Of a stretch of 64,000 bases of DNA, positions 1 to 64,000 are shown in pieces; position 1 is the stretch's first letter, and each line of letters begins with the position of its first letter. Made by a program: the position numbers and the translations under genes. The stretch comes from Desulfobacula sp. Its GTDB lineage: Bacteria; Desulfobacterota; Desulfobacteria; Desulfobacterales; Desulfobacteraceae. The notes beneath the pieces are model-generated. The model saw only the letters and a program-made list of their open reading frames with translations, searched no databases and had not been told where the DNA came from. Where the stretch lies: assembly GCA_023701135.1 (NCBI GenBank), contig JAMPXP010000007.1, positions 62,001 to 126,000 on the forward strand. Direction: 5' to 3'.

Positions 1-576
1 CGGGGGCTTTTGCGGGCCGATAAAAAACCGGGATTCAGAACCCAGACCGGACGCTTTGAACTTTATTCCACCCTCCGGGAGGAATGGGACCTGGAACCCA
101 TCCCCCACCATGAAGAACCTCCTTTTACCCCTGTTTCAAGGCCTGACCTGGCCAAGGACTACCCCCTGATCCTGTCCACGGGAAGACGGTCCCCGGCCTT
201 TTTCCACACCGAGCATAGAAATATCCCCTGGCTTCGGGACATTGATCCTGATCCCACGGCTGAAATCCACCCGCTGACGGCCGGGAGAAACGGCATCGGA
301 AACGGGGAGTGGATCTGGATCGAGAACTGGATGGGTCGCGCCCGGTACAAGGCCAAGCTGACTCCGGTGGTTCCGGAATGGATGGTTATGGCGGCTCACG
401 GCTGGTGGTTCCCGGAAAAAAAGGCGGCGGAACCGAGCCTTTACGGCATGTGGGAATCCAATATCAACCAGCTCATTCCCATGAATGAACAGGGCAAGGA
501 TGGGATGGGTGCGCCCATCAAGCATTCCATGTGCAGGGTCTATAAATGCAAGCCCGAGGAGGTGAACCATGAGTAA
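1..576 (+). CDS. Molybdopterin oxidoreductase, C-terminal part (5' end outside window)
   Basis: The frame is open from base 1, so this is the last ~191 residues of a larger protein. From about residue 55 it resembles the molybdopterin-dinucleotide-binding domain of the DMSO-reductase superfamily: the run YPLILSTGRRSPAFFHTEHR resembles the start of that domain, followed by a beta-barrel with AEIHPLTAGRNGIGNGEWIW and a late GAPIKHSMCRVYKC. Such subunits carry the bis-MGD cofactor; the substrate cannot be read from this fragment. It overlaps the next gene (ATG at 569, stop at 574-576), so the two are translationally coupled and probably form one complex. The large N-terminal catalytic part lies outside the window. 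Confidence 0.85.
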   Translation, partial: RGLLRADKKPGFRTQTGRFELYSTLREEWDLEPIPHHEEPPFTPVSRPDLAKDYPLILSTGRRSPAFFHTEHRNIPWLRDIDPDPTAEIHPLTAGRNGIGNGEWIWIENWMGRARYKAKLTPVVPEWMVMAAHGWWFPEKKAAEPSLYGMWESNINQLIPMNEQGKDGMGAPIKHSMCRVYKCKPEEVNHE

Positions 577-910
577 AACACCGGAATTCGGTCTTTTGAT
601 CGACTATGAATACTGCACCGGATGCCATACCTGCCAAGTGGCCTGCGCCCAGGAACACGGCTGGCCCGCCGGTATGGGGGGGATCCGGGTCAATGAAATC
701 GTCCAGAAACTTCCCCATGACAAATATTATCTCACCTATCTGCCCTTTCCCACGGAACTCTGCGTGTTGTGCAAGCCCCGGACCCGAAAGGGCCTGGACC
801 CGGCCTGCGTCCAGCATTGCATGGCCCGGTGCATGACCTTTGGCCCCATTGAGGAATTGGCCCGGAAAATGAAGGAAAAACCCCGCATGGTGCTATGGGT
901 TCCGAAATGA
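569..910 (+). CDS. Short 4Fe-4S electron-transfer subunit of the molybdoenzyme
   Basis: 113 aa. Residues 16-26 read CTGCHTCQVAC, a C-x2-C-x2-C-x3-C cluster motif, and a second set follows (CVLC near 65-68, then ACVQHC). This fits a DmsB/NrfC-like ferredoxin subunit passing electrons to or from the molybdopterin subunit. It is short: subunits of this family are usually about 180-200 aa with four clusters, and only nine cysteines are present here, enough for two. It may be a minimal version or a C-terminally shortened one; the following 66 bases hold no obvious continuation. Its start overlaps the upstream gene by 8 bases. Confidence 0.8.
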   Translation: MSKTPEFGLLIDYEYCTGCHTCQVACAQEHGWPAGMGGIRVNEIVQKLPHDKYYLTYLPFPTELCVLCKPRTRKGLDPACVQHCMARCMTFGPIEELARKMKEKPRMVLWVPK

Positions 911-976
911 TGGGGCTTGCCGGGTATGATGACCGGCAGGCATAAAGAGTAATTCCATTTTTAAAGGAGACAGGCT

Positions 977-2971
977 TTGAAAAAATACGCTCCATTGTTC
1001 ACCCCCCTGAAGATCGGGAAGGTGGAAATCAAAAACCGGTATGCCATGGCCCCCATGGGGCCCCTGGGTCTTTCCGACGCCGAAGGGGCCTTTAACGACC
1101 GGGGGATAGAATATTATACCCAGCGGGCAAAAGGTGGTACCGGGCTGATTTTCACCGGCGTGACCTTTGTGGACAACACCGTTGAAAAACATGCCATGCC
1201 CCATGTTCCCTGCTCCACCCATAACCCGGTGCATTTTATCCGCACGGCCCTGGAGATGACGGAACGGATCCATGCCTATGATGCAAAGATATTTTTGCAG
1301 ATGTCCGGGGGCTTTGGCCGGGTCACGGTTCCCACCAATATGGGGGAATACCCGCCCGTATCGGCTTCGGCCATCCCCCACCGGTGGCTGGACAAGACCT
1401 GCCGGCCCATGACAAAGGAGGAAATCCGGCATATTGTTTCCATGTTCGGAAAAGGGGCTTATAATGCCAAGCGGGCCGGATTTGACGGGGTCCAGATCCA
1501 TGCGGTCCATGAAGGCTATCTTCTGGACCAGTTTGCCATTTCCTTTTTCAACCACAGGACCGATGAATACGGAGGCTCCCTCCAAAACCGGTTGAGGTTT
1601 GCAAGGGAAATCCTGGAAGAAATCAGAAAGACCTGCGGAGATGATTTCCCGGTGACGCTCCGGTACAGCCCCAAAAGTTTTATCAAGGATTTTAAATCCG
1701 GGGCCCTGCCGGGGGAGGAATTCATCGAAAAGGGCCGGGACATCGAAGAGGGCATTGAGGCGGCCAAACTCCTGGTGGAATTCGGGTATGCAGCCCTGGA
1801 TGTGGATGTGGGGTCCTATGATTCCTGGTGGTGGAGCCATCCGCCCATGTACCAGGCCAAGGGCCTGTTCATGCCCTATGCCCGGATCATGAAAGACCAT
1901 GTGGCGGTGCCCATCATCTGCGCCGGCCGCATGGACAACCCGGATACGGCCCTGGGCGCCATCCGGGACGAGGTCTGTGATATGGTCAGCCTGGGGCGGC
2001 CCCTGTTGGCGGACCCGGACTATGTCAACAAGCTTCAGTCCGGGGATGTGAAATCCATCCGGCCCTGCATCTCCTGCCATGAAGGCTGCATGGGGCGTGT
2101 CCAGGCCTATTCGGCCCTGAACTGTGCCGTCAATCCCCAGGCGGCCCGGGAAAAGGTGAGGGCCTATACGCCCATCTTGAAAAAGAAAAAGGTCTTGATC
2201 GTGGGCGGCGGGGTTGCCGGGTGCGAGGCGGCCCGGGTCCTGGCCTTGAGGGGCCATGACCCCGTACTCTATGAAAAAACTGGTCAATTGGGGGGAAACC
2301 TCATCCCCGGCGGAGTCCCGGACTTCAAGGAAGATGACAAAGCCCTGGTGGCCTGGTTCGAGCACCAGCTCGAAACCCTGGATGTGCCGGTAAATCTGAA
2401 TACAACCGTTGATAAAGGCTTCATCCTGTCCAATACATTTGATGCGGTCATCATTGCCACGGGGTCAACGCCCAGAAAACTGGCCCTGGGGGACGACGGC
2501 CGGGTCTTCACCGCCGAAGAGATTTTACTCAAAAAAGCAGACCCGGGCAAAAAAGTGGTGGTGGTGGGCGGCGGACTCATCGGCTGTGAAACCGCCCTGT
2601 GGCTTGCCCGGGAAGGAAAAACCGTGACCATTGTGGAAGTGATGGATCGGTTGCTGGCCGTGAACGGCCCCCTATGCCACTCCAACAGCGATATGCTCAA
2701 AGAGCTGATCCCCTTTAACGGAATCAAGGTCATCACCTCGGCCAGAGTAAAAGGATATGCCGGCGGAACCCTTATCTGCGGCACAAAGGAAGGGGAGGCT
2801 GAAATCCATTGCGATTCCGTGGTTCTTGCCGTTGGATACGACTCCAACCGGTCCCTTTACGAGGATATCCGGTTTGATGTGCCCCAGGTCTATCTTTTAG
2901 GGGATGCCAGAAGGGTGGCCAATATCATGTACGCCATCTGGGATGCCTTTGAAGTGGCCAACGCAATATGA
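977..2971 (+). CDS. 2,4-dienoyl-CoA reductase / enoate reductase-like flavoenzyme
   Basis: 664 aa with a TTG start (977) after a good AAAGGAGA ribosome site. Residues ~1-340 are an old-yellow-enzyme TIM barrel (FMN); the run AVHEGYLLDQF followed by RTDEYGGSLQNR is the family's active-site signature. Next comes CISCHEGCMGR...LNCAVNP, the 4Fe-4S ligand pattern of FadH. The C-terminal half has two nucleotide-binding motifs, VLIVGGGVAGCEAA (FAD) and VVVVGGGLIGCETA (NAD(P)). FadH-type enzymes reduce conjugated double bonds of acyl-CoAs or enoates, which fits the beta-oxidation genes that follow. Being next to a molybdoenzyme, it could serve aromatic or cyclic acids instead; the substrate is not determined by sequence. 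Confidence 0.88.
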   Translation: MKKYAPLFTPLKIGKVEIKNRYAMAPMGPLGLSDAEGAFNDRGIEYYTQRAKGGTGLIFTGVTFVDNTVEKHAMPHVPCSTHNPVHFIRTALEMTERIHAYDAKIFLQMSGGFGRVTVPTNMGEYPPVSASAIPHRWLDKTCRPMTKEEIRHIVSMFGKGAYNAKRAGFDGVQIHAVHEGYLLDQFAISFFNHRTDEYGGSLQNRLRFAREILEEIRKTCGDDFPVTLRYSPKSFIKDFKSGALPGEEFIEKGRDIEEGIEAAKLLVEFGYAALDVDVGSYDSWWWSHPPMYQAKGLFMPYARIMKDHVAVPIICAGRMDNPDTALGAIRDEVCDMVSLGRPLLADPDYVNKLQSGDVKSIRPCISCHEGCMGRVQAYSALNCAVNPQAAREKVRAYTPILKKKKVLIVGGGVAGCEAARVLALRGHDPVLYEKTGQLGGNLIPGGVPDFKEDDKALVAWFEHQLETLDVPVNLNTTVDKGFILSNTFDAVIIATGSTPRKLALGDDGRVFTAEEILLKKADPGKKVVVVGGGLIGCETALWLAREGKTVTIVEVMDRLLAVNGPLCHSNSDMLKELIPFNGIKVITSARVKGYAGGTLICGTKEGEAEIHCDSVVLAVGYDSNRSLYEDIRFDVPQVYLLGDARRVANIMYAIWDAFEVANAI

Positions 2972-3029
2972 GGATTCATTTATGAAATCAAGCAGATAAA
3001 TCAAGAATAGGTTTTGAAAAGAATTTGTG

Positions 3030-3056
3030 TTGACAAAATACAATCCCCATGATAAT
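3030..3056 (+). promoter_or_regulatory. Candidate sigma-70 promoter of the acyl-CoA oxidation operon
   Basis: TTGACA at 3030-3035 is a perfect -35 box; GATAAT at 3051-3056 is the best -10 but with a short 15-base spacer. It lies in the 187-base gap before the acyl-CoA ligase, just upstream of the 3079-3094 palindrome, a placement that would let a repressor block elongation or initiation. Confidence 0.5.
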
Positions 3057-3078
3057 TGATTAACAGTCGATAAAAAAA

Positions 3079-3094
3079 CCTAACGCTTGTTAGG
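3079..3094. promoter_or_regulatory. Palindromic operator, probably for the TetR-type regulator
   Basis: CCTAACGCTTGTTAGG: 6-base arms CCTAAC/GTTAGG around GCTT. The 9-base core AACGCTTGT recurs upstream of the tetR-type gene at 13745-13753 (opposite strand). It lies about 65 bases before the ligase start and just downstream of the predicted promoter. Confidence 0.6.
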
Positions 3095-3158
3095 TCAAAA
3101 TCAGATGATTTCGATGGGCATAAAATGATTATTTCCCGGCAGAGGAGGGGATGTAAAC

Positions 3159-4652
3159 ATGAATTTAGCAAAGAACCTTGAAGTATCAGCGTTTCATTTT
3201 CCGGACAAGGTTGCCTTGATGGACGGGAAGACCGAATTGTCCTACCGGCAGATGAACCTCGAATCCAATAAGATCGCCTCAGCACTTCAGCGAATGGGGG
3301 TCGCACCCGGGGACCACATTGCCCTGTGCGCTCCCAATTCCAATTCATGGCTCTGTTTTTATTTCGGAATTCTCAAGGCAGGCGCTGTGGCCGTGACCCT
3401 TCCCTATGCCATGACCCAAAGCGAACTGGCCCCTGTCCTTGAAGACTGCAGGCCCAGGATCATGTTTACTGATGACAAAAAGATTCCCGACCTGGAAAAT
3501 ACGCCGGGTCTTGATATCCTCATTGCCGATACCGGAAAGACCTCCTATGCCGGCCTCATCGAAGCTGAAACCGGTGATTTTAACTCCCTTGAACGGGAAC
3601 CCGATGATACGGCAGCCATCCTTTATACCGGCGGAACCACCGGTGTGCCCAAAGGCGTCGAGCTGACCCACAAAAATATCATGGCCTCGGCCTATAATGT
3701 TTCCCGAAGTGAGCGGTCCAATGAGAATGACCGGGCACTTTGCTTTCTTCCCCTGAACCATGTGTTTGCCCAGCATCATATCATGAATTCCACCATTCTG
3801 AGCGCCGGGGGCCTTGTGATCCAATCCTCCTTTAATATGGATGGGTTATTGACAGCCGTCGAACGGTTTAGCGTAACCAAGCTTTATGCCGTCCCCACGG
3901 TGTATATCCGGCTGCTGTCCCTTCCGGATTTAAAAGAGAAACTGGGATCTGTCCGGTATTGTTTTTCCGCCGCCGCCAGCATGGCCACAGAGGTGGTAAA
4001 AGAATGGAAAGTCAGAACCGGCCTGGATATCTTTGAAGCCTATGGCATGACGGAAAGCGCCTCCATGGTGACCTTTAACCATTATTACAAACATGTGGTG
4101 GGGTCCGTGGGAACCGCGGCCCCCCTTGTGGAAATCCGGATCTGCGACAAAAAGGGGAAATCCCTTTCCGGTAATGAACCCGGAGAAATCTGTATATCCG
4201 GCCCCAATATCATGAAGGGGTATCTGAACCGGAAAAAAGACACAAAGGAGGCCTTCTGGGGAAGATGGTTCCGCTCCGGTGATGTGGGCTATCTGGACGA
4301 TGACGGGTATCTGTATATTGTGGACCGGATCAAGGAGCTGATCATTACCGGAGGGGAAAATGTGTCTCCCAGGGAAGTGGAAGAGGTCCTCTATACCCGG
4401 CACGAGATTGAAGAATGCGCCGTTATCGGTATGCCGGACAAGGAATACGGGGAAAGGATCGTGGCCTATATGGTACCCAAACAACGGCAGAAAATTGATC
4501 CCGTTGCCCTGAAAGCCTATTTGAAAACCCAGTTGTCTCCTTTCAAGGTTCCCAAGGAATTTATCGTCGTTTCAGAACTGCCCAAATCCAGTACCGGCAA
4601 ATTATTGAAAAGGGAACTCAAAAGCCGGGCCCTGGAGAAAAAAGAAAAATAA
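3159..4652 (+). CDS. AMP-forming acyl-CoA ligase (FadD-like)
   Basis: 497 aa. Activates a carboxylic acid to its CoA thioester via an acyl-adenylate. Motifs in order: P-loop YTGGTTGVPKG (~residue 155), EAYGMTES (~295), the hinge region VDRIKELIITGGENVSPREV (~390) and the C-terminal KSSTGKLLKREL with the catalytic lysine. ATG preceded by GAGGAGGGG at about 8 bases. First gene of a unit that continues with the acyl-CoA dehydrogenase 42 bases later and the TRAP transporter. Length is slightly below long-chain FadD (~560), so a medium-chain or aromatic acid is possible. Control by the 3079 operator is inferred. Confidence 0.92.
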   Translation: MNLAKNLEVSAFHFPDKVALMDGKTELSYRQMNLESNKIASALQRMGVAPGDHIALCAPNSNSWLCFYFGILKAGAVAVTLPYAMTQSELAPVLEDCRPRIMFTDDKKIPDLENTPGLDILIADTGKTSYAGLIEAETGDFNSLEREPDDTAAILYTGGTTGVPKGVELTHKNIMASAYNVSRSERSNENDRALCFLPLNHVFAQHHIMNSTILSAGGLVIQSSFNMDGLLTAVERFSVTKLYAVPTVYIRLLSLPDLKEKLGSVRYCFSAAASMATEVVKEWKVRTGLDIFEAYGMTESASMVTFNHYYKHVVGSVGTAAPLVEIRICDKKGKSLSGNEPGEICISGPNIMKGYLNRKKDTKEAFWGRWFRSGDVGYLDDDGYLYIVDRIKELIITGGENVSPREVEEVLYTRHEIEECAVIGMPDKEYGERIVAYMVPKQRQKIDPVALKAYLKTQLSPFKVPKEFIVVSELPKSSTGKLLKRELKSRALEKKEK

Positions 4653-4694
4653 AAACCAATGATCCGGAATTTAATATAGGGAGTAAACCATCTT

Positions 4695-6503
4695 ATGGCC
4701 CAGGTTCTTGCAGACAGAAGAGAGATGGAGTTTGTGCTTCACGAACAGTTTGAGGTCAGCCGCCTCAGTGAACACCAAGAGTTTTCGGAATTTAACCGGA
4801 AAACCATGGATATGATCATGGCCGAAGTCCGCACCCTTGCAATCAAAGAAATTCTGCCCACCCTGAAAATCGGCGATCAAACCGGTTGCCGGTATGAAGG
4901 CGGCAAGGTAACGGTTCCTCCTGAATTTAAACGGGCCTGGAACCAATTGATCCGGGGGGGCTGGTTTGCACCCTGCCAAAACCCGGAATGGGGTGGCCAG
5001 GGTATGCCCCATGCCCTCCATGTCATGGCCCAGAATTACCTCATCGGCGCCAATATGGCGCTCCTCATGGTGGCGGGGCTGAACCAGGGCGCCGGCCGGA
5101 TCATTGAGCAATTCGGTTCCGACGAGCAGAAAAAACTCTATCTGGAGAACATATACACGGGCCAATGGAGCGGCACCATGGCGCTGACGGAATCCGAATG
5201 CGGATCAAACCTGGGAGATCTGTCCACATCGGCCGTAAAAAATGAGGACGGGACCTTTTCTTTGACCGGGAACAAGATTTTTATCAGCGGCGGGGACCAG
5301 GACATGACGGAAAATATCATCCACCTGGTGCTGGCAAGGATAGTGGGTGCGCCGGAAGGCAGCCGGGGGATATCCCTGTTCGTTGTTCCCAAATTCCATG
5401 TCAATGCCGACGGCAGCGTTGGCGAACGAAACGATATGGTCTGTACCGGCATTGAGGAAAAAATGGGGCTCCACGGCAGCCCCACCTGTTCCATGGCCCT
5501 GGGCGGCCGGGGAAAATGTATCGGAACCCTTGTGGGAGAAGAGAACAAAGGCCTTTCCATGATGTTTCTCATGATGAACGAGGCCCGCCTCATGGTGGGG
5601 GCCCAGGCCCTTTCCTGTGCTTCATCCGCCTATCTTTACGCTTTGGATTATGCCAGGCAGCGAATCCAGGGCCCGCCCCTGTCCGGAAAGGACAGGGCAT
5701 CGGTGGCCATCATCAACCATCCCGATGTCCGGCGCATGCTCCTGACCATGAAATGCCATACCGAGGGAATGCGAAGCCTTTTATGCTATATCGCATTTCT
5801 GGAAGATCAAAAAAAGACAAGCAAGGACAGCAGGGAAAAAGAAAGATACCAGAACCTCATCGAGATCCTTACCCCGGTTGGTAAAGGCTATGTCACGGAC
5901 CGGGCCGTGGACGTCTGCAATCTGGCTGTCCAGGTCTTCGGCGGATATGGGTATACATCGGAATTCCCGGTGGAGCAGCTTCTGAGGGATGTGAGGATTA
6001 CGACCATTTATGAGGGCACCAACGGGATCCAGGCCATGGATCTTCTGGGCCGGAAGCTTGCCATGAAAAATATGGGATTATTTCTGGATCTCATCAATGA
6101 AATAAAAACGACCCTTGCCGAGGCACAAATGATACATTCATTATCTGCCCTTTCCGGAAAGGTTGAAACAGCGGTGAACACGCTTTGCCAGGTTGCTGAA
6201 AAAATGGATGAATCGGTTCGGGGGGAGGCTGTTCTGAGAGCCTATGCCTTTGCCAATCCGTTTCTTGAAGCAACCGGGGATGTGATTATGGCCTGGATGC
6301 TATTGTGGCGGGCGGCCATTGCAGAAAAAAAACTGGAAAAAGGTGTTGAGGGAAAAGAGGCTGATTTTTATGAAGGTCAGTTAAACTCTGCAGAATTTTT
6401 CATAAGCGGCTTTTTGCCCGTCACCATGGGGAAAATGGCCTCTATTATGGATTTGTGCAGTGCAGCAATAAACATTTCCGATGCCTCCTTCGGAGGGAAA
6501 TAA
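4695..6503 (+). CDS. Acyl-CoA dehydrogenase (long type, ~600 aa)
   Basis: 602 aa FAD enzyme forming the 2,3-enoyl-CoA. Visible family motifs: ALTESECGSNLGDL (flavin/substrate-binding run, ~residue 160), VFGGYGYTSEFPVEQLLRD (~418) and IYEGTNGIQAMDLLGRKL (~440), whose Glu is the usual catalytic base in this subgroup. About 130 extra C-terminal residues form the acyl-CoA dehydrogenase C-terminal helical domain typical of the AcdA/FadE5-like class rather than the 380-aa short-chain enzymes. No electron-transfer flavoprotein gene is in the window. It sits between the ligase and the TRAP transporter in one transcription direction. Confidence 0.93.
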   Translation: MAQVLADRREMEFVLHEQFEVSRLSEHQEFSEFNRKTMDMIMAEVRTLAIKEILPTLKIGDQTGCRYEGGKVTVPPEFKRAWNQLIRGGWFAPCQNPEWGGQGMPHALHVMAQNYLIGANMALLMVAGLNQGAGRIIEQFGSDEQKKLYLENIYTGQWSGTMALTESECGSNLGDLSTSAVKNEDGTFSLTGNKIFISGGDQDMTENIIHLVLARIVGAPEGSRGISLFVVPKFHVNADGSVGERNDMVCTGIEEKMGLHGSPTCSMALGGRGKCIGTLVGEENKGLSMMFLMMNEARLMVGAQALSCASSAYLYALDYARQRIQGPPLSGKDRASVAIINHPDVRRMLLTMKCHTEGMRSLLCYIAFLEDQKKTSKDSREKERYQNLIEILTPVGKGYVTDRAVDVCNLAVQVFGGYGYTSEFPVEQLLRDVRITTIYEGTNGIQAMDLLGRKLAMKNMGLFLDLINEIKTTLAEAQMIHSLSALSGKVETAVNTLCQVAEKMDESVRGEAVLRAYAFANPFLEATGDVIMAWMLLWRAAIAEKKLEKGVEGKEADFYEGQLNSAEFFISGFLPVTMGKMASIMDLCSAAINISDASFGGK

Positions 6504-6572
6504 CAGGCCGGGGAGACCCATTTGCCGGGCTGGTATTGAATCGGATCAACCACAACAATTTGGAGGTATACC

Positions 6573-7598
6573 ATGAAGCGTGTTTCAGCAAAGAGTCTTT
6601 TTTTAATTGTTCTGTCAGGGATTTTCTGTTTGTCTCTTTCCACGGCGTTTGCCAAATCCATTGAACTCAGATTCTCAAGTCCTTTTCCCGCTCAACAGAC
6701 CATTACCGGAAAAATCATCATCCCCTGGATCGAGCAGATCAACAAAGCCGGAGAAGGCAAGGTCAGTATTAAATTGTTTCCTGCCGGCGCCCTTGGAAAG
6801 GCACCGGAACAATTCGACCTTGCTGAAAAAGGGGTTGCCGATCTGGCCTATCACCTGTCCGATTACACACCCGGCCGGTTCCCTCTGACAACGGTATTTT
6901 CCCTGCCCTTTATGCCGCCCTCCGGGGAAAAAGTGTCCGAAGCCATGTGGAAAACCTTTCAGCAGGAACCCAAATACCAGGAAGAATACAGCAAGGTCAA
7001 AGTGCTGGCCCTGTTCGGCCATCCCGGTGGCCATTTTCATACGGTTAGTAAACCCATCCGCAGCATGGCGGATTTCAAAGGGATAAAAATGAGAACGGCC
7101 AATCCCTCCATCAGTAAGGCCCTGACCCTCTGGGGAGCCGTACCTGTAGCCCAGCCCATTACCGAAACCTATCAGTCTTTGCAGCTCGGCGTACTGGATG
7201 GAACGGTTCTGGTGTGGGAAGGCATGGGCGTGTTCAAACTCAATGAGGTCACGAAATTCACCACAGTGGCGGATCTGTATACCATGCCCATGATGTTTGT
7301 GATCAACAAAGATGTTTGGAACGGTCTTCCCGATGATGTCAAAACCCTTCTTGAAAGCACCACAGGGCTGAAAATGTCCATGGCGGCCGGCAAGGCCTTT
7401 GATGACGCAGAGAAACCCTTCAGGGAAATGACCATCGCCAAGGGGACCGAGGAAATCATCCTTGATCCTGCCGAGCTAACAAAAATGAAAGAGTCCACCT
7501 TCCCCTTAAGGGAAGAATGGGCTGCGGAAATGGAAGCCAAGGGATTGCCCGGAAAAGCCATCCTGAAGACAGCCCTCGGCTTTCTTGAAGGAAAATAA
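6573..7598 (+). CDS. dctP: TRAP transporter solute-binding protein (DctP-like)
   Basis: 341 aa with an N-terminal signal peptide (KR near the start, hydrophobic SLFLIVLSGIFCLSLSTAFA, cleavage near AFA-KS), so periplasmic. The body matches DctP/TAXI-type extracytoplasmic receptors for carboxylates (...AEKGVADLAYHLSDYTPGRFPLT..., ...AVPVAQPITETYQSLQLGVLDG...). It should capture an organic acid and hand it to the DctQM membrane pair encoded next. ATG follows GGAGG at 6 bases. Placed inside an acyl-CoA oxidation operon, its ligand is probably the acid activated by the ligase; this is inference. Confidence 0.92.
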   Translation: MKRVSAKSLFLIVLSGIFCLSLSTAFAKSIELRFSSPFPAQQTITGKIIIPWIEQINKAGEGKVSIKLFPAGALGKAPEQFDLAEKGVADLAYHLSDYTPGRFPLTTVFSLPFMPPSGEKVSEAMWKTFQQEPKYQEEYSKVKVLALFGHPGGHFHTVSKPIRSMADFKGIKMRTANPSISKALTLWGAVPVAQPITETYQSLQLGVLDGTVLVWEGMGVFKLNEVTKFTTVADLYTMPMMFVINKDVWNGLPDDVKTLLESTTGLKMSMAAGKAFDDAEKPFREMTIAKGTEEIILDPAELTKMKESTFPLREEWAAEMEAKGLPGKAILKTALGFLEGK

Positions 7599-7643
7599 CC
7601 TCTTGTGTCCTTCTTGAAGCGATAACCAAGAAAAATAGTCCGG

Positions 7644-7678
7644 AACATCAGGGGGTTGGATTGATTCCCCCTGATGTT
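7644..7678 (+). other. Intercistronic RNA hairpin between dctP and dctQ
   Basis: Perfect 12-base inverted repeat AACATCAGGGGG (7644-7655) / CCCCCTGATGTT (7667-7678), 11-base loop, no T-run after it. In binding-protein transport operons such hairpins stabilise or partly terminate mRNA after the abundant periplasmic protein; that role is inferred here. Confidence 0.65.
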
Positions 7679-7729
7679 TCAGAACAAGGAAGATCCAGCC
7701 ATAAACCATGGAAAAAATCTTGAGGTCAT

Positions 7730-8236
7730 ATGAATCTTAGAAATTTAGTCAATATCACGGGCATTTTCAGCTATGTCCTGGCAAGGATCGGGTGCCTGGC
7801 CCTTTTTCTGATGATGGGCCTGACGGTTGTTGATGTGTTCAAGCGGCACGTTTTCAACACCCCCATCCTGGGCTCTTTTGAAATTACCCGGTATTTAATC
7901 GTGATCCTGATCTTTGCCTTCATCGGCCATGCCCAGGCCCAGAAAGCCCATGTCAATGTGGATATTTTCGTCAATGCCTTTCCCAAAAAGGCCCAGGCTC
8001 TCATTGATCTGTTTAATTATACGGTCAGCCTGATCCTGATGATCCTCATCACCTGGAAGGGATTTGAAAAGGCCCTAGAAAGCATGGCAACCGGGGATAA
8101 GCCCATGAACCTGCCGGTTCCGGAATTCCCCTTTGTTTTCTTCCTAGCCTTTGGGTGCGGGATCATGTGCATTGAACTGGTCAGGGATGTTCTCAGAATC
8201 GTTTTTAAAAAATTAAGGGAAGAGAGTAGTCTATGA
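7730..8236 (+). CDS. dctQ: TRAP transporter small permease (DctQ-like)
   Basis: 168 aa, four predicted membrane helices (about residues 16-33, 49-66, 89-107, 131-150), the DctQ layout. The motif MMGLTVVDVFKRHVFNTPILGSFE... is typical of the family (V-x-R-x-x-x ... G-S-x-E). It joins the DctM subunit to form the sodium-driven membrane component. The stop overlaps the next start (ATGA, 8233-8236), so translation of the two is coupled. Confidence 0.9.
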   Translation: MNLRNLVNITGIFSYVLARIGCLALFLMMGLTVVDVFKRHVFNTPILGSFEITRYLIVILIFAFIGHAQAQKAHVNVDIFVNAFPKKAQALIDLFNYTVSLILMILITWKGFEKALESMATGDKPMNLPVPEFPFVFFLAFGCGIMCIELVRDVLRIVFKKLREESSL

Positions 8237-9531
8237 GTACTGAAATGATAGGGGTTGTCGGGATTTTATTGTTGTTTGTCTTCCTTGCCTTCAGGATGTA
8301 TATCGGCGTGGCCATGGCCCTCATCGGATTTGTGGGCGTCAGCCTCATCGTCAACCTGGACGCCGGGTTGAATCTCCTGGGAATGTCTCCCTGGGCCGAA
8401 GGCTCATCCTATTCCATGAGCGTTATCCCGCTTTTTGTTCTTATGGGGCAGTTTGCCTTTGTTTCCGGTATCAGCCAGGATATTTACAAGGCTGTTCATA
8501 ACTGGATGGGCCATTTGAGGGGCGGGCTGGCCATGGCCACCATCGTGGCCTGTTCCGGGTTTGCCGCCATCTGCGGGTCCTCTCTTGCCACCGGCGCCAC
8601 CATGGCCAAGGTGGCGGTTCCTGAAATGAGAAAATACGGATACGACCTCAGACTTGCCACGGGCTGTGTCGCCGCCGGCGGCACCCTGGGCATCCTGATT
8701 CCGCCCAGCATCGGGTTCATCATTTATGGTCTCCTGACGGAAGAATCCATTGGAAAGCTTTTTATGGCCGGTATTTTTCCCGGGCTTCTGCTGGCCTCTC
8801 TTTTCATCCTGGCCATTTTTTTACAATGCCGTTTCCGACCTGAAATGGGCCCCAAGGCGGAACCCACTTCCTGGAAGACCAAATTCGCATCTTTATACGG
8901 CACCTGGCCCATGCTGTCCTTGTTTGTGCTGGTCATGGGCGGGATCTATTTCGGCATTTTTACACCCACCGAGGCCGCCGGAATGGGGGCCTTCGGCTCC
9001 TTTATCATCACCCTGGGAAAGAAAAAACTGAATTTTAAAACCTTTGTTGAAAGCCTTATCATCACGGGCAATATGACGGCCATGATTTTTCTGATCATCA
9101 TCGGGGCCAATATTTTTTCCTCTTTTCTGGCCTTGACCCAGATCCCCTTTATGCTGGCCGATGCCATTGTAGCAGCGGCCCTTCCCCGAATGGCCGTGTT
9201 TTTCATGATCCTCGTGGTGTTTGTGTTCCTGGGCTGTGTCATGGACTGCTTCGCCATCATGATCCTCATGGTTCCCATCCTGTATCCCATTATGCAGGCC
9301 ATGAATTTCAATACCATCTGGTTCGGCGTCATTATGGTCATCGTCCTCGAGATCGGGCTCATCACCCCGCCCGTGGGCCTGAATGTGTTTGTGATCAAGG
9401 GGGCCGTTCCGGATGTGCCCTTGACGACCATGTTTAAAGGGATCTGGCCCTTTTTGATCGCTGCATTGATATGCATCGGTATCCTCATCGCCTTCCCCCA
9501 GATTGCCCTGTACCTTCCCTCTAAGATGTAA
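8233..9531 (+). CDS. dctM: TRAP transporter large permease (DctM-like)
   Basis: 432 aa, roughly 12 hydrophobic segments over the whole length. Family signatures include the N-terminal MYIGVAMALIGFVG, GGTLGILIPPSIGFIIYGLLTEESIGKLF in the middle (cut here for length: the IPPS turn is at ~residue 158) and the C-terminal LEIGLITPPVGLNVFVIKG. It is the main translocation subunit for the acid bound by DctP. Overlaps dctQ by 4 bases. Completes the three-gene transporter placed between the acyl-CoA dehydrogenase and the hydratase/dehydrogenase genes. Confidence 0.93.
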   Translation: MSTEMIGVVGILLLFVFLAFRMYIGVAMALIGFVGVSLIVNLDAGLNLLGMSPWAEGSSYSMSVIPLFVLMGQFAFVSGISQDIYKAVHNWMGHLRGGLAMATIVACSGFAAICGSSLATGATMAKVAVPEMRKYGYDLRLATGCVAAGGTLGILIPPSIGFIIYGLLTEESIGKLFMAGIFPGLLLASLFILAIFLQCRFRPEMGPKAEPTSWKTKFASLYGTWPMLSLFVLVMGGIYFGIFTPTEAAGMGAFGSFIITLGKKKLNFKTFVESLIITGNMTAMIFLIIIGANIFSSFLALTQIPFMLADAIVAAALPRMAVFFMILVVFVFLGCVMDCFAIMILMVPILYPIMQAMNFNTIWFGVIMVIVLEIGLITPPVGLNVFVIKGAVPDVPLTTMFKGIWPFLIAALICIGILIAFPQIALYLPSKM

Positions 9532-9600
9532 GGCAAAAGGAAAGGCAGGGGTGCTGGGTTCAGGTCGGCGGCAATTTTAAAAATAACTAACGATAGAAAT

Positions 9601-9627
9601 AAAAATCTTTCATATGATAGATTTTTT
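9601..9627 (+). terminator. AT-rich hairpin after dctM, possible attenuator
   Basis: AAAAATCT (9601-9608) pairs with AGATTTTT (9619-9626), 10-base loop, ending in a T-run. It is AT-rich, hence weak, and lies 58 bases upstream of the next gene, so partial termination or attenuation is as likely as an end of transcription. Confidence 0.3.
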
Positions 9628-9684
9628 AACCATAAAGGATCTGCTTTTAACGGAAATAAAAAACATGAATTTTCAGGAGGTAGG

Positions 9685-11727
9685 ATGTCTCAGATATCTA
9701 AGATAGGGGTGATCGGCGCCGGCCATATGGGCAGCGGGATCGCCCAGAAAATAGCCCAGGAAGGGATGAATGTCGTATTGGTCGATATTAAACCGGAATA
9801 TGTGGAAAAGGGTCTGGCCGGCATTAAGAGCCTGCTGGAAGGCGGTATGAAACGGAAGATATTCACCCAGGACCAGGTGGATCAGACCCTGGGCCGTATT
9901 CAAGGCACAACGGATCTCAAGGCCGTTGCCGATGCAGACCTGGTCATTGAAGCGGTTTTTGAAGACCGGCAGGTGAAAACCCTATTGTTTCAGAACCTGG
10001 ATCAGATCTGTGGTGAAAAAACCATTTTCGCCACCAACACATCCAGTTTTTATGTGGCTGAATTTGCGGCTAAAATCAAGCGTCCGGACCGGTTCATCGG
10101 CCTCCATTATTTTTTCCACCCGGCCAAGAACAAACTGCTGGAAATCATCCCCCATAACGGAACCAGCCCGGACACCGTTGAAAAAGCAAAGGATTTTGCC
10201 GCCCGTCACGGAAAGACCGCCATTGTGGTGAAAGATTCCCCCGGATTTGCCGTGAACCGGTTCTTTGTGCCCTCGTCCAATGAGGCGGCCCGGATGCTGG
10301 AAGAAGGCCTGGGAAATCTTCCCACCGTTGAAGAAGGCAGCAAGCGGGCCTTCGGCATCGGCATGGGCTCCTTTGAAATTTTAAATGTCACCGGGATTCC
10401 CCTGGCGGTTCACGCCTCCAAAAGCCTGGGAGATGAACTGGGCCTTTTTTACGGCACCCCGGACATCATGAAAATCCAGATGGACAAAAATGAAGACTGG
10501 GATCTCAAGGCCGGCGAAATCCAGGAAGAAAAAATCCAAGCCATTGTGGACCGGTTTTACGGCATCTGTCTGGGTGTGGCCGCCACCATCGTGGATGAAG
10601 GCGTCGCCACCATGGAAGATCTCAATCTCGGAGCCAAGATCGGCCTCAGATGGAGCAAGGGACCCTTTGAGATCATGAACCATATCGGCATCGACGAAAC
10701 CTGCCGGGTGGTGGAGGCCATGACCAAAAAATACCCCGGCTTTAAAATGCCCAGAACCCTGCTGGAGCAGAAAAAACTCGGCAAGCCCTTTACCTTCAAG
10801 GTGGTGAATCTTGAAGTCAAAGAGGATACGGCCTGGATCACCATCAACCGGCCCGATGCCATGAATGCTTTGAATGAAGCGGTTGTGGAGCAGTTGACCC
10901 AGATATTCGACACGGCGGAAAAGGACCCCAGGGTCAAGTCCATGGTATTCCAGGGAGCCGGGAAAACCTTTGTGGCCGGGGCCGATATCCAGTTTTTTGT
11001 GGACCGGATCAAGGCCGGGAGGATTCAGGATATTGAAGCCTTCACGCGGAAGGGCCATGAATTGTTGCTGAAGATTGAAAACAGCCCCAAGAAGACCATT
11101 GCCCTGCTGGACGGCCTGTCCCTGGGCGGGGGCAGTGAACTGGCCCTTGCCTGCCAGTATATTGTCGCCACAAAGGCCGGGTCCATGGGATTTCCCGAAA
11201 CCGGCATCGGTATTGTGCCGGGCCTCGGGGGCATGATCCGGATGGAGCGCCGGGTGGGTCTCCCCCTTGCCAAATACTATGTTTTCACGGGCCGGAGCCT
11301 GAGCGCCCAGGATGCCCTGGACCTTGGCATCGTCACTAAAATCGTGGAACCTTCCGCAGTGGGCCAAGCCGTACGGGAGATCACGGGCCTGGCCAAGGCG
11401 GATAAATATCAGAAGAGGTCCGTCCCTGAAAAATTCCAGGCCTTTGCCCAGGTCTTTACCGATGAAAACATTAATCTTCTATTTGCCGGAAAGCCCATGG
11501 CGGGCCTGCCGGAAAATCTGGCCGAGAAGATCCCGGCCATCCTGGGCAGCAAATCCATGGTCGCCCTGAAAATGGCCGACGATATCATGAACAAACAGGC
11601 GAAGATGTCCATCCCCGAAGCCGTTGAATGTGAGCTGGGGGTCCTGGACCGTCTTTTTTCCACCCATGACGCCTTTGAAGGCCTGTCCACCGTGGGCCGG
11701 AGAAAACCGGTGTTCAAGGGAGAATAA
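9685..11727 (+). CDS. 3-hydroxyacyl-CoA dehydrogenase / enoyl-CoA hydratase fusion (HAD first)
   Basis: 680 aa bifunctional beta-oxidation enzyme. Residues ~5-370 are the dehydrogenase: NAD-binding IGVIGAGHMGSGIAQ near the start, then HYFFHPAKNKLLEIIP and two helical HAD domains. Residues ~375-680 are a crotonase fold: TINRPDAMNALNEA, the oxyanion/Glu run GLSLGGGSELALACQY and FPETGIGIVPGLGG, retaining both usual hydratase glutamates (GGSE and PE). FadB has the opposite order (hydratase first). A similar HAD-ECH order is known from archaeal crotonyl-CoA hydratase/3-hydroxybutyryl-CoA dehydrogenases. ATG follows AGGAGG. The thiolase gene comes 53 bases later. Confidence 0.92.
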   Translation: MSQISKIGVIGAGHMGSGIAQKIAQEGMNVVLVDIKPEYVEKGLAGIKSLLEGGMKRKIFTQDQVDQTLGRIQGTTDLKAVADADLVIEAVFEDRQVKTLLFQNLDQICGEKTIFATNTSSFYVAEFAAKIKRPDRFIGLHYFFHPAKNKLLEIIPHNGTSPDTVEKAKDFAARHGKTAIVVKDSPGFAVNRFFVPSSNEAARMLEEGLGNLPTVEEGSKRAFGIGMGSFEILNVTGIPLAVHASKSLGDELGLFYGTPDIMKIQMDKNEDWDLKAGEIQEEKIQAIVDRFYGICLGVAATIVDEGVATMEDLNLGAKIGLRWSKGPFEIMNHIGIDETCRVVEAMTKKYPGFKMPRTLLEQKKLGKPFTFKVVNLEVKEDTAWITINRPDAMNALNEAVVEQLTQIFDTAEKDPRVKSMVFQGAGKTFVAGADIQFFVDRIKAGRIQDIEAFTRKGHELLLKIENSPKKTIALLDGLSLGGGSELALACQYIVATKAGSMGFPETGIGIVPGLGGMIRMERRVGLPLAKYYVFTGRSLSAQDALDLGIVTKIVEPSAVGQAVREITGLAKADKYQKRSVPEKFQAFAQVFTDENINLLFAGKPMAGLPENLAEKIPAILGSKSMVALKMADDIMNKQAKMSIPEAVECELGVLDRLFSTHDAFEGLSTVGRRKPVFKGE

Positions 11728-11780
11728 AGAGGGAAAAGAGCACAAATTTCATTTAAACAGATAAAAAAGGAAAATCCACC

Positions 11781-12971
11781 ATGTATACAAAAGCATTTAT
11801 TCCCTATAAAGGATATTACAGTACGCCTTTCTGCAAATGGCAGGGCAGCATGGCCAATGAAAACGCCATCTCCTTTGCCGCAGGCGTTTCAAAACAATGG
11901 TTCGCCTCAAAGAATTTTGATGTGAACCAACTGGATTATTGTATCTTCGGCAATACCATCGGCCAGCACCGCCAGTTCTATGCCTCGCCCTGGTCGGCTG
12001 CGCTTCTGGGAGCCAATTCCCTTCCCGCCATCGCCATCAGCCAGGCCTGCACCACCGGGGCCACCTGTATCAACCTGGCGGCCATGGGCATTGAAAGCGG
12101 TCTCTATGAAACCCCCTATGTCCTGACAACGGACCGGACCTCCAACGGGCCCCATACCATCTGGCCCAATCCCAACGGCCCCGGCGGAGAGGTCATTTCG
12201 GAAAACTGGAACATGGACAATTTTAACGCCGATCCCAATACCGGCAAAAAAATGGTGGAAACGGCTGAAAATGTTGCCCGGGAAAACGGGTTCACCAAAG
12301 AGCAGTGCGACGAGCTGGTGCTGCGGCGGTATGAGCAATACCTCATGGGTACGGAAAACGACCGGGCCTTCCAGAAACGGTATATGGTTCCGGCCGAACT
12401 GAAAATTTCAAAAAAGAAAACCATTCTTGTGGACAAAGATGAAGGTATCATGGCTTCCACCAAAGAAGGGCTTGCTGCCTTGAAACCGACCATTCCGGGC
12501 GGTGTCCTGAGCTTTGGCGCCCAGACCCATCCGGCCGATGGTAATGCCGGGGTCCTTGTCACCACGGCCCAAAAAGCCAAGGAATGGAGTGCGGACCCCA
12601 AGGTCACCATCCAGATTGTGGCCTACGGCTATGCCCGGGAACGCAAAGGCTATATGCCGGCAGCCCCGGTCCCGGCCACCCGCATGGCCCTGAAAAATGC
12701 CGGGTTAACCATTAAGGATATCCGTGTGATTAAAACCCATAACCCCTTCATTGTGAATGATCTGTTTCTTTCAAAGGAAATGGGGGTGGATGCCTTTGGA
12801 TTCAACAATTACGGGTCTTCATTGATTTTCGGTCATCCCCAGGGCCCGACGGCCACCCGGCTCATCATCGAAGGTATAGAAGAGACGGTCATGGCCGGCG
12901 GCGGTTATTGTTTATGGACCGGTTGTGCAGCCGGTGACTGCGGCGCCGCCTTGATCCTGAAAATATCATAA
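11781..12971 (+). CDS. Thiolase-family acetyl-CoA C-acyltransferase
   Basis: 396 aa, the usual thiolase length. The acyl-accepting cysteine is in SQACTTGATCINLAA (~residue 90). The C-terminal half has KTHNPFIVND at the position of the usual NEAFA box, FGHPQGPTATR supplying the catalytic His, and TGCAAGDCGAALIL supplying the second Cys. The NEAFA and C-x-G-G-G motifs are therefore variant (NPFIV; CAAGD), as in the divergent thiolase/SCP-x-like subgroup. It should cleave a 3-oxoacyl-CoA and complete the pathway encoded from 3159 on. Last gene of the unit, followed by a strong hairpin at 13001. Confidence 0.88.
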   Translation: MYTKAFIPYKGYYSTPFCKWQGSMANENAISFAAGVSKQWFASKNFDVNQLDYCIFGNTIGQHRQFYASPWSAALLGANSLPAIAISQACTTGATCINLAAMGIESGLYETPYVLTTDRTSNGPHTIWPNPNGPGGEVISENWNMDNFNADPNTGKKMVETAENVARENGFTKEQCDELVLRRYEQYLMGTENDRAFQKRYMVPAELKISKKKTILVDKDEGIMASTKEGLAALKPTIPGGVLSFGAQTHPADGNAGVLVTTAQKAKEWSADPKVTIQIVAYGYARERKGYMPAAPVPATRMALKNAGLTIKDIRVIKTHNPFIVNDLFLSKEMGVDAFGFNNYGSSLIFGHPQGPTATRLIIEGIEETVMAGGGYCLWTGCAAGDCGAALILKIS

Positions 12972-13000
12972 GGCAGAACCCATCATAAGGATGAATACAA

Positions 13001-13050
13001 AAACATGCGGAAATCCCAGGGGCCTAAGAACCGGGGATTTCCGCATGTTT
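13001..13050. terminator. Strong terminator between convergent thiolase and tetR genes
   Basis: 17-base perfect stem AAACATGCGGAAATCCC (13001-13017) / GGGATTTCCGCATGTTT (13034-13050). TTTT follows on the + strand and the AAAAA run before it gives T's on the minus strand, so it may act in both directions. Confidence 0.85.
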
Positions 13051-13059
13051 TATTTCCGC

Positions 13060-13087
13060 CTGAAGATTAGAAACTGAAGATTAGAAA
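13060..13087. repeat. Exact 14-base tandem duplication
   Basis: CTGAAGATTAGAAA occurs twice back to back (13060-13073, 13074-13087), just beyond the stop of the tetR-type gene. Probably a replication slippage product. Confidence 0.9.
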
Positions 13088-13090
13088 TGG

Positions 13091-13720
13091 TTATGCCGGT
13101 TCCGGGGAAGAAATTTTTCCTTTATTGGTGAGGCCGAAAAGAAAGGTTTCAAATATTTTCAGGGCCAGGTTTTCGGGTTTGATCTCTCCTTTGGGGTCAT
13201 ACCACCGGTAGATCCAGCCGCACATCCCCACCAGGCAGTGGGCATCAATGGCGATATTCTCCGTAGACAGCCCTTTTTGCACGCAATAGGCTTCAATGGC
13301 CTGTCTCCAAAAAGAAAGATAGGCCCGTTGCTTTTCCTTGACCTGTTCATACCATTCTTGGGTCAGACAGTCGTCGTCACTCAAAATTAATTTGGTCCGG
13401 TATTTGTCGTTGCAAAAGGTATCCACCTGGTATTGGATGTATTTCTTGATCAGATCCGTGGGATCAAGGTCCTGGGCAGGTATTTTCCGGATGCCCGAGA
13501 TCATGTCATCCATATGGCTGTCCAGGATCTGAAACAAAAGTTCTTCCTTGCTTTTGAAATAATAGTAGAGGCCGGCCGTCGTCATCTCCGTTGCTCTGGC
13601 AATATCCCGGATGGTGGTCTTGTCATAGCCCTTCTGCCAAAGGGTCTTTGTGGCGATCCGGTAGATTTCTTTTTTGCGGCGTTCCTGTTCTTTAAGTTTA
13701 TAGTTTTTCATAAGGCCCAT
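13091..13720 (-). CDS. TetR/AcrR-family transcriptional regulator (FadR-like role)
   Basis: 209 aa. N-terminal helix-turn-helix at ~residues 15-60: IYRIATKTLWQKGYDKTTIRDIA then TTAGLYYYFKSKEELL, the standard TetR signature; the C-terminal ~140 residues form a ligand-binding helical domain. Convergent with the acyl-CoA oxidation operon. The AACGCTTGT core in its own upstream region and in the operator at 3079 suggests it represses both, released by an acyl-CoA; this is inference. An in-frame ATG three codons in (MKNYK) is an alternative start, and since a TATACT box touches the first ATG the second may be the real one. Confidence 0.88.
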   Translation of the reverse strand: MGLMKNYKLKEQERRKKEIYRIATKTLWQKGYDKTTIRDIARATEMTTAGLYYYFKSKEELLFQILDSHMDDMISGIRKIPAQDLDPTDLIKKYIQYQVDTFCNDKYRTKLILSDDDCLTQEWYEQVKEKQRAYLSFWRQAIEAYCVQKGLSTENIAIDAHCLVGMCGWIYRWYDPKGEIKPENLALKIFETFLFGLTNKGKISSPEPA

Positions 13721-13744
13721 AGTATAATAAAAATTATGACTTTG

Positions 13745-13753
13745 ACAAGCGTT
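13745..13753 (-). promoter_or_regulatory. Operator half-site upstream of tetR-type gene
   Basis: ACAAGCGTT on the + strand, i.e. AACGCTTGT on the minus strand, identical to the core of the 3079-3094 palindrome. It overlaps a possible -35 TTGTCA of tetR (spacer 16, then TATACT), so binding would give autorepression. The flanking bases are not palindromic, unlike the first site. Confidence 0.5.
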
Positions 13754-13821
13754 TGATAGATTTTTTTATCATTTGTCCGATAAATTGATCAAGAATAAAG
13801 TGACAACTGTTTGAATGGTTT

Positions 13822-14265
13822 CTAAAAGATATAAGGGACTTTCAGATTATAGGATTTATAGACCACAAAGGTTTCCACGGACCGAACCCCTTCCACTTTT
13901 GAGATTTCTTCGGTGTAAAATTCAAGCAGGCCGAACCCCCGCTTGAACAGAACCAGGACGATGAGATCAAAGCGTCCGGTGACAACACTGACGGAAATCA
14001 CCCCTTTGAGCTTGCTGATCTCTTCCCCTTTTTCAACCAGGTTCATTTCCGAAAGCTTGATCCCGATGATGACCACACGGTGACCCGGCAGTTTGGCCGG
14101 ATCCACCAGGCCGCAGATGTCGAGAATCCCCTCATTCTGGAGGTTGTTCACCCTTGACCGGACTGTGTTTTCCGTAATAGAGAGTTTATCGGCAATTCTT
14201 TTAAAGGACATTTTTCCGTTCTTTAATTCTCTTATGATATCAATATTGGTGTCATCTATTTTCAT
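13822..14265 (-). CDS. Lrp/AsnC-family transcriptional regulator
   Basis: 147 aa. Residues ~3-55 are the AsnC helix-turn-helix (TNIDIIRELKNGKMSFKRIA, then ITENTVRSRVNNLQNEGIL); residues ~65-140 are the RAM ligand domain (VSVVTGRFDLIVLVLFK, SVETFVVYKSYNL). These regulators act as octamers that sense amino acids or related small molecules. It is divergent from the CBS/HPP/hemerythrin operon across a 213-base intergenic region holding an FNR-type box, so it could control that operon or only itself. Confidence 0.9.
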   Translation of the reverse strand: MKIDDTNIDIIRELKNGKMSFKRIADKLSITENTVRSRVNNLQNEGILDICGLVDPAKLPGHRVVIIGIKLSEMNLVEKGEEISKLKGVISVSVVTGRFDLIVLVLFKRGFGLLEFYTEEISKVEGVRSVETFVVYKSYNLKVPYIF

Positions 14266-14382
14266 GATGTCCTCATTTTTTATCTTAAATTAACCCCAGT
14301 TGTAACTTTTAATAATAAATACGTGATGATAAGATAAAAATCAAAGTTTATTTATGGAAGTTCTAGAATTCTTTCAATAGAT

Positions 14383-14396
14383 TTGATCTAAATCAA
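14383..14396 (+). promoter_or_regulatory. FNR/CRP-type binding site upstream of CBS-HPP-hemerythrin operon
   Basis: TTGATCTAAATCAA matches the FNR consensus TTGAT-N4-ATCAA in all ten defined bases. It ends 82 bases before the ATG at 14479. A TATTCT sequence at 14419-14424 is at the spacing expected for activation with the box centred at -41.5. The same 14-mer, on the opposite strand, precedes the 20765 operon. Confidence 0.75.
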
Positions 14397-14478
14397 TTAT
14401 TTACTCTTCTGTATAGCATATTCTGCGTGATACATACCGGTAAAATACCCGGGACTTGCTTTCTTTAAGGGAGGAAAC

Positions 14479-15072
14479 ATGAAAATCAGTTCATTCAATG
14501 AATGCGCCCTGACCATGACGGACGAGGATATTGTGGGGGCCATGAAAAAAATTCCCGGCTACCTGGACATCACCCCTTCCGATTTCATGGAGGTGTACCG
14601 GGTGGCCTTTGATCATGCCCTGTCCCGTCTGAAGACGGCCGTCCGGGCGGAAGAGATCATGACCCGGCCGGTCATCTTTGTCCACGAACACAGCCCCCTG
14701 CCCGAGGTGGTGAAAACAATGGCCGAACACGGGATTTCCGGTGTTCCCGTATTAAAGGCGGATGGTGCTCTTTCCGGCGTGATTTCGGAAAAGGATGTGC
14801 TGCGCAGGATGACCGGTGACAGGAGCCTGTCGTTCATGCGAATGGTCCTCCTATGCCTTGAAAACAGCGGGTGTATGGCCAGGAATCTTAAAAAACTGAC
14901 TGCAGCCGACATCATGACCTCTCCGCCGGTGACGGTAACGGGCCAGAGCCCGGTTTTTGAAATTGCCGACATCCTGGACCGGATGAATATCAACCGGGTG
15001 CCGGTGGTGGACAAAGATCTCAAGATAGTGGGCATCATTGCCCGGTCCGATATTGTGAAAACCATGTGCTGA
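14479..15072 (+). CDS. CBS-domain protein
   Basis: 197 aa with two CBS motifs in the C-terminal two thirds: AEEIMTRPVIFVHEHSPL...GISGVPVLKADGALSGVISEKDVL is split here as residues ~58-115, and AADIMTSPPVTVTGQSPV...RVPVVDKDLKIVGIIARSDIV is residues ~140-195. The first ~55 residues are family-specific. CBS pairs bind adenosyl nucleotides and report energy state. HPP-family proteins often carry a C-terminal CBS pair; here the pair is a separate gene 22 bases upstream of the HPP gene, so the two products probably work together. Start preceded by GGGAGG. Confidence 0.9.
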   Translation: MKISSFNECALTMTDEDIVGAMKKIPGYLDITPSDFMEVYRVAFDHALSRLKTAVRAEEIMTRPVIFVHEHSPLPEVVKTMAEHGISGVPVLKADGALSGVISEKDVLRRMTGDRSLSFMRMVLLCLENSGCMARNLKKLTAADIMTSPPVTVTGQSPVFEIADILDRMNINRVPVVDKDLKIVGIIARSDIVKTMC

Positions 15073-15094
15073 CCTCCCGGGGAAAGGAATAATA

Positions 15095-15631
15095 ATGAAA
15101 TATTTTCAGAAAATGAAGGGCGGCAGCTCCTGCCCGCCGGGGGTCCATGCTTCAGAAATCATCTGGTCGTGGATGGGCTCTTTTTTGGGCATTACCGCAG
15201 TGGCAGTAATGCACTTCAATCTTTTTTCCCAGGGAGATCTGACCTTTATCGTCGGGTCCTTTGGCGCATCCGCGGTGCTGATTTACGGCGCCGTCAGAAG
15301 CCCCCTGGCCCAGCCCAGGAATCTCCTGGGCGGACATATTTTTTCAGCGGTCATCGGGGTGGCATCCTATCAATTGTTCCATGCCTTTCCCTGGTTTGCC
15401 GCCGCCTTTGCCGTTGCCACGGCCATTGCCGTCATGCATGCCACCCGCACCCTTCATCCGCCCGGCGGGGCCACGGCCCTCATCGCCGTCATCGGGGGGG
15501 ACAGCATCCATGACCTGGGATTTTTGTATGTTCTTCTGCCCGTGGCCACCGGTGCCGTCATCATGCTGATCGTGGCCCTGATGGTCAATAATCTGGCCGG
15601 GTCCAGGAAATATCCTGAATTCTGGTTCTGA
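15095..15631 (+). CDS. HPP-family integral membrane protein
   Basis: 178 aa with four or five hydrophobic segments. The signature HPPGGATALIAVIGG (residues ~131-145), preceded by ATRTL, gives the family its name; SFGASAVLIYGAVRSPLAQPRN is the conserved loop before it. HPP proteins are inner-membrane proteins; some have been linked to nitrite transport in plastids and cyanobacteria, but the substrate here is unknown. Lies between the CBS-domain gene and the hemerythrin gene under the FNR-type box. Confidence 0.88.
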   Translation: MKYFQKMKGGSSCPPGVHASEIIWSWMGSFLGITAVAVMHFNLFSQGDLTFIVGSFGASAVLIYGAVRSPLAQPRNLLGGHIFSAVIGVASYQLFHAFPWFAAAFAVATAIAVMHATRTLHPPGGATALIAVIGGDSIHDLGFLYVLLPVATGAVIMLIVALMVNNLAGSRKYPEFWF

Positions 15632-15650
15632 TCCAAACAAAAGGAGGGAA

Positions 15651-16214
15651 ATGATGGGCGTCACACAAACTCTGATCCAAGAACACCAATTGATTCTCAG
15701 GGTCCTCGGTCTTCTCCGGAGGGCAAGAAAAAGGATGGAAAACGGAAAAAAGGTTCCCACGGCCTTTTTTGAACCGGCCATGGATTTCTGTTCCGGTTTT
15801 GCCGACCAGTTTCATCATTTTAAAGAAGAATTCCTTCTGTTCGGCCTTCTTTCCCATAAACGTCAGGGAGAGCTGGATTCCGCCATGGGAGCCTTGCGCT
15901 ACCAGCATGAATGCTGCCGACAGAGCATTGCCGGGATCAGGCAGGCCCTGGCCGGCTACAGGGAAAATGAGGCCCTGGCCCCCAGTTTTCTGCTTGAAAA
16001 CCTGGCCGTTTATGTCTCTTTCCTGCAGCGCCACATCCATGAAGAGGATAAGGTCTTTTTCCCCCTGGCGGAAAAGGTTCTTCTGCCCTTCGAAAAAACG
16101 GCTCTGGCCCGGCAGTTTGAGGAGGAGGAAGAGCAGCAGGGCGGCCGGAGGGCCGTGTTTGAAAAATATGAAACCCTTGCAGATGACCTCTGCCGGATTT
16201 TTCCGCCGGGATAG
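15651..16214 (+). CDS. Hemerythrin (HHE)-domain protein
   Basis: 187 aa, all helical. Candidate iron ligands appear in order: QEHQLIL near residue 10, HHFKEEFLL (~57), RYQHECC (~83) and FLQRHIHEEDKVFFPL (~122), the pattern of a di-iron hemerythrin. Proteins of this class bind O2 or NO or help repair Fe-S clusters. Being behind an FNR-type site suggests a role at the oxic/anoxic boundary. Two ATGs in tandem (15651, 15654); the second is better spaced from GGAGG. The kinase gene starts 8 bases after its stop. Confidence 0.9.
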   Translation: MMGVTQTLIQEHQLILRVLGLLRRARKRMENGKKVPTAFFEPAMDFCSGFADQFHHFKEEFLLFGLLSHKRQGELDSAMGALRYQHECCRQSIAGIRQALAGYRENEALAPSFLLENLAVYVSFLQRHIHEEDKVFFPLAEKVLLPFEKTALARQFEEEEEQQGGRRAVFEKYETLADDLCRIFPPG

Positions 16215-16222
16215 GCTGGCCC

Positions 16223-17839
16223 ATGCCAAAGAAAAAAAACTGTTGGGAATATATGCAGTGCGGTCGGGAGCCCGGCGGCCTGAATGCCGAAAAAGCCGGG
16301 GTCTGCCCGGCAGCCGTGGACACCACCCATGACGGCATCAATTTCGGGTCCTGCGGGGGCCGGTTCTGCTGGGCCGTGGCCGGAACCCTCTGCAGCGGAA
16401 AGGTTCAGGGAAGTTTTGCGGAAAAACGGGAATCCTGCACCCAATGCCCGTTTTACAAACAGGTCAGGGCCGAAGAAGGCAGTCTCAACATCCGGACAAA
16501 ATTTCTGAGATTTGTCCGGCCCTATTCAAAATCTTCTTTTTTCAGGAACCTGACTCCTGAACGAATCAGACAGGGGACCCGCTTTGTCCTCCAGGGGTGT
16601 CCCGCCGAGACCGCCTGCATCATCCAGCAGGGCTCCTGTATTTTACTGGTGGAAAAAAAGGGAGCGCTTTATCCGGTGGGCCATCGCGGGGAAGGGGATA
16701 TCGTGGGCATGATTTCCCTTCTGACCGGGGAACCGTCCGGGTTCCATGTGGAGGCGGAAACCGATATGGATGTCTGGCTGATCCGCAAAAAAGACATTGA
16801 CCTCATGCCGGACCAGGACCCGGAACTGTTTGCCTTTCTGACCGAACTGACGGCCGACCGGCTGGACCGCAAAGGCCCCATGGCCGAACGGACCATCGGT
16901 AAATATCTCATTACCGACATCCTGGGAAAGGGGGGATACAGCATTGTCTACAGGGGGTTTCATTCTGAACTGGAGCGGCCCGTGGCCGTTAAAATGATGC
17001 GCCATCATTTTTCCATGCAGCCGGAATTCATGCGCAATTTTCAAAATGAAGCCAAAATCATTGCAGGATTGAACCATGAAAATATTATCCGCGTCTTTGA
17101 CATTGAATCCAGGTTTAAAACGGTTTTTATCATCTATGAATTTCTCGAAGGAGAGCCTTTGGCCGATCTCATCCGCCGGCTCAAACAGATACCGCCCCGC
17201 CTGGCCCTGACCTATCTTTTCCAGATGGTGTCGGCCCTGGCCTATGCGGCAGAAAAAGGACTGGTGCACCGGGATATCAATCCGTCCAATGTGATTGTTC
17301 TGCCAAATGACCGCATCAAACTCATTGATTTCGGGTTGGCCGGTCCCATTGAAACCGATGATTTCCAGCCGGAGGGGAATTTTCATTATCTGGCCCCGGA
17401 ACTCATGGACGGTGAACCCGCTGATTTCAGGACCGATATTTTTTCCCTGGGCCTGACTGCCTTTCATATGGTCTCGGGCCGGCTTCCCTTTTTATCGGAA
17501 GGTCCCGCAGAACGGATGAAAATGATGCGGACCCTTGCCATTCCTGACCCTGGAAAACAGGTGGAAGATCTTCCGGAAATCCTCCGGCAATTTATTTTAA
17601 CGGCCTGTTCCCGGGACCCGGACCAGCGGTTTCAAACTCCGAAACAGGCCCAGGCCTTTTTGTACAATGGGATACCGGTGAAGGAAATGCATCCGGTCCT
17701 GCCCAACAGAACCCTTACCCGGACCCTGACCTTTGACATCGGGCCGGGCCGGGAAGAGGAATTTTCAAAGCTCATCCATGAACTGGAGGGAAAGCTGGCA
17801 AAAATCGACAGCAGAATCCGGAAATCTAAGAAAGGATAA
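16223..17839 (+). CDS. Ser/Thr protein kinase with N-terminal Cys-rich and cNMP-binding domains
   Basis: 538 aa, three regions. (1) Residues ~6-85: Cys-rich 'two-CW' type domain, CWEYMQCGR ... GVCPAA ... GGRFCWAVAGTLC ... CTQCPF, probably metal binding. (2) ~110-210: cyclic-nucleotide-binding-like fold (FRNLTPERIRQGTRFVLQG, GDIVGMISLLTGEPSGFHVE). (3) ~230-485: kinase with Gly loop LGKGGYSIVYRG, AVKMM lysine, HRDINPSNVIV catalytic loop, DFG and APELMDG activation end, all catalytic residues present. The C-terminal ~50 residues are charged and helical. As last gene of the CBS-HPP-hemerythrin operon it may phosphorylate a partner in response to a nucleotide or redox change. Substrates are unknown. 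Confidence 0.9.
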   Translation: MPKKKNCWEYMQCGREPGGLNAEKAGVCPAAVDTTHDGINFGSCGGRFCWAVAGTLCSGKVQGSFAEKRESCTQCPFYKQVRAEEGSLNIRTKFLRFVRPYSKSSFFRNLTPERIRQGTRFVLQGCPAETACIIQQGSCILLVEKKGALYPVGHRGEGDIVGMISLLTGEPSGFHVEAETDMDVWLIRKKDIDLMPDQDPELFAFLTELTADRLDRKGPMAERTIGKYLITDILGKGGYSIVYRGFHSELERPVAVKMMRHHFSMQPEFMRNFQNEAKIIAGLNHENIIRVFDIESRFKTVFIIYEFLEGEPLADLIRRLKQIPPRLALTYLFQMVSALAYAAEKGLVHRDINPSNVIVLPNDRIKLIDFGLAGPIETDDFQPEGNFHYLAPELMDGEPADFRTDIFSLGLTAFHMVSGRLPFLSEGPAERMKMMRTLAIPDPGKQVEDLPEILRQFILTACSRDPDQRFQTPKQAQAFLYNGIPVKEMHPVLPNRTLTRTLTFDIGPGREEEFSKLIHELEGKLAKIDSRIRKSKKG

Positions 17840-17924
17840 TTCATCATCAAAAATCAGAAAATCTCTCCCTGGGACAGGAAACAGGATCATCCATTTCCGG
17901 GGGAAAAAATATGAGACCGTGCTC

Positions 17925-18623
17925 CTATCCGGCATGTTGCCTGGTCATCACGTCCAATACCCTGTGCATGAGATTGTTGATGCCGGGGAAATCCGCCTCG
18001 GCCAGCATCTTTGTTTCGGACTGAACGTATGCTGAGCCGTCAAGCTCATCCCCGCAATTTATAATCAGGTTTTGGACCGTTTGCAGGGTGGATTCCAGAT
18101 GAAACTGGAATCCGATGACCCGGTTTTCAAAAATAAAGCCCTGGTTTGCACAGGCCTCGCTTTTGGCAATGTGCACGGCCCCTTTGGGAATATCAAAGGT
18201 ATCGCCGTGCCAGTGAAAGACCCGGGTGCGCCGGGGAAAGACTCCGGATAAAAGGGTAGTCCGGATATCCCGGGTGGTTTCAATGTCAAACCAGCCGATT
18301 TCCCTGTGTTGATTTCGATGGACCCGGCTTCCCAAAACCTGGGCGATCAACTGGGCGCCAAGGCAGATGCCCAGGACGGGTTTATGGTGCCGGACCGCCG
18401 CTTCAATGAGCTTTTTTTCGTGGGTCAGCCACGGATACACCGCCTCGTCATTGACTCCCATGGGGCCGCCCATGACGATGAGCCAATCCAGGTTGTGAAT
18501 AGATGGAAGCTCATGGGGCCCGTAAAATTTTGTGCTTGTCAGGGTGTGGCCGCCGCCGGCCAAAACCGGTTCCATCATTCCCAGATCTTCAAAGGGGACA
18601 TGTTGCAGATAATGAATTTTCAT
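17925..18623 (-). CDS. Class I glutamine amidotransferase-like protein
   Basis: 232 aa. Triad visible: nucleophile Cys in VLGICLGAQLIAQVLG (~residue 84), His and Glu in GFQFHLEST (~172). This is a free-standing GATase1 domain of the GMP-synthase-like group, as in gamma-glutamyl hydrolysing or glutamine-amide-transfer enzymes acting on small molecules. The C-terminal ~50 residues (ADFPGINNLMHRVLDVM) are helical. Last of three genes running from 20765 down; its ATG is 12 bases from the MetE-like stop. The acceptor substrate is not predictable. Confidence 0.85.
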   Translation of the reverse strand: MKIHYLQHVPFEDLGMMEPVLAGGGHTLTSTKFYGPHELPSIHNLDWLIVMGGPMGVNDEAVYPWLTHEKKLIEAAVRHHKPVLGICLGAQLIAQVLGSRVHRNQHREIGWFDIETTRDIRTTLLSGVFPRRTRVFHWHGDTFDIPKGAVHIAKSEACANQGFIFENRVIGFQFHLESTLQTVQNLIINCGDELDGSAYVQSETKMLAEADFPGINNLMHRVLDVMTRQHAG

Positions 18624-18634
18624 CAGGGTTTCCT

Positions 18635-19660
18635 TTAGTTTAATTTATATTTTTCCCTTAAGGATTCCGACAGCGCCTTTGTCACCTGAAAGGCTTTTTC
18701 AACGGTCTTATACCCGTCTTCATTCACCAGGCAACAGGTGGCCGGAGAGATCAACCCCTGCTCCAGGATCTGATCCATTGGAATTCCTTTCTTATCCAGT
18801 GCCTTCCACAGGGTTTCGAGCCGGAAGGCCAACAACCCCAGGTTTTCTTTTCCAAAGGCTTGAAAGCCTGTGGGAATGATCCCCCAAACCAGGGTGCCTC
18901 CCCTGTCGAGAAATTTTTTGATCGAATTGACCGATAACCCGAAAATGTCAGCATTTGAATGAACGTCCAGGGACAGGATGTCCATATCCAGGTTTAAAAG
19001 GAAATCCCAGTCCGGGTTCCCGCACAGGTGGATTCCCTTCGGGCCTTCAATCCTTGAGAAAAATTCGTCCAGGTCCTGTTTCGCCTTTTGATCGCTGTAA
19101 CCGGACAGGGCGGAAAAGATAAACTGCATGCCCGGTTCATCGATGAACATGAAGGCGTTGCCGTTTTTTTGCTTCAGCTTTTCCAATTGGATATTGATCC
19201 GTTTGGCCATGAATTCAAACATGAAGGGGCGGACATTGTCATCAAAGAGAAGGGGCCGTTTGTCCTGGTCCAGGATATTGAAACCAAAGCTGACGGGCCC
19301 CTCCAGTTGCCCCCGGATGGCCGGCCGGCCGGACAGGTCCATGCCGAGAAAGCGATGGTATACAGATGAATAGACGGGGCTGATGTCAAAATAGTCAGGA
19401 TCATCAAAATGGGCCATGACCTCTTCAAATTCAGAGATAAATTTGTCCATGGAAAACCGCACTGTTCTTTTATCCATATCCAGGAGGATCCCTGGAAAAT
19501 GTTCGGCCGCCTGGACATACATATCTTCATAATAGCTGTAATTGGGCAGTTGGGGCCAAAAGGGGATATCAAGGCTCAGGGCTGTTTCCAAAGCTTTATC
19601 CACATTGGTATGCGGCATGACGGCCATGGCGGTGGTTAAAAGGTTACCCGGAATCGGCAT
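18635..19660 (-). CDS. UroD/MetE-superfamily methyltransferase-like protein
   Basis: 341 aa from the ATG at 19660, chosen because GGGAGA lies 8 bases upstream and it is 4 bases past the preceding stop; a longer frame would start at 19693. Looks like the C-terminal barrel of cobalamin-independent methionine synthase: GIHLCGNPDWDFLL gives the H-x-C zinc motif (~residue 220) and LISPATCCLVNEDG (~305) the distal cysteine. EGPVSFGFNILDQ is in the middle. Such stand-alone proteins often accept methyl groups from corrinoid proteins, so a methyltransferase role is likely, substrate unknown. Between a polyferredoxin and a GATase gene in one operon. Confidence 0.75.
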   Translation of the reverse strand: MPIPGNLLTTAMAVMPHTNVDKALETALSLDIPFWPQLPNYSYYEDMYVQAAEHFPGILLDMDKRTVRFSMDKFISEFEEVMAHFDDPDYFDISPVYSSVYHRFLGMDLSGRPAIRGQLEGPVSFGFNILDQDKRPLLFDDNVRPFMFEFMAKRINIQLEKLKQKNGNAFMFIDEPGMQFIFSALSGYSDQKAKQDLDEFFSRIEGPKGIHLCGNPDWDFLLNLDMDILSLDVHSNADIFGLSVNSIKKFLDRGGTLVWGIIPTGFQAFGKENLGLLAFRLETLWKALDKKGIPMDQILEQGLISPATCCLVNEDGYKTVEKAFQVTKALSESLREKYKLN

Positions 19661-19664
19661 GTTG

Positions 19665-20765
19665 TTAATCTCCCTTCCCTTGTTGCGGATCATTTTTGCG
19701 GGCTTCTTGCAGCCGTTTCATCATGAGTGCCATCCTTTGCATTTTTTCAGGGTCAATTCCATCCATTCGATCCATGGAATTGACTTCCCGGTTCATGGAA
19801 ACGGCATGGCTTATATACGCCTGAACCGGAATTTCATTCTGCCATTTACCCGTCACGATGGCAAGGGTAATGCCGCTGCTGAAAAACAGGATCCACCCCA
19901 GGGCCATAACGGCCGCCGGCAAAGAGGATCTGCCGGCGCAACCTGTAAATTTGAGGGCCTTTTTTTCCGGGCAGCTTTCAATACAGGTCAGGCAGGCAGA
20001 ACATTCAAGGGAATGGACAACGGTCTTCTGTTGGATGGGGATCATCCCCGGGCAATTTTTTTCACATCTGCCGCAGCCGGTGCAATGGGAAGGGTCCCGG
20101 CGGATTTTGCCCAGGCCGGCAAGCCCGATGATTCCCAATAAAGCGCCGTAGGGACACAGATACCTGCACCAGAAATGCCGGAAAAGGATGGACAATGCAA
20201 CCAGGGACATCAGAACGGTAAAGGCGGTTGCAGACATCCGGGTAAAGAATTTGAGCATGTGGATGTCAGCAAACCGGTTGTAAGGGCTTTGGATGAATTG
20301 TTCAATGCCGTCCATGGGCATCTTATAAAAAATTTGGTACATGAAGAACCCGGCGATCACATATTTCAAGGCGCGTAACAGGATATCGGCAACGGCCGGC
20401 ATTTGAAAATGCTTTTGAAACAGGGGCCTTCGGCCCCTGTACACATATTCCGACAGGGTTCCGACGGGGCAGACCCAACTGCAAAATCCTTTTTTGACCA
20501 AAACCGCCGTAAAGCTGATCATCAGAAAAAGAACCAGCCCGGAAGGGTGTATCCTGTTGATCGTTCCTGTGTACAGGAGGTGTTTCAGACTCACCAGGGC
20601 GCCGATGGGCAAAAAAGCCTCTACTCCGGCAGGCCTTTCAAAATACGGGGTCACCCCTTTTTCAATGCAGGAAACAAACAGGTAAAATCTGGCCCCGATA
20701 AAAACCACCACGAGTAAAAACAGGATTTGAACCCATGGTCTTGCCTGAATAGGATATGGTTTCAT
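19665..20765 (-). CDS. Membrane polyferredoxin (NapH/CcoG-like 4Fe-4S protein)
   Basis: 366 aa. Several membrane helices (~residues 12-30, 60-80, 110-125, 160-180, 280-300). Cys motifs: FCSWVCPVG and FWCRYLCPYGALLG (the paired CxxxCP motifs of NapH/NosR-type proteins), then two ferredoxin clusters CTGCGRCEKNCPG (~229) and CSACLTCIESCPE (~256). It should move electrons from a quinol or ferredoxin across or along the membrane to a partner, perhaps for the MetE-like methyltransferase cycle next door. Preceded at 62 bases by an FNR-type box, so probably redox controlled. First gene of a three-gene operon. Confidence 0.85.
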   Translation of the reverse strand: MKPYPIQARPWVQILFLLVVVFIGARFYLFVSCIEKGVTPYFERPAGVEAFLPIGALVSLKHLLYTGTINRIHPSGLVLFLMISFTAVLVKKGFCSWVCPVGTLSEYVYRGRRPLFQKHFQMPAVADILLRALKYVIAGFFMYQIFYKMPMDGIEQFIQSPYNRFADIHMLKFFTRMSATAFTVLMSLVALSILFRHFWCRYLCPYGALLGIIGLAGLGKIRRDPSHCTGCGRCEKNCPGMIPIQQKTVVHSLECSACLTCIESCPEKKALKFTGCAGRSSLPAAVMALGWILFFSSGITLAIVTGKWQNEIPVQAYISHAVSMNREVNSMDRMDGIDPEKMQRMALMMKRLQEARKNDPQQGKGD

Positions 20766-20826
20766 TCATTGCTTCCCTGTAAATAGGTCATGCCGATATC
20801 CATATCCCGTTGGGAACCAAAAGGAA

Positions 20827-20840
20827 TTGATTTAGATCAA
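20827..20840 (-). promoter_or_regulatory. FNR/CRP-type binding site upstream of polyferredoxin operon
   Basis: On the minus strand this is TTGATCTAAATCAA, identical over all 14 bases, spacer included, to the site at 14383-14396, and in the same orientation relative to its gene. It starts 62 bases before the ATG at 20765. Confidence 0.75.
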
Positions 20841-20867
20841 TTCCATGGACAAAAATGCCGGCCAATG

Positions 20868-21020
20868 ATCAAATTTCTTTTGTTTAGGAAAAGAATTATT
20901 TATACTCAGGGCATTGGTTCTCAATCTGCTGCGCTCATCAAAACAGGAATAATTTTCAACGCATTGCCTTGAGATAAGGACCCGGTTTGAAAGCATGATC
21001 GGCCAGTCCAGGGCCATGCA
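20868..21020 (+). pseudogene. Deleted, decayed copy of the 5' part of the NtrC-type regulator gene
   Basis: 20868-20907 is identical to 28699-28738 (40 bases) and 20976-21020 is identical to 29223-29267 (45 bases, inside the regulator gene). The bases between are a diverged match to the regulator's leader (e.g. TCTCAAT-CTGCTG-GCTC), followed by a jump that removes about 0.4 kb including the start codon and receiver domain. No reading frame survives. This fills most of the 349-base gap between the polyferredoxin start and the Fur-family gene. Confidence 0.8.
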
Positions 21021-21078
21021 AAGATGATTCGGGTATGATTAAAACAGGACTTGACTTTAAAGGGAAATAGATGTTAAT

Positions 21079-21100
21079 TGATAATCATTATTGTTTATCA
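21079..21100 (+). promoter_or_regulatory. Fur/PerR-type box before the Fur-family gene
   Basis: TGATAATCATTATTGTTTATCA: TGATAAT and TTTATCA half-sites of a Fur/PerR box, 14 bases before the TTG start at 21115, suggesting autoregulation. The same half-sites recur before katG. Confidence 0.65.
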
Positions 21101-21114
21101 TAAAGGAACGGCAA

Positions 21115-21558
21115 TTGGCAGACCATCAAAAAAGATTTGACACCATCCTCCGGAAATTAAGGGATAACGGCCACAAGATGACGCCCCAGCGGCTGGCTAT
21201 TGTCAAAATTCTGGCCAGGAGCGAGGGCCATCCCAGTGTTGAGGATATTCATGCCCGGATCAAAAAAGATTTTCCGACCATGAGTCTTGCCACGGTATAC
21301 AGAAATATTATATTAATTAAATCACTTGATGAACTGCTTGAACTGGGATTCCCGGACGGAAGCAACCGGTATGATGGGAATAAGCCTTATCCCCATCCCC
21401 ACATCATCTGCGTCAAGTGCAAAAAGATTCTCGACCTGGATCTGGATAGTCTGGATGAAATGCAACATGAAATTGCCGAAGAAACGGATTTTAAAATTTT
21501 GAATCACCGATTGGACTTTTTCGGTATTTGCAGCAATTGCTCGGCAGAAAAAGATTAA
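21115..21558 (+). CDS. Fur-family regulator, probably PerR-like
   Basis: 147 aa from TTG at 21115 (AAAGGA 7 bases upstream); an earlier TTG at 21091 lies inside the operator and is unlikely. Winged helix: GHKMTPQRLAIVKILA and MSLATVYRNIILIK. Structural zinc site from HIICVKCKK and ICSNCSAEK (two CxxC pairs). EGHPSVEDIHARIKKDF contains the His used by PerR and Fur sensors. Location directly before katG, with matching boxes before both genes, argues for a PerR-type peroxide sensor rather than an iron regulator. The Fur alternative is not excluded by sequence alone. Confidence 0.88.
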   Translation: MADHQKRFDTILRKLRDNGHKMTPQRLAIVKILARSEGHPSVEDIHARIKKDFPTMSLATVYRNIILIKSLDELLELGFPDGSNRYDGNKPYPHPHIICVKCKKILDLDLDSLDEMQHEIAEETDFKILNHRLDFFGICSNCSAEKD

Positions 21559-21578
21559 TATATTTTTTTGCCTTCAGT

Positions 21579-21593
21579 TGATAACGTTTATCA
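21579..21593 (+). promoter_or_regulatory. PerR/Fur-type box before katG
   Basis: TGATAACGTTTATCA: perfect 6-base arms TGATAA/TTATCA around CGT, 44 bases before the katG ATG. Shares TGATAA and GTTTATCA with the box at 21079. Confidence 0.7.
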
Positions 21594-21621
21594 TATAGTA
21601 TTTTATTTCCACAACCCATAG

Positions 21622-23823
<2,202 letters not shown>

Positions 23824-23900
23824 TGGCAGCCGATAAACGGCTCCGGGGGCTTTTGTAATCTGTTCCGAACCGGGAGCCGTCAGTCTAACAATCAATGGGG

Positions 23901-23939
23901 GCGGCGTTTCAATGGAATCTGAAACGCCGCTCTTTTTTT
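23901..23939 (+). terminator. Rho-independent terminator of katG
   Basis: GCGGCGTTTCA (23901-23911) / TGAAACGCCGC (23920-23930), 8-base loop, followed by TCTTTTTTT. A weaker 8-base hairpin (23837-23844 / 23873-23880) lies just before it. Confidence 0.93.
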
Positions 23940-23974
23940 GGGACCCCGGCGGTCCGAGAGGAATGGGATCATGA

Positions 23975-25036
23975 TTATTGTGAAGGCTCTGCCGGTCCTG
24001 TATGGCCGGCGTGTGGTTCCTCGGCAGGTGCCCCGGCTTTTTCCTGAAAATAGTAGTCGTAACGGGACAGGATGTCCTTTGTGAAGGTCCAGGCCTCGTT
24101 ATAGGTCAGCCCGCTGTCCTCCGGAATGATGACCTTGACGTAAAGCTGATCCTGCCATTTTTGACGGAGCGCCCCGAGCTGCTGGTGGAGCTGGTCCATG
24201 GTCAGGGTTTCGATCCGTTCCGTGTCAATCCCCTTGAACCCGATGCGGAAATTTCCGCCCGTGCGCTGGTAAACAACCGTTGCCACCTTTTTCCCGGCCG
24301 GGCTTCGGGCCGGCTGGATGAGCCGGATGTATTTTTCCTCAAGGGCGGAAAAATCCTGCCGCTGTTTGGCCAGGGACATCTCCAGGTTTTGTTTTTCACC
24401 GCCCAGGGCAAGGATGACCGTTTCTTTCTCCTTGAGCTGGTTCAACAGGGCCAGCACCTTGCGGTTATAGTCTTCTATTTCCCTGGCCTTGTCGCTGGAA
24501 AGGGCGGCAAGCCTTTTTTCCGACGCCGCCTGGATCTCGGCGATGCGGACCTCATACTGCCGGGCCAGCTCAGTTGATTTTTTTTCAAAGGCTGCCGCCT
24601 CTTCCCTGGCTGCAGCGACCCCGGCCTGAAGCCCTTTGATATCGCTTTTCAATTCAGCGCTCTCTTTTTCAACCGCGGCAATCCTTGCCATTTTACCTTC
24701 AAGATCCTGCTGCAGCAGACTGATCTCGTCTTCGCGCAACAGAAGGGTCATCTGTTTTTGACTGAGTTTTTCTTCCAGATCGGCCAGGATGATTTTCAAT
24801 TCGGCCTGGGCTTTTTCTTTGTCGTGCAGCAGGCTCTGGACCTGTTTTTTCTGATTTTCACTGGTCAACAGGGCCTGGGCCAGGGTGGTATTCTTGATGA
24901 TGACCACAATCATGGTGAGCATGAAAATCATGAGCACCACGGTCATGATGTCTGTAAAACTGGGCCAGAGGGTTATTTCACCCTGGCGATCGCCGGAGTT
25001 GACCCGCAGATCAGTGAATGTATCAAACCGGTGCAT
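23975..25036 (-). CDS. MotB/ZorB-like membrane protein with long coiled coil
   Basis: 353 aa. One membrane helix at ~residues 27-50 preceded by LWPSFTDIMTVVLMIFML; the Asp in SFTD occupies the place of the proton-binding Asp of MotB/PomB/ZorB. Residues ~55-240 are a continuous charged coiled coil (many E/K/Q heptads). The C-terminal ~90 residues (KKVATVVYQRTGGNFRIGF..., ...YVKVIIPEDSGLTYNEAW) do not show the OmpA peptidoglycan motif of true MotB. With the MotA-like gene 15 bases upstream it should form an ion-driven membrane unit. Function unknown; not flagellar, since a real motAB pair is at 56.5 kb. Confidence 0.6.
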   Translation of the reverse strand: MHRFDTFTDLRVNSGDRQGEITLWPSFTDIMTVVLMIFMLTMIVVIIKNTTLAQALLTSENQKKQVQSLLHDKEKAQAELKIILADLEEKLSQKQMTLLLREDEISLLQQDLEGKMARIAAVEKESAELKSDIKGLQAGVAAAREEAAAFEKKSTELARQYEVRIAEIQAASEKRLAALSSDKAREIEDYNRKVLALLNQLKEKETVILALGGEKQNLEMSLAKQRQDFSALEEKYIRLIQPARSPAGKKVATVVYQRTGGNFRIGFKGIDTERIETLTMDQLHQQLGALRQKWQDQLYVKVIIPEDSGLTYNEAWTFTKDILSRYDYYFQEKAGAPAEEPHAGHTGPAEPSQ

Positions 25037-25051
25037 TCAAATCCCCCTCCC

Positions 25052-26023
25052 TCATGCTTCGGGTTTAAGGCGGAACCCTTCGGCCATCACATCCTGCAAC
25101 CGCTCCAGGCCTTTGATCACCTTGCCGGTGCCGGCCAGTTGACTGTCCTGGCGGGCTATCAGGGCGTCCAGTTTTTCCAGGTGGCTTTCATTGTGGGTGG
25201 TAAGGCCGGCCAGGGTGTTAAGGATAACGGTCGTTCCTTTCTGCACCTCGATGATGAGGGCCTTCAACTGGCCGATGAGCTGGGCGGTCTGATGGTTGAC
25301 GGTTTCGGCGTCAAAGGCGAACCTGGGGATGATATGGATCAGCACCGTCTTTTCAACGGCACTGAACACATGGGTCTGGACATCGGCGAGTTTGCCGTAG
25401 AAATAGGAATAGATGAAAAAGCAGGTAATGGCTGTGGCAGTGGTTGTCAGAGCGGTGTTCATGCCGGAGAGCATGATGGCCATGCCTTCAGTGGGCACGG
25501 CAGACCCCAGGGTGCGGCCGGCGCCGACCAGGGCAAAAATCAATGAAACAATGGTGCCGAAAACGCCGGTGAGGATCAGAACATTATTGACAAACCTGGG
25601 AAAGGAAGACCAGGCGCTCTGTTCGGCCATCATGATGGCGGACAGGGCCCCCTGGTGGATGGGAACACGCCGGTCAAACAATTCCTGTATCTCTGCATAG
25701 CGCCGGGCAATAATGGACCGGGGTGCTGCTGCATTGCCCCAATCTTCGGCAGGGCTGCCGGTCTGGATGCAGCGGATGAATTTGTCCACCTGTTTTTCCT
25801 CAAAGTCATATCGTCCAAAGGCATGGAACAGGCGCCAGATCCCCACTGCGAACAGAACCGCGATGGCGCCGTTGAGCACCATGTTTTTTAAATCGGTCAG
25901 ATAGATGTCCCGGACAAGATCCCATCGCTGAAAACAGACAGCGGCAACGGCGGCAATACCGATGACCAGCAAGGCCAGCAACCGGGTCCGGCAGGTCTGA
26001 CCCTGGGTCTGAAAGGTTCTCAT
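25052..26023 (-). CDS. MotA/TolQ/ExbB-like proton-channel protein
   Basis: 323 aa with four predicted membrane helices: ~14-32, 44-62, ~146-170 (NNVLILTGVFGTIVSLIFAL) and ~190-212 (MNTALTTTATAITCFFIYSY). The last two with their Gly/Thr-rich character match the MotA/TolQ/ExbB channel core. A cytoplasmic loop lies between helices 2 and 3 and a helical tail of ~100 residues follows. ATG follows AGGGAGG. Pairs with the MotB-like gene. It is shorter than Zorya ZorA proteins and has no neighbouring ZorC/D/E, so it is described only as an uncharacterised stator-like pair. Confidence 0.65.
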   Translation of the reverse strand: MRTFQTQGQTCRTRLLALLVIGIAAVAAVCFQRWDLVRDIYLTDLKNMVLNGAIAVLFAVGIWRLFHAFGRYDFEEKQVDKFIRCIQTGSPAEDWGNAAAPRSIIARRYAEIQELFDRRVPIHQGALSAIMMAEQSAWSSFPRFVNNVLILTGVFGTIVSLIFALVGAGRTLGSAVPTEGMAIMLSGMNTALTTTATAITCFFIYSYFYGKLADVQTHVFSAVEKTVLIHIIPRFAFDAETVNHQTAQLIGQLKALIIEVQKGTTVILNTLAGLTTHNESHLEKLDALIARQDSQLAGTGKVIKGLERLQDVMAEGFRLKPEA

Positions 26024-26061
26024 GGTTCCCTCCCTTTACGGCTGATTTTCTGCTTAATCCT

Positions 26062-26090
26062 AGGATAGGAAGGAACCTGCCCTTTGTCAA
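26062..26090 (-). promoter_or_regulatory. Sigma-70 promoter of the MotA/MotB-like pair
   Basis: Minus strand: TTGACA (26090-26085), 17-base spacer, TATCCT (26067-26062). Predicted start near 26055, about 30 bases before the ATG. It makes the pair a separate unit from the HsdR-N-like and ATPase genes upstream. Confidence 0.65.
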
Positions 26091-26150
26091 GAAAAGCTGG
26101 AAAAATCAGAGACTTGCTTTTTATCTGGTGGGAGAGCCGAAGGCTGCGGG

Positions 26151-26720
26151 TTATTCAGGCAGGATGCAGACGTCTGAATCGCAGGGACAGGCGCCGTCAA
26201 TCTCGCAGGCAAGAACGATTCCGGAGGCCTGTTCAAAAATGACAGGCTTGATGGGCTTGAATGAAAACAAAGGCCGCATCCTTAGGATCGTCTCAAGACC
26301 CGGGATATTTTCAAGCCCTTCGGCAGTCACCTTTCCGGTGTCTCCGGATATGATTTCCGCATCTTCTCCATTGGTTACCACCACAACAGGGACCTGGTAA
26401 GGCAGGACGATCCTGGACAGGGCCAGGGTGGAAAGCCTTCGGGTGACCAGGGAGCCTGGTCCGTATTTGACCAGCATGACGGCATGCCCGCCATCGTGGA
26501 CCAGGAAATCAACCTTGAGCCGCCCTTTTTTGCCTTTGACGGCAACCTCAAGATCAATGCCGGCTTTGATGTCCTTTTTATCAAACCCTTTGCCTGAAAC
26601 CAGAAGGCGGGCGATTTTCTGGCGGTACCGTTCGTCATGGGTATCGGGAATTTCCCGGCCGGTCAGGAAATCCTTGAGTGTGCCCATGACCAGATGATGC
26701 GGGTTGGAAAGTTCTGACAT
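26151..26720 (-). CDS. HsdR N-terminal-domain-like protein
   Basis: 189 aa from the ATG at 26720 (AAAGGAGG 5 bases upstream). Residues ~20-135 resemble the small HSDR_N_2 nuclease-fold family: RYRQKIARLLVSGKGFDKKDI, LKVDFLVHDGG, YQVPVVVVTNGEDAEIISGDTG. In an active PD-(D/E)xK nuclease an E-x-K follows the Asp; here the place reads MLVKY, so the acidic residue is missing and nuclease activity is doubtful. C-terminal tail is Cys-rich (ACPCDSDVCILPE). It follows the CooC-like ATPase by 18 bases, which suggests a shared role rather than restriction. Confidence 0.55.
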   Translation of the reverse strand: MSELSNPHHLVMGTLKDFLTGREIPDTHDERYRQKIARLLVSGKGFDKKDIKAGIDLEVAVKGKKGRLKVDFLVHDGGHAVMLVKYGPGSLVTRRLSTLALSRIVLPYQVPVVVVTNGEDAEIISGDTGKVTAEGLENIPGLETILRMRPLFSFKPIKPVIFEQASGIVLACEIDGACPCDSDVCILPE

Positions 26721-26738
26721 CAAAGCCTCCTTTATCAG

Positions 26739-27503
26739 TTAGAAGCAGAGCTTCTCAATAGTATCGCAGATTGGCATGATTTCAGCCATGTCCGGGTCCA
26801 GGGCCCGGCCCTTTAGATTGTTCAGGAAGATGGACCTGCTGTCAGGCAGTTTCCCGATAATTTTCAATCCCTCAAGGGCGGCCACAATTTCGGATTCGAT
26901 TTCCGGGGTGACCCGGTTCAGCACCACAGACACGCCCAGGCCGGCCTCCCTGGCCAGGGCATCCACTTTTCGGACCATCATGAGGGACTCATAGGACGGA
27001 TCAGCAACACACAGGACATGATCACAGCATCCGTCCAGGCTTCTGCCGAAATGCTCTACGCCTGCCGCCGTATCCACAATCACCAGGTCTTGGGTATCAA
27101 TGGAAAGGGATGAAAACAGGAGCCTGAAAAGATTTCCCATGGGGCAGGCACAGCCTTCCCCGAAATGGTGGATCTTGCCCAGGGACAGGACCCTGAGCCT
27201 GCCGGAAACAGCCAGACACTCGCCGGGAAGGTCTCCCGCCCTCAGGTTTTCCGGAAAAACAGGGGTCTGTGCGCCGAATCCGGCCCCGGCAGCCTTTGTC
27301 TTTTCCCGGAACCCTTTTTTCCCACCCAGGTATTCCATGAGCGGCAAAGGAAGCTCAAGGCCGAGCATGCGGTAGAGCCCGATATTGGATTCGTCCGCAT
27401 CCACCAGGAAGACGGATCTTCCCCTTTTTTCCATATTGGCGGCCAGCAGGGCCGCCACGGTACTCTTGCCGCTGCCGCCCTTTCCGCAGATCAGAAATTT
27501 CAT
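26739..27503 (-). CDS. CooC/MinD-type P-loop ATPase
   Basis: 254 aa from ATG 27503 (the frame extends upstream, but homologous sequence begins with MKFLICGKGGSGKSTVAALLA). Deviant Walker A GKGGSGKST at residues 7-15; FLVDADESN gives the switch Asp; VIVDTAAGVEHFGR is the Walker B/switch II region; VLNRV the base-recognition motif. CooC-type ATPases load nickel into CO dehydrogenase or otherwise mature metalloenzymes; no cooS/cdh gene lies in the window. The partner encoded next is HsdR-N-like. The specific target is unknown. Confidence 0.8.
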   Translation of the reverse strand: MKFLICGKGGSGKSTVAALLAANMEKRGRSVFLVDADESNIGLYRMLGLELPLPLMEYLGGKKGFREKTKAAGAGFGAQTPVFPENLRAGDLPGECLAVSGRLRVLSLGKIHHFGEGCACPMGNLFRLLFSSLSIDTQDLVIVDTAAGVEHFGRSLDGCCDHVLCVADPSYESLMMVRKVDALAREAGLGVSVVLNRVTPEIESEIVAALEGLKIIGKLPDSRSIFLNNLKGRALDPDMAEIMPICDTIEKLCF

Positions 27504-27776
27504 ATTACGGAGATATTCCTTGCTGTTCAATCGGTTATCTCTACTCCGGGACAGGCCCTTTCCCGTCCGGGTCATGCTTCAAGTATATCACAGGTTCCCT
27601 GATTTTTCTATTGATTCCCTTTAATGATTAAAATATTACCGGTTGCCTGGTATTCTGCCTGTGACAGGACACATTAGTTGGTTTTTTCATTTAAAAACTT
27701 TTTAATTCAATTCAGTCATAGCAAGAGAACGTCATGGTTTTGAGGTGAGCGAAGCGAGTCCTTCAACAGCCACTTG

Positions 27777-28511
27777 TTACGTATTTAAACGATTTTCTAT
27801 GTTTTGCCGATCGCTTTCATATGATTTGAATTGATGAACAGTTTCAATACGCATCGTCTGGTTTTTCAATTCTACAAACTCAATCTCCCCTCCGATGCCG
27901 ACCCGTTTTTCTATAGGCATCTGACGATCTTGGCGCTGTTGCTCCATAACAATTTCAATTAAAAAATCGGGGAATTCAATATTATCGCATTGTCTTATTT
28001 GAACCTGAGGCTTAAAACCTAAAGCATATTGAAGCCTTTCCGACTGAAAATCAGATGTTGAGCGATAAGCATAGCCCAAATATTTTGCCTCTTCTGGTGA
28101 ATAACCAAAGTGGTAAATCGTCGTGGTAAATTCGCCCAAGCCGCCAGCGGCAAGAGAAATAGCCTGCAAAACACTTGGTGTAATAGTGTTAAGATCGTCA
28201 ATGCCCTCAAAACTTGTTATCGAAGAAACATAATTAAACCATCCATTAACAAAATTTGATAGACCTGTGCCTGCGATCAGTAGCTTTTGTTTTTGTAGAG
28301 GCAAAAATTTACGTTGAAAACACAAAGGCATTTTATCCTCGGAACTCACAACAAGAGTATCCATTGCGATGCATACTTGATCTGGCTGGAGCATATAAAC
28401 TAGAGCAGTCATTTTATTCCTCGCATAAAAAGTTACTGTGTGGTTCCGTATTCCAATGAAATTAATAATATCCAATAAAGATAATCCCTTGTCCTGAATA
28501 GAAAATTTCAT
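27777..28511 (-). CDS. AT-rich orphan, possible Ntn-hydrolase (proteasome-like) fold
   Basis: 244 aa from ATG 28511 (an earlier TTG at 28535 is possible). Not recognised with confidence. The stretch TALVYMLQPDQVCIAMDTLV followed by RKFLPLQKQKLLIAGTGLSN (about residues 35-90) has the rhythm of a proteasome-beta/HslV subunit: Thr-led strand, hydrophobic strand ending in A-x-D, then a K-phi strand and an A-G-x-G turn. If so, the Thr would need a ~35-residue propeptide removed. Codon use is visibly more AT-rich than neighbours and the gene stands alone between two operons, both signs of transfer. Could equally be an unrelated phage-type protein. Confidence 0.45.
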   Translation of the reverse strand: MKFSIQDKGLSLLDIINFIGIRNHTVTFYARNKMTALVYMLQPDQVCIAMDTLVVSSEDKMPLCFQRKFLPLQKQKLLIAGTGLSNFVNGWFNYVSSITSFEGIDDLNTITPSVLQAISLAAGGLGEFTTTIYHFGYSPEEAKYLGYAYRSTSDFQSERLQYALGFKPQVQIRQCDNIEFPDFLIEIVMEQQRQDRQMPIEKRVGIGGEIEFVELKNQTMRIETVHQFKSYESDRQNIENRLNT

Positions 28512-28812
28512 ATCATTGTTCTCATCGGTATGCAAAGTTTAAATTCAATTTGCTGCATGCTTAAAATAGCATGCTTGTCAGCCCATTCAAACAATTCTCC
28601 ATGAAACCGATAGGATTACAGCAGGGTGGAAACAACAAGGGCTGTGTTACGGGAAAATTCACCCGGCCGGACAGGGTTTAAAAAAATGCAGGTCTGCCAT
28701 CAAATTTCTTTTGTTTAGGAAAAGAATTATTTATACTCTGAACCATCTGCTCTCAATTCGCTGCTCTGATGACAAAACAAATTCCCAAGGTATTGTCGAT
28801 AAGGAGATCGGT
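28512..28812 (+). other. Intergenic region: hairpin and 40-base duplicated leader segment
   Basis: Divergent gap between the AT-rich orphan and the NtrC-type regulator. It holds a hairpin GCATGCT (28555-28561) / AGCATGC (28568-28574) in the leader of the orphan, and at 28699-28738 a 40-base segment repeated exactly at 20868-20907. That segment contains TATACT (28732-28737), a plausible -10 box, with only a poor -35 (TTGTTT at 15 bases). AAGGAG at 28801 is the ribosome site of the regulator. No gene seen. Confidence 0.6.
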
Positions 28813-30156
28813 ATGGCACAGACCCGAATTCTGATCGTGGATGATGAGCTGGTCATCCGTGAATCCCTTGCCGGGTGGCTGAAAAGGGACGGCTATGAGG
28901 TCGGCACCGTGGCCGGCGGGGAAGAAGCCCTGGACCTGTTAAAACAGAAGGGCTTTGATATCCTGCTACTGGACATTCAACTGGACGGCATGAGCGGTAT
29001 GGAGGTGCTTTCCCGCGTCAAGGAAGAATACCCGGATATCGATGTGGTCATGATCACGGCCTTCGGGTCTGTCCAGTCCGCGGTCCAGGCCATGAAATCC
29101 CATGCCTTTGACTATCTGTTAAAGCCCTTTGACCCGGATGAACTGGGGGTCATGATCAAAAAGCTGGTCCAGCACCGGGCCCAGAAGCAGGAAAATATAT
29201 TTTTAAAGGAAGAATATGAGACAAGGACCCGGTTTGAAAGCATGATCGGCCAGTCCAGGGCCATGCAGGATATTTTCAAGCTCATTGAGGATATCCGGGA
29301 GGTGCCCTCATCGGTTCTCATCACCGGCGAAACCGGGACCGGAAAGGGCTTGGCAGCCAAGGCCATCCATTCCAATTCCAGATTCAGGAACGGCCCCTTT
29401 GTCAGCGTCAACTGCGGCGCCATTCCGAAACATATCATGGAAAGCGAGCTCTTCGGTCACCGGAAAGGCGCCTTCACCGATGCCAAGGAAACCCGGAAGG
29501 GAAGGCTGGAGATGGCTTCCGGCGGGACCCTGTTTCTGGATGAAATCGGTGAGATCAGCATGCGCATGCAGATCGACCTTTTACAGGTGCTGGAGGACCG
29601 GATATTTTACAAGGTGGGCGGGACCCAGCCCATTACGGCGGATTTCAGGGTGATCGCCGCCACCAATGCAAACCTGGAACAGGCCATCAAAGACCGAACC
29701 TTTCGTGAGGATCTGTTCTACCGTCTGAATGTGATTTCCTTTGCCATGCCGCCCCTGCGGGAAAGAAAAGAGGATATTCCCCTTCTGGCGGATCATTTCC
29801 TGAAAAAATTCACCCAGGAGGTCAACCGGGGGGTGGAGCGGATCAGCCGGGATGCCATGGATGAACTCATGCTCTATGAATGGCCGGGCAATGTAAGGGA
29901 ACTGTCCAATGCCATAGAGCGGGCCGTGGTGGTGTGCCGGACCCGGACCATCACGCCCCTGGATCTTCCCATCGGGGCCTCCCGGGAAGAAGAATTAAAG
30001 ACCCGGTATGTTTCCCTGGATGATGTGGAAAAAGACCATATCTTCACTATTTTGAACCAGACCGGATGGAATATTTCAAAGAGTTCCGCCATCCTCGGCA
30101 TTGACCGGTCCACCCTGTACAACAAGATCCAGCGGTACAAACTCAAACCGGAATAA
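28813..30156 (+). CDS. NtrC-family sigma-54-dependent response regulator
   Basis: 447 aa from ATG 28813 (AAGGAG at 6 bases; the frame is open further upstream but that part is leader). Receiver domain 1-120 with DDE at 10-12 and phospho-acceptor D54 (LLLDIQL). AAA+ domain ~140-375: Walker A GETGTGKGLAAKAIH, HRKGAFTDAKE in place of the sigma-54-contact GAFTGA loop, FLDEIGEISMRMQ Walker B, and the sensor run. C-terminal Fis-type HTH: ISKSSAILGIDRSTLYNKI. Likely partner is the PAS histidine kinase at 32932, and a sigma-54-type promoter candidate lies at 32628. The GAFTDA variant keeps the threonine used for contact. Confidence 0.92.
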   Translation: MAQTRILIVDDELVIRESLAGWLKRDGYEVGTVAGGEEALDLLKQKGFDILLLDIQLDGMSGMEVLSRVKEEYPDIDVVMITAFGSVQSAVQAMKSHAFDYLLKPFDPDELGVMIKKLVQHRAQKQENIFLKEEYETRTRFESMIGQSRAMQDIFKLIEDIREVPSSVLITGETGTGKGLAAKAIHSNSRFRNGPFVSVNCGAIPKHIMESELFGHRKGAFTDAKETRKGRLEMASGGTLFLDEIGEISMRMQIDLLQVLEDRIFYKVGGTQPITADFRVIAATNANLEQAIKDRTFREDLFYRLNVISFAMPPLRERKEDIPLLADHFLKKFTQEVNRGVERISRDAMDELMLYEWPGNVRELSNAIERAVVVCRTRTITPLDLPIGASREEELKTRYVSLDDVEKDHIFTILNQTGWNISKSSAILGIDRSTLYNKIQRYKLKPE

Positions 30157-30175
30157 AAAGGCTGTTGCCGAACGG

Positions 30176-30730
30176 ATGCCCATGAACCCGGAAGCGATGA
30201 TTCTTATTTCACCCGTCGGCAAGATCCCGGACTGGATCAATATGGCTGTGGCCGAAACCGTTGAGCGCCTTTTCCGTTTCAGGACAAGGGTGGTCCCCCT
30301 TCTGACGGATCTGTATTTTGCCTATGACGAAAAAAGAGACCAGTATTTTTCCACGGCCATCCTGGGGGAGCTGGAGAAAAAGCTGCCCCTGGACTGTATC
30401 AAGGTCCTGGCCCTAACCCGGGAAGACCTGTTTATCCCGATTCTGACCCATGTTTATGGCGAGGCCCAACTGGGGGGCAGGGCCGCGGTTGTTTCCATCT
30501 TGCGCCTCATGGAGTACCCCGGAGCCGGGGACCTGAAAAAGAGCCGGGAAAGAATCGTCAAGGAAGCCGCCCATGAGCTGGGCCATGCCTTTGATCTCCG
30601 GCATTGCGAAGATCCGGGCTGCATCATGCATTATTGCCGGAAACTGGAGGATGTGGACCATAAATCCGATCAATTCTGCCGGTACTGCAAGGTGCTTCTG
30701 TCCGACGCCGTCAGGGCCCTTGGGCGATGA
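30176..30730 (+). CDS. Archaemetzincin-family zinc metalloprotease
   Basis: 184 aa. The signature is complete: HELGHAFDLRHCEDPGCIMH (His/Glu zinc site plus the Cys pair and metzincin Met) followed by KSDQFCRYCK, i.e. HExxHxxGxxHCx4CxM...CxxC. Archaemetzincins are small cytoplasmic proteins of archaea, some bacteria and vertebrates; their natural substrate is not settled. Starts 19 bases after the regulator stop, so co-transcribed with it; ATG 30182 is an alternative start. The 3' end overlaps the 3' end of the convergent GcvH-like gene by 20 bases. Confidence 0.93.
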   Translation: MPMNPEAMILISPVGKIPDWINMAVAETVERLFRFRTRVVPLLTDLYFAYDEKRDQYFSTAILGELEKKLPLDCIKVLALTREDLFIPILTHVYGEAQLGGRAAVVSILRLMEYPGAGDLKKSRERIVKEAAHELGHAFDLRHCEDPGCIMHYCRKLEDVDHKSDQFCRYCKVLLSDAVRALGR

Positions 30731-31631
30731 ATTCCTTAACCAGCCTGTCCCAGGATATGCCCGGAAGATTACCGAAAATATCCGGTACCAGTGTTCCGCC
30801 GTCGGCGGCCTTGATGCCTGCCTCCTCTTCAAGAAAGGCATAGAGCCGGTTTACGGTGGTGTCCAAAAATTCTCGCGACGTCTCCATGAACAAAAGGTGT
30901 TTTAGATCCTGTTTCAGGTTCGGGCAATAGAGAAGGACCAGCCATCCGTCGGTATAGGGTGCCTCATTGATAAGGCCCGGCGTTGCGGAAATCCGGGGAT
31001 TGACATCCACAATCACGCCGCTGACCGGAGAGGCAAAGGACACCTTGTGCCCTTCCCGGGTAAGGGTCAGGGCCGGTTGGTCCCGGTTCAGTTTTTTGCC
31101 CATGAGGGGGATGGACGCACCGTCGAATTTCCCGAAAAGCCGTGCGCTGAAATCATCAATACCCATGCGGACCATGCCCTGGTCTTCGATTTTGATCCAG
31201 GTATGGCCCGGGTGGAGATAATATCCGCCGGGAAGGGAAATGCCGTGGATGTTTTCAAAATCCACGGGTTTTAATACGGTATGGACCTTGAACTGGTCGT
31301 AGAAATACTGTTCGAATTCGCAGTCAATGCAATGATAGGCCTTTGTGCAGGTTTTGAAATCGATATGGCCTTTCATGTGATGGATGCAGGGCCGTTTGGA
31401 TACCGGCATTTTCAGGAGCCGGTCCGTCCAGTAAACAAAGTCTGCCGTCCGCCCCTTGGGGGAAAGGCCGTTTTCCTTGAGCTGTTCATTGTTCCGGCAT
31501 ACCCTTGTCATGGCCTTTTCAAACCGGCATAGGGTGCAGGTGAATTCCTGGCGGCATTTTTTTTGGGAGACCACGCCTGCCTGGGTCCAGAGGCAGTCGG
31601 GCGTGGTCTCTTGTAATAATGACAGGTTCAT
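30711..31631 (-). CDS. Cys-rich protein with degenerate GcvH-like domain (copy 2)
   Basis: 306 aa from ATG 31631 (AAAGGA 9 bases upstream). N-terminal ~115 residues are Cys-rich (DCLWTQAGVVSQKKC, CTLCRFEKA, CTKAYHCIDCEFEQY), suggesting metal or Fe-S binding. Residues ~140-225 match the glycine-cleavage H fold (HPGHTWIKIEDQGMVRMGID, FASPVSGVIVDVNPRI), but eight residues before the PVSG turn, where H protein has its lipoylated Lys, there is Gly. So it cannot be lipoylated in the usual way. Paralogue of the gene directly upstream (31660). Role unknown; the flanking two-component genes suggest signal-controlled expression. Confidence 0.75.
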   Translation of the reverse strand: MNLSLLQETTPDCLWTQAGVVSQKKCRQEFTCTLCRFEKAMTRVCRNNEQLKENGLSPKGRTADFVYWTDRLLKMPVSKRPCIHHMKGHIDFKTCTKAYHCIDCEFEQYFYDQFKVHTVLKPVDFENIHGISLPGGYYLHPGHTWIKIEDQGMVRMGIDDFSARLFGKFDGASIPLMGKKLNRDQPALTLTREGHKVSFASPVSGVIVDVNPRISATPGLINEAPYTDGWLVLLYCPNLKQDLKHLLFMETSREFLDTTVNRLYAFLEEEAGIKAADGGTLVPDIFGNLPGISWDRLVKEFIAQGP

Positions 31632-31659
31632 TGACAATATTCCTTTATTTTAGAGTTCA

Positions 31660-32571
31660 TCAAGACTTCAGAAATCTTCGGGTCAGATTTTCCCATCCCA
31701 GGGCCGGAAGATTGCCGAAGACATCCTTCATGAGCAGACCGCCGTCGGTGCTTAAGGGGCCTGTGACGGTTTCGATCATCGCTTCCAGGGTGGTGATTTC
31801 CCCATTAAGCCAGCCCATGCTTTTTTCATCGGCCATGAGGTGCTTGACGGCCCCTTTGAGATCGGAATTGTGAACCGTGAAGAGCCAGCCGTCTTCATAG
31901 GGGTTTTGCTCCGGCAGGCCCGGGGATGCGGTCACGGCAGGATTGACCTTTGTGATGATGCCGCTGACCGGAGAAAGCACATCGGCCAGGTTCCGGTTTC
32001 GCTTGATGCCCCAGCCGGGTTTTCCCGAATTCAATTCCTGGCCCATGAGGGGCAGGTCAAATCCGTCGGGGCCGCCCAATACCTTGAAGGCAAAATCATC
32101 CATGCCCACCCGGATGATGCCGCCGCTGTCGATGCCGGCCCAGGTGTGGCCGGTATGGAAATAATACCCGTCCGCCAGCTTGAACCCTTTGATGTCTTTC
32201 ATGTGAACACCAGAATGGGCCATGGCCGGAGACAGGGTGTCTTCAAACAATTGGTCGAAATCACATCGAAAGCAGTTGTAATTCATGGCGCAGGTCCTGT
32301 GGGCCGCCCGTCCCGTCAGGGTATGGCGGCAGGTCCTGTCCAGGCTGTCCCGTTTTCTTAAGGCTTCCTGCCAGGAGAGGTGTTTTCCGGCGGCGGCCTG
32401 TTTTTCCATGGCTGTGTCGTATTTGCAGGTGGTGCAGTCATGATAATGGGTACAGTCTTTGTTGGGGGCCACACCGGCCTGGGTCCAGATGCAGGGCCGG
32501 GCGGACCGGGAAGGGGTTTGGGATTTGGCAATGGCTTGCCGGGATGGTTTGTTTTTAGTGGTCTGTGTCAT
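31660..32571 (-). CDS. Cys-rich protein with degenerate GcvH-like domain (copy 1)
   Basis: 303 aa from ATG 32571, chosen because AAGGAGG lies 6 bases upstream. Same layout as the following gene: Cys-rich N-terminus (PCIWTQAGVAPNKDC, CTTCKYDTAM, CAMNYNCFRCDFDQL) and a GcvH-like domain (HTGHTWAGIDSGGIIRVGMD, LSPVSGIITKVNPAV). The lipoyl-lysine position holds Arg. Two tandem paralogues with the same loss argue that the fold has a non-lipoyl role, e.g. scaffold or sensor. First gene of the pair behind the possible sigma-54 promoter at 32628. Confidence 0.75.
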   Translation of the reverse strand: MTQTTKNKPSRQAIAKSQTPSRSARPCIWTQAGVAPNKDCTHYHDCTTCKYDTAMEKQAAAGKHLSWQEALRKRDSLDRTCRHTLTGRAAHRTCAMNYNCFRCDFDQLFEDTLSPAMAHSGVHMKDIKGFKLADGYYFHTGHTWAGIDSGGIIRVGMDDFAFKVLGGPDGFDLPLMGQELNSGKPGWGIKRNRNLADVLSPVSGIITKVNPAVTASPGLPEQNPYEDGWLFTVHNSDLKGAVKHLMADEKSMGWLNGEITTLEAMIETVTGPLSTDGGLLMKDVFGNLPALGWENLTRRFLKS

Positions 32572-32627
32572 TTGGGGCCTCCTTGTTGGGTGTTGATTCA
32601 TTTTTTCTTCTGTTAAGAACAAGATAG

Positions 32628-32643
32628 AGCAAAAAGGATGCCG
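32628..32643 (-). promoter_or_regulatory. Possible sigma-54 (-24/-12) promoter of the GcvH-like pair
   Basis: Minus strand CGGCAT-CCTTT-TTGCT against consensus TGGCAC-N5-TTGCW: invariant GG and GC kept at the correct 10-base distance. Start expected near 32617, 46 bases before the ATG at 32571. An NtrC-type activator is encoded 3 kb away. Confidence 0.5.
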
Positions 32644-32699
32644 GTCCTCTCTTTTGCGGTATAAAACCGTGGAAGCCTTTATTTCAAAGGGGTTTTCAG

Positions 32700-32714
32700 G
32701 AACCCGGCGGGTTC
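32700..32714. promoter_or_regulatory. Palindrome, possible upstream activator site
   Basis: GAACCCGGCGGGTTC: perfect 6-base arms around GGC, centred ~90 bases upstream of the predicted sigma-54 start, a usual place for an NtrC-type enhancer. GGAACCCG recurs once, unpaired, near 32770. The rest of the 32572-32928 gap shows no gene. Confidence 0.4.
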
Positions 32715-32928
32715 AGGGACAAAAGCGGGTGAACATTCGCAGGTGTGGGATAATGCAGCAGAGGATGCCCCCGGAACCCGACCATTCTATGGGAAACCGT
32801 TGGCAGGACTGTGGGATCGGCCCTGCAGGATTTTACCACAGCCCAGTCTTATTTCCCGGCACCCCTTGCGGGACCTGGGCCTCCTATGGTAAACATAAAG
32901 CATTGTCCCATCCCCTTGTTCCGGAGGC

Positions 32929-34137
32929 ATGATGAATCTTCCCCAAAATGAAATGGAAACCATTTTCAACGGTATCCGGGATTTTATCCTGATCATTTCT
33001 CCTGACAGGGAAATCCTTAAAACCAATGATGCATTTTTAAAACATATGAATTGCAAGCGGGAGGATGTCATCGGCCGCAAATGCTATGAGGTGTTCCGGG
33101 AGAAAACCCGCAAGAGCAGCAATTGCCATGAAAAATGCCCCTTGGAAACGGTCATCCGGGAAAAGCGCCATTGCCGGGCGGAATTAACCCGGTTGGCAAT
33201 GGACGGGAAACCCAGGTATACGGAACTGACCATCTTTCCCATCTGGGAGAAGAAGGGCAAGATCTCCAAATTCATTGAAATCAGCCGGGATATCACAAAA
33301 CGCAAATCCGACGAAAAAAAGACCCAGGATTATCTCATGAAAATGGTGGAGGAGAGGACCCGCCAGCTCAAAGAAAGCCATGAGCGGCTGCTTCACCAGG
33401 ACAAAATGGCCTCCCTGGGGAAATTGTCCTCGGCCGTGGTGCATGAGATCAATAATCCCGTGGCCGGAATATTGAATCTGGTAATGCTGTCCCAGCGGAT
33501 TCTGAAGGAAGACGCGATCAAGGAATCGGAGCTGGACCTGTTTCGCCGGTATCTTGGGCTCATGGAAACGGAAACCCGGCGGATCGGAAGAATTGTCGGC
33601 AATCTCCTGACCTTTGCCCGCCAGTCCAAGATTGAATTTGCCCGCTTTGATTTGAATGAGCTGATCGAACAGACCCTGATCCTGAATTCAAATCTTCTGA
33701 AATTAAACCGGATACGGGTCATTGAAGAACTGGAACACAACCTTCCCCTGATCCGCGGTTCCGAAGACCAGATCAAACAGGTGGTCATGAACCTGCTTTC
33801 CAATGCCGTGGAAAGCATGGCCAATGTTCCGAAAAAATGGCTCACCATCCGAACCTTCAGCAAAGAACCGGGAAAAACCGTGGGTATAGAGATCATGGAT
33901 ACGGGCACCGGCATTCACCGGGAAATGATGTCCAAAATATTTGAGCCCTTTTATACGACCAAGAAAAAAGGCAAGGGTGTCGGGCTGGGGCTCTCCGTGG
34001 TATATGGGATCATCCAGGAGCATGGGGGCAGGATCTATGTGGATTCGACCCCGGGCAAAGGGACCTCTTTTTCCATCACGCTTTTCGAAGACCCGCCCCT
34101 TGAGAAAAAAGAACCGGATTCGCCTTTGAACGGATAG
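32929..34137 (+). CDS. PAS-domain sensor histidine kinase
   Basis: 402 aa (or 401 from the second ATG at 32932, better spaced from GGAGG). Residues ~5-125: PAS/PAC sensor (FNGIRDFILIISPDREILKT, GRKCYEVFREK) with a HCEKCP-like Cys cluster (SSNCHEKCPLE) that could hold haem, metal or a redox switch. ~160-225: HisKA with LSSAVVHEINNPVAGILNL (phospho-His). ~270-390: HATPase with N box LLSNAVES, IMDTGTGI and KGKGVGLGLSVVYGI G boxes. No membrane segment, so cytoplasmic. Likely partner of the NtrC-type regulator at 28813. Confidence 0.9.
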   Translation: MMNLPQNEMETIFNGIRDFILIISPDREILKTNDAFLKHMNCKREDVIGRKCYEVFREKTRKSSNCHEKCPLETVIREKRHCRAELTRLAMDGKPRYTELTIFPIWEKKGKISKFIEISRDITKRKSDEKKTQDYLMKMVEERTRQLKESHERLLHQDKMASLGKLSSAVVHEINNPVAGILNLVMLSQRILKEDAIKESELDLFRRYLGLMETETRRIGRIVGNLLTFARQSKIEFARFDLNELIEQTLILNSNLLKLNRIRVIEELEHNLPLIRGSEDQIKQVVMNLLSNAVESMANVPKKWLTIRTFSKEPGKTVGIEIMDTGTGIHREMMSKIFEPFYTTKKKGKGVGLGLSVVYGIIQEHGGRIYVDSTPGKGTSFSITLFEDPPLEKKEPDSPLNG

Positions 34138-34154
34138 GCCGCCCCCTTTTCCGT

Positions 34155-37100
34155 TCAGGCCTGAATTTTTGCGACAATGGCCTCCACCACTTTTTCAGCC
34201 GTATCGCCGAAGAGGGTATCCACCTCCACCAGGTTCAGATACCGGTCATCCCACTGGAAATTCCCGCTTTCAAGAATCCAGTCCTTGAGCCGGTTGTATT
34301 TTCCGCCCAGGGCCTTGATTTTCTTGAGGAGGGGAACATCCTCGGAGGATTTGAAACTGATGTTCAGGGACAAGAGATATTCAATGATATTGGGCGTGGC
34401 CGGGTTGGCTGAAATGATGGGGATCACCAGGATGTTCTTGTTGTCTTTCCGGCCCCGGCCGATATAGACATTGCCTTCCCTGACAATGATATTTTTCGTG
34501 CCCTTGAGCCTATGATCGTTTTCCACCCGGGAGGGCTCTTCTCTCAGCGCTCCGGTTTTATTAATGATTTGAATCTTGGTTTCCGGGGTTACCTCACCCA
34601 GAAGGCTCAGGCCCGAAATCTGGTAAACCAGTCCGCCGTTGACCCTGGAGATGACTTCCTGAAGGTTTTTAATGACCAGCACATTTTTATGGGTGATCTG
34701 GGAGATCTGGAAATTATTGATGTTCAGTTCATTGAAAATGATGCCTTCAAATTTTTCCGTGATCCTGCTGGTGCCGACGGTGACGGTTTTGGCCTGGTGC
34801 TTGATGGCATCCACCGGCCTTGCCATGATATTGATGGAATGGTTGATATTGGTGAAAAAGGTGTTCAGCATATTGGTCGGGGTGCCCTTGGTTTCAAAAT
34901 CAATTTCAAAATCCGATACGGGCAGGCGGCCGGAAAGGTATTTCAGGAGCAGGGTGAGATTGGCGGCATTGTCAAGCCCCATGGCTGCAGGAAAGCTTCC
35001 CTGTCGCCGCTTTTTGGAAAACCGGTTGTAGAACTGGGCAATGGTTTCCCTGAACCGTTTTTCAAGCAGGACCTCGTAGACATCATGCCCCATGGTGGTA
35101 TATTCATCCAGAAGATCCTGGATTTCCGCCCTGGCGTCGTACATGAAGCGGGACCCTTCATTGATGGCCAGGGCTGCATAATAACCCCAGATATGGCCCA
35201 CCAGGGTATTTAAAACCGGGGCAAAATGTTCTTTGGTTTCCGGGATCTTGAACACATCGGCCGCATAGGGGTCAAACCGGTCTTCTCCAAGGGTGGTGAT
35301 GACCACGGGCGTTGCCTTGTGGGCCTTGAAAATGGCCGTATCCTTGATGATGTCGCCCAGAACGCTTTCCCTTGTGCCGGCGGCACAGACAATGATGAGG
35401 GGCTCGCTGGAAAGGTCGATATGTTTTTTATCCTCTATAAAATCCGATGAAATGGTTTTATAGCAGAGTTCGCTGAGCTTGATGCGGATTTCGTCGGCCG
35501 AGGTCTTGTTGGAGCCTGACCCGACGGTGGCCCAGTAATATTTGGATACGGCCAGGCGGTCCGCCGAGGCCTTGATCGCATCCTTCATGCCCAGGATGGT
35601 TCTCATCTTGTCCGGCAGGGAAAGGATCTCATGGATTTCTTCGGTGATGAAATCAGCAGACCGGGTGCCGGTGAGGGCGGCCATGTGAAGACCGAAAACA
35701 GCGCCGGCCGTTATCTGGGAATAAAATGCCTTGGTGGAGGCCACCGACATTTCAATGTCCCGGCCCGAGCTGGTGTAGAGGACCCCGTCGGTCTTAAAGG
35801 TCAGGTCTGAATCCCGGCGGTTGACAATGGACAGGGTTCTGGCACCGCAGGCCTTGACCATGTCCACGGTCCGGTTGGTGTCTGTGGTGGTGCCGGACTG
35901 GCTGATGGCCACCACCAGGGTGTCGGTCATGGATTTTTCCCCGTTTTGTCCTTCAATGATGGAGAAACCGGAAAGCTCCGAGGATTTCAAGGCCCGGATC
36001 TGGATGCCGATGTCCCCGATATAATATTTCATAAGATCGGCACAGCCCTGGGCTGCTATCCCGGCTGTTCCCTGGCCGATAAAATAGATTTTTCTGATCC
36101 GCTGCTGCCTGAAATCCTCTTCCAGGGATCCGGGAATGACTTTCGGGTCCAGGACAGTCTCAAAAAGACGGGTTTCAGGGGATTGCCTGAATTTGTTCTC
36201 AAGGGTTTTCTCAACCGAGCCCGGGGATTCTGAAATTTCCTTTAAAAAATAATGGGGAAAGTTCTGGCGGTCAATGTCCCGGGAGGTGATCCTGCTGGTC
36301 ATGATCCCGGTTTCATCCATGGGGATGGGGGTGCAGTCATAATAACAGGACCGGATACCGGATATCCCGCCTGTGGATTCATGGTCCAAAATGACGATCT
36401 GGCCTCTGTCTTCCCCGTTGAGCTTGATATAATTCTGGGTTTCTTCCACAATGCCGTAAAGTTCGGACGCAGCCATATAATGATCTTGTGCAATTCCGAC
36501 AAAAATGGCCTGGCCGCTTCCCTTCTGGGCCAGGAAGAGTTTTCCGGGCGCCAGATCCGAGTGCATGCTGATGGCATGGGAGCCTTCAAAATCATTGAGG
36601 GCAAGCCTGAAGGCATCTTCCAGGGGGTTGCCCTGTTTGAGATAGTGCTCGATCTGGAGCGGGATGAGTTTGGTGTCGGTGTTGATATCGGTATGGAGTT
36701 TGTCATACCGGGCCTCGTATTCGGTTTTGAGTTCCAGGTAATTATCAATGTCGCCGTTCAGGCAGACATGGATGATCCCGGTCTTGCCGATGCTTTTATC
36801 AGTGGGGGTATTGTCCTGGGGATGGCAGTTGGCAACGGTGATATCTCCCACCGAGGCCCAGCGGGTGTGGGCGGATACGGAGTTGGCCGTGAAATCATAA
36901 TGGGCCAGCAGTTGCAGGAGATGATCATTTTTGATCTGGCTCCGGAGAAAGGCCACATTGTCCCCGAGGGCTCCGATCTCTGCGGCAAATTTATAGACAA
37001 AGGAAATGGACACAAAATGCCCGTTGTTTTCCGGAAAGGTGTCATGAATGGTCAGGCTGTTATTGGACAGGACAATATGGTTGGTTCTCTGTTTGAGCCG

Positions 37101-37856
37101 TTCCGAATGCCCGGCCTTAATGAGGCCGTCCCTGAAACGCTCAAACTCCTGTTTGGTAAAGGTGAACAGGGCGCTGATGCCTGCGGAATCCCTTCCCCTG
37201 ACTTCAAGCCGGTCAATGCTGTTCAATATGGCATTCATCCGTTTGAACACGCTTAATCCCTTGGCATTTCCTGAATGTTCAAGATCCGGGGCCAGATTTT
37301 CAATGGCGGCAATATTTTCCAGAATTTCTTTTTTTATGCACCAGGCGATGTCCCGGAGCCGTTCCAGCCGTTGAGAGATGATTTCGGCTTCAGCAGGGGA
37401 GAAGGCGGACAGTTTCTGTTTAAAATGGGCGTTCTGATCGGTTGCAAGCTTTTCAAGGCTGTCTTTTAAGGAACCGAGCAGGTCTTGCTTGTCCGGACTG
37501 AAAAAGATATCTGAAAAATATTTTTCCTGCTTTAATGCCTGGCAGTCTTCAAGAAAGCCGTTTAAAAAATCGTCTCCTCCCAGGAAATCCTCTTGAAGGT
37601 CCCGGGCCGGATCGGTCAGGGTTTTCCCGTTCAGAAAAAACGCTTTTTCCTTTAGGGTGTCCAGATAGGAGGGAGATAGGGCAGGAGCCCCTTTAAAGGC
37701 CACAAGGGCGGATATGCCGCAGAAAAAAGTGTTGGGCCGCTGGGGCAGAAATATAAGGGTGTTTTCCCTGGCTGATGCAGGGGAAGCTCCGATTTCAACG
37801 TTTACAGAAAAGAGTTGTCTGAGCCTGTTCAAAAAAGCGGTTAAAGGCTTGAGCAT
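34155..37856 (-). CDS. Oversized GlmS-like glutamine amidotransferase/SIS protein
   Basis: 1233 aa, twice the length of GlmS (~610). The Ntn-type Cys that GlmS has at position 2 is C46 (FFCGISALVAF), after a 45-residue leader; the start is secure (GGGAGG 5 bases before the ATG). GATase parts: HTRWASVGDITVANCHPQD and VCLNGDIDNYLE, split by a ~200-residue helical insert (~65-270). SIS domains: AISQSGTTTDTNR (~655), ASTKAFYSQI and YYWATVGSGSNKTSADE (~775). The last ~280 residues are unrelated to GlmS, whose C-terminal KSVTVE is absent. It probably acts on a sugar phosphate with glutamine ammonia; calling it glmS is not justified. Confidence 0.8.
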   Translation of the reverse strand: MLKPLTAFLNRLRQLFSVNVEIGASPASARENTLIFLPQRPNTFFCGISALVAFKGAPALSPSYLDTLKEKAFFLNGKTLTDPARDLQEDFLGGDDFLNGFLEDCQALKQEKYFSDIFFSPDKQDLLGSLKDSLEKLATDQNAHFKQKLSAFSPAEAEIISQRLERLRDIAWCIKKEILENIAAIENLAPDLEHSGNAKGLSVFKRMNAILNSIDRLEVRGRDSAGISALFTFTKQEFERFRDGLIKAGHSERLKQRTNHIVLSNNSLTIHDTFPENNGHFVSISFVYKFAAEIGALGDNVAFLRSQIKNDHLLQLLAHYDFTANSVSAHTRWASVGDITVANCHPQDNTPTDKSIGKTGIIHVCLNGDIDNYLELKTEYEARYDKLHTDINTDTKLIPLQIEHYLKQGNPLEDAFRLALNDFEGSHAISMHSDLAPGKLFLAQKGSGQAIFVGIAQDHYMAASELYGIVEETQNYIKLNGEDRGQIVILDHESTGGISGIRSCYYDCTPIPMDETGIMTSRITSRDIDRQNFPHYFLKEISESPGSVEKTLENKFRQSPETRLFETVLDPKVIPGSLEEDFRQQRIRKIYFIGQGTAGIAAQGCADLMKYYIGDIGIQIRALKSSELSGFSIIEGQNGEKSMTDTLVVAISQSGTTTDTNRTVDMVKACGARTLSIVNRRDSDLTFKTDGVLYTSSGRDIEMSVASTKAFYSQITAGAVFGLHMAALTGTRSADFITEEIHEILSLPDKMRTILGMKDAIKASADRLAVSKYYWATVGSGSNKTSADEIRIKLSELCYKTISSDFIEDKKHIDLSSEPLIIVCAAGTRESVLGDIIKDTAIFKAHKATPVVITTLGEDRFDPYAADVFKIPETKEHFAPVLNTLVGHIWGYYAALAINEGSRFMYDARAEIQDLLDEYTTMGHDVYEVLLEKRFRETIAQFYNRFSKKRRQGSFPAAMGLDNAANLTLLLKYLSGRLPVSDFEIDFETKGTPTNMLNTFFTNINHSINIMARPVDAIKHQAKTVTVGTSRITEKFEGIIFNELNINNFQISQITHKNVLVIKNLQEVISRVNGGLVYQISGLSLLGEVTPETKIQIINKTGALREEPSRVENDHRLKGTKNIIVREGNVYIGRGRKDNKNILVIPIISANPATPNIIEYLLSLNISFKSSEDVPLLKKIKALGGKYNRLKDWILESGNFQWDDRYLNLVEVDTLFGDTAEKVVEAIVAKIQA

Positions 37857-37888
37857 TATTCCTCCCGGATAAAAACAGGTTTTTGGTA

Positions 37889-39289
37889 TTAAAGTTGGGC
37901 ATGGGCCTCGGGTTGTTTCTTAAAATACTGTTTTAAAATCATATTGCCATAGGCACTGGATTTTGTCCCGATATATTCACCATGACCCACAACTATGGCC
38001 ATGGCGATTTTTTTGTTTCCGGTTTTTTCTTTGCCGAAACCCGTAAACCAGTCGTATTTGATGGTGTGTTCCCGGTTATGCAGGGAACCGGTTTTTCCGC
38101 CCATGATGAGTTTGGACAGAACAGGGTCTTTGGATGAATTTCTGAAGGATTTTCTTGCAGTCCCGTTGGTAACGGTTTTCTGCATGATCTGCATCATGGT
38201 TTCTGCGGTTTGGGCCGTGATGGCGGAGGTATAAGTGGCAGGTGCGCTTTTGTAAATCACCTCGCCGCTTGAGTCGGTGACGTGTTCCACCAGAGTCGGT
38301 ATCATGATCCGGCCCTTGTTGATGACGGCAGAGATGAGCATGGCTCCGAAAACCGGGGAAATGGTGGTATCATAATTATAGCCGCTGCCGAGCTCGGCCA
38401 GATGAAATTCGTTGCTGTTGGTTTCAAAATTGCCTGAAACAAAAGGCAGTTCCGAATGGATGAGCTGGTTGAATCCAAAGGCATTGGCATAGGATTCAAG
38501 CTTTTCCTTGCCCAGATAGTTCTTTCCGATTTTGCCGAATACCGGGTTTACGGATTCTGCAAAGGCAGTGGAAAAAGAAATCTGAAGGGAGTGTTTATTG
38601 TTTCCGTCCTGAACCTGACGCTTGTATAAGGTATATTTATTGCCGTTGAAATACAATTGGGTCTGGGGGTTATATCCCAGGGTTTCAACGGCAGCGGAGG
38701 CTGTGACGATTTTGAAGATGCTGGCGGCCGGATAATCCGATTCCAGGCAGGGATTGGTGTCCGGTTTACTAAGATCATAACCGGTCATGGCAATGATTTT
38801 TCCTGTTTCCGGCTCCATGACCACAAAGGCAATCCTCTGGGGTTTTCCCCGGGTGAGTTTTTTCATCTGATCGATAAGGGACAACAGATATTCCTGGAGA
38901 GGGACATCAATGCTGGTGGAAATTTTTAATTGGGCCTCCGGCGTATCCACCAGGAAAATATTTTTGTCGGTTTTGGAGATATCGGTTTTGGAAAGGAGGG
39001 TAAAGAGCTTTTCCTTTGAAAATTTATCGGTCTCGGCGGAAGGAAGCTCCGGGGCCGCCTCTTCCGTACTTTCTTCAGGGCTGGAAGATACCTTGTCTTT
39101 TTCAGGTGCTTCGATATTTAAAAAGAATATTCCGGCGAACAGAAAAATCAGGGTTAAAACCCCCATGGCGGATTTGATGGTTTTGATGAAATGCGCCTGT
39201 TTTTTTTTTTGAACAATATATTCGGATTGGAATTCCCGCCAGGAATTATCGTTGCTGTGGTGAGTCAAAAGGATACCCCATCTTTTCAA
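37889..39289 (-). CDS. Penicillin-binding transpeptidase-domain protein
   Basis: 466 aa. One N-terminal membrane helix (~residues 41-60, MGVLTLIFLFAGIFFL), the rest periplasmic. Transpeptidase motifs: SIFKIVTASAA (S-x-x-K, ~193), AESVNPVFGK (S-x-N, ~254) and MGGKTGSLHNRE (K-T-G, ~400). No transglycosylase domain, so a class-B-like or MecR/PBP-related D,D-transpeptidase for cell-wall synthesis. The spacer after the helix is acidic (EEAAPELPSAE). Start is a TTG with no strong ribosome site; lies 18 bases after the metG stop, so downstream in the holB-ricT-metG unit. Confidence 0.88.
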   Translation of the reverse strand: MKRWGILLTHHSNDNSWREFQSEYIVQKKKQAHFIKTIKSAMGVLTLIFLFAGIFFLNIEAPEKDKVSSSPEESTEEAAPELPSAETDKFSKEKLFTLLSKTDISKTDKNIFLVDTPEAQLKISTSIDVPLQEYLLSLIDQMKKLTRGKPQRIAFVVMEPETGKIIAMTGYDLSKPDTNPCLESDYPAASIFKIVTASAAVETLGYNPQTQLYFNGNKYTLYKRQVQDGNNKHSLQISFSTAFAESVNPVFGKIGKNYLGKEKLESYANAFGFNQLIHSELPFVSGNFETNSNEFHLAELGSGYNYDTTISPVFGAMLISAVINKGRIMIPTLVEHVTDSSGEVIYKSAPATYTSAITAQTAETMMQIMQKTVTNGTARKSFRNSSKDPVLSKLIMGGKTGSLHNREHTIKYDWFTGFGKEKTGNKKIAMAIVVGHGEYIGTKSSAYGNMILKQYFKKQPEAHAQL

Positions 39290-39307
39290 TTAAAGGTTTC
39301 AACATGA

Positions 39308-41230
39308 TTATCTTACCGGATGCCCGGGTTTCACCGGCTTATCAAAACCCGAGAGCACCAGCCGTTTTTTTGAATCCGTCACCAGAACCATTCCCTGGGA
39401 CAATTCTCCCATCAGCATGGCTTCCTTCAGGTTGGCCACAACAATCACTTCTTTGCCGATGATGTCATCCAAACTGTAATCCTTGGCAATCCCGGCGATG
39501 ATTTGCCGGGTCTCGGCCCCGAGATCCACCTTCAGTTTTAACAGTTTATTGGACTTTTCTATTTTTTCTGCACCAATCACGGTTCCGGTTCTCAAATCGA
39601 TTTTTAAAAAATCTTCAATGGTGATTTCTTCTTTCAGGGCCGGGGCGAAGGCCTTTATTTCCGGGATAGACGTTTTGGGCTCAGATTTTTTGGTATCAAT
39701 CCGGGGAAATAAAATTTCAGGGGATTGAATTTGAGTTCCCTTTTGCACCTGTCCCCAAACCGATGCCTCGTCGAGAGAATAAAATTCCTTATCCTTTTTG
39801 TCAATGCCGAGGGCTTTTTGAATTTTAACCGATGTCTGGGGCATGATGGGATAAATCAGGCAGGAAACCACCCTCAGCCCTTCGATGAGATTGTACAGAA
39901 CGGTTTCAAGGACAGGGAGGGTGGCTTTGTCCTTTGCCAGGGCCCAGGGTTCGGTGGTGTCAATATATTTATTCATGAAGCCGATATAGTGCCAGACGGC
40001 TCCCACGCCTTTATGAAATTCACACAGGGCCATGGCCTGTTTATATTCTTCAATGGTTTTGGCGGCTTCCGGGGCCAGGGAAAGCTTTCTTTCTGTTTCT
40101 ATTTCAGGGTGGGGTGCCTGAACCTCGCCTTTAAAATACCTTACCGTCATGGAAAGAACCCGTGAGAAAAGATTGCCCAGATCATTTGCAAGATCGGAGT
40201 TGATTCGTGTCACCAGAATATCTTCCGTGAAATTGGCATCCAGGCCAAAGGCCATTTCCCGCATGAGAAAATACCGGAAGGGATCAAGGCCGTATTCTTT
40301 TATGATTTCCAGGGGGTCCGTCACATTGCCGATGCTTTTGGACATCTTGCTGCCTTTGACATTCCAGAATCCGTGGACATTCAGCCCATTATAGATTTCA
40401 ATGCCCGCAGCCTTCAGCATAATGGGCCAGTAAATGCCGTGGGGTTTGATAATGTCTTTGGCCACAAAATGGCGGGCCCCGGGCCAGAATTTTTTAAACA
40501 GATCCCCGTCCGGATAACCCAGGGCGGAAATATAATTGACAAGGGCGTCAAACCATACATAGGTCACATAATCTTTGTCAAAGGGCAGGGTGATGCCCCA
40601 GGTCAGGCGGGTTTTCGGTCGGGAAATGCAGAGGTCTTCCAGGGGTTCCTTCAGAAAAGAGAGGATTTCGGTTTCATACTGGGAAGGTGAAATGAATCCG
40701 GGATGGGTTTTGATATGGTCCATGAGCCAGTCCTGGTATTTGCCCATTTTGAAAAAATAATTGGATTCCTTAATGCGCTGAGGCGCAACCCCATGGTCCG
40801 GGCATTTTCCCTCCACCAGCTCCCTTTCCTGGTAAAACCGCTCACAGCCGAAACAATAAAGCCCCTCATAACTCGAAAAATAGATATCCCCGGAGTCATA
40901 AATTTTTGTAAGAAGGGCTTCAACGATTCGGATGTGGGACGGGTCCGTGGTCCGAATAAAATGATTGTTTTCAACATTCAAGGCAGGGAGAAGATCCTGA
41001 AACAGCCTGCTGATTTTGTCGGCATAGGCTTTCGGGCTTGTATTCTGCTTTTCCGCAGCTTGAACGATTTTATCTCCGTGTTCATCGGTTCCCGTGAGAA
41101 AATAGGTATCAACGCCGGCCATTTTTTTGAAACGGGTTGCCGTATCAACGGCAATGGAGGTATAGGCATGGCCCAAATGGGGCTTGGCATTGACATAATA
41201 TATGGGTGTGGTGAAATATTGTGTTTTCAT
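39308..41230 (-). CDS. metG: Methionyl-tRNA synthetase
   Basis: 640 aa with all class I landmarks: YYVNAKPHLGHAYTSIAVD (HIGH-type HLGH), zinc knuckle CFGCERFYQERELVEGKCP, KMSKSIGN (~residue 298), anticodon-binding helical domain, and a C-terminal tRNA-binding OB domain (~540-640; VDLGAETRQIIAGIAKDY, LSQGMVLVTDSKK). Charges tRNA-Met. Follows the RicT-like gene by 15 bases in the same operon. Confidence 0.97.
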   Translation of the reverse strand: MKTQYFTTPIYYVNAKPHLGHAYTSIAVDTATRFKKMAGVDTYFLTGTDEHGDKIVQAAEKQNTSPKAYADKISRLFQDLLPALNVENNHFIRTTDPSHIRIVEALLTKIYDSGDIYFSSYEGLYCFGCERFYQERELVEGKCPDHGVAPQRIKESNYFFKMGKYQDWLMDHIKTHPGFISPSQYETEILSFLKEPLEDLCISRPKTRLTWGITLPFDKDYVTYVWFDALVNYISALGYPDGDLFKKFWPGARHFVAKDIIKPHGIYWPIMLKAAGIEIYNGLNVHGFWNVKGSKMSKSIGNVTDPLEIIKEYGLDPFRYFLMREMAFGLDANFTEDILVTRINSDLANDLGNLFSRVLSMTVRYFKGEVQAPHPEIETERKLSLAPEAAKTIEEYKQAMALCEFHKGVGAVWHYIGFMNKYIDTTEPWALAKDKATLPVLETVLYNLIEGLRVVSCLIYPIMPQTSVKIQKALGIDKKDKEFYSLDEASVWGQVQKGTQIQSPEILFPRIDTKKSEPKTSIPEIKAFAPALKEEITIEDFLKIDLRTGTVIGAEKIEKSNKLLKLKVDLGAETRQIIAGIAKDYSLDDIIGKEVIVVANLKEAMLMGELSQGMVLVTDSKKRLVLSGFDKPVKPGHPVR

Positions 41231-41245
41231 TTTATTTTGTGTTTT

Positions 41246-42034
41246 TTAATCCTCTATATCACGTACATGCCTGTCAATTTCCGTATTGTCCTCCATGCGA
41301 ATGGTGACGGTTTCCTTCAGGACATTCTGGCGGACGACTTTTCCAGAACCCTCTTTTAAATTTATTTTTTTTCCGAGTTTGGGCATGTCTCTTTTCAGGC
41401 TTTTATAGGTTTCATTTTCAAAGGTCAAACAGCACATGAGTCTGCCGCAGACACCGGATATTTTTGTGGGGTTCAGGGACAGGCCCTGTTCCTTGGCCAT
41501 TTTGATGGAGACCGGGTCAAAGGTCTGCAAAAAAGAGGAACAACAGATTTCTCTGCCGCATTTACCGACTCCGCCGCAATGCTTTGAAAGATTCCGGATA
41601 CCGACCTGGCGCATTTCAATCCGGATATTGAATTCTTTTACCAGAAGTTTGATCAGCTCCCTGAAATCGATCCGGCCGTCGGCGGTATAGAAAAAGGTCA
41701 GTTTATTGCGTTCAAAAGCGCATTCAACGCTGAACAGGTTCATCAAAAGATCCAGATCATTGATGCATTTGATGCAGAAATTAAAGGCATTGTTTTCAAG
41801 AATCTTGATTTCCTCCATTCTCAGGAAATCTTCTTTTGTGGCCATGCGGACGATCTGTTTGTATTCCTTGTCCTGATTTTCAGCTTCGGCCGGGGGGATG
41901 GCTATTTTCCCGAATCCAAGCCCCTGTTCGGTTTCGACAATGACGGCATCCCCTTCTTTCAGCACAAAGGCACTGCTGTTGAAATCATATATTTTCCCTG
42001 CTGTTTTAAATTTAACGCCGGCTATTTTGATCAT
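41246..42034 (-). CDS. ricT: PSP1-domain protein, RicT (YaaT)-like
   Basis: 262 aa from ATG 42034, which overlaps the holB stop as ATGA (a TTG two codons earlier is also open). PSP1 domain at ~60-150 and the characteristic Cys cluster HCGGVGKCGREICCSSFL ... GVCGRLMCCLTFE. In Bacillus the RicAFT complex carries 4Fe-4S clusters and affects RNase Y and phosphorelay; the neighbourhood holB-ricT(yaaT)-metG is also found there. The partners RicA and RicF are not seen in this window, so the symbol marks the family only. Confidence 0.88.
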   Translation of the reverse strand: MIKIAGVKFKTAGKIYDFNSSAFVLKEGDAVIVETEQGLGFGKIAIPPAEAENQDKEYKQIVRMATKEDFLRMEEIKILENNAFNFCIKCINDLDLLMNLFSVECAFERNKLTFFYTADGRIDFRELIKLLVKEFNIRIEMRQVGIRNLSKHCGGVGKCGREICCSSFLQTFDPVSIKMAKEQGLSLNPTKISGVCGRLMCCLTFENETYKSLKRDMPKLGKKINLKEGSGKVVRQNVLKETVTIRMEDNTEIDRHVRDIED

Positions 42035-43077
42035 ACACAAACTTCCCTTTTGTTTCCTGCAACTCTTAGGAAAAAACCGTCCAGAATCAGCCTCAGTGTG
42101 CAGTTGGATGCTATTTTTTGTTCTGCCTCATAAAGATATTTCAACCATTCAAAAGATCTGTCCTTATGCACTAGTGGACTAATATGGTAAAAAGAATCAA
42201 AAAAATCAAGGTTAACTATTTTTTCAGGAAGAATAGGAAAGATCATGAGATCCCTGAAAAACGTTTTCATGATGGATAAGGCGTGGTTTATGAATTCAGG
42301 TTCAAGGCTTAATGTCTGCGACAGCACCAATCCTTTGGAGATATCATTTTTTTCATCTTTAATGAGGTCGATGAGGGTTTCGATGAGCCATTTTCTCCGT
42401 TTGATCCAGTTGAAATCGTTTTTTTCTGCGCTAAAATTCATACAGGCCAGGATATTGTTGAAATCCGTGTCAAGGGTTTCGGACACAATATAGGCCGATT
42501 CAGGATCGGTTTGAAATTCGGAAATGAGGCGCTTGGCAATGATTTTGCTGCTCAAAGGCTTGAACCTGATTTTCCGGCACCTGGAAAGGATGGTGGGCAG
42601 AAGAAAATCGATTTTAACCGCCATGAGAATAAAAAAACTATGGTCCGGCGGCTCTTCCAGCATTTTCAGCAAGGCATTCTGGGCCTGGACATTCATGGCA
42701 TCGGCCTTTGAAATGAGTATCATTCTGTAGGTTGCCTCATTGGGCCGGGAGGAAAGGGTATTGGCCAGCTCCCGGATCTGGGCGATGGCAATCATATTCT
42801 TTCCTGCCGGAGGGTCAATGAATATCATGTCCGGATGACTGTTGTTGTCAATTTTGCGGCAAGGGGTGCAGGTGTTGCAGAAAAGCGTGGAATTGCTTTT
42901 GCAGTTGCATCCTTTTGCAAAGATCAAAGCCGCTTCTTTTCTGCCGGTATTTTCATGACCATGGAAAAGAAGGGCGTTTGGAATTTTTTTTGTCTGAATG
43001 ATATGAGTTAATTCTAAAAAGGCCTCGGATTGGTATTGCATTTGATCAAAATCAGACGCGGTTTGATCAATACCCAT
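42031..43077 (-). CDS. holB: DNA polymerase III delta' subunit
   Basis: 348 aa clamp-loader subunit. P-loop-like ALLFHGHENTGRKEAALIFA, zinc module CNCKSNSTLFCNTCTPCRKI, and LISKADAMNVQAQNALLKML followed by EEPPDHSFFILM and LSRCRKIRF (the conserved SRC). The P-loop lacks the canonical GKT (TGRKE), as expected for the non-hydrolysing delta' subunit. C-terminal third is helical. Sits between the HU/IHF gene (3 bases upstream) and ricT (4-base overlap). Confidence 0.93.
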   Translation of the reverse strand: MGIDQTASDFDQMQYQSEAFLELTHIIQTKKIPNALLFHGHENTGRKEAALIFAKGCNCKSNSTLFCNTCTPCRKIDNNSHPDMIFIDPPAGKNMIAIAQIRELANTLSSRPNEATYRMILISKADAMNVQAQNALLKMLEEPPDHSFFILMAVKIDFLLPTILSRCRKIRFKPLSSKIIAKRLISEFQTDPESAYIVSETLDTDFNNILACMNFSAEKNDFNWIKRRKWLIETLIDLIKDEKNDISKGLVLSQTLSLEPEFINHALSIMKTFFRDLMIFPILPEKIVNLDFFDSFYHISPLVHKDRSFEWLKYLYEAEQKIASNCTLRLILDGFFLRVAGNKREVCV

Positions 43078-43080
43078 GGG

Positions 43081-43356
43081 TTAATAATCCACCCTCTCCT
43101 TGAGTTCTTTTCCGCATTTAAAAAAAGGCAGGCGCTTGGGCGGGATAGTGACTTTTTGACCGGTTTTCGGGTTTCTGCCGGTATAGCTTTTGTATTCTTT
43201 GATATGGAAACTGCAAAATCCCCTTATTTCTACACGCTCTCCGTCTTTAAAAGCCTCGGAAAGCGAATCAAAAAACAGTTTGATGACCTCTGCCGCTTCG
43301 GATTTTGTCAAATCGGCCCTATCTTTTAGTGCTGAAATCAATTCAAGCTTATTCAT
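43081..43356 (-). CDS. HU/IHF-family DNA-binding protein
   Basis: 91 aa. MNKLELISALKDR start, the beta-arm GRNPKTGQKVTIPPKR with the intercalating proline, and FKCGKELKERV end; closest to the IHF-beta branch (VEIRGFCSF in place of GFGSF). Bends DNA; IHF would also support sigma-54 promoters such as the candidate at 32628, though this link is inferred. GAGG ribosome site 4-5 bases before the ATG. Has its own promoter at 43404-43432. Confidence 0.93.
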   Translation of the reverse strand: MNKLELISALKDRADLTKSEAAEVIKLFFDSLSEAFKDGERVEIRGFCSFHIKEYKSYTGRNPKTGQKVTIPPKRLPFFKCGKELKERVDY

Positions 43357-43403
43357 ACAACCTCTTTCTTTGTTTTGGGTGAACTCATATTTCCATTGTG
43401 TTG

Positions 43404-43432
43404 TTTCTATTGAAAATTGGATAAAAAGTCAA
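43404..43432 (-). promoter_or_regulatory. Sigma-70 promoter of the HU/IHF gene
   Basis: Minus strand TTGACT (43432-43427), 17-base spacer, TAGAAA (43409-43404). It begins immediately downstream of the NusG-like stop codon, about 48 bases before the ATG at 43356. Confidence 0.55.
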
Positions 43433-43436
43433 GGAG

Positions 43437-43961
43437 TTATGCCAATAGTTCAGGCAGTTTTTCAATTTTGTCTTCTTCGATCTCAGTTCCTGCATACTGG
43501 CCCAGAAGGTCTATTTTAATCACAACGCGGCCTCGGCCCTTCTGCCGGATGAATTCTCCCCTGATCCCGGCCAGGGGGCCTTCTATGATCATGACCGGAT
43601 CACCTTTTTTAAGCCTGATATTTGAGCCTGTGATAAGATCCATATGGGAACTGGTCAGTATTTTAAGGGAGTCAATCTGAATATCCGGGACGGGTACAGG
43701 CCCGGTCTGATTCCCCAGGAGCCGGACCGCACCGGTTGTTTTCAGAATATTCAACTGATCTGCCGGATGAAAGGTGGATTGGACAAAAATATATCCGGGA
43801 AAAAGAGGATATTCAACCATCAGGTGTCTATCCTTGCGGATGCTTTTCCGCCTTATCTGGGGCAGAAAAACCGGTATTTTTTTTTTAAGGATACTGGTAT
43901 AAACCGTTCTTTCAAAATTGCTTTTTGTTAAAAGGGCAAACCAGTTCAATGGATTTTTCAT
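43437..43961 (-). CDS. NusG/RfaH-family transcription antitermination protein
   Basis: 174 aa. NGN domain: NWFALLTKSNFERTVYTSIL at the start, then YPLFPGYIFVQSTF (typical LFPGYvFv). C-terminal KOW: LKKGDPVMIIEGPLAGIRGE. This size and the lack of secE next to it mark a specialised NusG paralogue (RfaH/UpxY-type) acting on long surface-polysaccharide or envelope operons rather than housekeeping NusG. It is 3 bases downstream of lptD, which fits an envelope role. Confidence 0.88.
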   Translation of the reverse strand: MKNPLNWFALLTKSNFERTVYTSILKKKIPVFLPQIRRKSIRKDRHLMVEYPLFPGYIFVQSTFHPADQLNILKTTGAVRLLGNQTGPVPVPDIQIDSLKILTSSHMDLITGSNIRLKKGDPVMIIEGPLAGIRGEFIRQKGRGRVVIKIDLLGQYAGTEIEEDKIEKLPELLA

Positions 43962-43964
43962 CGG

Positions 43965-46241
43965 TTACTGAATTCTCTGATATCGTGAAGATTGTCCGGA
44001 AACCAGGGTCTTCTTGGAGCCGGTGCCCAGTTCTCCAAGGCCGTGGAGAGTAAAGAGAAACCCGACGCTGAGATCGTTTGATGTTTCAGTCACGGCAAAA
44101 TCAAGGGTCCAGCACTCTTTTGTAAAAATGAAGCCGGTCTGGGTCTGGACGGTCCGTTCATCCTTAAGGTTTTTTTCAAAGGCATAATAGGCGGTTATTT
44201 TTTTTGTCAGGGCAATATCGATTTCCGAATACAGGGATTCCAGGGGGGTGTCTCGGTTAAAGCGGTATTCAAGCGCCAGGGCATCTTTCCGCTTATCTTT
44301 GAGAAGCCCGCCGAGGTTGAATATCTGATAGTCATTATCATAGGGGGACCAGGAAAAGTCCGTATTCATACTTACGAATTCATTCAGGTCCAGTATGCCG
44401 TTCAGCAGGATATCGGAAAAAGGTTCCTTCTGATTTTCTTTTTCCTTTTTGATATCATAACTCTGTGAAAGTTTGGCATAGGCAAAATCGCGATAGGTCC
44501 GGATTTCTTTTTCCTGGGGCGTTAAAATGGTTTTCCGGGCGATAAAATAATTGGTCAGGCTCCAGGTGATGAGACTTTGTTCATTTATCCGGTCCAGGGT
44601 GTCAAATACCGGCAGATCGGTCTGGTCCACCTCCGGGATATAGGAATACTGAAGCTTTGGAATCATTTCGTGTTTGATTTTTTCGGCAAAGGAATTTTCA
44701 GTATTAAAAACCCTGAAAATCTTTGTGGAGATTTCCGCACCAAAATCGGCCATGTGCCTTGTCCTCAACGAATCGGAATCTCCATCCGACGATGTGAAAT
44801 CATCGGTATACCAGAGGGTCTCTCTGGCGCCCAGGGAGGGCTCAAAATAAAATATTTTATTCAGCCGCATGGGAAGATAAACCCTGGGATAAATATCCGT
44901 TCTCTGGCCGTTCACCAAAATGGCTGTCGTGTCCTGCCGGTAAAAAGACCGGTGTTCACTGTCAAGGGTATAATAGAATTGGGAGGCCCCGAGCTGTTGC
45001 CTGAAGGCATCAAACTGAATGGCTGGCAATGTCTGCAAGGTTGTATCATCGATGTTCTGACGCCTGGCCGTGATATTGTCATACCAGAGGGCATCCATAT
45101 TCAGTATATAGGTTGACCAGGATTTATTGATATTCAGCCGGTTTTTCCGTATGGTCCGGTCATATTCGTCAAGGCTTCTGCCGTATTCCGTTTCCAGATA
45201 TTCTTTGGTCAGGGTATACCCTGAAAACCCATCTTGAAATTCCTGGAGATAATCCGCATCACTGACCACATCCAGGTCCAGTTTGGCGGAAAAGCCGTTG
45301 GGAAGTGCCTGATTGTGTTTCATCCTGAGCCAGTAGCGGTCCGTATTGGTTCTCTGGGGAGTTGAGGAAAAGCGATAGTCCTCCGTTCCTGCCGTCCCAT
45401 CGTCAATTTTGCTGTCCTCAAGATAATCGAAAAACACGGTTCCCTTTGATTTATTATCCAGGATATACCGGTATTCAACCCCTGTTTTTGTTCCCCTCTC
45501 GGACATATAATCTGCATAAACGGTGGCATCGCTGCTTTCGGAGATGGCTATAAAGAAAGGTTGTTCGTACTGATATCCCTTTCGAATGGAGCTTGAAGCC
45601 CTTGGCATCAGAAATCCGGTCTGGCGTTTTGTTTTGACGGGGAACATGAGAAACGGGGTATAGGCCGCAGGAATTTCCTTTGCCCAGAGGACGGCATCTC
45701 TTGCAGTGCCGTATCCTTCAACCGTAACCTTGACCTTTCTGCCGGAGATTTTCCAATCCGGAGACTCTCCGGAGCAGGAAGTGATGCTTCCTTTTTCAAG
45801 GCTGTAGGTGAATTCACCCGTCTTTCTGATATCTTCACCATGGATATAGAAATTGTCCTTCTGGATAAAGATGGTGCCTTTATGAATGGTGCCGATTTCC
45901 GTTTCCAGGTTGATGTTCATGGCATCACAGGAGATGGAATCCTCTCCGGAAATAAGGATGACATTGCCTTCAGCAAAGGCATCCTTTGTTTTGTTTGAAA
46001 ATTCAACATAATCCGCCTCAAGACGGGTTTTCCCGCCGGTGATCACCACCTCTTTTTCGGCAATATAGAGGTCGCGGATATTGTCAAAGGTTACGGACAG
46101 GGCCGATATGTGCCAGGGGATCTCTTTGGGGTTCTCGGGCAGAGGGTCAGCCAGAACTGAAACCTGCAAAAAAATGAGACCATAAACAAAAGCAACTGCC
46201 GCTTGAAGCGGCAGGCACTTTTTTTTTGAAAAAGAGATCAT
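43965..46241 (-). CDS. lptD: LPS-assembly outer-membrane protein LptD
   Basis: 758 aa from ATG 46241 (an upstream in-frame start at 46268 would precede the signal peptide). Signal peptide ~1-30 (AAVAFVYGLIFLQVSVLA). N-terminal OstA/LptA-like jellyroll ~50-200 (ADYVEFSNKTKDAFAEGNVI, GTIHKGTIF), then a large beta-barrel with RTNTDRYWLRMKHNQALP and many alternating aromatic strands. Inserts lipopolysaccharide into the outer leaflet. Shows that the organism has an LPS-bearing outer membrane. Upstream minus-strand TTGACT near 46310 may be its -35 box. Confidence 0.9.
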   Translation of the reverse strand: MISFSKKKCLPLQAAVAFVYGLIFLQVSVLADPLPENPKEIPWHISALSVTFDNIRDLYIAEKEVVITGGKTRLEADYVEFSNKTKDAFAEGNVILISGEDSISCDAMNINLETEIGTIHKGTIFIQKDNFYIHGEDIRKTGEFTYSLEKGSITSCSGESPDWKISGRKVKVTVEGYGTARDAVLWAKEIPAAYTPFLMFPVKTKRQTGFLMPRASSSIRKGYQYEQPFFIAISESSDATVYADYMSERGTKTGVEYRYILDNKSKGTVFFDYLEDSKIDDGTAGTEDYRFSSTPQRTNTDRYWLRMKHNQALPNGFSAKLDLDVVSDADYLQEFQDGFSGYTLTKEYLETEYGRSLDEYDRTIRKNRLNINKSWSTYILNMDALWYDNITARRQNIDDTTLQTLPAIQFDAFRQQLGASQFYYTLDSEHRSFYRQDTTAILVNGQRTDIYPRVYLPMRLNKIFYFEPSLGARETLWYTDDFTSSDGDSDSLRTRHMADFGAEISTKIFRVFNTENSFAEKIKHEMIPKLQYSYIPEVDQTDLPVFDTLDRINEQSLITWSLTNYFIARKTILTPQEKEIRTYRDFAYAKLSQSYDIKKEKENQKEPFSDILLNGILDLNEFVSMNTDFSWSPYDNDYQIFNLGGLLKDKRKDALALEYRFNRDTPLESLYSEIDIALTKKITAYYAFEKNLKDERTVQTQTGFIFTKECWTLDFAVTETSNDLSVGFLFTLHGLGELGTGSKKTLVSGQSSRYQRIQ

Positions 46242-46361
46242 GTTCTTTCCCGTAAAAAAATTGCACATCCTTTGAATTTCCTGTATAAAGCCATTTTATA
46301 CTTTAAAAGTCAAGCCTGAATACATGATTTGCATGGTTTATCAAGGCAGAGGTAAGGGGAA

Positions 46362-48647
46362 ATGACATTTTCTATTATAGATTCCATCGGCAATACTCCC
46401 CTTGTGGAGATTACAAAGATGAACCCCGTGGAAGGGGTTCGGATTTTTGCCAAACTTGAATATATGAATCCGGGCGGGTCTGTGAAAGACAGGGCAGCCC
46501 TTTATATGATCACCGAGGCGGAAAAGTCGGGAGAATTAACGCCTGACAAAACCGTTATTGAAGCCACCAGCGGAAACACGGGCATCGGCCTTGCCATGAT
46601 CTGTGCCGTTAAAGGGTATAAGATCGCCCTTGCCATGGCTGAAAATGCCAGTGAGGAACGTAAAAAAATTCTGCGCGCCAGGGGGGCAAGGATTATTCTA
46701 ACCCCCACGCATTTAGGGTCTGATGGCGCCATTGAAGAAGCTTACAGGTTAGCCAGGGAAAATCCGGACAAATATTTTTTAACGGATCAATATAATAATG
46801 ATGCCAACTGGAAAGCCCATTATTATACGACAGGCCCTGAAATTATCGACCAGACCAAGGGCTCGGTTTCCAGTGTTGTGGCCTCCATCGGCACCAGCGG
46901 CACCCTCATGGGGCTTTCCCGAAGACTCAAGGAATATAATAAGGACATCCGGATCATCTGTGCCGAACCCTATCTCGGCCATAAGATACAGGGGCTTAAA
47001 AATATGAAAGAATCCTATACCCCTGAAATCATGGATAAAAGCCTGATTGATGAAAAGATCAATATTGATGATGAGACCGCCTTTCAGACGGCCCGCATGC
47101 TGGCGGTCAAGGAAGGCATCTTTGTCGGGATGAGCAGTGGGGCTGCCATGGCCGCAGCCATTGAAGAGGCCCGGAAGATCAAAACAGGGGTCATTGTTGT
47201 CATTTTCCCCGACAGCGGGGAAAGATATCTGTCCACCAGTCTTTTTTCCGTGGAAAATCATATCGGCTTATCCCTCTTCAATTCGTTTTCAAAATCAAAG
47301 ACGCCCTTCGAACCCCTGGAAAACGGGAAGGTATCGGTTTACACCTGCGGGCCAACGGTTCACAAAAGGCTCAATATAGCCCAGCTCCGGCGCTATGCCT
47401 TTACGGACCTGCTCATCCGGTATATTGAATACCACAATATCAATATCAATCATATTGTAAACATCACAGACTATGACGACAAAACCATCCAGGGATCCTA
47501 CCAGGCAGGAATGACCCTTGCCAGGTTTACCCAGCAGTATTTTGATATTTTCAGGCAGGATCTTGAAAAACTTGATATCAGGGCGGCGGACGCCTATCCA
47601 AAGGTTTCGGATCATTTTGATGATATGATAGAGGTGGCAAATCAACTGCAATCCAGGAAACATTCCTATGAAAAACTGCATTCTCTTTATTTTGATATTT
47701 CAAGCCTGCCCGGGTATGGGGAGTTTTCCGGAATTGATCTGGATAAAATAAAACCCGGTGCCACCGTTGATCTTGATGAATATGAGAAGCTTAACCCCAA
47801 GGACTTCACGTTGTTCAAGCGGGTCCGGCTTTCAGAATTGAAAAGGGGGGTCGGGATCAAAACCCAATGGGGAAACGTCCGTCCCTCCCTTCACCTTCAG
47901 TGCGCTGCCATTGCCATGAAATATCTGGGCGATGCCTTTGATATTCAAACCGGCAGCCGGGAGCTGATTTTTCCCCATCATGAAAATGAAGTGGCCATAG
48001 CAAAGGCAGCCACGGGATCATCTCTTGCCCGGTACTGGCTTCACTGCGCTCCCATCCAATACGATGGCTCCCTTGGCGTGCCGGATATGGATTCTTTGAC
48101 CCTTGACTATCTCACCGGTCAGGGATGGGAACCCAGAACCCTTCGTTTCTGGCTCATTTCCAACCATTATAGGAAAACCCTGCTCCTGTCCCAGCAGTCC
48201 CTGAAAGAGGCCCAATATACATTGGATAAGATCAATCGGTGTCTGGATACCCTGAATGCGATTCAGGATGGGCGGGTATTTGAGGAGGTCGATCAGCTCA
48301 TCTATGATATCCGGTCCTCATTTTTGAAATTTATGGAAGATGATCTGAAGATATCCGGTGTTGTGTCTTCATTGCTGGCAAATATCAAAACCATTAACAG
48401 CCTCATCAATCAGAGCCGGCTTGATCCTGAAAGCGCTAAAAAGATTCTGGGGTGTTTCAGGGATATGGATTCAGTCCTGAAGATTTTCAATTTTAATACA
48501 TTGATAGACTATTCCGAGGATATCCGAAAACTCATAAAAGAACGGGAATTGGCGCGGGAAGAGAATGATTTTGATCTGGCCGACAGGATCAGGGAAAAAT
48601 TAACGGCTCTGGGCGTTCATGTTCATGACAAAAAGGTGGAAGCATGA
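46362..48647 (+). CDS. Cysteine synthase fused to a CysRS-like domain lacking HIGH and KMSKS
   Basis: 761 aa. Residues 1-~305 are a CysM/CysK-type PLP enzyme with all landmarks: PGGSVKDRA (PLP Lys K42), EATSGNTGIGLAM and SIGTSGTLMGL. Residues ~320-761 align along the full length with cysteinyl-tRNA synthetase (YTCGPTV, NITDYDDKTI, FPHHENEVAIAKAATG, C-terminal LAREENDFDLADRIREKL). The zinc ligands are kept (C329, C514, H539, E543). HIGH reads NIAQ (338-341) and the KMSKS segment is replaced by GSLGVPDM, and the Trp of WHIEC is Leu. So ATP-dependent cysteine activation is unlikely; the domain may bind cysteine or tRNA. Next gene overlaps by ATGA. Confidence 0.88.
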   Translation: MTFSIIDSIGNTPLVEITKMNPVEGVRIFAKLEYMNPGGSVKDRAALYMITEAEKSGELTPDKTVIEATSGNTGIGLAMICAVKGYKIALAMAENASEERKKILRARGARIILTPTHLGSDGAIEEAYRLARENPDKYFLTDQYNNDANWKAHYYTTGPEIIDQTKGSVSSVVASIGTSGTLMGLSRRLKEYNKDIRIICAEPYLGHKIQGLKNMKESYTPEIMDKSLIDEKINIDDETAFQTARMLAVKEGIFVGMSSGAAMAAAIEEARKIKTGVIVVIFPDSGERYLSTSLFSVENHIGLSLFNSFSKSKTPFEPLENGKVSVYTCGPTVHKRLNIAQLRRYAFTDLLIRYIEYHNININHIVNITDYDDKTIQGSYQAGMTLARFTQQYFDIFRQDLEKLDIRAADAYPKVSDHFDDMIEVANQLQSRKHSYEKLHSLYFDISSLPGYGEFSGIDLDKIKPGATVDLDEYEKLNPKDFTLFKRVRLSELKRGVGIKTQWGNVRPSLHLQCAAIAMKYLGDAFDIQTGSRELIFPHHENEVAIAKAATGSSLARYWLHCAPIQYDGSLGVPDMDSLTLDYLTGQGWEPRTLRFWLISNHYRKTLLLSQQSLKEAQYTLDKINRCLDTLNAIQDGRVFEEVDQLIYDIRSSFLKFMEDDLKISGVVSSLLANIKTINSLINQSRLDPESAKKILGCFRDMDSVLKIFNFNTLIDYSEDIRKLIKERELAREENDFDLADRIREKLTALGVHVHDKKVEA

Positions 48648-49609
48648 AGGCTCACTGTATATTTTTTCCGTTTTCCCATATCTCACAAGATCAGCTTGCG
48701 GCGCTTCAGACTTTTTTTTCATCCTTTGTTTTTTTTCCGGCAGCTTCGGATTTGGATCATTCCATCCAGTTAAAGGAGCTGATGGGCAAAGGTGAGGCGA
48801 TCCCTGTTTTTTCATCCCGGGAAGACCTGGTCGTGGTTGATCGTCAATTTGAACAATACATGAACTGGGTGAAGATACACAAAGGAAACGAGCGCAACCT
48901 CAGATTCCTGTTAAATGGCAATCCGTATTTTACGAGTGATTCCGATCTGACGGCCATCAAATCATACATCAGGGGCAAAAAGGAGATCATAAAACCGCAA
49001 CCATCACCCAAGGATGCATTGCTGAAGGATTTATTGTTTTTAAAAATGGCAAAACAGTGTGACCGGGATAATGAAAACACGGATAACCAACTCAAAACCA
49101 TTGAAAAAAACAGGAGCAGGATGATCTCAACCCTTCTGGGGGAAGATGATCCGATGACGGCAGAGGCATCCGGCGGAAAATCCGGCAGCCTGGATGCGGG
49201 CATCACAATGACCCGGGAGCGGATAGAGGCCTGGGCAAGATGCATGGCACAGTTCAATACGGTTGAAAATGCCACTGAAAGCCCTGTCTTTGTAACGACC
49301 AGTGAGGCTGTGTTTGATTATCTTGAGACTATTTCTTCAGATACGATAAATGCCCTTGACATCGATTCGATAAAAGTGCATGAAAATGAGTGTGAAAATA
49401 AAATCGGGTGGCAGCAGCGGTTTTTTGAACAAGTTATATGCGCTGCAAAAGGTGATCTGGATCGACAGCATCATCTGCCTGAAGTGATGGATGAATGTTC
49501 ACTTTCAGGGCAGATAAAAATGAGTCTTTTTTCCGGGAATAATATTCACAATCTCTTTCATCTTAAAGACAAACAGATACGGGTCTGTTGGATAAGGATA
49601 AAGAGATAA
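48644..49609 (+). CDS. Unknown protein translationally coupled to the CysM-CysRS-like fusion
   Basis: 321 aa, no family recognised. Start overlaps the previous stop (ATGA, 48644-48647), so the two products are made together. N-terminal ~80 residues are hydrophobic-mixed (HCIFFPFSHISQDQLAALQ) without a signal peptide. A charged helical middle (residues ~120-165) contains a low-complexity KNRSRMISTLLGEDDPMT stretch, and ~195-250 is helical (RERIEAWARCMAQF). Length and codon use are normal for the region, so it is very likely a real gene. A role linked to cysteine or sulfur is guessed only from coupling. Confidence 0.8.
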   Translation: MKAHCIFFPFSHISQDQLAALQTFFSSFVFFPAASDLDHSIQLKELMGKGEAIPVFSSREDLVVVDRQFEQYMNWVKIHKGNERNLRFLLNGNPYFTSDSDLTAIKSYIRGKKEIIKPQPSPKDALLKDLLFLKMAKQCDRDNENTDNQLKTIEKNRSRMISTLLGEDDPMTAEASGGKSGSLDAGITMTRERIEAWARCMAQFNTVENATESPVFVTTSEAVFDYLETISSDTINALDIDSIKVHENECENKIGWQQRFFEQVICAAKGDLDRQHHLPEVMDECSLSGQIKMSLFSGNNIHNLFHLKDKQIRVCWIRIKR

Positions 49610-49614
49610 AAAGC

Positions 49615-49642
49615 TTGATTTTAATGAATTACATGTTATAAA
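49615..49642 (+). promoter_or_regulatory. Promoter of the ferredoxin gene
   Basis: TTGATT (49615-49620), 16-base spacer, TATAAA (49637-49642) with an extended -10 TG at 49634-49635. About 80 bases before the ferredoxin ATG. Confidence 0.55.
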
Positions 49643-49721
49643 TGCGTTTTTTATACAGATTATATTTAAAGAATGAATTTATAATATAATAATGTTAATC
49701 TTACTTAAGGAGGATATTAAA

Positions 49722-49910
49722 ATGGGATTCCATCCAATCGTTGATGAATCAAAATGTGTGGGTTGTGAAGAATGCGTTGACGTTTGTCCGGTAGAAGTTT
49801 TTGAGATGCAGGATGAAAAATCCGTTCCTGTCAATGCTGAAGAATGTATGGGCTGCGAAAGCTGCGTTGAAGTATGTGAACAAGATGCCATTGTAGTTGA
49901 AGAAGACTAG
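49722..49910 (+). CDS. 2[4Fe-4S] ferredoxin
   Basis: 62 aa from ATG 49722 (AAGGAGG 8 bases upstream). Two full cluster motifs, CVGCEECVDVCP and CMGCESCVEVCE, each C-x2-C-x2-C-x3-C, in the clostridial-type pseudo-symmetric fold; strongly acidic (EE, ED runs), as expected for a soluble low-potential electron carrier. Second motif ends CE instead of CP. Single-gene unit with its own promoter and terminator, suggesting high, constant expression. Confidence 0.95.
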   Translation: MGFHPIVDESKCVGCEECVDVCPVEVFEMQDEKSVPVNAEECMGCESCVEVCEQDAIVVEED

Positions 49911-49938
49911 TTCAGACCGTATCGCATAACTGACGAGA

Positions 49939-49974
49939 ATGCCGGATGTGCAAACGCATCATCCGGCATTTTTA
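49939..49974 (+). terminator. Rho-independent terminator of the ferredoxin gene
   Basis: AATGCCGGAT (49939-49948) / ATCCGGCATT (49961-49970), 12-base loop, then TTT. Confidence 0.85.
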
Positions 49975-50015
49975 TTCCCAGTAATCCATGCCCCTTCATG
50001 ATCATTCCATTCTTT

Positions 50016-50912
50016 TCAGCCGGTTGAGTTTCTTATTAAAACAGATTGGGCTGCGTTGGTTAGATAAACGCCTGCCATCACCAGTATGGCGCCTATCAGC
50101 AGCGAAATGCTTAAGGGCTCGTTTAAAATAAAAAACGACATGATAATGGCGCTGATGGGAACAAAATTGATAAAAACGCCGGCCTTCAGGGGGCCGATTT
50201 TTTTAATGCCTTCATAATACCAGAAAAAGCCCAGCACCGTACCGAAAAAGCCCAGATAAAAAAGGCTTGCCCAGTCCCAGGGACTATAGGCCATAAGGTT
50301 TGTAAAAACGCCTTTATTCATAGCCGGGAAAAAAAGCAGGACTGTTCCGGCAATGGATGAATAACAGACGGAAACAATGGGGGACAGATCATTCATGGCC
50401 TTTTTGCCGAGAATGGAATAGATAACCCAGGAGACCACACAACCGAAAATCAGGAGTTCTCCTTTCCCTATGCCGGATTCGACTATTTTGAAAAGATTTC
50501 CCTTGGATATGACGATGAGAGCCCCTGTGACGGAGAGACAAAGCCCGATGATCTTCAGGCTGCTTAGACGTTCCCTGAAAAAAACAACCGAACAGAGGCT
50601 GATGAAAATCGGATTGCAGGCAATGATCAAGGAGGCCCGGTTGGCCTGAATATGGTGGAGTCCTGAGAAAAAAAACAGATTATACGAAAAAATACCGGTA
50701 AACCCGAGAACGATGATGATCAGAAGTTTGCCAAAAGAAATTCCCGGGAGGCGGCCTTCTATTTTCAGTGTCAAAAAGATGAGAAAAAACGAGGCAATTA
50801 AAAACCTTAAAAAGGCTGCTGAATAGGGGTCCACACCCATAGAAACCCATTTGCCCGCGATAAAGGTTCCGCCCCAGAACACAGCCGTCAATAACAGCTT
50901 AAGATAGGTCAT
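50016..50912 (-). CDS. EamA/DMT-family permease
   Basis: 298 aa with about ten hydrophobic segments in two similar halves (TYLKLLLTAVFWGGTFIAGK near the N-terminus; ELLIFGCVVSWVIYSILGKK at ~170 starting the second repeat), the EamA layout. The family exports metabolites such as amino acids (cysteine pathway products in EcEamA) or nucleosides; the substrate here is unknown. Isolated gene, convergent with the ferredoxin unit. Confidence 0.9.
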   Translation of the reverse strand: MTYLKLLLTAVFWGGTFIAGKWVSMGVDPYSAAFLRFLIASFFLIFLTLKIEGRLPGISFGKLLIIIVLGFTGIFSYNLFFFSGLHHIQANRASLIIACNPIFISLCSVVFFRERLSSLKIIGLCLSVTGALIVISKGNLFKIVESGIGKGELLIFGCVVSWVIYSILGKKAMNDLSPIVSVCYSSIAGTVLLFFPAMNKGVFTNLMAYSPWDWASLFYLGFFGTVLGFFWYYEGIKKIGPLKAGVFINFVPISAIIMSFFILNEPLSISLLIGAILVMAGVYLTNAAQSVLIRNSTG

Positions 50913-51034
50913 TTTTTCCCTTTCATTTATGCAATCCGGTAATCTGCCCAGACAAGCGGATAAATGTCAAGAAAAAGCAACCAGGCCTGAGTAATCTGTT
51001 TTTATAAAAAAAGAGAGGGGGGGCAAAAAATAAC

Positions 51035-51067
51035 AAAGCCTCTGAACATTAAATATCCAGAGGCTTT
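51035..51067 (-). terminator. Terminator of the cold-shock gene
   Basis: AAAGCCTCTG (51035-51044) / CAGAGGCTTT (51058-51067), 13-base loop. On the minus strand a T-rich tract (TTATTTTTT) follows. Confidence 0.8.
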
Positions 51068-51113
51068 TAAAGTTACCGAAATAACTTTTTTTTAAAGCAA
51101 ATAAAACGGTTAA

Positions 51114-51317
51114 CTAAATCACGGTTACATTTGCTGCGGAAGGTCCTTTTTGACCCTCTTCAATATCGAAAGAAACACGGGCCCCTTCATTGAGGGATTT
51201 AAACCCTGTGGTATTAATACCTGAATGATGTACAAATACATCTTTTCCACCATCTTCTCTTTCGATAAATCCAAAACCCTTTGAGTCGTTAAACCATTTT
51301 ACGATACCAGTAGCCAT
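51114..51317 (-). CDS. Cold-shock domain protein (Csp family)
   Basis: 67 aa from ATG 51317 (GGAGA 8 bases upstream); the frame extends upstream but that is leader. RNP1 KGFGFIE and RNP2-like VFVHHSG are intact, with the standard [10 protein letters not shown] start and [10 protein letters not shown] end. Single-stranded nucleic-acid chaperone. The mRNA has a leader of about 127 bases between promoter (51451-51478) and ATG, which is typical of temperature-responsive csp messages. Confidence 0.96.
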
Positions 51318-51450
51318 ATTGGCAGTCTCCTGTAATAAAAAATAAAAAAATTGTAGCTTCGAACTTTGGGGGGTAGTCACATTTGAAAATCAGGGAATAC
51401 ACCTTAAGGAAGAAACATATGTGCATCTCTTATATTTGCACACTGTTGTA
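51318..51450 (-). other. Long 5' leader of the cold-shock mRNA
   Basis: About 127 bases from the predicted transcription start (near 51444) to the ATG, AT-rich, with no gene on either strand. By analogy with other csp genes it may fold differently at low temperature; no specific structure was established here. Confidence 0.4.
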
Positions 51451-51478
51451 AGTATATAGAGATATGAATAAAAGTCAA
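51451..51478 (-). promoter_or_regulatory. Promoter of the cold-shock gene
   Basis: Minus strand TTGACT (51478-51473), 16-base spacer, TATACT (51456-51451). It overlaps the apparent beginning of the opposite long reading frame, an argument against translation starting there. Confidence 0.75.
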
Positions 51479-51597
51479 GCATTAATAATTTTATTATTCA
51501 TGTCTTTCTTTACCGGTTTCAAAAAAGGGGAGGCAGAAACCCCGAAGCCCATTTGGGATCAAGGCCCTTGTATTTCAAAGCTAAGTAAAAATGCGGC

Positions 51598-51626
51598 TTT
51601 ACAATTTTATAGGCTGACCATATATA
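51598..51626 (+). promoter_or_regulatory. Promoter of the PilB/GspE-like ATPase gene
   Basis: TTTACA (51598-51603), 17-base spacer, TATATA (51621-51626). Start expected near 51633, 35 bases before the ATG chosen at 51668. The preceding 51479-51597 shows no separate feature. Confidence 0.55.
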
Positions 51627-51667
51627 TAGGAGAGAAAACAATAACCCGAATGCGTCAGGAAAAAAAT

Positions 51668-53482
51668 ATGCAGAATCAGAAGGACAAACGATTTTCCTCC
51701 CAGAATATCTGTAAGGCGCTGATGACCGCCCGGTTGATTTCAAGGGAACAGGCCCAGGATCTCCTAAAGAAAGAAAGCAGGGTGAGAACAATTCTCTTAG
51801 AGCAGAAGATAAAGGGAAAAGAAAATGAATTGTCCCCGGAGCAACTGGCGGACCTGATATCGTTTATTGATATTATCCTGTATCTAAAGCCGGCAAGAAA
51901 CGATGAACCGGGTAAAATGATCGATGAGGACCTGATTTATTCAACTCTGGCTGAAGTCTGGAAAGTTCCCTATAAAAAAATTGATCCGTTGACACTGGAA
52001 TTGAATCTTGTCACGGGCACCATATCAAAATCCTTTGCCGCACGTCATCTTCTGCTGCCTTTGATGATTGAGGAAGGCAAATTGATTGTTGCAACCCCTG
52101 ATCCTTTTAATTATGAAGCGATCAAGGATGTTGAAATGGCATCAAAACTGAAAGTGAAAACCGTTCTCAGTTCAAAATCGGATATTGAAAAGCTTATCAA
52201 CGAATTTTTCGGATTCAGGCATTCCATTGCTGCGGCTGAAGATCTTTTTTCCACAAGGGGAATTGATATCGGGAATCTTGAGCAGTTTGTCAGTTTAAAA
52301 TCCGTTGATGATCTGCCTGCAACCGACCAGCACATTGTCAATGCCGTAAATCATCTGTTCAGCTATTCCTTTGACCAGAAGGCCAGTGATATCCATATCG
52401 AACCCAAGCGGGATATCTGCCTTGTGAGAATGCGGATCGACGGAGTCTTGCATACGGTTTACAAGCTTCCCAAAAAACTTCATAACGCCGTGGTCAGCAG
52501 GATAAAATCCTTGTCTAGATTGGATATGGCTGAGAAACGAAGGCCCCAGGACGGCCGGATCAAAATGGAAAAGGATGAAAAAGAGGTGGAAATCCGGGTT
52601 TCGACAATCCCCGTGGCCTTTGGTGAAAAAGTGGTGCTCAGGATTATGGACCCGGATGTTCTTTTTCAGGATCTTGAGTTGCTCGGGTTTTTTGAGGAGG
52701 ATTTTGAAAGGTATAAAAAACTGATTACCATGCCCTTCGGTATTGTCCTGGTGACCGGTCCCACAGGATCCGGGAAGTCCACAACCCTTTATTCCAGTCT
52801 CAGAATGCTGTCTTCGCCTGAAGTCAATATCACCACCATAGAAGATCCCATTGAAATGATTCATGAAGAATTTAACCAGATTGCCGTCCAGCCGGCCATC
52901 AATGTAACCTTTGGGTCGGTGTTGAGAAATATCCTCCGTCAGGACCCGGATATTATCATGGTGGGTGAAATCAGGGACCTTGAAACAGCCCAGGCTGCAG
53001 TCCAGGCTGCCCTTACAGGGCATCTGGTGCTCTCCACCCTTCATACCAACGATGCGGCCACAACCATTTTCAGGCTGCTTGATCTTGGAATCCCGCCCTA
53101 TCTGATTCACTCCTCCCTGAATGGGATTGTGGCCCAAAGGCTGGTCAAGAAAATATGCCCCTATTGTTCCCAGAGTTTTGAAATGAGTGCAAAAGAACTG
53201 GCAGATCTGGGTCTGAAGATTCAATCCCAGGGTATCGTTAAACTCAAACACGGCAAGGGATGCTCAAAATGCAGAAATACAGGATATAAAGGCCGGACCG
53301 GGATTTATGAAGTCATGCCCTATTCAGAATCTCTTAAGCTTTTGACCGCCGGCGATGCATTGGATTTGCTCAGGAAAAAGGCAGTGGAAGAAGGCCTTGT
53401 GCTTCTGCGCGAAAATGGTATCAGAAAAATGCTGAACGGGCAGACCACTTATCAGGAAATCTTAAGGGTGACCTGGGATTAG
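51668..53482 (+). CDS. PilB/GspE-type secretion or pilus ATPase
   Basis: 604 aa. The frame is open from 51464, but the ATG at 51668 has CAGGA 7 bases upstream, a promoter 40 bases before it, and the extra 68 residues look untranslated. N-terminal MshEN-like part (~1-200), then the T2SS ATPase: Walker A GPTGSGKSTT (~385), Asp box, Walker B DPDIIMVGEIRD (~455), His box (LSTLHTND), and a zinc knuckle CPYC ... CSKCRNTGYKGRTGIYEV. Hexameric motor for type IV pilus extension or type II secretion. No pilC, pilT or pilin gene adjoins, so which machine it serves is open. Confidence 0.92.
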   Translation: MQNQKDKRFSSQNICKALMTARLISREQAQDLLKKESRVRTILLEQKIKGKENELSPEQLADLISFIDIILYLKPARNDEPGKMIDEDLIYSTLAEVWKVPYKKIDPLTLELNLVTGTISKSFAARHLLLPLMIEEGKLIVATPDPFNYEAIKDVEMASKLKVKTVLSSKSDIEKLINEFFGFRHSIAAAEDLFSTRGIDIGNLEQFVSLKSVDDLPATDQHIVNAVNHLFSYSFDQKASDIHIEPKRDICLVRMRIDGVLHTVYKLPKKLHNAVVSRIKSLSRLDMAEKRRPQDGRIKMEKDEKEVEIRVSTIPVAFGEKVVLRIMDPDVLFQDLELLGFFEEDFERYKKLITMPFGIVLVTGPTGSGKSTTLYSSLRMLSSPEVNITTIEDPIEMIHEEFNQIAVQPAINVTFGSVLRNILRQDPDIIMVGEIRDLETAQAAVQAALTGHLVLSTLHTNDAATTIFRLLDLGIPPYLIHSSLNGIVAQRLVKKICPYCSQSFEMSAKELADLGLKIQSQGIVKLKHGKGCSKCRNTGYKGRTGIYEVMPYSESLKLLTAGDALDLLRKKAVEEGLVLLRENGIRKMLNGQTTYQEILRVTWD

Positions 53483-53489
53483 CGGCATC

Positions 53490-53512
53490 CCTTTAATGCT
53501 CAAGATTAAAGG
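53490..53512. terminator. Weak hairpin between convergent ATPase and LysM genes
   Basis: CCTTTAAT (53490-53497) / ATTAAAGG (53505-53512), 7-base loop. AT-rich and without a T-run; a second small AAGCTT hairpin follows. Could terminate in both directions. Confidence 0.35.
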
Positions 53513-53534
53513 ATAAAGCTTTAAACGAATAAGC

Positions 53535-54551
53535 TTAATTGACGATATCATCAGGGTTGATTTCATATTTGGATGACAGGATCATCACCGTGGATGAAAT
53601 ATCTTCCGTGTGAAGGACAATCAGTTTGCCGGCGTTAATATTGTCAAATTTGACCTCACTCTTTGGATTTTGCAGCCAGAGGCTATTGTCGGTCTTGTTG
53701 ACGCTCCTCATGACGGAATATATCTGACCCGGTCTGACATGGTCGCTGCCGATGTCGATGAAGGCGATCCGGTTGTCATTGATCATGATATTGTCATCCT
53801 CTGAACAAAGGATTCGCCCATCGACGGGAGAAGGGCTTTCGTCCACCGTTAATACAGGCTCCCGGTTTCTGTATTCCATAATCATATCCCCTTCACGGAT
53901 TTCCCTGTAAGCCTTTATTACTTTTGCGGTGGCATATGTTGTCTTGTGTTCACGGATTTCAATCCGGGCGCGAAGGATATGCTTTATGCCTGAAAAGGTC
54001 TTCGTTTTAACCGGGCTGGTACTGAAAACGTGATAACGGTTTCCGGGGATCAAGGTCCCTTTTCCGGAAGGTTTTATATAAATGATATCGTTGGACGACA
54101 TCATGATTTTGTTGTCCTGATCCTTGATGACGCTTCCAACGTGAGGTTCTGCCGTTTTCCGGACAAACCCGATTCGATCCATTTCAGAAAAAGAAAAGGA
54201 AGGGATAATTTTTTCGGGCGGTTTTTCCGGTTTGATCTCCTCAATTTTTACAAATTCAGGTTTTACAGCGGTGTTCTCTTTTAGAAAAATGCGAATCTTT
54301 TTCCCCGGGTAAATCCAATGGGGGTTCTTGATATCCTGATTCATTTCCCAGAGTCCCGGCCAGTCCCACTCAGAATTGTAGAATTTCTGGGACAGATCCC
54401 ACAAGGTGTCGCCTTTTTTGATCGTATAATAGAAACCCGAATCCTCACCCGGAACAAAATCCTTGTTTTCTTCGGCAGATCCTAATGAACAGAGCACAAA
54501 TCCCATAATGGTTAAAACAAATGCTGCCGTCATTGTTCTTCCATACCGCAT
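53535..54551 (-). CDS. Exported LysM-domain protein
   Basis: 338 aa. Signal peptide ~1-26 (MTAAFVLTIMGFVLCSLGSA). LysM at ~42-90: YYTIKKGDTLWDLSQKFY, then NPHWIYPGKKIRIF. The remaining ~230 residues resemble the beta-rich region found in proteobacterial LysM proteins of this size (...SNDIIYIKPSGKG..., DHVRPGQIYSVMRSV). Probably a periplasmic peptidoglycan-binding protein. ATG preceded by AGGAGG. Divergent from the HD-domain/motility operon. Confidence 0.88.
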   Translation of the reverse strand: MRYGRTMTAAFVLTIMGFVLCSLGSAEENKDFVPGEDSGFYYTIKKGDTLWDLSQKFYNSEWDWPGLWEMNQDIKNPHWIYPGKKIRIFLKENTAVKPEFVKIEEIKPEKPPEKIIPSFSFSEMDRIGFVRKTAEPHVGSVIKDQDNKIMMSSNDIIYIKPSGKGTLIPGNRYHVFSTSPVKTKTFSGIKHILRARIEIREHKTTYATAKVIKAYREIREGDMIMEYRNREPVLTVDESPSPVDGRILCSEDDNIMINDNRIAFIDIGSDHVRPGQIYSVMRSVNKTDNSLWLQNPKSEVKFDNINAGKLIVLHTEDISSTVMILSSKYEINPDDIVN

Positions 54552-54588
54552 GTGGCCTCCTGATTTGGCAAAGTTTAAATTCGAATTC

Positions 54589-54618
54589 TTGACTTTATTT
54601 AAACTCCTGTTCTATAAA
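54589..54618 (+). promoter_or_regulatory. Promoter of the HD-domain/motility operon
   Basis: TTGACT (54589-54594), 18-base spacer, TATAAA (54613-54618). Start near 54625, 18 bases before the ATG at 54643. Confidence 0.6.
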
Positions 54619-54625
54619 AAGTCAA
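54597..54625 (-). promoter_or_regulatory. Divergent promoter of the LysM gene, overlapping the previous one
   Basis: Minus strand TTGACT (54625-54620), 17-base spacer, TTAAAT (54602-54597). It faces and overlaps the + strand promoter, so the two would compete for polymerase. Confidence 0.45.
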
Positions 54626-54642
54626 GGACTGTTGCGATTATC

Positions 54643-55212
54643 ATGGATGTTGAAATAAATATGGAACATATTGCCAACCTGCTGTTTGAAGTTAGAATAT
54701 TAAAGGATATCGTAAGAAGCGGATATGCCTTTCTGGGTTCAGGGAAAGAAACCATTGCCGAGCATAGTTTCATGACGGCCTTTATCTGTTTTGCCATGGC
54801 CCGGCTGAACCCGGGGGTTAACGGTGAAAAACTTGTGGCCATGGCCCTGGTTCATGATATTGCCGAGGCCAGGACCGGGGATCTGAACTATGTGGGAAAA
54901 AAATACTGCGAGACCGATGAGGCCAAAGCCATTTCCCATCTGACCCGGCATATTTCGTTTGGTGATGAGATCAAAGCCCTGGTGGAAGAATTTAACCTGG
55001 GCGAATCAGAAGAATCAAGGCTTGCAAATGATGCCGATCAGATTTCTTTTATTATGGAATTGAAAAAGCTAATGGACACCGGTGTGAAAGGTCCTGAAAA
55101 ATGGCTTCCCATCATTTTGGGAAGGCTTATGACCCGGACCGGGCAAAGAATGGGTGAGGCCATCCTCAAGACAGGCTGGGATGAATGGTGGATGCATGAC
55201 TACTCCGAATAA
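54643..55212 (+). CDS. HD-domain phosphohydrolase (YfbR/HDDC2-like)
   Basis: 189 aa from ATG 54643; the frame runs further upstream but crosses the promoter. Metal ligands: AEHSFMTAF (first His), VHDIAEARTGD (HD pair) and LANDADQISF (distal Asp), the pattern of HDDC2/YfbR enzymes that dephosphorylate deoxynucleoside 5'-monophosphates. The substrate is inferred from the family. First gene of a five-gene unit; the next start (55196) overlaps its end by 17 bases. Confidence 0.85.
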   Translation: MDVEINMEHIANLLFEVRILKDIVRSGYAFLGSGKETIAEHSFMTAFICFAMARLNPGVNGEKLVAMALVHDIAEARTGDLNYVGKKYCETDEAKAISHLTRHISFGDEIKALVEEFNLGESEESRLANDADQISFIMELKKLMDTGVKGPEKWLPIILGRLMTRTGQRMGEAILKTGWDEWWMHDYSE

Positions 55213-56557
55213 TGAAAAAAGAATCCCGGAGCCTATTTCCCTTTTGTACGTAAAGGATGAAAGATTTATTGGAGAGGATAAAGGATTTTCAAAGGAAAAT
55301 GGGTTTGCTCTTGAGACCTGCAATGATTTCGAAGTCGCTTCTGAACTCGCGAAATTAAGACACCCGGATCTGATCCTCATCGAGTCGGATAATGAGGATG
55401 CCCCGCGTGATCGTCTGGTCAAGAAATTATCTGAGGCGGAATATAAGTTTAAACCGGCAATATTTTTATCCCTTGCTGAATATCCTTCTCCTGGTTTGAG
55501 ATTGAAATTTTTCCGGGAAGGTGTTGATGATATTTTAATCAGGCCGTTTTCAACGGATGAAGTCAAAGAAAAAGCACGCATTTTTATTGATAAGAAAAAT
55601 ATCAGCCAGATGAACCATGCCCTGAACCAACAGCTTGAAAAAACGACAGAATATCTCAAACGGTTCAAACAGGAATTAAAAAAAACCAAAACCGAACTCT
55701 ATGAAGAACGCCATTCCCTGAATAATGCTTTAAAACAGATCAACCAGATGGCAAATGAACGAACCCGGTTGAAACGGGATATCAAAATCGCGAAGGAAAC
55801 CCTTGATGGAAACGTAGAAGGTTTTTCAGAGCTTCTTTCGGGGTTGATCAAAATAAAGATAGAAAAAAACAGGGGACATGGGGAGCGGGTTGCCAAAATT
55901 TCCAGCTTTATTGCAGGGCAATTAAAAATTGATGAAAAAAAGCTGGCAGATCTTCAAAAAGCTGCTATGCTGCATGAAACAGGGTTGCTTTTCATTCCGG
56001 AGACAACGCTGCAAAAAGAAAAAGAAGAGCTCACGGAATTTGAAAAGGGGTTGTTCCTGCAATATCCGGTCAAAGGGGCTGAAGTTCTTTCGTCCTGCAC
56101 TGAATTTCTTAATTGTGCCGGAATTATCCGGCATTTGAATGAGAACGCGGATGGCACAGGAAAACCGGATGGTTTGAAAAAGCGCTATATCCCATTATTG
56201 TCAAAAATTTTAGCCGGGGCAGACGTATTTGATACCTTAAGAGAAGAACAGGACGTATCCTCCCTTGAAAAGTTTTTGATGCGGCTGGAAGACTATTCCG
56301 GGACAAGGCTTGACCCGACGATGGTGGCCCTGCTGGAAAAATATGCCGTTCTTCATATGGGATCTGACGATTATTGCATCAAAGGCAGGGGCATCCATCA
56401 GTTGGAGCCGGGGATGACGCTTGGGACAGCGCTTTTTACAAATACCGGGACCAAACTTTTTTCCGCAAATACTTTACTTACTCAGGATGCAATTGATAAG
56501 ATAAAAAAATACAGCAGGGAATATCCTGTTGATGAAACTGTTTATATAAGGGTTTAG
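55196..56557 (+). CDS. Degenerate receiver plus HD-GYP-like protein
   Basis: 453 aa from ATG 55196. Receiver-like 1-~125 in which the key residues are gone: acidic pair reads VKDE, the phospho-acceptor region reads LILIESD, and KPF reads IRPF. Then a coiled coil (~130-210). Then an HD-GYP fold (~220-390) with RGHGERVAKIS intact but HD replaced by HE (MLHETG), HHE by HLNE, and DGxGYP by DGTGKPDG. It is therefore unlikely to be phosphorylated or to cleave cyclic-di-GMP and may act as a binding or scaffold protein for the stator genes it precedes. Confidence 0.82.
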   Translation: MTTPNNEKRIPEPISLLYVKDERFIGEDKGFSKENGFALETCNDFEVASELAKLRHPDLILIESDNEDAPRDRLVKKLSEAEYKFKPAIFLSLAEYPSPGLRLKFFREGVDDILIRPFSTDEVKEKARIFIDKKNISQMNHALNQQLEKTTEYLKRFKQELKKTKTELYEERHSLNNALKQINQMANERTRLKRDIKIAKETLDGNVEGFSELLSGLIKIKIEKNRGHGERVAKISSFIAGQLKIDEKKLADLQKAAMLHETGLLFIPETTLQKEKEELTEFEKGLFLQYPVKGAEVLSSCTEFLNCAGIIRHLNENADGTGKPDGLKKRYIPLLSKILAGADVFDTLREEQDVSSLEKFLMRLEDYSGTRLDPTMVALLEKYAVLHMGSDDYCIKGRGIHQLEPGMTLGTALFTNTGTKLFSANTLLTQDAIDKIKKYSREYPVDETVYIRV

Positions 56558-56560
56558 AAA

Positions 56561-57331
56561 ATGGATATATCTTCGGTTATCGGTGTTGTTTCAGGCTTTG
56601 GGTTTGTGGTTGGAACCATATTGCTTGGCGGAAGTCTCATGGCCTTTGTGGATATTCCGTCCATTGTCATTGTCTTCGGGGGATGCGCCGCATCTTCCAT
56701 GATCGCCTTCCCCTTGGCGGATTTTTTAAGCGTGTTCAAGACATCCATCAAAGTGTTCATTTTTAAAATCCAGCCGCCCGAGGAAATTATCAATAATCTT
56801 GTTGAGATTTCCAACAAAGCCAGAAAGGGGGGATTGCTTTCCATAGAAAGCGATATCCAGAGCACCCCGGACCCCTATCTTGCCCAGGCCCTGCAGATGA
56901 CCGTTGACGGGGTTAAAACCGGGGATATCGCCGCCATCATGCAGAAAAAAATGTCCTTGACCAAAAAAAATCTGGACACAGGGGTGAAGGTGTTTCAAGG
57001 CATGGGCTCTTATGGACCTGCCTTCGGCATGATCGGAACCTTGATCGGGCTGGTCCAGATGCTGGCAAACCTTGATGACCCCTCCAGCATCGGCCCTGCC
57101 ATGGCTGTGGCGATGATCACCACATTTTACGGCGCCCTTATAGCCAATTTAATTTTTATCCCCATGGCTGAAAAATTATCCGGAAGAAATGAAGAAGAAA
57201 TCACCAATATGAATATTATTTTCGAAGGAATCATATCCATCCGGGAAGGGGAGCATCCTAAGCTGATGGAGGATAAATTGAGAATCTATCTCAGTGATAA
57301 GAAAAAACCGGGTAAGGATGCGAAAGCATAA
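56561..57331 (+). CDS. motA: Flagellar stator protein MotA/PomA
   Basis: 256 aa, four membrane helices (~7-25, 33-52, ~147-170, ~182-203). SYGPAFGMIGTLIGLVQML and AMAVAMITTFYGALIANLIF are the channel helices with the conserved prolines; the cytoplasmic loop between helices 2 and 3 is charged. Forms the ion channel with MotB for flagellar rotation. Only 3 bases after the preceding stop. Shows that the organism is, or was, flagellated, although no other flagellar gene is in the window. Confidence 0.95.
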   Translation: MDISSVIGVVSGFGFVVGTILLGGSLMAFVDIPSIVIVFGGCAASSMIAFPLADFLSVFKTSIKVFIFKIQPPEEIINNLVEISNKARKGGLLSIESDIQSTPDPYLAQALQMTVDGVKTGDIAAIMQKKMSLTKKNLDTGVKVFQGMGSYGPAFGMIGTLIGLVQMLANLDDPSSIGPAMAVAMITTFYGALIANLIFIPMAEKLSGRNEEEITNMNIIFEGIISIREGEHPKLMEDKLRIYLSDKKKPGKDAKA

Positions 57332-57342
57332 AATAAAATTAA

Positions 57343-58170
57343 ATGGCTGAAGATAAGAACAAACAAGAGGGGGGAGAAGAGGGGTTCAGTCTTTCTCCTC
57401 CGCCTGAAGAAGAAAAAAAGCAGAAAGCAGGCGCACCTGAATGGATGTGTACGTTTTCCGATCTGGTTACCCTTTTGATGTGCCTGTTTGTGCTCTTGTT
57501 CGCCATGAGCACCACCCAGCAGGAATCCTATAAGGAACTTGTCGAATCCTTGCGAAGCGCCTTGGGTTCACAGTCCGTCCCCGAGGCCGGCACCCGGGAA
57601 GGCCTCACCATGCATGCCGTTCCATCGGAAGAACCAACTGAAAATCAGAAAATTGATGAACTTGGCGGCATGATCCAAAAAGAAATGGAGGAAATTGTCA
57701 GCGAAGTCCGGGAGCTGGTTCTGTTCAACAAGCTGGGGGGTGAGGTCAGTGTGACAAAGACCGACGAGGGAATTGTGATTACCATGTCCGACCTCCTTTT
57801 ATTTTCAGAGGGAGGAACAAATCTGTCTGAAAAAGGGCATGATATATTAAAAAAGGTTGCAGGGGTTCTTTCCAAACTGGCATATCATGTTAAAATAAAG
57901 GGACATACAGACAGTTCTCCCATAGCCTCACCCATCTATCCTTCCAATTGGGAGCTTTCAAGCGCCAGGGCATCCATGGTGGTCAGATTGCTGGTGGATA
58001 ACGGAGTCCCCCCCCAGTATATTTCCGCTGAAGGGTATGCCCATTATCATCCTGTCGCCACCAATGATACGGCCAAGGGCAGGGCATTAAACCGGCGGGT
58101 GGAGATTGTCTATGAACGGGACAGCATTGCGCGCCAGATGGCCGGCATGCCTGCCGGGGAAAAACCATAA
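57343..58170 (+). CDS. motB: Flagellar stator protein MotB
   Basis: 275 aa. Lysine/glutamate-rich N-terminus, one membrane helix (~38-57) with the ion-binding Asp in CTFSDLVTLLMCLFVLLFAM, linker/plug, then an OmpA-like peptidoglycan-binding domain (~145-260) with IKGHTDSSPI and LSSARASMVVRLL ... GKALNRR-type end (KGRALNRRVEIVY). Anchors MotA to the cell wall. 11 bases after motA. Confidence 0.95.
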   Translation: MAEDKNKQEGGEEGFSLSPPPEEEKKQKAGAPEWMCTFSDLVTLLMCLFVLLFAMSTTQQESYKELVESLRSALGSQSVPEAGTREGLTMHAVPSEEPTENQKIDELGGMIQKEMEEIVSEVRELVLFNKLGGEVSVTKTDEGIVITMSDLLLFSEGGTNLSEKGHDILKKVAGVLSKLAYHVKIKGHTDSSPIASPIYPSNWELSSARASMVVRLLVDNGVPPQYISAEGYAHYHPVATNDTAKGRALNRRVEIVYERDSIARQMAGMPAGEKP

Positions 58171-58173
58171 GAT

Positions 58174-58596
58174 ATGGAGCCGTTGGTTGGTTTGATGGAA
58201 TTACAAAACAGGGATATTGATGAGATTGAGGTGACCTCCCGTCTCCTGAACATGATCCTTGAGATGAGCTTGGAACAACAGCTTGATCTTCTTAAACAAT
58301 TGGATGCAACCGGATACGGGGGCGCGCGGAGGCATGTCAGAACCCTTCTTAAAAAACCCTGGGCGGTTTTTTTTAATCCTGAGGCCGATAAGGCTCCTTC
58401 TGCGGATTTTATCCGGGATATCAGCCGGTGCGGGATGTTTATTGAAACCGGCCGGTCATTTTCCGTCGGGGAAAAGGTTACAGTGAAATTTGAGGTGCCT
58501 TCCACCCATAAAATTTATATCATTTTAGGGGAGGTTGTCAGGTCCCTGGAAAAGGGGCTGGGCATAAAATTTATCCGCCGGATTTTAGGGGATTGA
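58174..58596 (+). CDS. PilZ-domain protein
   Basis: 140 aa. N-terminal ~45 residues helical; PilZ ~50-140 with RRHVR (R-x-x-x-R) and DISRCG (D-x-S-x-x-G), both cyclic-di-GMP contact motifs intact. Encoded 3 bases after motB, so it probably tunes stator or motility output according to cyclic-di-GMP, much as YcgR does; this is inference. The intact PilZ contrasts with the degenerate HD-GYP at the other end of the operon. Confidence 0.88.
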   Translation: MEPLVGLMELQNRDIDEIEVTSRLLNMILEMSLEQQLDLLKQLDATGYGGARRHVRTLLKKPWAVFFNPEADKAPSADFIRDISRCGMFIETGRSFSVGEKVTVKFEVPSTHKIYIILGEVVRSLEKGLGIKFIRRILGD

Positions 58597-58604
58597 TCGG
58601 CTGG

Positions 58605-59027
58605 CTATTTTTCAGGGGGATGGAGTTTTTCTTTTTCAGACCCTATGATTTTTTTCAGTGTTTTTTCAGGGACATCTTTTTTCATTCCAGGACATGAATT
58701 CGCCATCATATTCCAGTTTTCAGGATGGCGGATGACCGCTTCAATAAATGGCCAGGCTTTACACATATAGGGCTTGACCGGATGAATGGTGCATTGTTTT
58801 TCCCGGTCGAAAAAAATACAGTAACCATCCTTGCCGCAGGCCAGGACATATCTTGATCCGGATTTTTCACAATACCGGATCGGAAACCGGTCCCGGTCAA
58901 AACCGATATAGGCCGATATCCGGCCTATATCCTGGGCCGTGACATAGGTCCCGCCGAATCCTTTACAGCAATCACCGCATTGCCGGCATGCGAAGATCTC
59001 CTCTCCGTTCGTTGGTTTAAAATCCAT
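58605..59027 (-). CDS. YkgJ-family cysteine-cluster protein
   Basis: 140 aa. FACRQCGDCCKGFGG near the N-terminus and CIFFDREKQCTIHPVKPYMCKAWPF in the middle (about residues 65-90) give the Cys cluster of the YkgJ/Fli-B-like family, thought to bind zinc or an Fe-S cluster. Function unknown. Overlaps the end of recR by 11 bases and is the last gene of the dnaX unit. Confidence 0.85.
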   Translation of the reverse strand: MDFKPTNGEEIFACRQCGDCCKGFGGTYVTAQDIGRISAYIGFDRDRFPIRYCEKSGSRYVLACGKDGYCIFFDREKQCTIHPVKPYMCKAWPFIEAVIRHPENWNMMANSCPGMKKDVPEKTLKKIIGSEKEKLHPPEK

Positions 59028-59616
59028 ACCGTTTTTCCATGGCTTTTTGCATGGTTAAGTGATCAATGTATTGAAGATCTCCTCCCATGGGAATTCCCGA
59101 GGCAATCCGGGTGATCCGGATATTTGTTTTTTTCAGTTTTGCCTGGATATAGGAGGCAGTTGCCTCCCCTTCCACATTGGTTTTTGTGGCCAAGATGATC
59201 TCCTTTATTTTTTCGGGGGCAGCTCTTTTTATAAGTTCTTTGATCCGGATATCGTCCGGGCCGATCCCGTCAATGGGAGACAGAAGCCCGCCCAGGATAT
59301 GGTAAATACCGTGATACCCCTTTGCTTTCTCTACGGCGGCCATATCTGTTGGATTTTCCACAACACAGATAAGGGATTTGTCCCTTGAAGGGTCAGCACA
59401 TATCTTACACCTTTCCTGGTCGCTGAAGGAAAAACAGATTTCACAAAGCCGGATACTGCTTTTGAGCTCGATAATATCGGCCGCTAGGGTTGCAGCTTCC
59501 CCGGGTGAGGCATGAAGGATGTGAAGGGTCAGCCTTTCCGCCGTTTTTTTACCTATTCCGGGAAGCCTGGACAGGCTTTGAATCAGTTTTATGATCGGTT
59601 CAGGATAATGGGTCAT
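59017..59616 (-). CDS. recR: Recombination protein RecR
   Basis: 199 aa, exactly the family length. Helix-hairpin-helix SRLPGIGKKTAERL, zinc finger CEICFSFSDQERCKIC, and Toprim (ICVVENPTDMAAVE, HILGGLLSPIDGIGP). Loads RecA with RecFO in gap repair. Follows ybaB by 7 bases; the dnaX-ybaB-recR order is conserved across bacteria. Confidence 0.97.
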   Translation of the reverse strand: MTHYPEPIIKLIQSLSRLPGIGKKTAERLTLHILHASPGEAATLAADIIELKSSIRLCEICFSFSDQERCKICADPSRDKSLICVVENPTDMAAVEKAKGYHGIYHILGGLLSPIDGIGPDDIRIKELIKRAAPEKIKEIILATKTNVEGEATASYIQAKLKKTNIRITRIASGIPMGGDLQYIDHLTMQKAMEKRYGF

Positions 59617-59623
59617 GGCAGGT

Positions 59624-59935
59624 TTAAAAACCGGGGATATTTAATCCGCCGGTCAGTTTGCCCATTTCAGACGAGACCATTTCCTGGGATTTGGCCAAGG
59701 CATCATTAACTGCTGCCAGAACAAGGTCTTGAAGCATTTCAATATCATCTGGGTTCACCACTTCTTTTTCAAGAACAATGGATTCGATTTTCTGGGCCCC
59801 GTTGGCCACAACCTTGACCATGCCGCCGCCGGAGGAAGCTTCAATGGTCTTTGTGGCCATTTCCTGCTGGGTTTGCAGCATTTTTTTTTGGAGTTTCTGG
59901 GCCTGTTTCATCATTGCGTGCATATTGTTCATCAT
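59624..59935 (-). CDS. YbaB/EbfC nucleoid-associated protein
   Basis: 103 aa. MMKQAQKLQKKMLQTQQEM helix, then the beta-sheet VKVVANGAQKIESIVLEKEV and PDDIEMLQDLVLAAVNDAL, the EbfC dimer fold that binds DNA. Sits between dnaX and recR as usual. ATG at 59935 with AAAGGA upstream. Confidence 0.95.
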   Translation of the reverse strand: MMNNMHAMMKQAQKLQKKMLQTQQEMATKTIEASSGGGMVKVVANGAQKIESIVLEKEVVNPDDIEMLQDLVLAAVNDALAKSQEMVSSEMGKLTGGLNIPGF

Positions 59936-59948
59936 GATTTATATCCTT

Positions 59949-61619
59949 TTAAGAATTAATGATTTCTCCGTTGAAAAGCCGCTGCGCTTCAACCACCAGG
60001 GGATGGTTTAAAGCAGCCTGCCGTGCTTTGGTTTCATTTTTTTGCTCAAGGGAGTCATTGAGGCTGTTATCCTGTAATATTATTTTAAAGGTCAGATTTT
60101 TTCCTAGAAATTCCCTGCACAGGTGTTTGAGTTCATTTTCTTTATTTTCAATCCTTTTTTTATCAAAGGAAGAGCAGTTTTCAAGTTCAACGATGATTTC
60201 ACCAAGGGAGTTATCTTTGACAGATCCCTTGGTGAGAAGGGCAAAAATAAAGGGCTGGGTTTGTTCTATTTTTTTTAAAAAATTTTCCCAGGTGTTTTGT
60301 TCGGATATTGAAGAAGTATCCTGAGAATAGTTTCGGTCTGGAACAGATTCCCGGAGTATATCCGGAGTTTTTTCAACCGGCAGTGGTTTTTCTTCTCTCC
60401 GCAGGGAGTGCGGGCCTGATTCCGGCTGAAGCATCGACGCAGGTGAATATCCGGAGTCTGCTTCCATGGAGCTGATCTGTTTTGCAAGAGCATCCAATTG
60501 ATGAATGATGTGATCAATCCCTGTGCCGGTATCCGTCTGCAAGAGCTTCAGCAGGACCATCTCCATGGCAATCCGGGTATGGGAAGAATACCGCACAAGG
60601 TTCTCCTCTTCAAGAAGGATTTCCAAAATGGCCTGTATATGTGCCATGGGGACATCAGAAGCCCTTTGAAACAAGAGTCCTTTTTCCGATTCTGCAATAT
60701 TGACGGCAGGGCTTTGCCGTCCGCATAGCCGGATTACACTGAGATTTCTGAAATAGAGAAGGATATCAGCATAAAATTTCTTCAGATCAATACCGGAGTC
60801 ATTCACCCGTTCTATGAGTTCAATGATTCTTGCTCCGTTCTTTATCAATATGGCGGTGCAGATTTCATGCATTACCTGATGATCAATGACGCCAAGGGCA
60901 TTCAGGATCCATTGGGGGTCAATTTCTTTGTTTGTGGTTGAAGACAGGATCCTGTCCAGAAGACTTAATCCATCCCTTATGGAGCCGTCTGCTTCACGGG
61001 CGATGAGATCAATACTTTCTTCTTTTATAAGAAATCCTTCTTTCACACAAAGACGTTTTAAGTGGTTTGAAATCAATTCAACCGGAATCCGGATCAGATC
61101 GTGCCGCTGACATCGGGATAAGATGGTTGATGGAATCTTATGCACTTCTGTTGTGGCAAAGATGAACATCACATGGCCGGGGGGCTCCTCAAGGGTTTTG
61201 AGAAGGGCGTTAAACGCTGCTGTTGACAGCATATGCACTTCATCAATAATATAGATCTTGTATTTTGCCGATGAAGGCATATAAGTGACGTTTTCCCTCA
61301 AGTCCCGGACCTGGTCCACACTGTTGTTGGAGGCCCCGTCAATTTCAAAGACGTCGGTGCAGTGTCCTTCGATGATATCCTTACAGATCCGGCAAGCATT
61401 GCAGGGAAAAGCCGAAGGGCCTGTTTTGCAGTTCATGGCCTTGGCGAGTATCCGGGCAATGGTGGTTTTTCCCGTACCTCTGGGGCCTGTAAAAAGAATG
61501 GCATGGGCTACCCGGTCGGAGGAAACTGCATTTTTAAGGGTAGTTATGACATGATTCTGTCCTATCACATCATCAAAGGTCTGGGGGCGGTATTTGAGTG
61601 CTAATACTTGATATGACAT
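59949..61619 (-). CDS. dnaX: DNA polymerase III tau (and probably gamma) subunit
   Basis: 556 aa from ATG 61619 (upstream frame runs into the tRNA). Walker A FTGPRGTGKTTIARILA (~38), zinc module with CKTGPSAFPCNACRIC, IIDEVHMLSTAAFNALLKTL (Walker B) and LSRCQRHD (SRC). AAA+ plus lid and collar reach ~365; the tail contains the tau-specific part. At codons 447-450 the message reads TTT-TTA-AAA-AAA, a strong slippery sequence; a -1 shift adds 19 residues and stops, giving a ~469-aa gamma-like product. First protein gene after tRNA-Ser. Confidence 0.95.
   Translation of the reverse strand: MSYQVLALKYRPQTFDDVIGQNHVITTLKNAVSSDRVAHAILFTGPRGTGKTTIARILAKAMNCKTGPSAFPCNACRICKDIIEGHCTDVFEIDGASNNSVDQVRDLRENVTYMPSSAKYKIYIIDEVHMLSTAAFNALLKTLEEPPGHVMFIFATTEVHKIPSTILSRCQRHDLIRIPVELISNHLKRLCVKEGFLIKEESIDLIAREADGSIRDGLSLLDRILSSTTNKEIDPQWILNALGVIDHQVMHEICTAILIKNGARIIELIERVNDSGIDLKKFYADILLYFRNLSVIRLCGRQSPAVNIAESEKGLLFQRASDVPMAHIQAILEILLEEENLVRYSSHTRIAMEMVLLKLLQTDTGTGIDHIIHQLDALAKQISSMEADSGYSPASMLQPESGPHSLRREEKPLPVEKTPDILRESVPDRNYSQDTSSISEQNTWENFLKKIEQTQPFIFALLTKGSVKDNSLGEIIVELENCSSFDKKRIENKENELKHLCREFLGKNLTFKIILQDNSLNDSLEQKNETKARQAALNHPLVVEAQRLFNGEIINS
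60199..60235 (-). other. 11-base perfect hairpin inside dnaX, downstream of the slippery site
   Basis: TCACCAAGGGA (60199-60209) / TCCCTTGGTGA (60225-60235), 15-base loop. On the mRNA it begins 34 bases after the slippery run, and its loop holds the -1-frame stop codon (60213-60211). Confidence 0.7.
60269..60282 (-). other. Candidate programmed frameshift / transcriptional slippage site in dnaX
   Basis: Minus strand T6A8 (60282-60269), read TTT-TTA-AAA-AAA in frame. It contains the heptamers U-UUA-AAA and A-AAA-AAA, both ideal for -1 slippage, and eight A's suffice for polymerase slippage. See dnaX. Confidence 0.7.
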
Positions 61620-61637
61620 GCTGTCCGATATGGTTAG

Positions 61638-61729
61638 TGGCGGAGAAGGAGGGATTCGAACCCTCGGTACCCTTTTGGAGTACACACGCTTTCCAGGCGT
61701 GCACCTTCAGCCAACTCGGCCACCTCTCC
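61638..61729 (-). tRNA. tRNA-Ser (anticodon GGA)
   Basis: 92 bases including an encoded CCA. Anticodon arm CACGC-CTGGAAA-GCGTG gives GGA; a long variable arm (GTACTCCAAAAGGGTAC) marks a class II tRNA; T arm GAGGG-TTCGAAT-CCCTC; acceptor GGAGAGG pairs with CTTCTCC, discriminator G. Decodes UCC/UCU. Lies 18 bases upstream of dnaX on the same strand, so dnaX mRNA is probably made by processing of a tRNA-mRNA transcript. Confidence 0.97.
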
Positions 61730-61749
61730 GCATTAATCTGATTCAGGGC

Positions 61750-61778
61750 AAAATAGTATCTTTTTATAATTGTGTCAA
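61750..61778 (-). promoter_or_regulatory. Promoter of tRNA-Ser / dnaX unit
   Basis: Minus strand TTGACA (61778-61773), 17-base spacer, TATTTT (61755-61750), about 20 bases before the tRNA. The -35 box overlaps the stop codon of the upstream methyltransferase gene. Confidence 0.65.
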
Positions 61779-62527
61779 GATCTAAACAGGGAAAGATATT
61801 CTTTGGTAAATTTATTCTCCGGGGTATAGATACAAAGGGGGGAGCATAGAGAACATTGTGAGCTGGAGTTTTTCACGGCTCGGACAATGATGCGCCTTGC
61901 TTTTGTGCCGGGCTTGATATGAATGGGCCGCATCAATTCAGGATAAAAATGATGCCGGGCCAGGGCTTCGGATAGGTCCTGTAGCCGATCAAAGGGGAAA
62001 ATAACGAAAAAAAGCCCCTGGTCTCTGATCAGGCGGCTTGAACATTCAACCAACGCGTCAATGCTGAGGGCGGTTTCATGTCGGGCCATGGCTTTTTGGG
62101 GATCAGGATTTATCCTGCCGGTGCCGATTTCCTTATAGGGAGGATTGGAAACAATGATATCAATCCCGGTGCCTGTTCTGTTCCATTGAAGGGTTCTGAT
62201 ATCCTTATGAAGAACATGGATCGTTTTTTCAAAACCGTTGGCAAGAATGTTTTTTCTGGCGAAATCAAACAATTCTTCCTGGATCTCAATGCCTGTAATT
62301 TTCAGATCTGGATATCTCCGGGCCAGGAGAAGAGAGATGATTCCGCACCCGCATCCCAGATCCATAACGGCTTCATTGCCTTTTGGGCGGATATGGGCGG
62401 CAAGAATCAGTGAGTCCAGGGAAAAACGATACCCTTTTTCCGGTTGGGAGATGTTGAGCTGATGAACGTCATCAACCGAGAATTTTTCCAATTTTAAACC
62501 TGATTTTTTTGACCAGGGGTTGGTCAA
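61775..62527 (-). CDS. TrmN6 (YfiC)-like methyltransferase
   Basis: 250 aa Rossmann methyltransferase. AdoMet motif I MDLGCGCGIISLLLA (~56), acidic loop ITGIEIQ, and NPPY (DIIVSNPPYKEIG, ~132) for an N6-adenine or similar amino-group target. Closest to tRNA1(Val) adenine-37 N6-methyltransferase; an N5-glutamine target is less likely without a PrmC-type N-domain. Its first 18 codons overlap the DUF721 gene's end, so a TTG at 62491 (just past the DUF721 region) is a possible alternative start. Confidence 0.85.
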   Translation of the reverse strand: MTNPWSKKSGLKLEKFSVDDVHQLNISQPEKGYRFSLDSLILAAHIRPKGNEAVMDLGCGCGIISLLLARRYPDLKITGIEIQEELFDFARKNILANGFEKTIHVLHKDIRTLQWNRTGTGIDIIVSNPPYKEIGTGRINPDPQKAMARHETALSIDALVECSSRLIRDQGLFFVIFPFDRLQDLSEALARHHFYPELMRPIHIKPGTKARRIIVRAVKNSSSQCSLCSPLCIYTPENKFTKEYLSLFRS

Positions 62528-62813
62528 GGTGATGGTTGATATTCAGGATCATTTCTTTTTCAAGAAATGTGAGCTGATGAATCCATGTCGAACTTGATAC
62601 ATTCACGATGAGGATGCCATCCTTGAAGGAATCGGGTTTGGCATTCATGGCAATGGGTTTGCCCACAGCAGCTTCCCAGATATCCCAGATCCGCATCATC
62701 CATGTGTCCTGGGTCGGTCTGAATTTTACCAGCGCTGAGTTTAAAATATCACTGATATGAATCAGGTTGCTTTTATTTTTTTTGTCCAATTTGAATATAT
62801 CCTTGATCACCAT
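62472..62813 (-). CDS. DUF721/DciA-like protein
   Basis: 113 aa. Central WEAAVGKPIAMNAKPDSFKDG and LIVNVSSSTWIHQLTFLEKE are the DUF721 (DciA) signature, followed by a basic tail (KKIRFKIGKILG). DciA is the DnaB-helicase loader in bacteria lacking DnaC/DnaI; members can also be short and of unknown role. Overlaps the methyltransferase start by 56 bases. Confidence 0.8.
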   Translation of the reverse strand: MVIKDIFKLDKKNKSNLIHISDILNSALVKFRPTQDTWMMRIWDIWEAAVGKPIAMNAKPDSFKDGILIVNVSSSTWIHQLTFLEKEMILNINHHLDQPLVKKIRFKIGKILG

Positions 62814-63000
62814 GAGACCGTTTATTCCATATCATAGAATTCCCTTGGGATATACCAAAAAATACAGGGCTGATCCCTTTCAGAAATTTTTAACGCTGGG
62901 CGGATTCCAAAAAAATATTGCCTTTTGGGGTTGATCCATATAAATATGACTGTATTTCAAGCGCTATACTTTAAAGAAATCAAGAAACAGGATATTATTT

Positions 63001-64000
63001 ATGAATTGGGATTGGGATAAATTAAGGGAAAACCAGCAGAAATACGAGAGCAAAAAAGAAGGCGGCGGAATGGGAATGCCTAAGCCACCCCAGATGGATG
63101 AACTGGTGGAGCGGTTCAGAAATCTTAAGAAATCAGGCATCGTCCCCATTGCTCTTTTGATTCTGGTCGCCCTTTTGGCTGTTTCAAGTGTGTTTACGAT
63201 TGCAACCGATGAGGTCGGGGTTATTCAGCGATTTGGGAAGTATAACAGGACGGCCCAGCCTGGATTGAATTTTAAATTTCCGACCGGGATTGAAAAAATC
63301 ACAAAAGTTAAGGTGAAAAGGGTATACCAGGAAGAATTCGGGCTTGATACGGAGAAGACGACGGCCAACTACAGACCGGGAAATGAAAGCGCTTCCCAGG
63401 AAACGCCCCTGATGCTGACCGGGGATCTGAATGTTGCAGTGGTCCCCTGGATTGTTCAATACAGAATTTCAAACCCCCTGGATTATCTGTTTAAAATCAA
63501 GGATGTCACGGCCATTTTGCGTGATATGTCAGAAGCTACCATGAGAACCGTCGTAGGGGATCGAAGCATCAATGAGGTCATCAGTAAACGGGAGGAAATC
63601 GCTCTTGCGGCAAGGGAGATCCTTCAAAAGGAAATGGACCGGGCTCAGTCCGGCATTGCCATCAATACGATTGAGCTTAAAAAGACCAATGTTCCTGATC
63701 CGGTTCAACCCTCCTTTAATGAGGTAAATCAGGCCACCCAGGAAAAAGAACAAACCATCTATAAAGCAAGGGAAGAATATAATAAGGCAGTCCCGTTGGC
63801 CCGGGGTGAAGCGAGACGGGTGATAAAGGATGCTGAAGGGTATGCCATTGACAGAGTTAATCGGGCCAAGGGCGATGCCGATAAATATACGGCTATTTTC
63901 CAGGAATATTTAAAAGCCAAGGATATCACGAAAAAGCGGCTCTATCTGGAAGCAATGCTGGAGGTTTACCCAAAACTCGGGACAAAATATATTATTGATT
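63001..64000 (+). CDS. hflK: HflK, membrane protease modulator (3' end outside window)
   Basis: ATG at 63001 with AGGA 8 bases upstream; 333 codons are in the window with no stop. Cytosolic N-terminus with Gly-Met-rich segment (GGGMGMPKPPQM), one membrane helix (~46-66, IVPIALLILVALLAVSSVF), then the SPFH/band-7 domain (EVGVIQRFGKY, QPGLNFKFP, VQYRISNPLDYLF) and the coiled-coil region with ARGEARRVIKDAEGYA. Forms with HflC the cage around FtsH. The hflC gene is expected just beyond the window. Upstream 62814-63000 shows no other feature. Confidence 0.95.
   Translation, partial: MNWDWDKLRENQQKYESKKEGGGMGMPKPPQMDELVERFRNLKKSGIVPIALLILVALLAVSSVFTIATDEVGVIQRFGKYNRTAQPGLNFKFPTGIEKITKVKVKRVYQEEFGLDTEKTTANYRPGNESASQETPLMLTGDLNVAVVPWIVQYRISNPLDYLFKIKDVTAILRDMSEATMRTVVGDRSINEVISKREEIALAAREILQKEMDRAQSGIAINTIELKKTNVPDPVQPSFNEVNQATQEKEQTIYKAREEYNKAVPLARGEARRVIKDAEGYAIDRVNRAKGDADKYTAIFQEYLKAKDITKKRLYLEAMLEVYPKLGTKYIID

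Follow-up and report, generated by a model that had tools for sequence, protein, structure and literature searches.

CysE is the step at which cysteine synthesis is usually controlled. HisRS and HisZ are class II proteins, and so is the HisRS-like domain of GCN2, a dead synthetase domain that binds tRNA and controls the eukaryotic kinase to which it is fused. HisZ, which regulates HisG, is an aminoacyl-tRNA synthetase paralogue that performs no activation and is associated with an enzyme making the amino acid in question; it is described as a HisRS paralogue giving feedback without adenylation in a passage of PMC9437257, which also describes MshC, a CysRS relative that in mycothiol synthesis joins cysteine to a sugar. 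In Desulfobacterales, an active CysRS without an anticodon domain, CysRS*, has been reported (PMC7609411). Among the best literature matches listed, which covered few subscription journals, no description of a cysteine synthase-CysRS fusion was recognised. We find that many sulfate-reducing bacteria carry a cysteine synthase joined to a copy of CysRS that seems to be without charging chemistry while keeping its tRNA-gripping parts. Our preferred reading, with a probability of roughly 45%, is a CysE-independent cysteine synthase whose activation-dead CysRS half has been kept as a tRNA-Cys-binding regulatory domain.

The fusion gene lies in a 64,000-nucleotide stretch of Desulfobacula sp. DNA (the window), and its features are collected in Table 1.

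Table 1. Positions of the fusion gene, its domains and residues, and gene 2, counted from the first nucleotide of the window
Feature	Position	Strand	Basis
Fusion gene, CysM-like cysteine synthase plus CysRS-like domain, 761 aa	46362..48647	+	ORF, profile matches, model
PLP cysteine synthase domain, residues 1-296	46362..47249	+	NCBIfam cysKM; residues invariant in 62 fusions
K42, PLP Schiff-base lysine	46485..46487	+	59/59 and 62/62 fusions
K213, aligning with enterobacterial CysM Arg210 and, in mycobacterial CysM, with the Arg of LRNM	46998..47000	+	128/128 fusions
CysRS-like domain, residues 302-758	47265..48635	+	phmmer to 8qhp_A, E 1.4e-81 over 302-758
C329, zinc ligand (E. coli C28)	47346..47348	+	alignment
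Degenerate HIGH, NIAQ, residues 338-341	47373..47384	+	alignment
R344, fusion-specific together with K438 and R487	47391..47393	+	alignment of 62 fusions
C514, zinc ligand (E. coli C209)	47901..47903	+	alignment
H539 and E543, zinc ligands (E. coli H234, E238)	47976..47990	+	alignment
KMSKS stretch replaced by GSLGVPDM, residues 569-576	48066..48089	+	alignment
Anticodon-domain residues R728, R732, F737, D741, R744, D756 (E. coli R423, R427, W432, D436, R439, D451)	48543..48629	+	124/125 fusions
Gene 2, 321 aa, no family assigned, ATGA overlap with fusion	48644..49609	+	ORF; invariant F8 P9 D140 R193 in 67 sequences

Profile searches matched PALP to residues 7-284 (E 1.7e-73), tRNA-synt_1e to residues 316-618 (E 9.9e-66) and CysS_C to residues 716-758. 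The AlphaFold2 model of the fusion is confident (pLDDT 90.7, pTM 0.80) and as a prediction resembles full-length CysRS: with Foldseek it matched E. coli CysRS in its tRNA complex (1u0b_B, TMt 0.83, 469 columns), CysM (2bhs_A, TMt 0.96) and also MshC (3c8z_A). The original prediction of a full-length CysRS-like second half is borne out by the phmmer match in Table 1. Judged by its recurrence, the architecture is real, and neither chance nor a local lesion, because proteins built in this way, 42-90% identical to the window protein, are found across many genera. Among the matches listed, the fusion is present whole or in part in at least 74 of 86 genomes of the family. In the genomes sampled it occurs in 123 of 145 from the order and in 117 of 297 from the phylum; the order count rests on an N-terminal match at an analyst-set threshold of E < 1e-105, a few copies are cut by contig ends, and three genomes scored as being without the fusion (G103, G206, G216) carry C-terminal pieces of it. 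A tree separated 45 fusion domains from 49 canonical CysRS proteins by a branch with support of 100, so that on the tree the fusions are a single group.

Like HisZ, the CysRS-like half is without adenylation motifs and is linked to a biosynthetic enzyme, and allosteric inhibition of that enzyme by cysteine is hypothetical here; the half differs from HisZ in that it is of class I, is covalently fused and keeps tRNA-contact residues. With GCN2 it shares the plan of a dead synthetase domain on a fused enzyme, with tRNA-contact residues in the absence of catalytic motifs and tRNA binding predicted, but GCN2 is a eukaryotic kinase with a class II domain whereas the window protein is a bacterial biosynthetic enzyme. 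CysRS* is likewise an additional CysRS relative found in these bacteria, with the opposite pattern, and was rejected as an identity: the fusion has the anticodon domain and has lost the activation motifs, and the only tRNA found in the window is a tRNA-Ser, to be compared with the selC* association. One genome (G189) holds a separate CysRS*-like gene (L280). MshC was rejected at 148.6 bits, far under the model cut-off of 485.1. The ordinary cysteine synthase fold of the PLP half led us to set aside a SepCysS-like, tRNA-dependent route to cysteine.

Fusion domains were compared in a set of 125, merged from 169 by joining identical domains and dropping those with 250 bits or less or 400 or fewer positions covered; analyst-set locus lists split it into 83 domains from the window's order or family and 42 from outside. 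The most decayed lineage (L207, L209) falls outside this set, and L209 was inspected separately. A set of 62 diverse fusions is the subset of 116 left at a 72% identity cut. We take the E. coli numbering of the zinc ligands and the roles of D229 and W205 as given. The whole fold, the anticodon-domain residues and mostly the zinc ligands are common to the fusion and canonical CysRS (TIGR00435), but canonical CysRS has HIGH, D229 and KMSKS, which the fusions of the window's order have lost. The window domain itself lacks HIGH and KMSKS as well as the Asp equivalent to E. coli position 229 and keeps all four zinc ligands (CCHE); the motif readings first made from it, including Leu 510 for the Trp of WHIEC, are exact. 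The loss of HIGH and KMSKS, for which a check of conservation had been proposed, is general within the order and family, where 0/83 domains keep HIGH/HIGN or KMSKS and 5/83 keep D229, but not outside, where KMSKS is kept in 9/42 and the whole activation set in 3/42. As these outgroup fusions, of which three (L116, L189 and L202) retain HIGH/HIGN, D229 and KMSKS-like residues, show, activation was lost stepwise. On a 45-row tree the minimum number of changes is three for HIGH, eight for D229, five for KMSKS, six for zinc and one for the anticodon set. From the motif losses, we infer that the CysRS-like half is inactive in cysteine activation in the window's order.

It is very improbable that the window protein is still a cysteine-activating ligase, for a tRNA or another acceptor. 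The three outgroup fusions with activation residues speak for such an activity, as do a number of fusions, three from the window's order among them (G095, G149, G189), with NCBIfam cysS scores above the cut-off of 340 bits. Against it stand the complete absence of HIGH or KMSKS from the 83 same-order or same-family domains, the window protein's own cysS score of 299.3 bits over 303-758, below that cut-off, and its low MshC score. In addition, a search for a separate CysRS, as originally advised, found one in all 40 fusion genomes examined, the window genome included (G000:C41); it is a fragment in G246 and is split in G262. The suggestion of a new cysteine ligase is therefore unsupported for the window protein, because HIGH, KMSKS and Asp 229 are all gone.

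The anticodon domain is kept to a different degree from these motifs. All six residues are present in 124/125 fusions, with W/F/Y accepted at 432 and R/K at 427, the sole exception being one truncated copy; they are kept in 61/62 diverse fusions, of which one has K at 732, and in L209, the most decayed sequence examined. R427, D436, W432 and R423 of CysRS contact G34 of tRNA-Cys, according to part of PMC12684709. By these counts the anticodon-domain residues are the steadiest motif of the domain, above the zinc site, including in lineages without zinc and ATP sites. A rank test comparing the 7 conserved columns of this domain, one of which lies in a stretch absent from most fusions, with the rest gave no significant difference (p 0.17), and some of these residues could be structural.

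The zinc site is less constant. In 59 aligned fusions of the family and order, C329 is present in 58/59 and C514, H539 and E543 in 59/59 each, and the forecast that all four ligands would be conserved largely holds for the order and family (75/83) and weakens across all fusion domains (99/125). The zinc set is altered in 26/125 fusions, and in 26/26 of these the anticodon-domain residues are intact; L209-L212 have lost three of the four ligands and retained the anticodon-domain residues. As these residues are kept even without zinc ligands, tRNA-Cys, and not only free cysteine, is suggested as the ligand. Zinc-based cysteine sensing as the sole conserved core was dropped in view of the 26 altered sets. 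A cysteine sensor in the manner of HisZ, with free cysteine at the zinc inhibiting the synthase and no role for tRNA, would fit the retained ligands and the feedback that HisZ gives without adenylation; we consider it rather unlikely, given the lineages that have altered zinc and unchanged anticodon-domain residues, and given that Leu replaces the Trp adjoining the cysteine site in 33 of the 59 aligned fusions of the family and order. The original Trp-to-Leu reading thus applies to the window and to those 33, the other 26 having Trp. The proposal of a sensor or feedback device was a fair guess from the separate CysRS, the motif loss, the kept zinc and the intact synthase, although it missed the anticodon-domain residues, which point to tRNA-Cys as well as free cysteine.

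That several lineages lost activation and zinc motifs step by step would also suit a decaying passenger, retained solely to help the synthase fold or oligomerise. This is improbable: the CysRS-like half is near full length in most fusions examined; R343, R487, Y436, K476, W559 and Y603 are invariant in the 62 diverse sequences; R344 (60/62), K438 (59/62) and R487 (62/62) are specific to the fusions, all three being variable in canonical CysRS; and the anticodon-domain residues are unchanged save in the truncated copy. Homologues with HIGH and KMSKS, which had been named as a sign that the window protein is simply decayed, do exist in the 3/42 domains outside the order; nonetheless, simple decay is not apparent, because the window protein is of full length and its tRNA-contact residues are conserved.

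By its active-site residues, the PLP half is an intact cysteine synthase, as was predicted. The window protein scores 371.6 bits with NCBIfam cysKM (cut-off 344.15) and 378.7 bits with cysM, below the cut-off of 394.2. The hallmarks are present, namely the PLP lysine and the PLP and substrate loops (TSGNTG, GT(S/T)GT), invariant or nearly so; S70-G71-N72-T73-G74, G177-T178, G180-T181 and K42 are invariant in the 62 diverse fusions. K213 and N214 occur in 128/128 fusions; at this place the CysE-linked CysK of the window genome has IGAGF. K213 supplies the basic residue at the CysM Arg210 position that is a feature of O-phosphoserine sulfhydrylases; in some organisms this position has been connected with the use of O-phosphoserine (PMC3805590, in part), and C. 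jejuni CysM is described as rejecting O-phosphoserine (PMC9855970, in part). A basic residue at 213 is insufficient for O-phosphoserine use, because enterobacterial CysM, named as an O-acetylserine enzyme, carries an Arg at the equivalent position; standalone relatives (L224-L226) with the same LKN motif occur in genomes with a strong CysE. The fusion shares the PLP fold, K42, the substrate loops and the [K/R]-N-M-x-E motif with the mycobacterial-type CysM, an O-phosphoserine sulfhydrylase; the fusion alone carries a CysRS-like domain, and its O-phosphoserine substrate is predicted only. From the residues and the distribution of CysE, the substrate is most likely O-phosphoserine.

At E 1e-10, 12 of 30 selected fusion genomes have no cysteine synthase-type protein apart from the fusion. 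A strong CysE was defined by an analyst-set E of up to 1e-40, and the 35 order-sample fusion genomes scored as being without one include 3 with weak matches (E 1e-31 to 1e-26). A second cysteine synthase-type protein is present in 86/88 fusion genomes with a strong CysE and in 7/35 of the others (Fisher p 6.5e-19, overstated since the genomes are related), leaving the fusion as the sole such protein in 2/88 and 28/35, respectively. With a strong CysE in 88/123 of these genomes, the fusion is often not the sole route to cysteine.

In the preferred reading, the PLP half would make cysteine from sulfide and O-phosphoserine, and CysE would therefore not be needed. The CysRS-like half, which in the order would no longer bind ATP or form cysteinyl-AMP, would dock tRNA-Cys through its anticodon. 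In the zinc-keeping majority, zinc may bind a cysteine thiol, either that of the free amino acid or that at the charged end of Cys-tRNA-Cys, and the domain could then tell charged from uncharged tRNA. The two halves are presumed to communicate: the state of the tRNA would be relayed to the fused synthase, tentatively with charged tRNA lowering synthesis and uncharged tRNA raising it, and the fusion would stand in for the feedback placed on CysE in other bacteria. The full form of this proposal, a tRNA-Cys-gated enzyme in which anticodon docking and zinc reading of charge set O-phosphoserine-dependent synthesis, as a protein counterpart of a T-box for sulfide-rich bacteria that have no CysE, is possible but doubtful. 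The same tRNA-contact residues would serve a channelling scaffold, in which tRNA-Cys, and perhaps also the true CysRS, would dock on the domain and receive new cysteine without its release. Archaeal SepRS-SepCysE-SepCysS assemblies offer a precedent (PMC5424206 and PMC8762117, each in part), and the near-intact outgroup fusions suggest an ancestor able both to make and to activate cysteine. We hold channelling to be unlikely, as contact with CysRS is a supposition only and free cysteine has other uses in genomes where the fusion is the sole synthase found.

Sulfate reducers live in high sulfide, so that cysteine synthesis needs restraint other than sulfur supply, and in 28 of the 123 order-sample fusion genomes no strong CysE was found and the fusion is the sole cysteine synthase-type protein. 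The tRNA-Cys-binding regulatory domain may match cysteine production to the demands of translation and, if it senses tRNA-Cys, would make this a bacterial enzyme gated by the cognate tRNA. Ranging from near-intact to dead CysRS, the fusions offer a natural series in which to study the change from synthetase to regulator, and annotation may mislabel their genes as plain cysteine synthase or as CysRS.

Ahead of the fusion gene, no riboswitch or T-box was found, Rfam at gathering cut-offs giving only tRNA in the window. Promoter-like sites (9 vs a shuffled mean of 7.4, sd 2.5) and terminator-like sites (7 vs 4.3, sd 2.3) were not clearly above expectation. Gene 2, which had no family over cut-off in the profile search and no Foldseek match at E 0.001, overlaps the fusion as originally noted. 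The proposed check of whether it always follows the fusion shows this to be largely so within the order, where it lies downstream in 28/30 family and 24/29 order loci (L022, L198 and L208 hold too few downstream bases for it, and in L007 a stop breaks it), but not beyond. By these counts gene 2 accompanies the fusion within the order only, and it can adjoin an LptD-like gene where no fusion is present.

The window fusion gene encodes a protein of 761 aa and overlaps gene 2, the downstream gene of no known family, by ATGA. Residues 1-296 form a CysM-like cysteine synthase that scores above the cysKM cut-off and below the stricter cysM cut-off, and residues 302-758 align end to end with CysRS; an alignment check found the residues named in the original prediction to be as stated. 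An AlphaFold2 model built from an input of 62 fusions was confident (pLDDT 90.7, pTM 0.80), and its Foldseek matches included CysM (2bhs_A) and the E. coli CysRS of a tRNA complex (1u0b_B), with target-normalized TM scores of 0.96 and 0.83, respectively.

Coordinates of the fusion gene, other window genes and additional CysRS relatives
Feature	Location	Strand	Remark
Fusion gene	46362-48647	+	open reading frame
Gene 2	48644-49609	+	321 aa
Enlarged glutamine amidotransferase/SIS (GlmS-type) enzyme, by eye	34155-37856	-	1233 aa
L280, CysRS*-like gene	G189:C1:3114500-3117500		415 aa
L283, additional CysRS	G243:C1:592500-597500		742 aa in total
L284, additional CysRS	G279:C27:34500-39800		729 aa in total
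L285, third CysRS relative	G472:C34:18000-21500		424 aa

In most fusions the CysRS-like half has lost its activation motifs. Among 125 distinct fusion domains, a complete HIGH or HIGN is found in 3, KMSKS in 9 and Asp at E. coli position 229 in 32, compared with 70, 66 and 70 of the 70 canonical CysRS. The zinc set C-C-H-E is kept in 99/125 fusion domains versus 70/70, and all six anticodon-domain residues (E. coli 423, 427, 432, 436, 439, and 451) in 124/125 versus 69/70, the sole exception among the fusions being L236, a truncated second copy. Loss of HIGH and KMSKS as a shared trait, a check proposed with the original prediction, holds in the window order and family (n = 83), where HIGH/HIGN and KMSKS are each present in 0/83, D229 in 5, the zinc set in 75 and the anticodon set in 82. 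Retention of the four zinc ligands, a further proposed check, largely holds there but weakens elsewhere (24/42), and homologs retaining HIGH/HIGN (3/42) or KMSKS (9/42) are confined to these 42 outside domains, of which 27 have D229 and all 42 the anticodon set. The minimum number of changes on a 45-row tree was three for HIGH, eight for D229, five for KMSKS, six for the zinc set, and one for the anticodon set. Every one of the 26 fusions whose zinc set is altered has R423, D436, R439, and D451, together with either Arg or Lys at position 427. In L209, the sequence with the furthest decay of those read, HIGH and three zinc ligands are gone but every anticodon-domain residue is present.

A passage of PMC12684709 describes Arg427, Asp436, and Trp432 as contacting G34 of tRNA-Cys and places Arg423 in a water network; R439 and D451 are unnamed among the G34 contacts in that passage. 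Some of the six residues may serve the fold, and in a rank test the few conserved columns of the anticodon domain did not differ significantly from the rest (p 0.17). R344, K438, and R487 are nearly or fully invariant in fusions and variable in canonical CysRS. Some fusions continue to score above the cysS cut-off, including those of G095, G149, and G189, which belong to the window order; score alone is therefore no marker of motif loss. A canonical cysS, sought elsewhere in the window genome, is present on a different contig, and a separate CysRS accompanies the fusion in 40/40 fusion genomes tested (a fragment of 100 positions only in G246, split in G262); the fusion is therefore not required as the cell's CysRS.

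In 12/30 selected fusion genomes, eight of the 12 being one contig, no cysteine synthase-type protein other than the fusion matched at E 1e-10. In the order, a second cysteine synthase occurs in 86/88 fusion genomes with a strong CysE match versus 7/35 without such a match (Fisher p 6.5e-19, overstated as the genomes are related). The CysE-linked CysK of the window genome has IGAGF at the place of LKNMKE in the fusion. K213, invariant in 128/128 fusions, aligns with Arg210 of enterobacterial CysM and with the LRNM arginine of mycobacterial CysM. The Arg210 position is said to help O-phosphoserine selection in some organisms (passage in PMC3805590), and mycobacterial CysM is described as an O-phosphoserine user (passage in PMC12910592). 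However, a basic residue also occupies this position in enterobacterial CysM, an O-acetylserine enzyme by name, the CysM of C. jejuni is described as not using O-phosphoserine (passage in PMC9855970), and three standalone relatives with the LKN motif (L224-L226) are in genomes with strong CysE, so that a K213-type residue alone is not decisive. O-phosphoserine is the likely substrate of the fusion.

The best-supported reading is that the fusion would be a cysteine synthase that works independently of CysE and carries a catalytically dead CysRS domain, which docks tRNA-Cys and reports to the synthase half. With its activation motifs lost, the CysRS-like half would no longer be catalytic; with its contact residues kept, it may dock tRNA-Cys. 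Where zinc remains, it could bind cysteine or the cysteinyl end of the tRNA, and the state of the ligand would be passed to the synthase half. The two nearest working analogs are HisZ, in which feedback passes through a dead HisRS (passage in PMC9437257), and the HisRS-like domain of GCN2. HisZ is the better parallel if the fusion senses cysteine only, and the GCN2 domain if it senses tRNA. Dead synthetase domains linked to the synthesis of their cognate amino acid are already known, and the fusion is a variation on them; should tRNA be the signal, it would be more than such a variation. Among the papers listed in a literature search of partial coverage, none was seen to describe a cysteine synthase-CysRS fusion.

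Among the matches listed for 86 family genomes, 61 have a near-full-length single fusion match, 13 further genomes have a partial fusion (contig ends or inserts), and 12 have none. Judged by the N-terminal half, 123/145 genomes of the order sample carry it; G103, G206, and G216, among the 22 counted without, have C-terminal pieces. In the phylum sample it was found in 117/297 genomes at E 1e-110, 11 of these belonging to the same order. Named carriers among the matches listed are Desulfobacula, Desulfotignum, Desulfocapsa, and Desulfopila, together with bins labelled Desulfobacteraceae or Deltaproteobacteria. When 45 fusion domains and 49 canonical ones were placed in a single tree (quick method, midpoint root), a branch with support of 100 set all the fusions apart; the simplest reading of these sequences would be a single origin followed by long vertical descent. 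Second, divergent copies occur in addition to the existing fusion in G049 (L234), G057 (L235), and G152 (L236), the last without the anticodon-binding end. In one genus of the family (G002, G004-G011; e.g., L237, L238, L244), most fusions occupy extended open frames (some 805-880 aa where unbroken), and the matches are interrupted around residue 276 and at other places in a way that resembles insertions.

Whether gene 2 always follows the fusion was another check proposed with the original prediction. It does so directly in 28/30 family loci, 17 of the 28 with the 4-base overlap, and in 24/29 order loci read, but in 0/29 loci read outside the order, of which 27 had the fusion called. A remote homolog is upstream of the fusion in L196 and, among the named loci, L116, and near it in L203. 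Four family genomes have gene 2 without an adjoining fusion (L229-L232), three beside an LptD-like gene; in G060, one of these, the fusion is located elsewhere. By eye, the surrounding cluster contains LptD, SurE, YhaM-like, and Tmk genes, and gene 2 is a cluster neighbor more than a proven partner of the fusion. Its model was good (pLDDT 86.9), Foldseek found no match to solved folds at E 0.001, and F8, P9, D140, and R193 are invariant in 67 sequences.

Other CysRS relatives were encountered. G189 has a third, separate CysRS*-like gene (L280) without an anticodon domain and with both activation motifs; a partial near-copy, L281, is about 7 kb off. The L283 and L284 CysRS, about 460 aa with HLGN/HIGN and KMAKS, have DVGHM for the DIDDK stretch and group in the tree with divergent CysRS of G095, G189, and G114; the same open frame runs on for ~270 aa, GT2 glycosyltransferase-like by eye. 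L285 has KMSKS and a metal site altered by eye, and its match to E. coli CysRS is confined to the first 321 positions.
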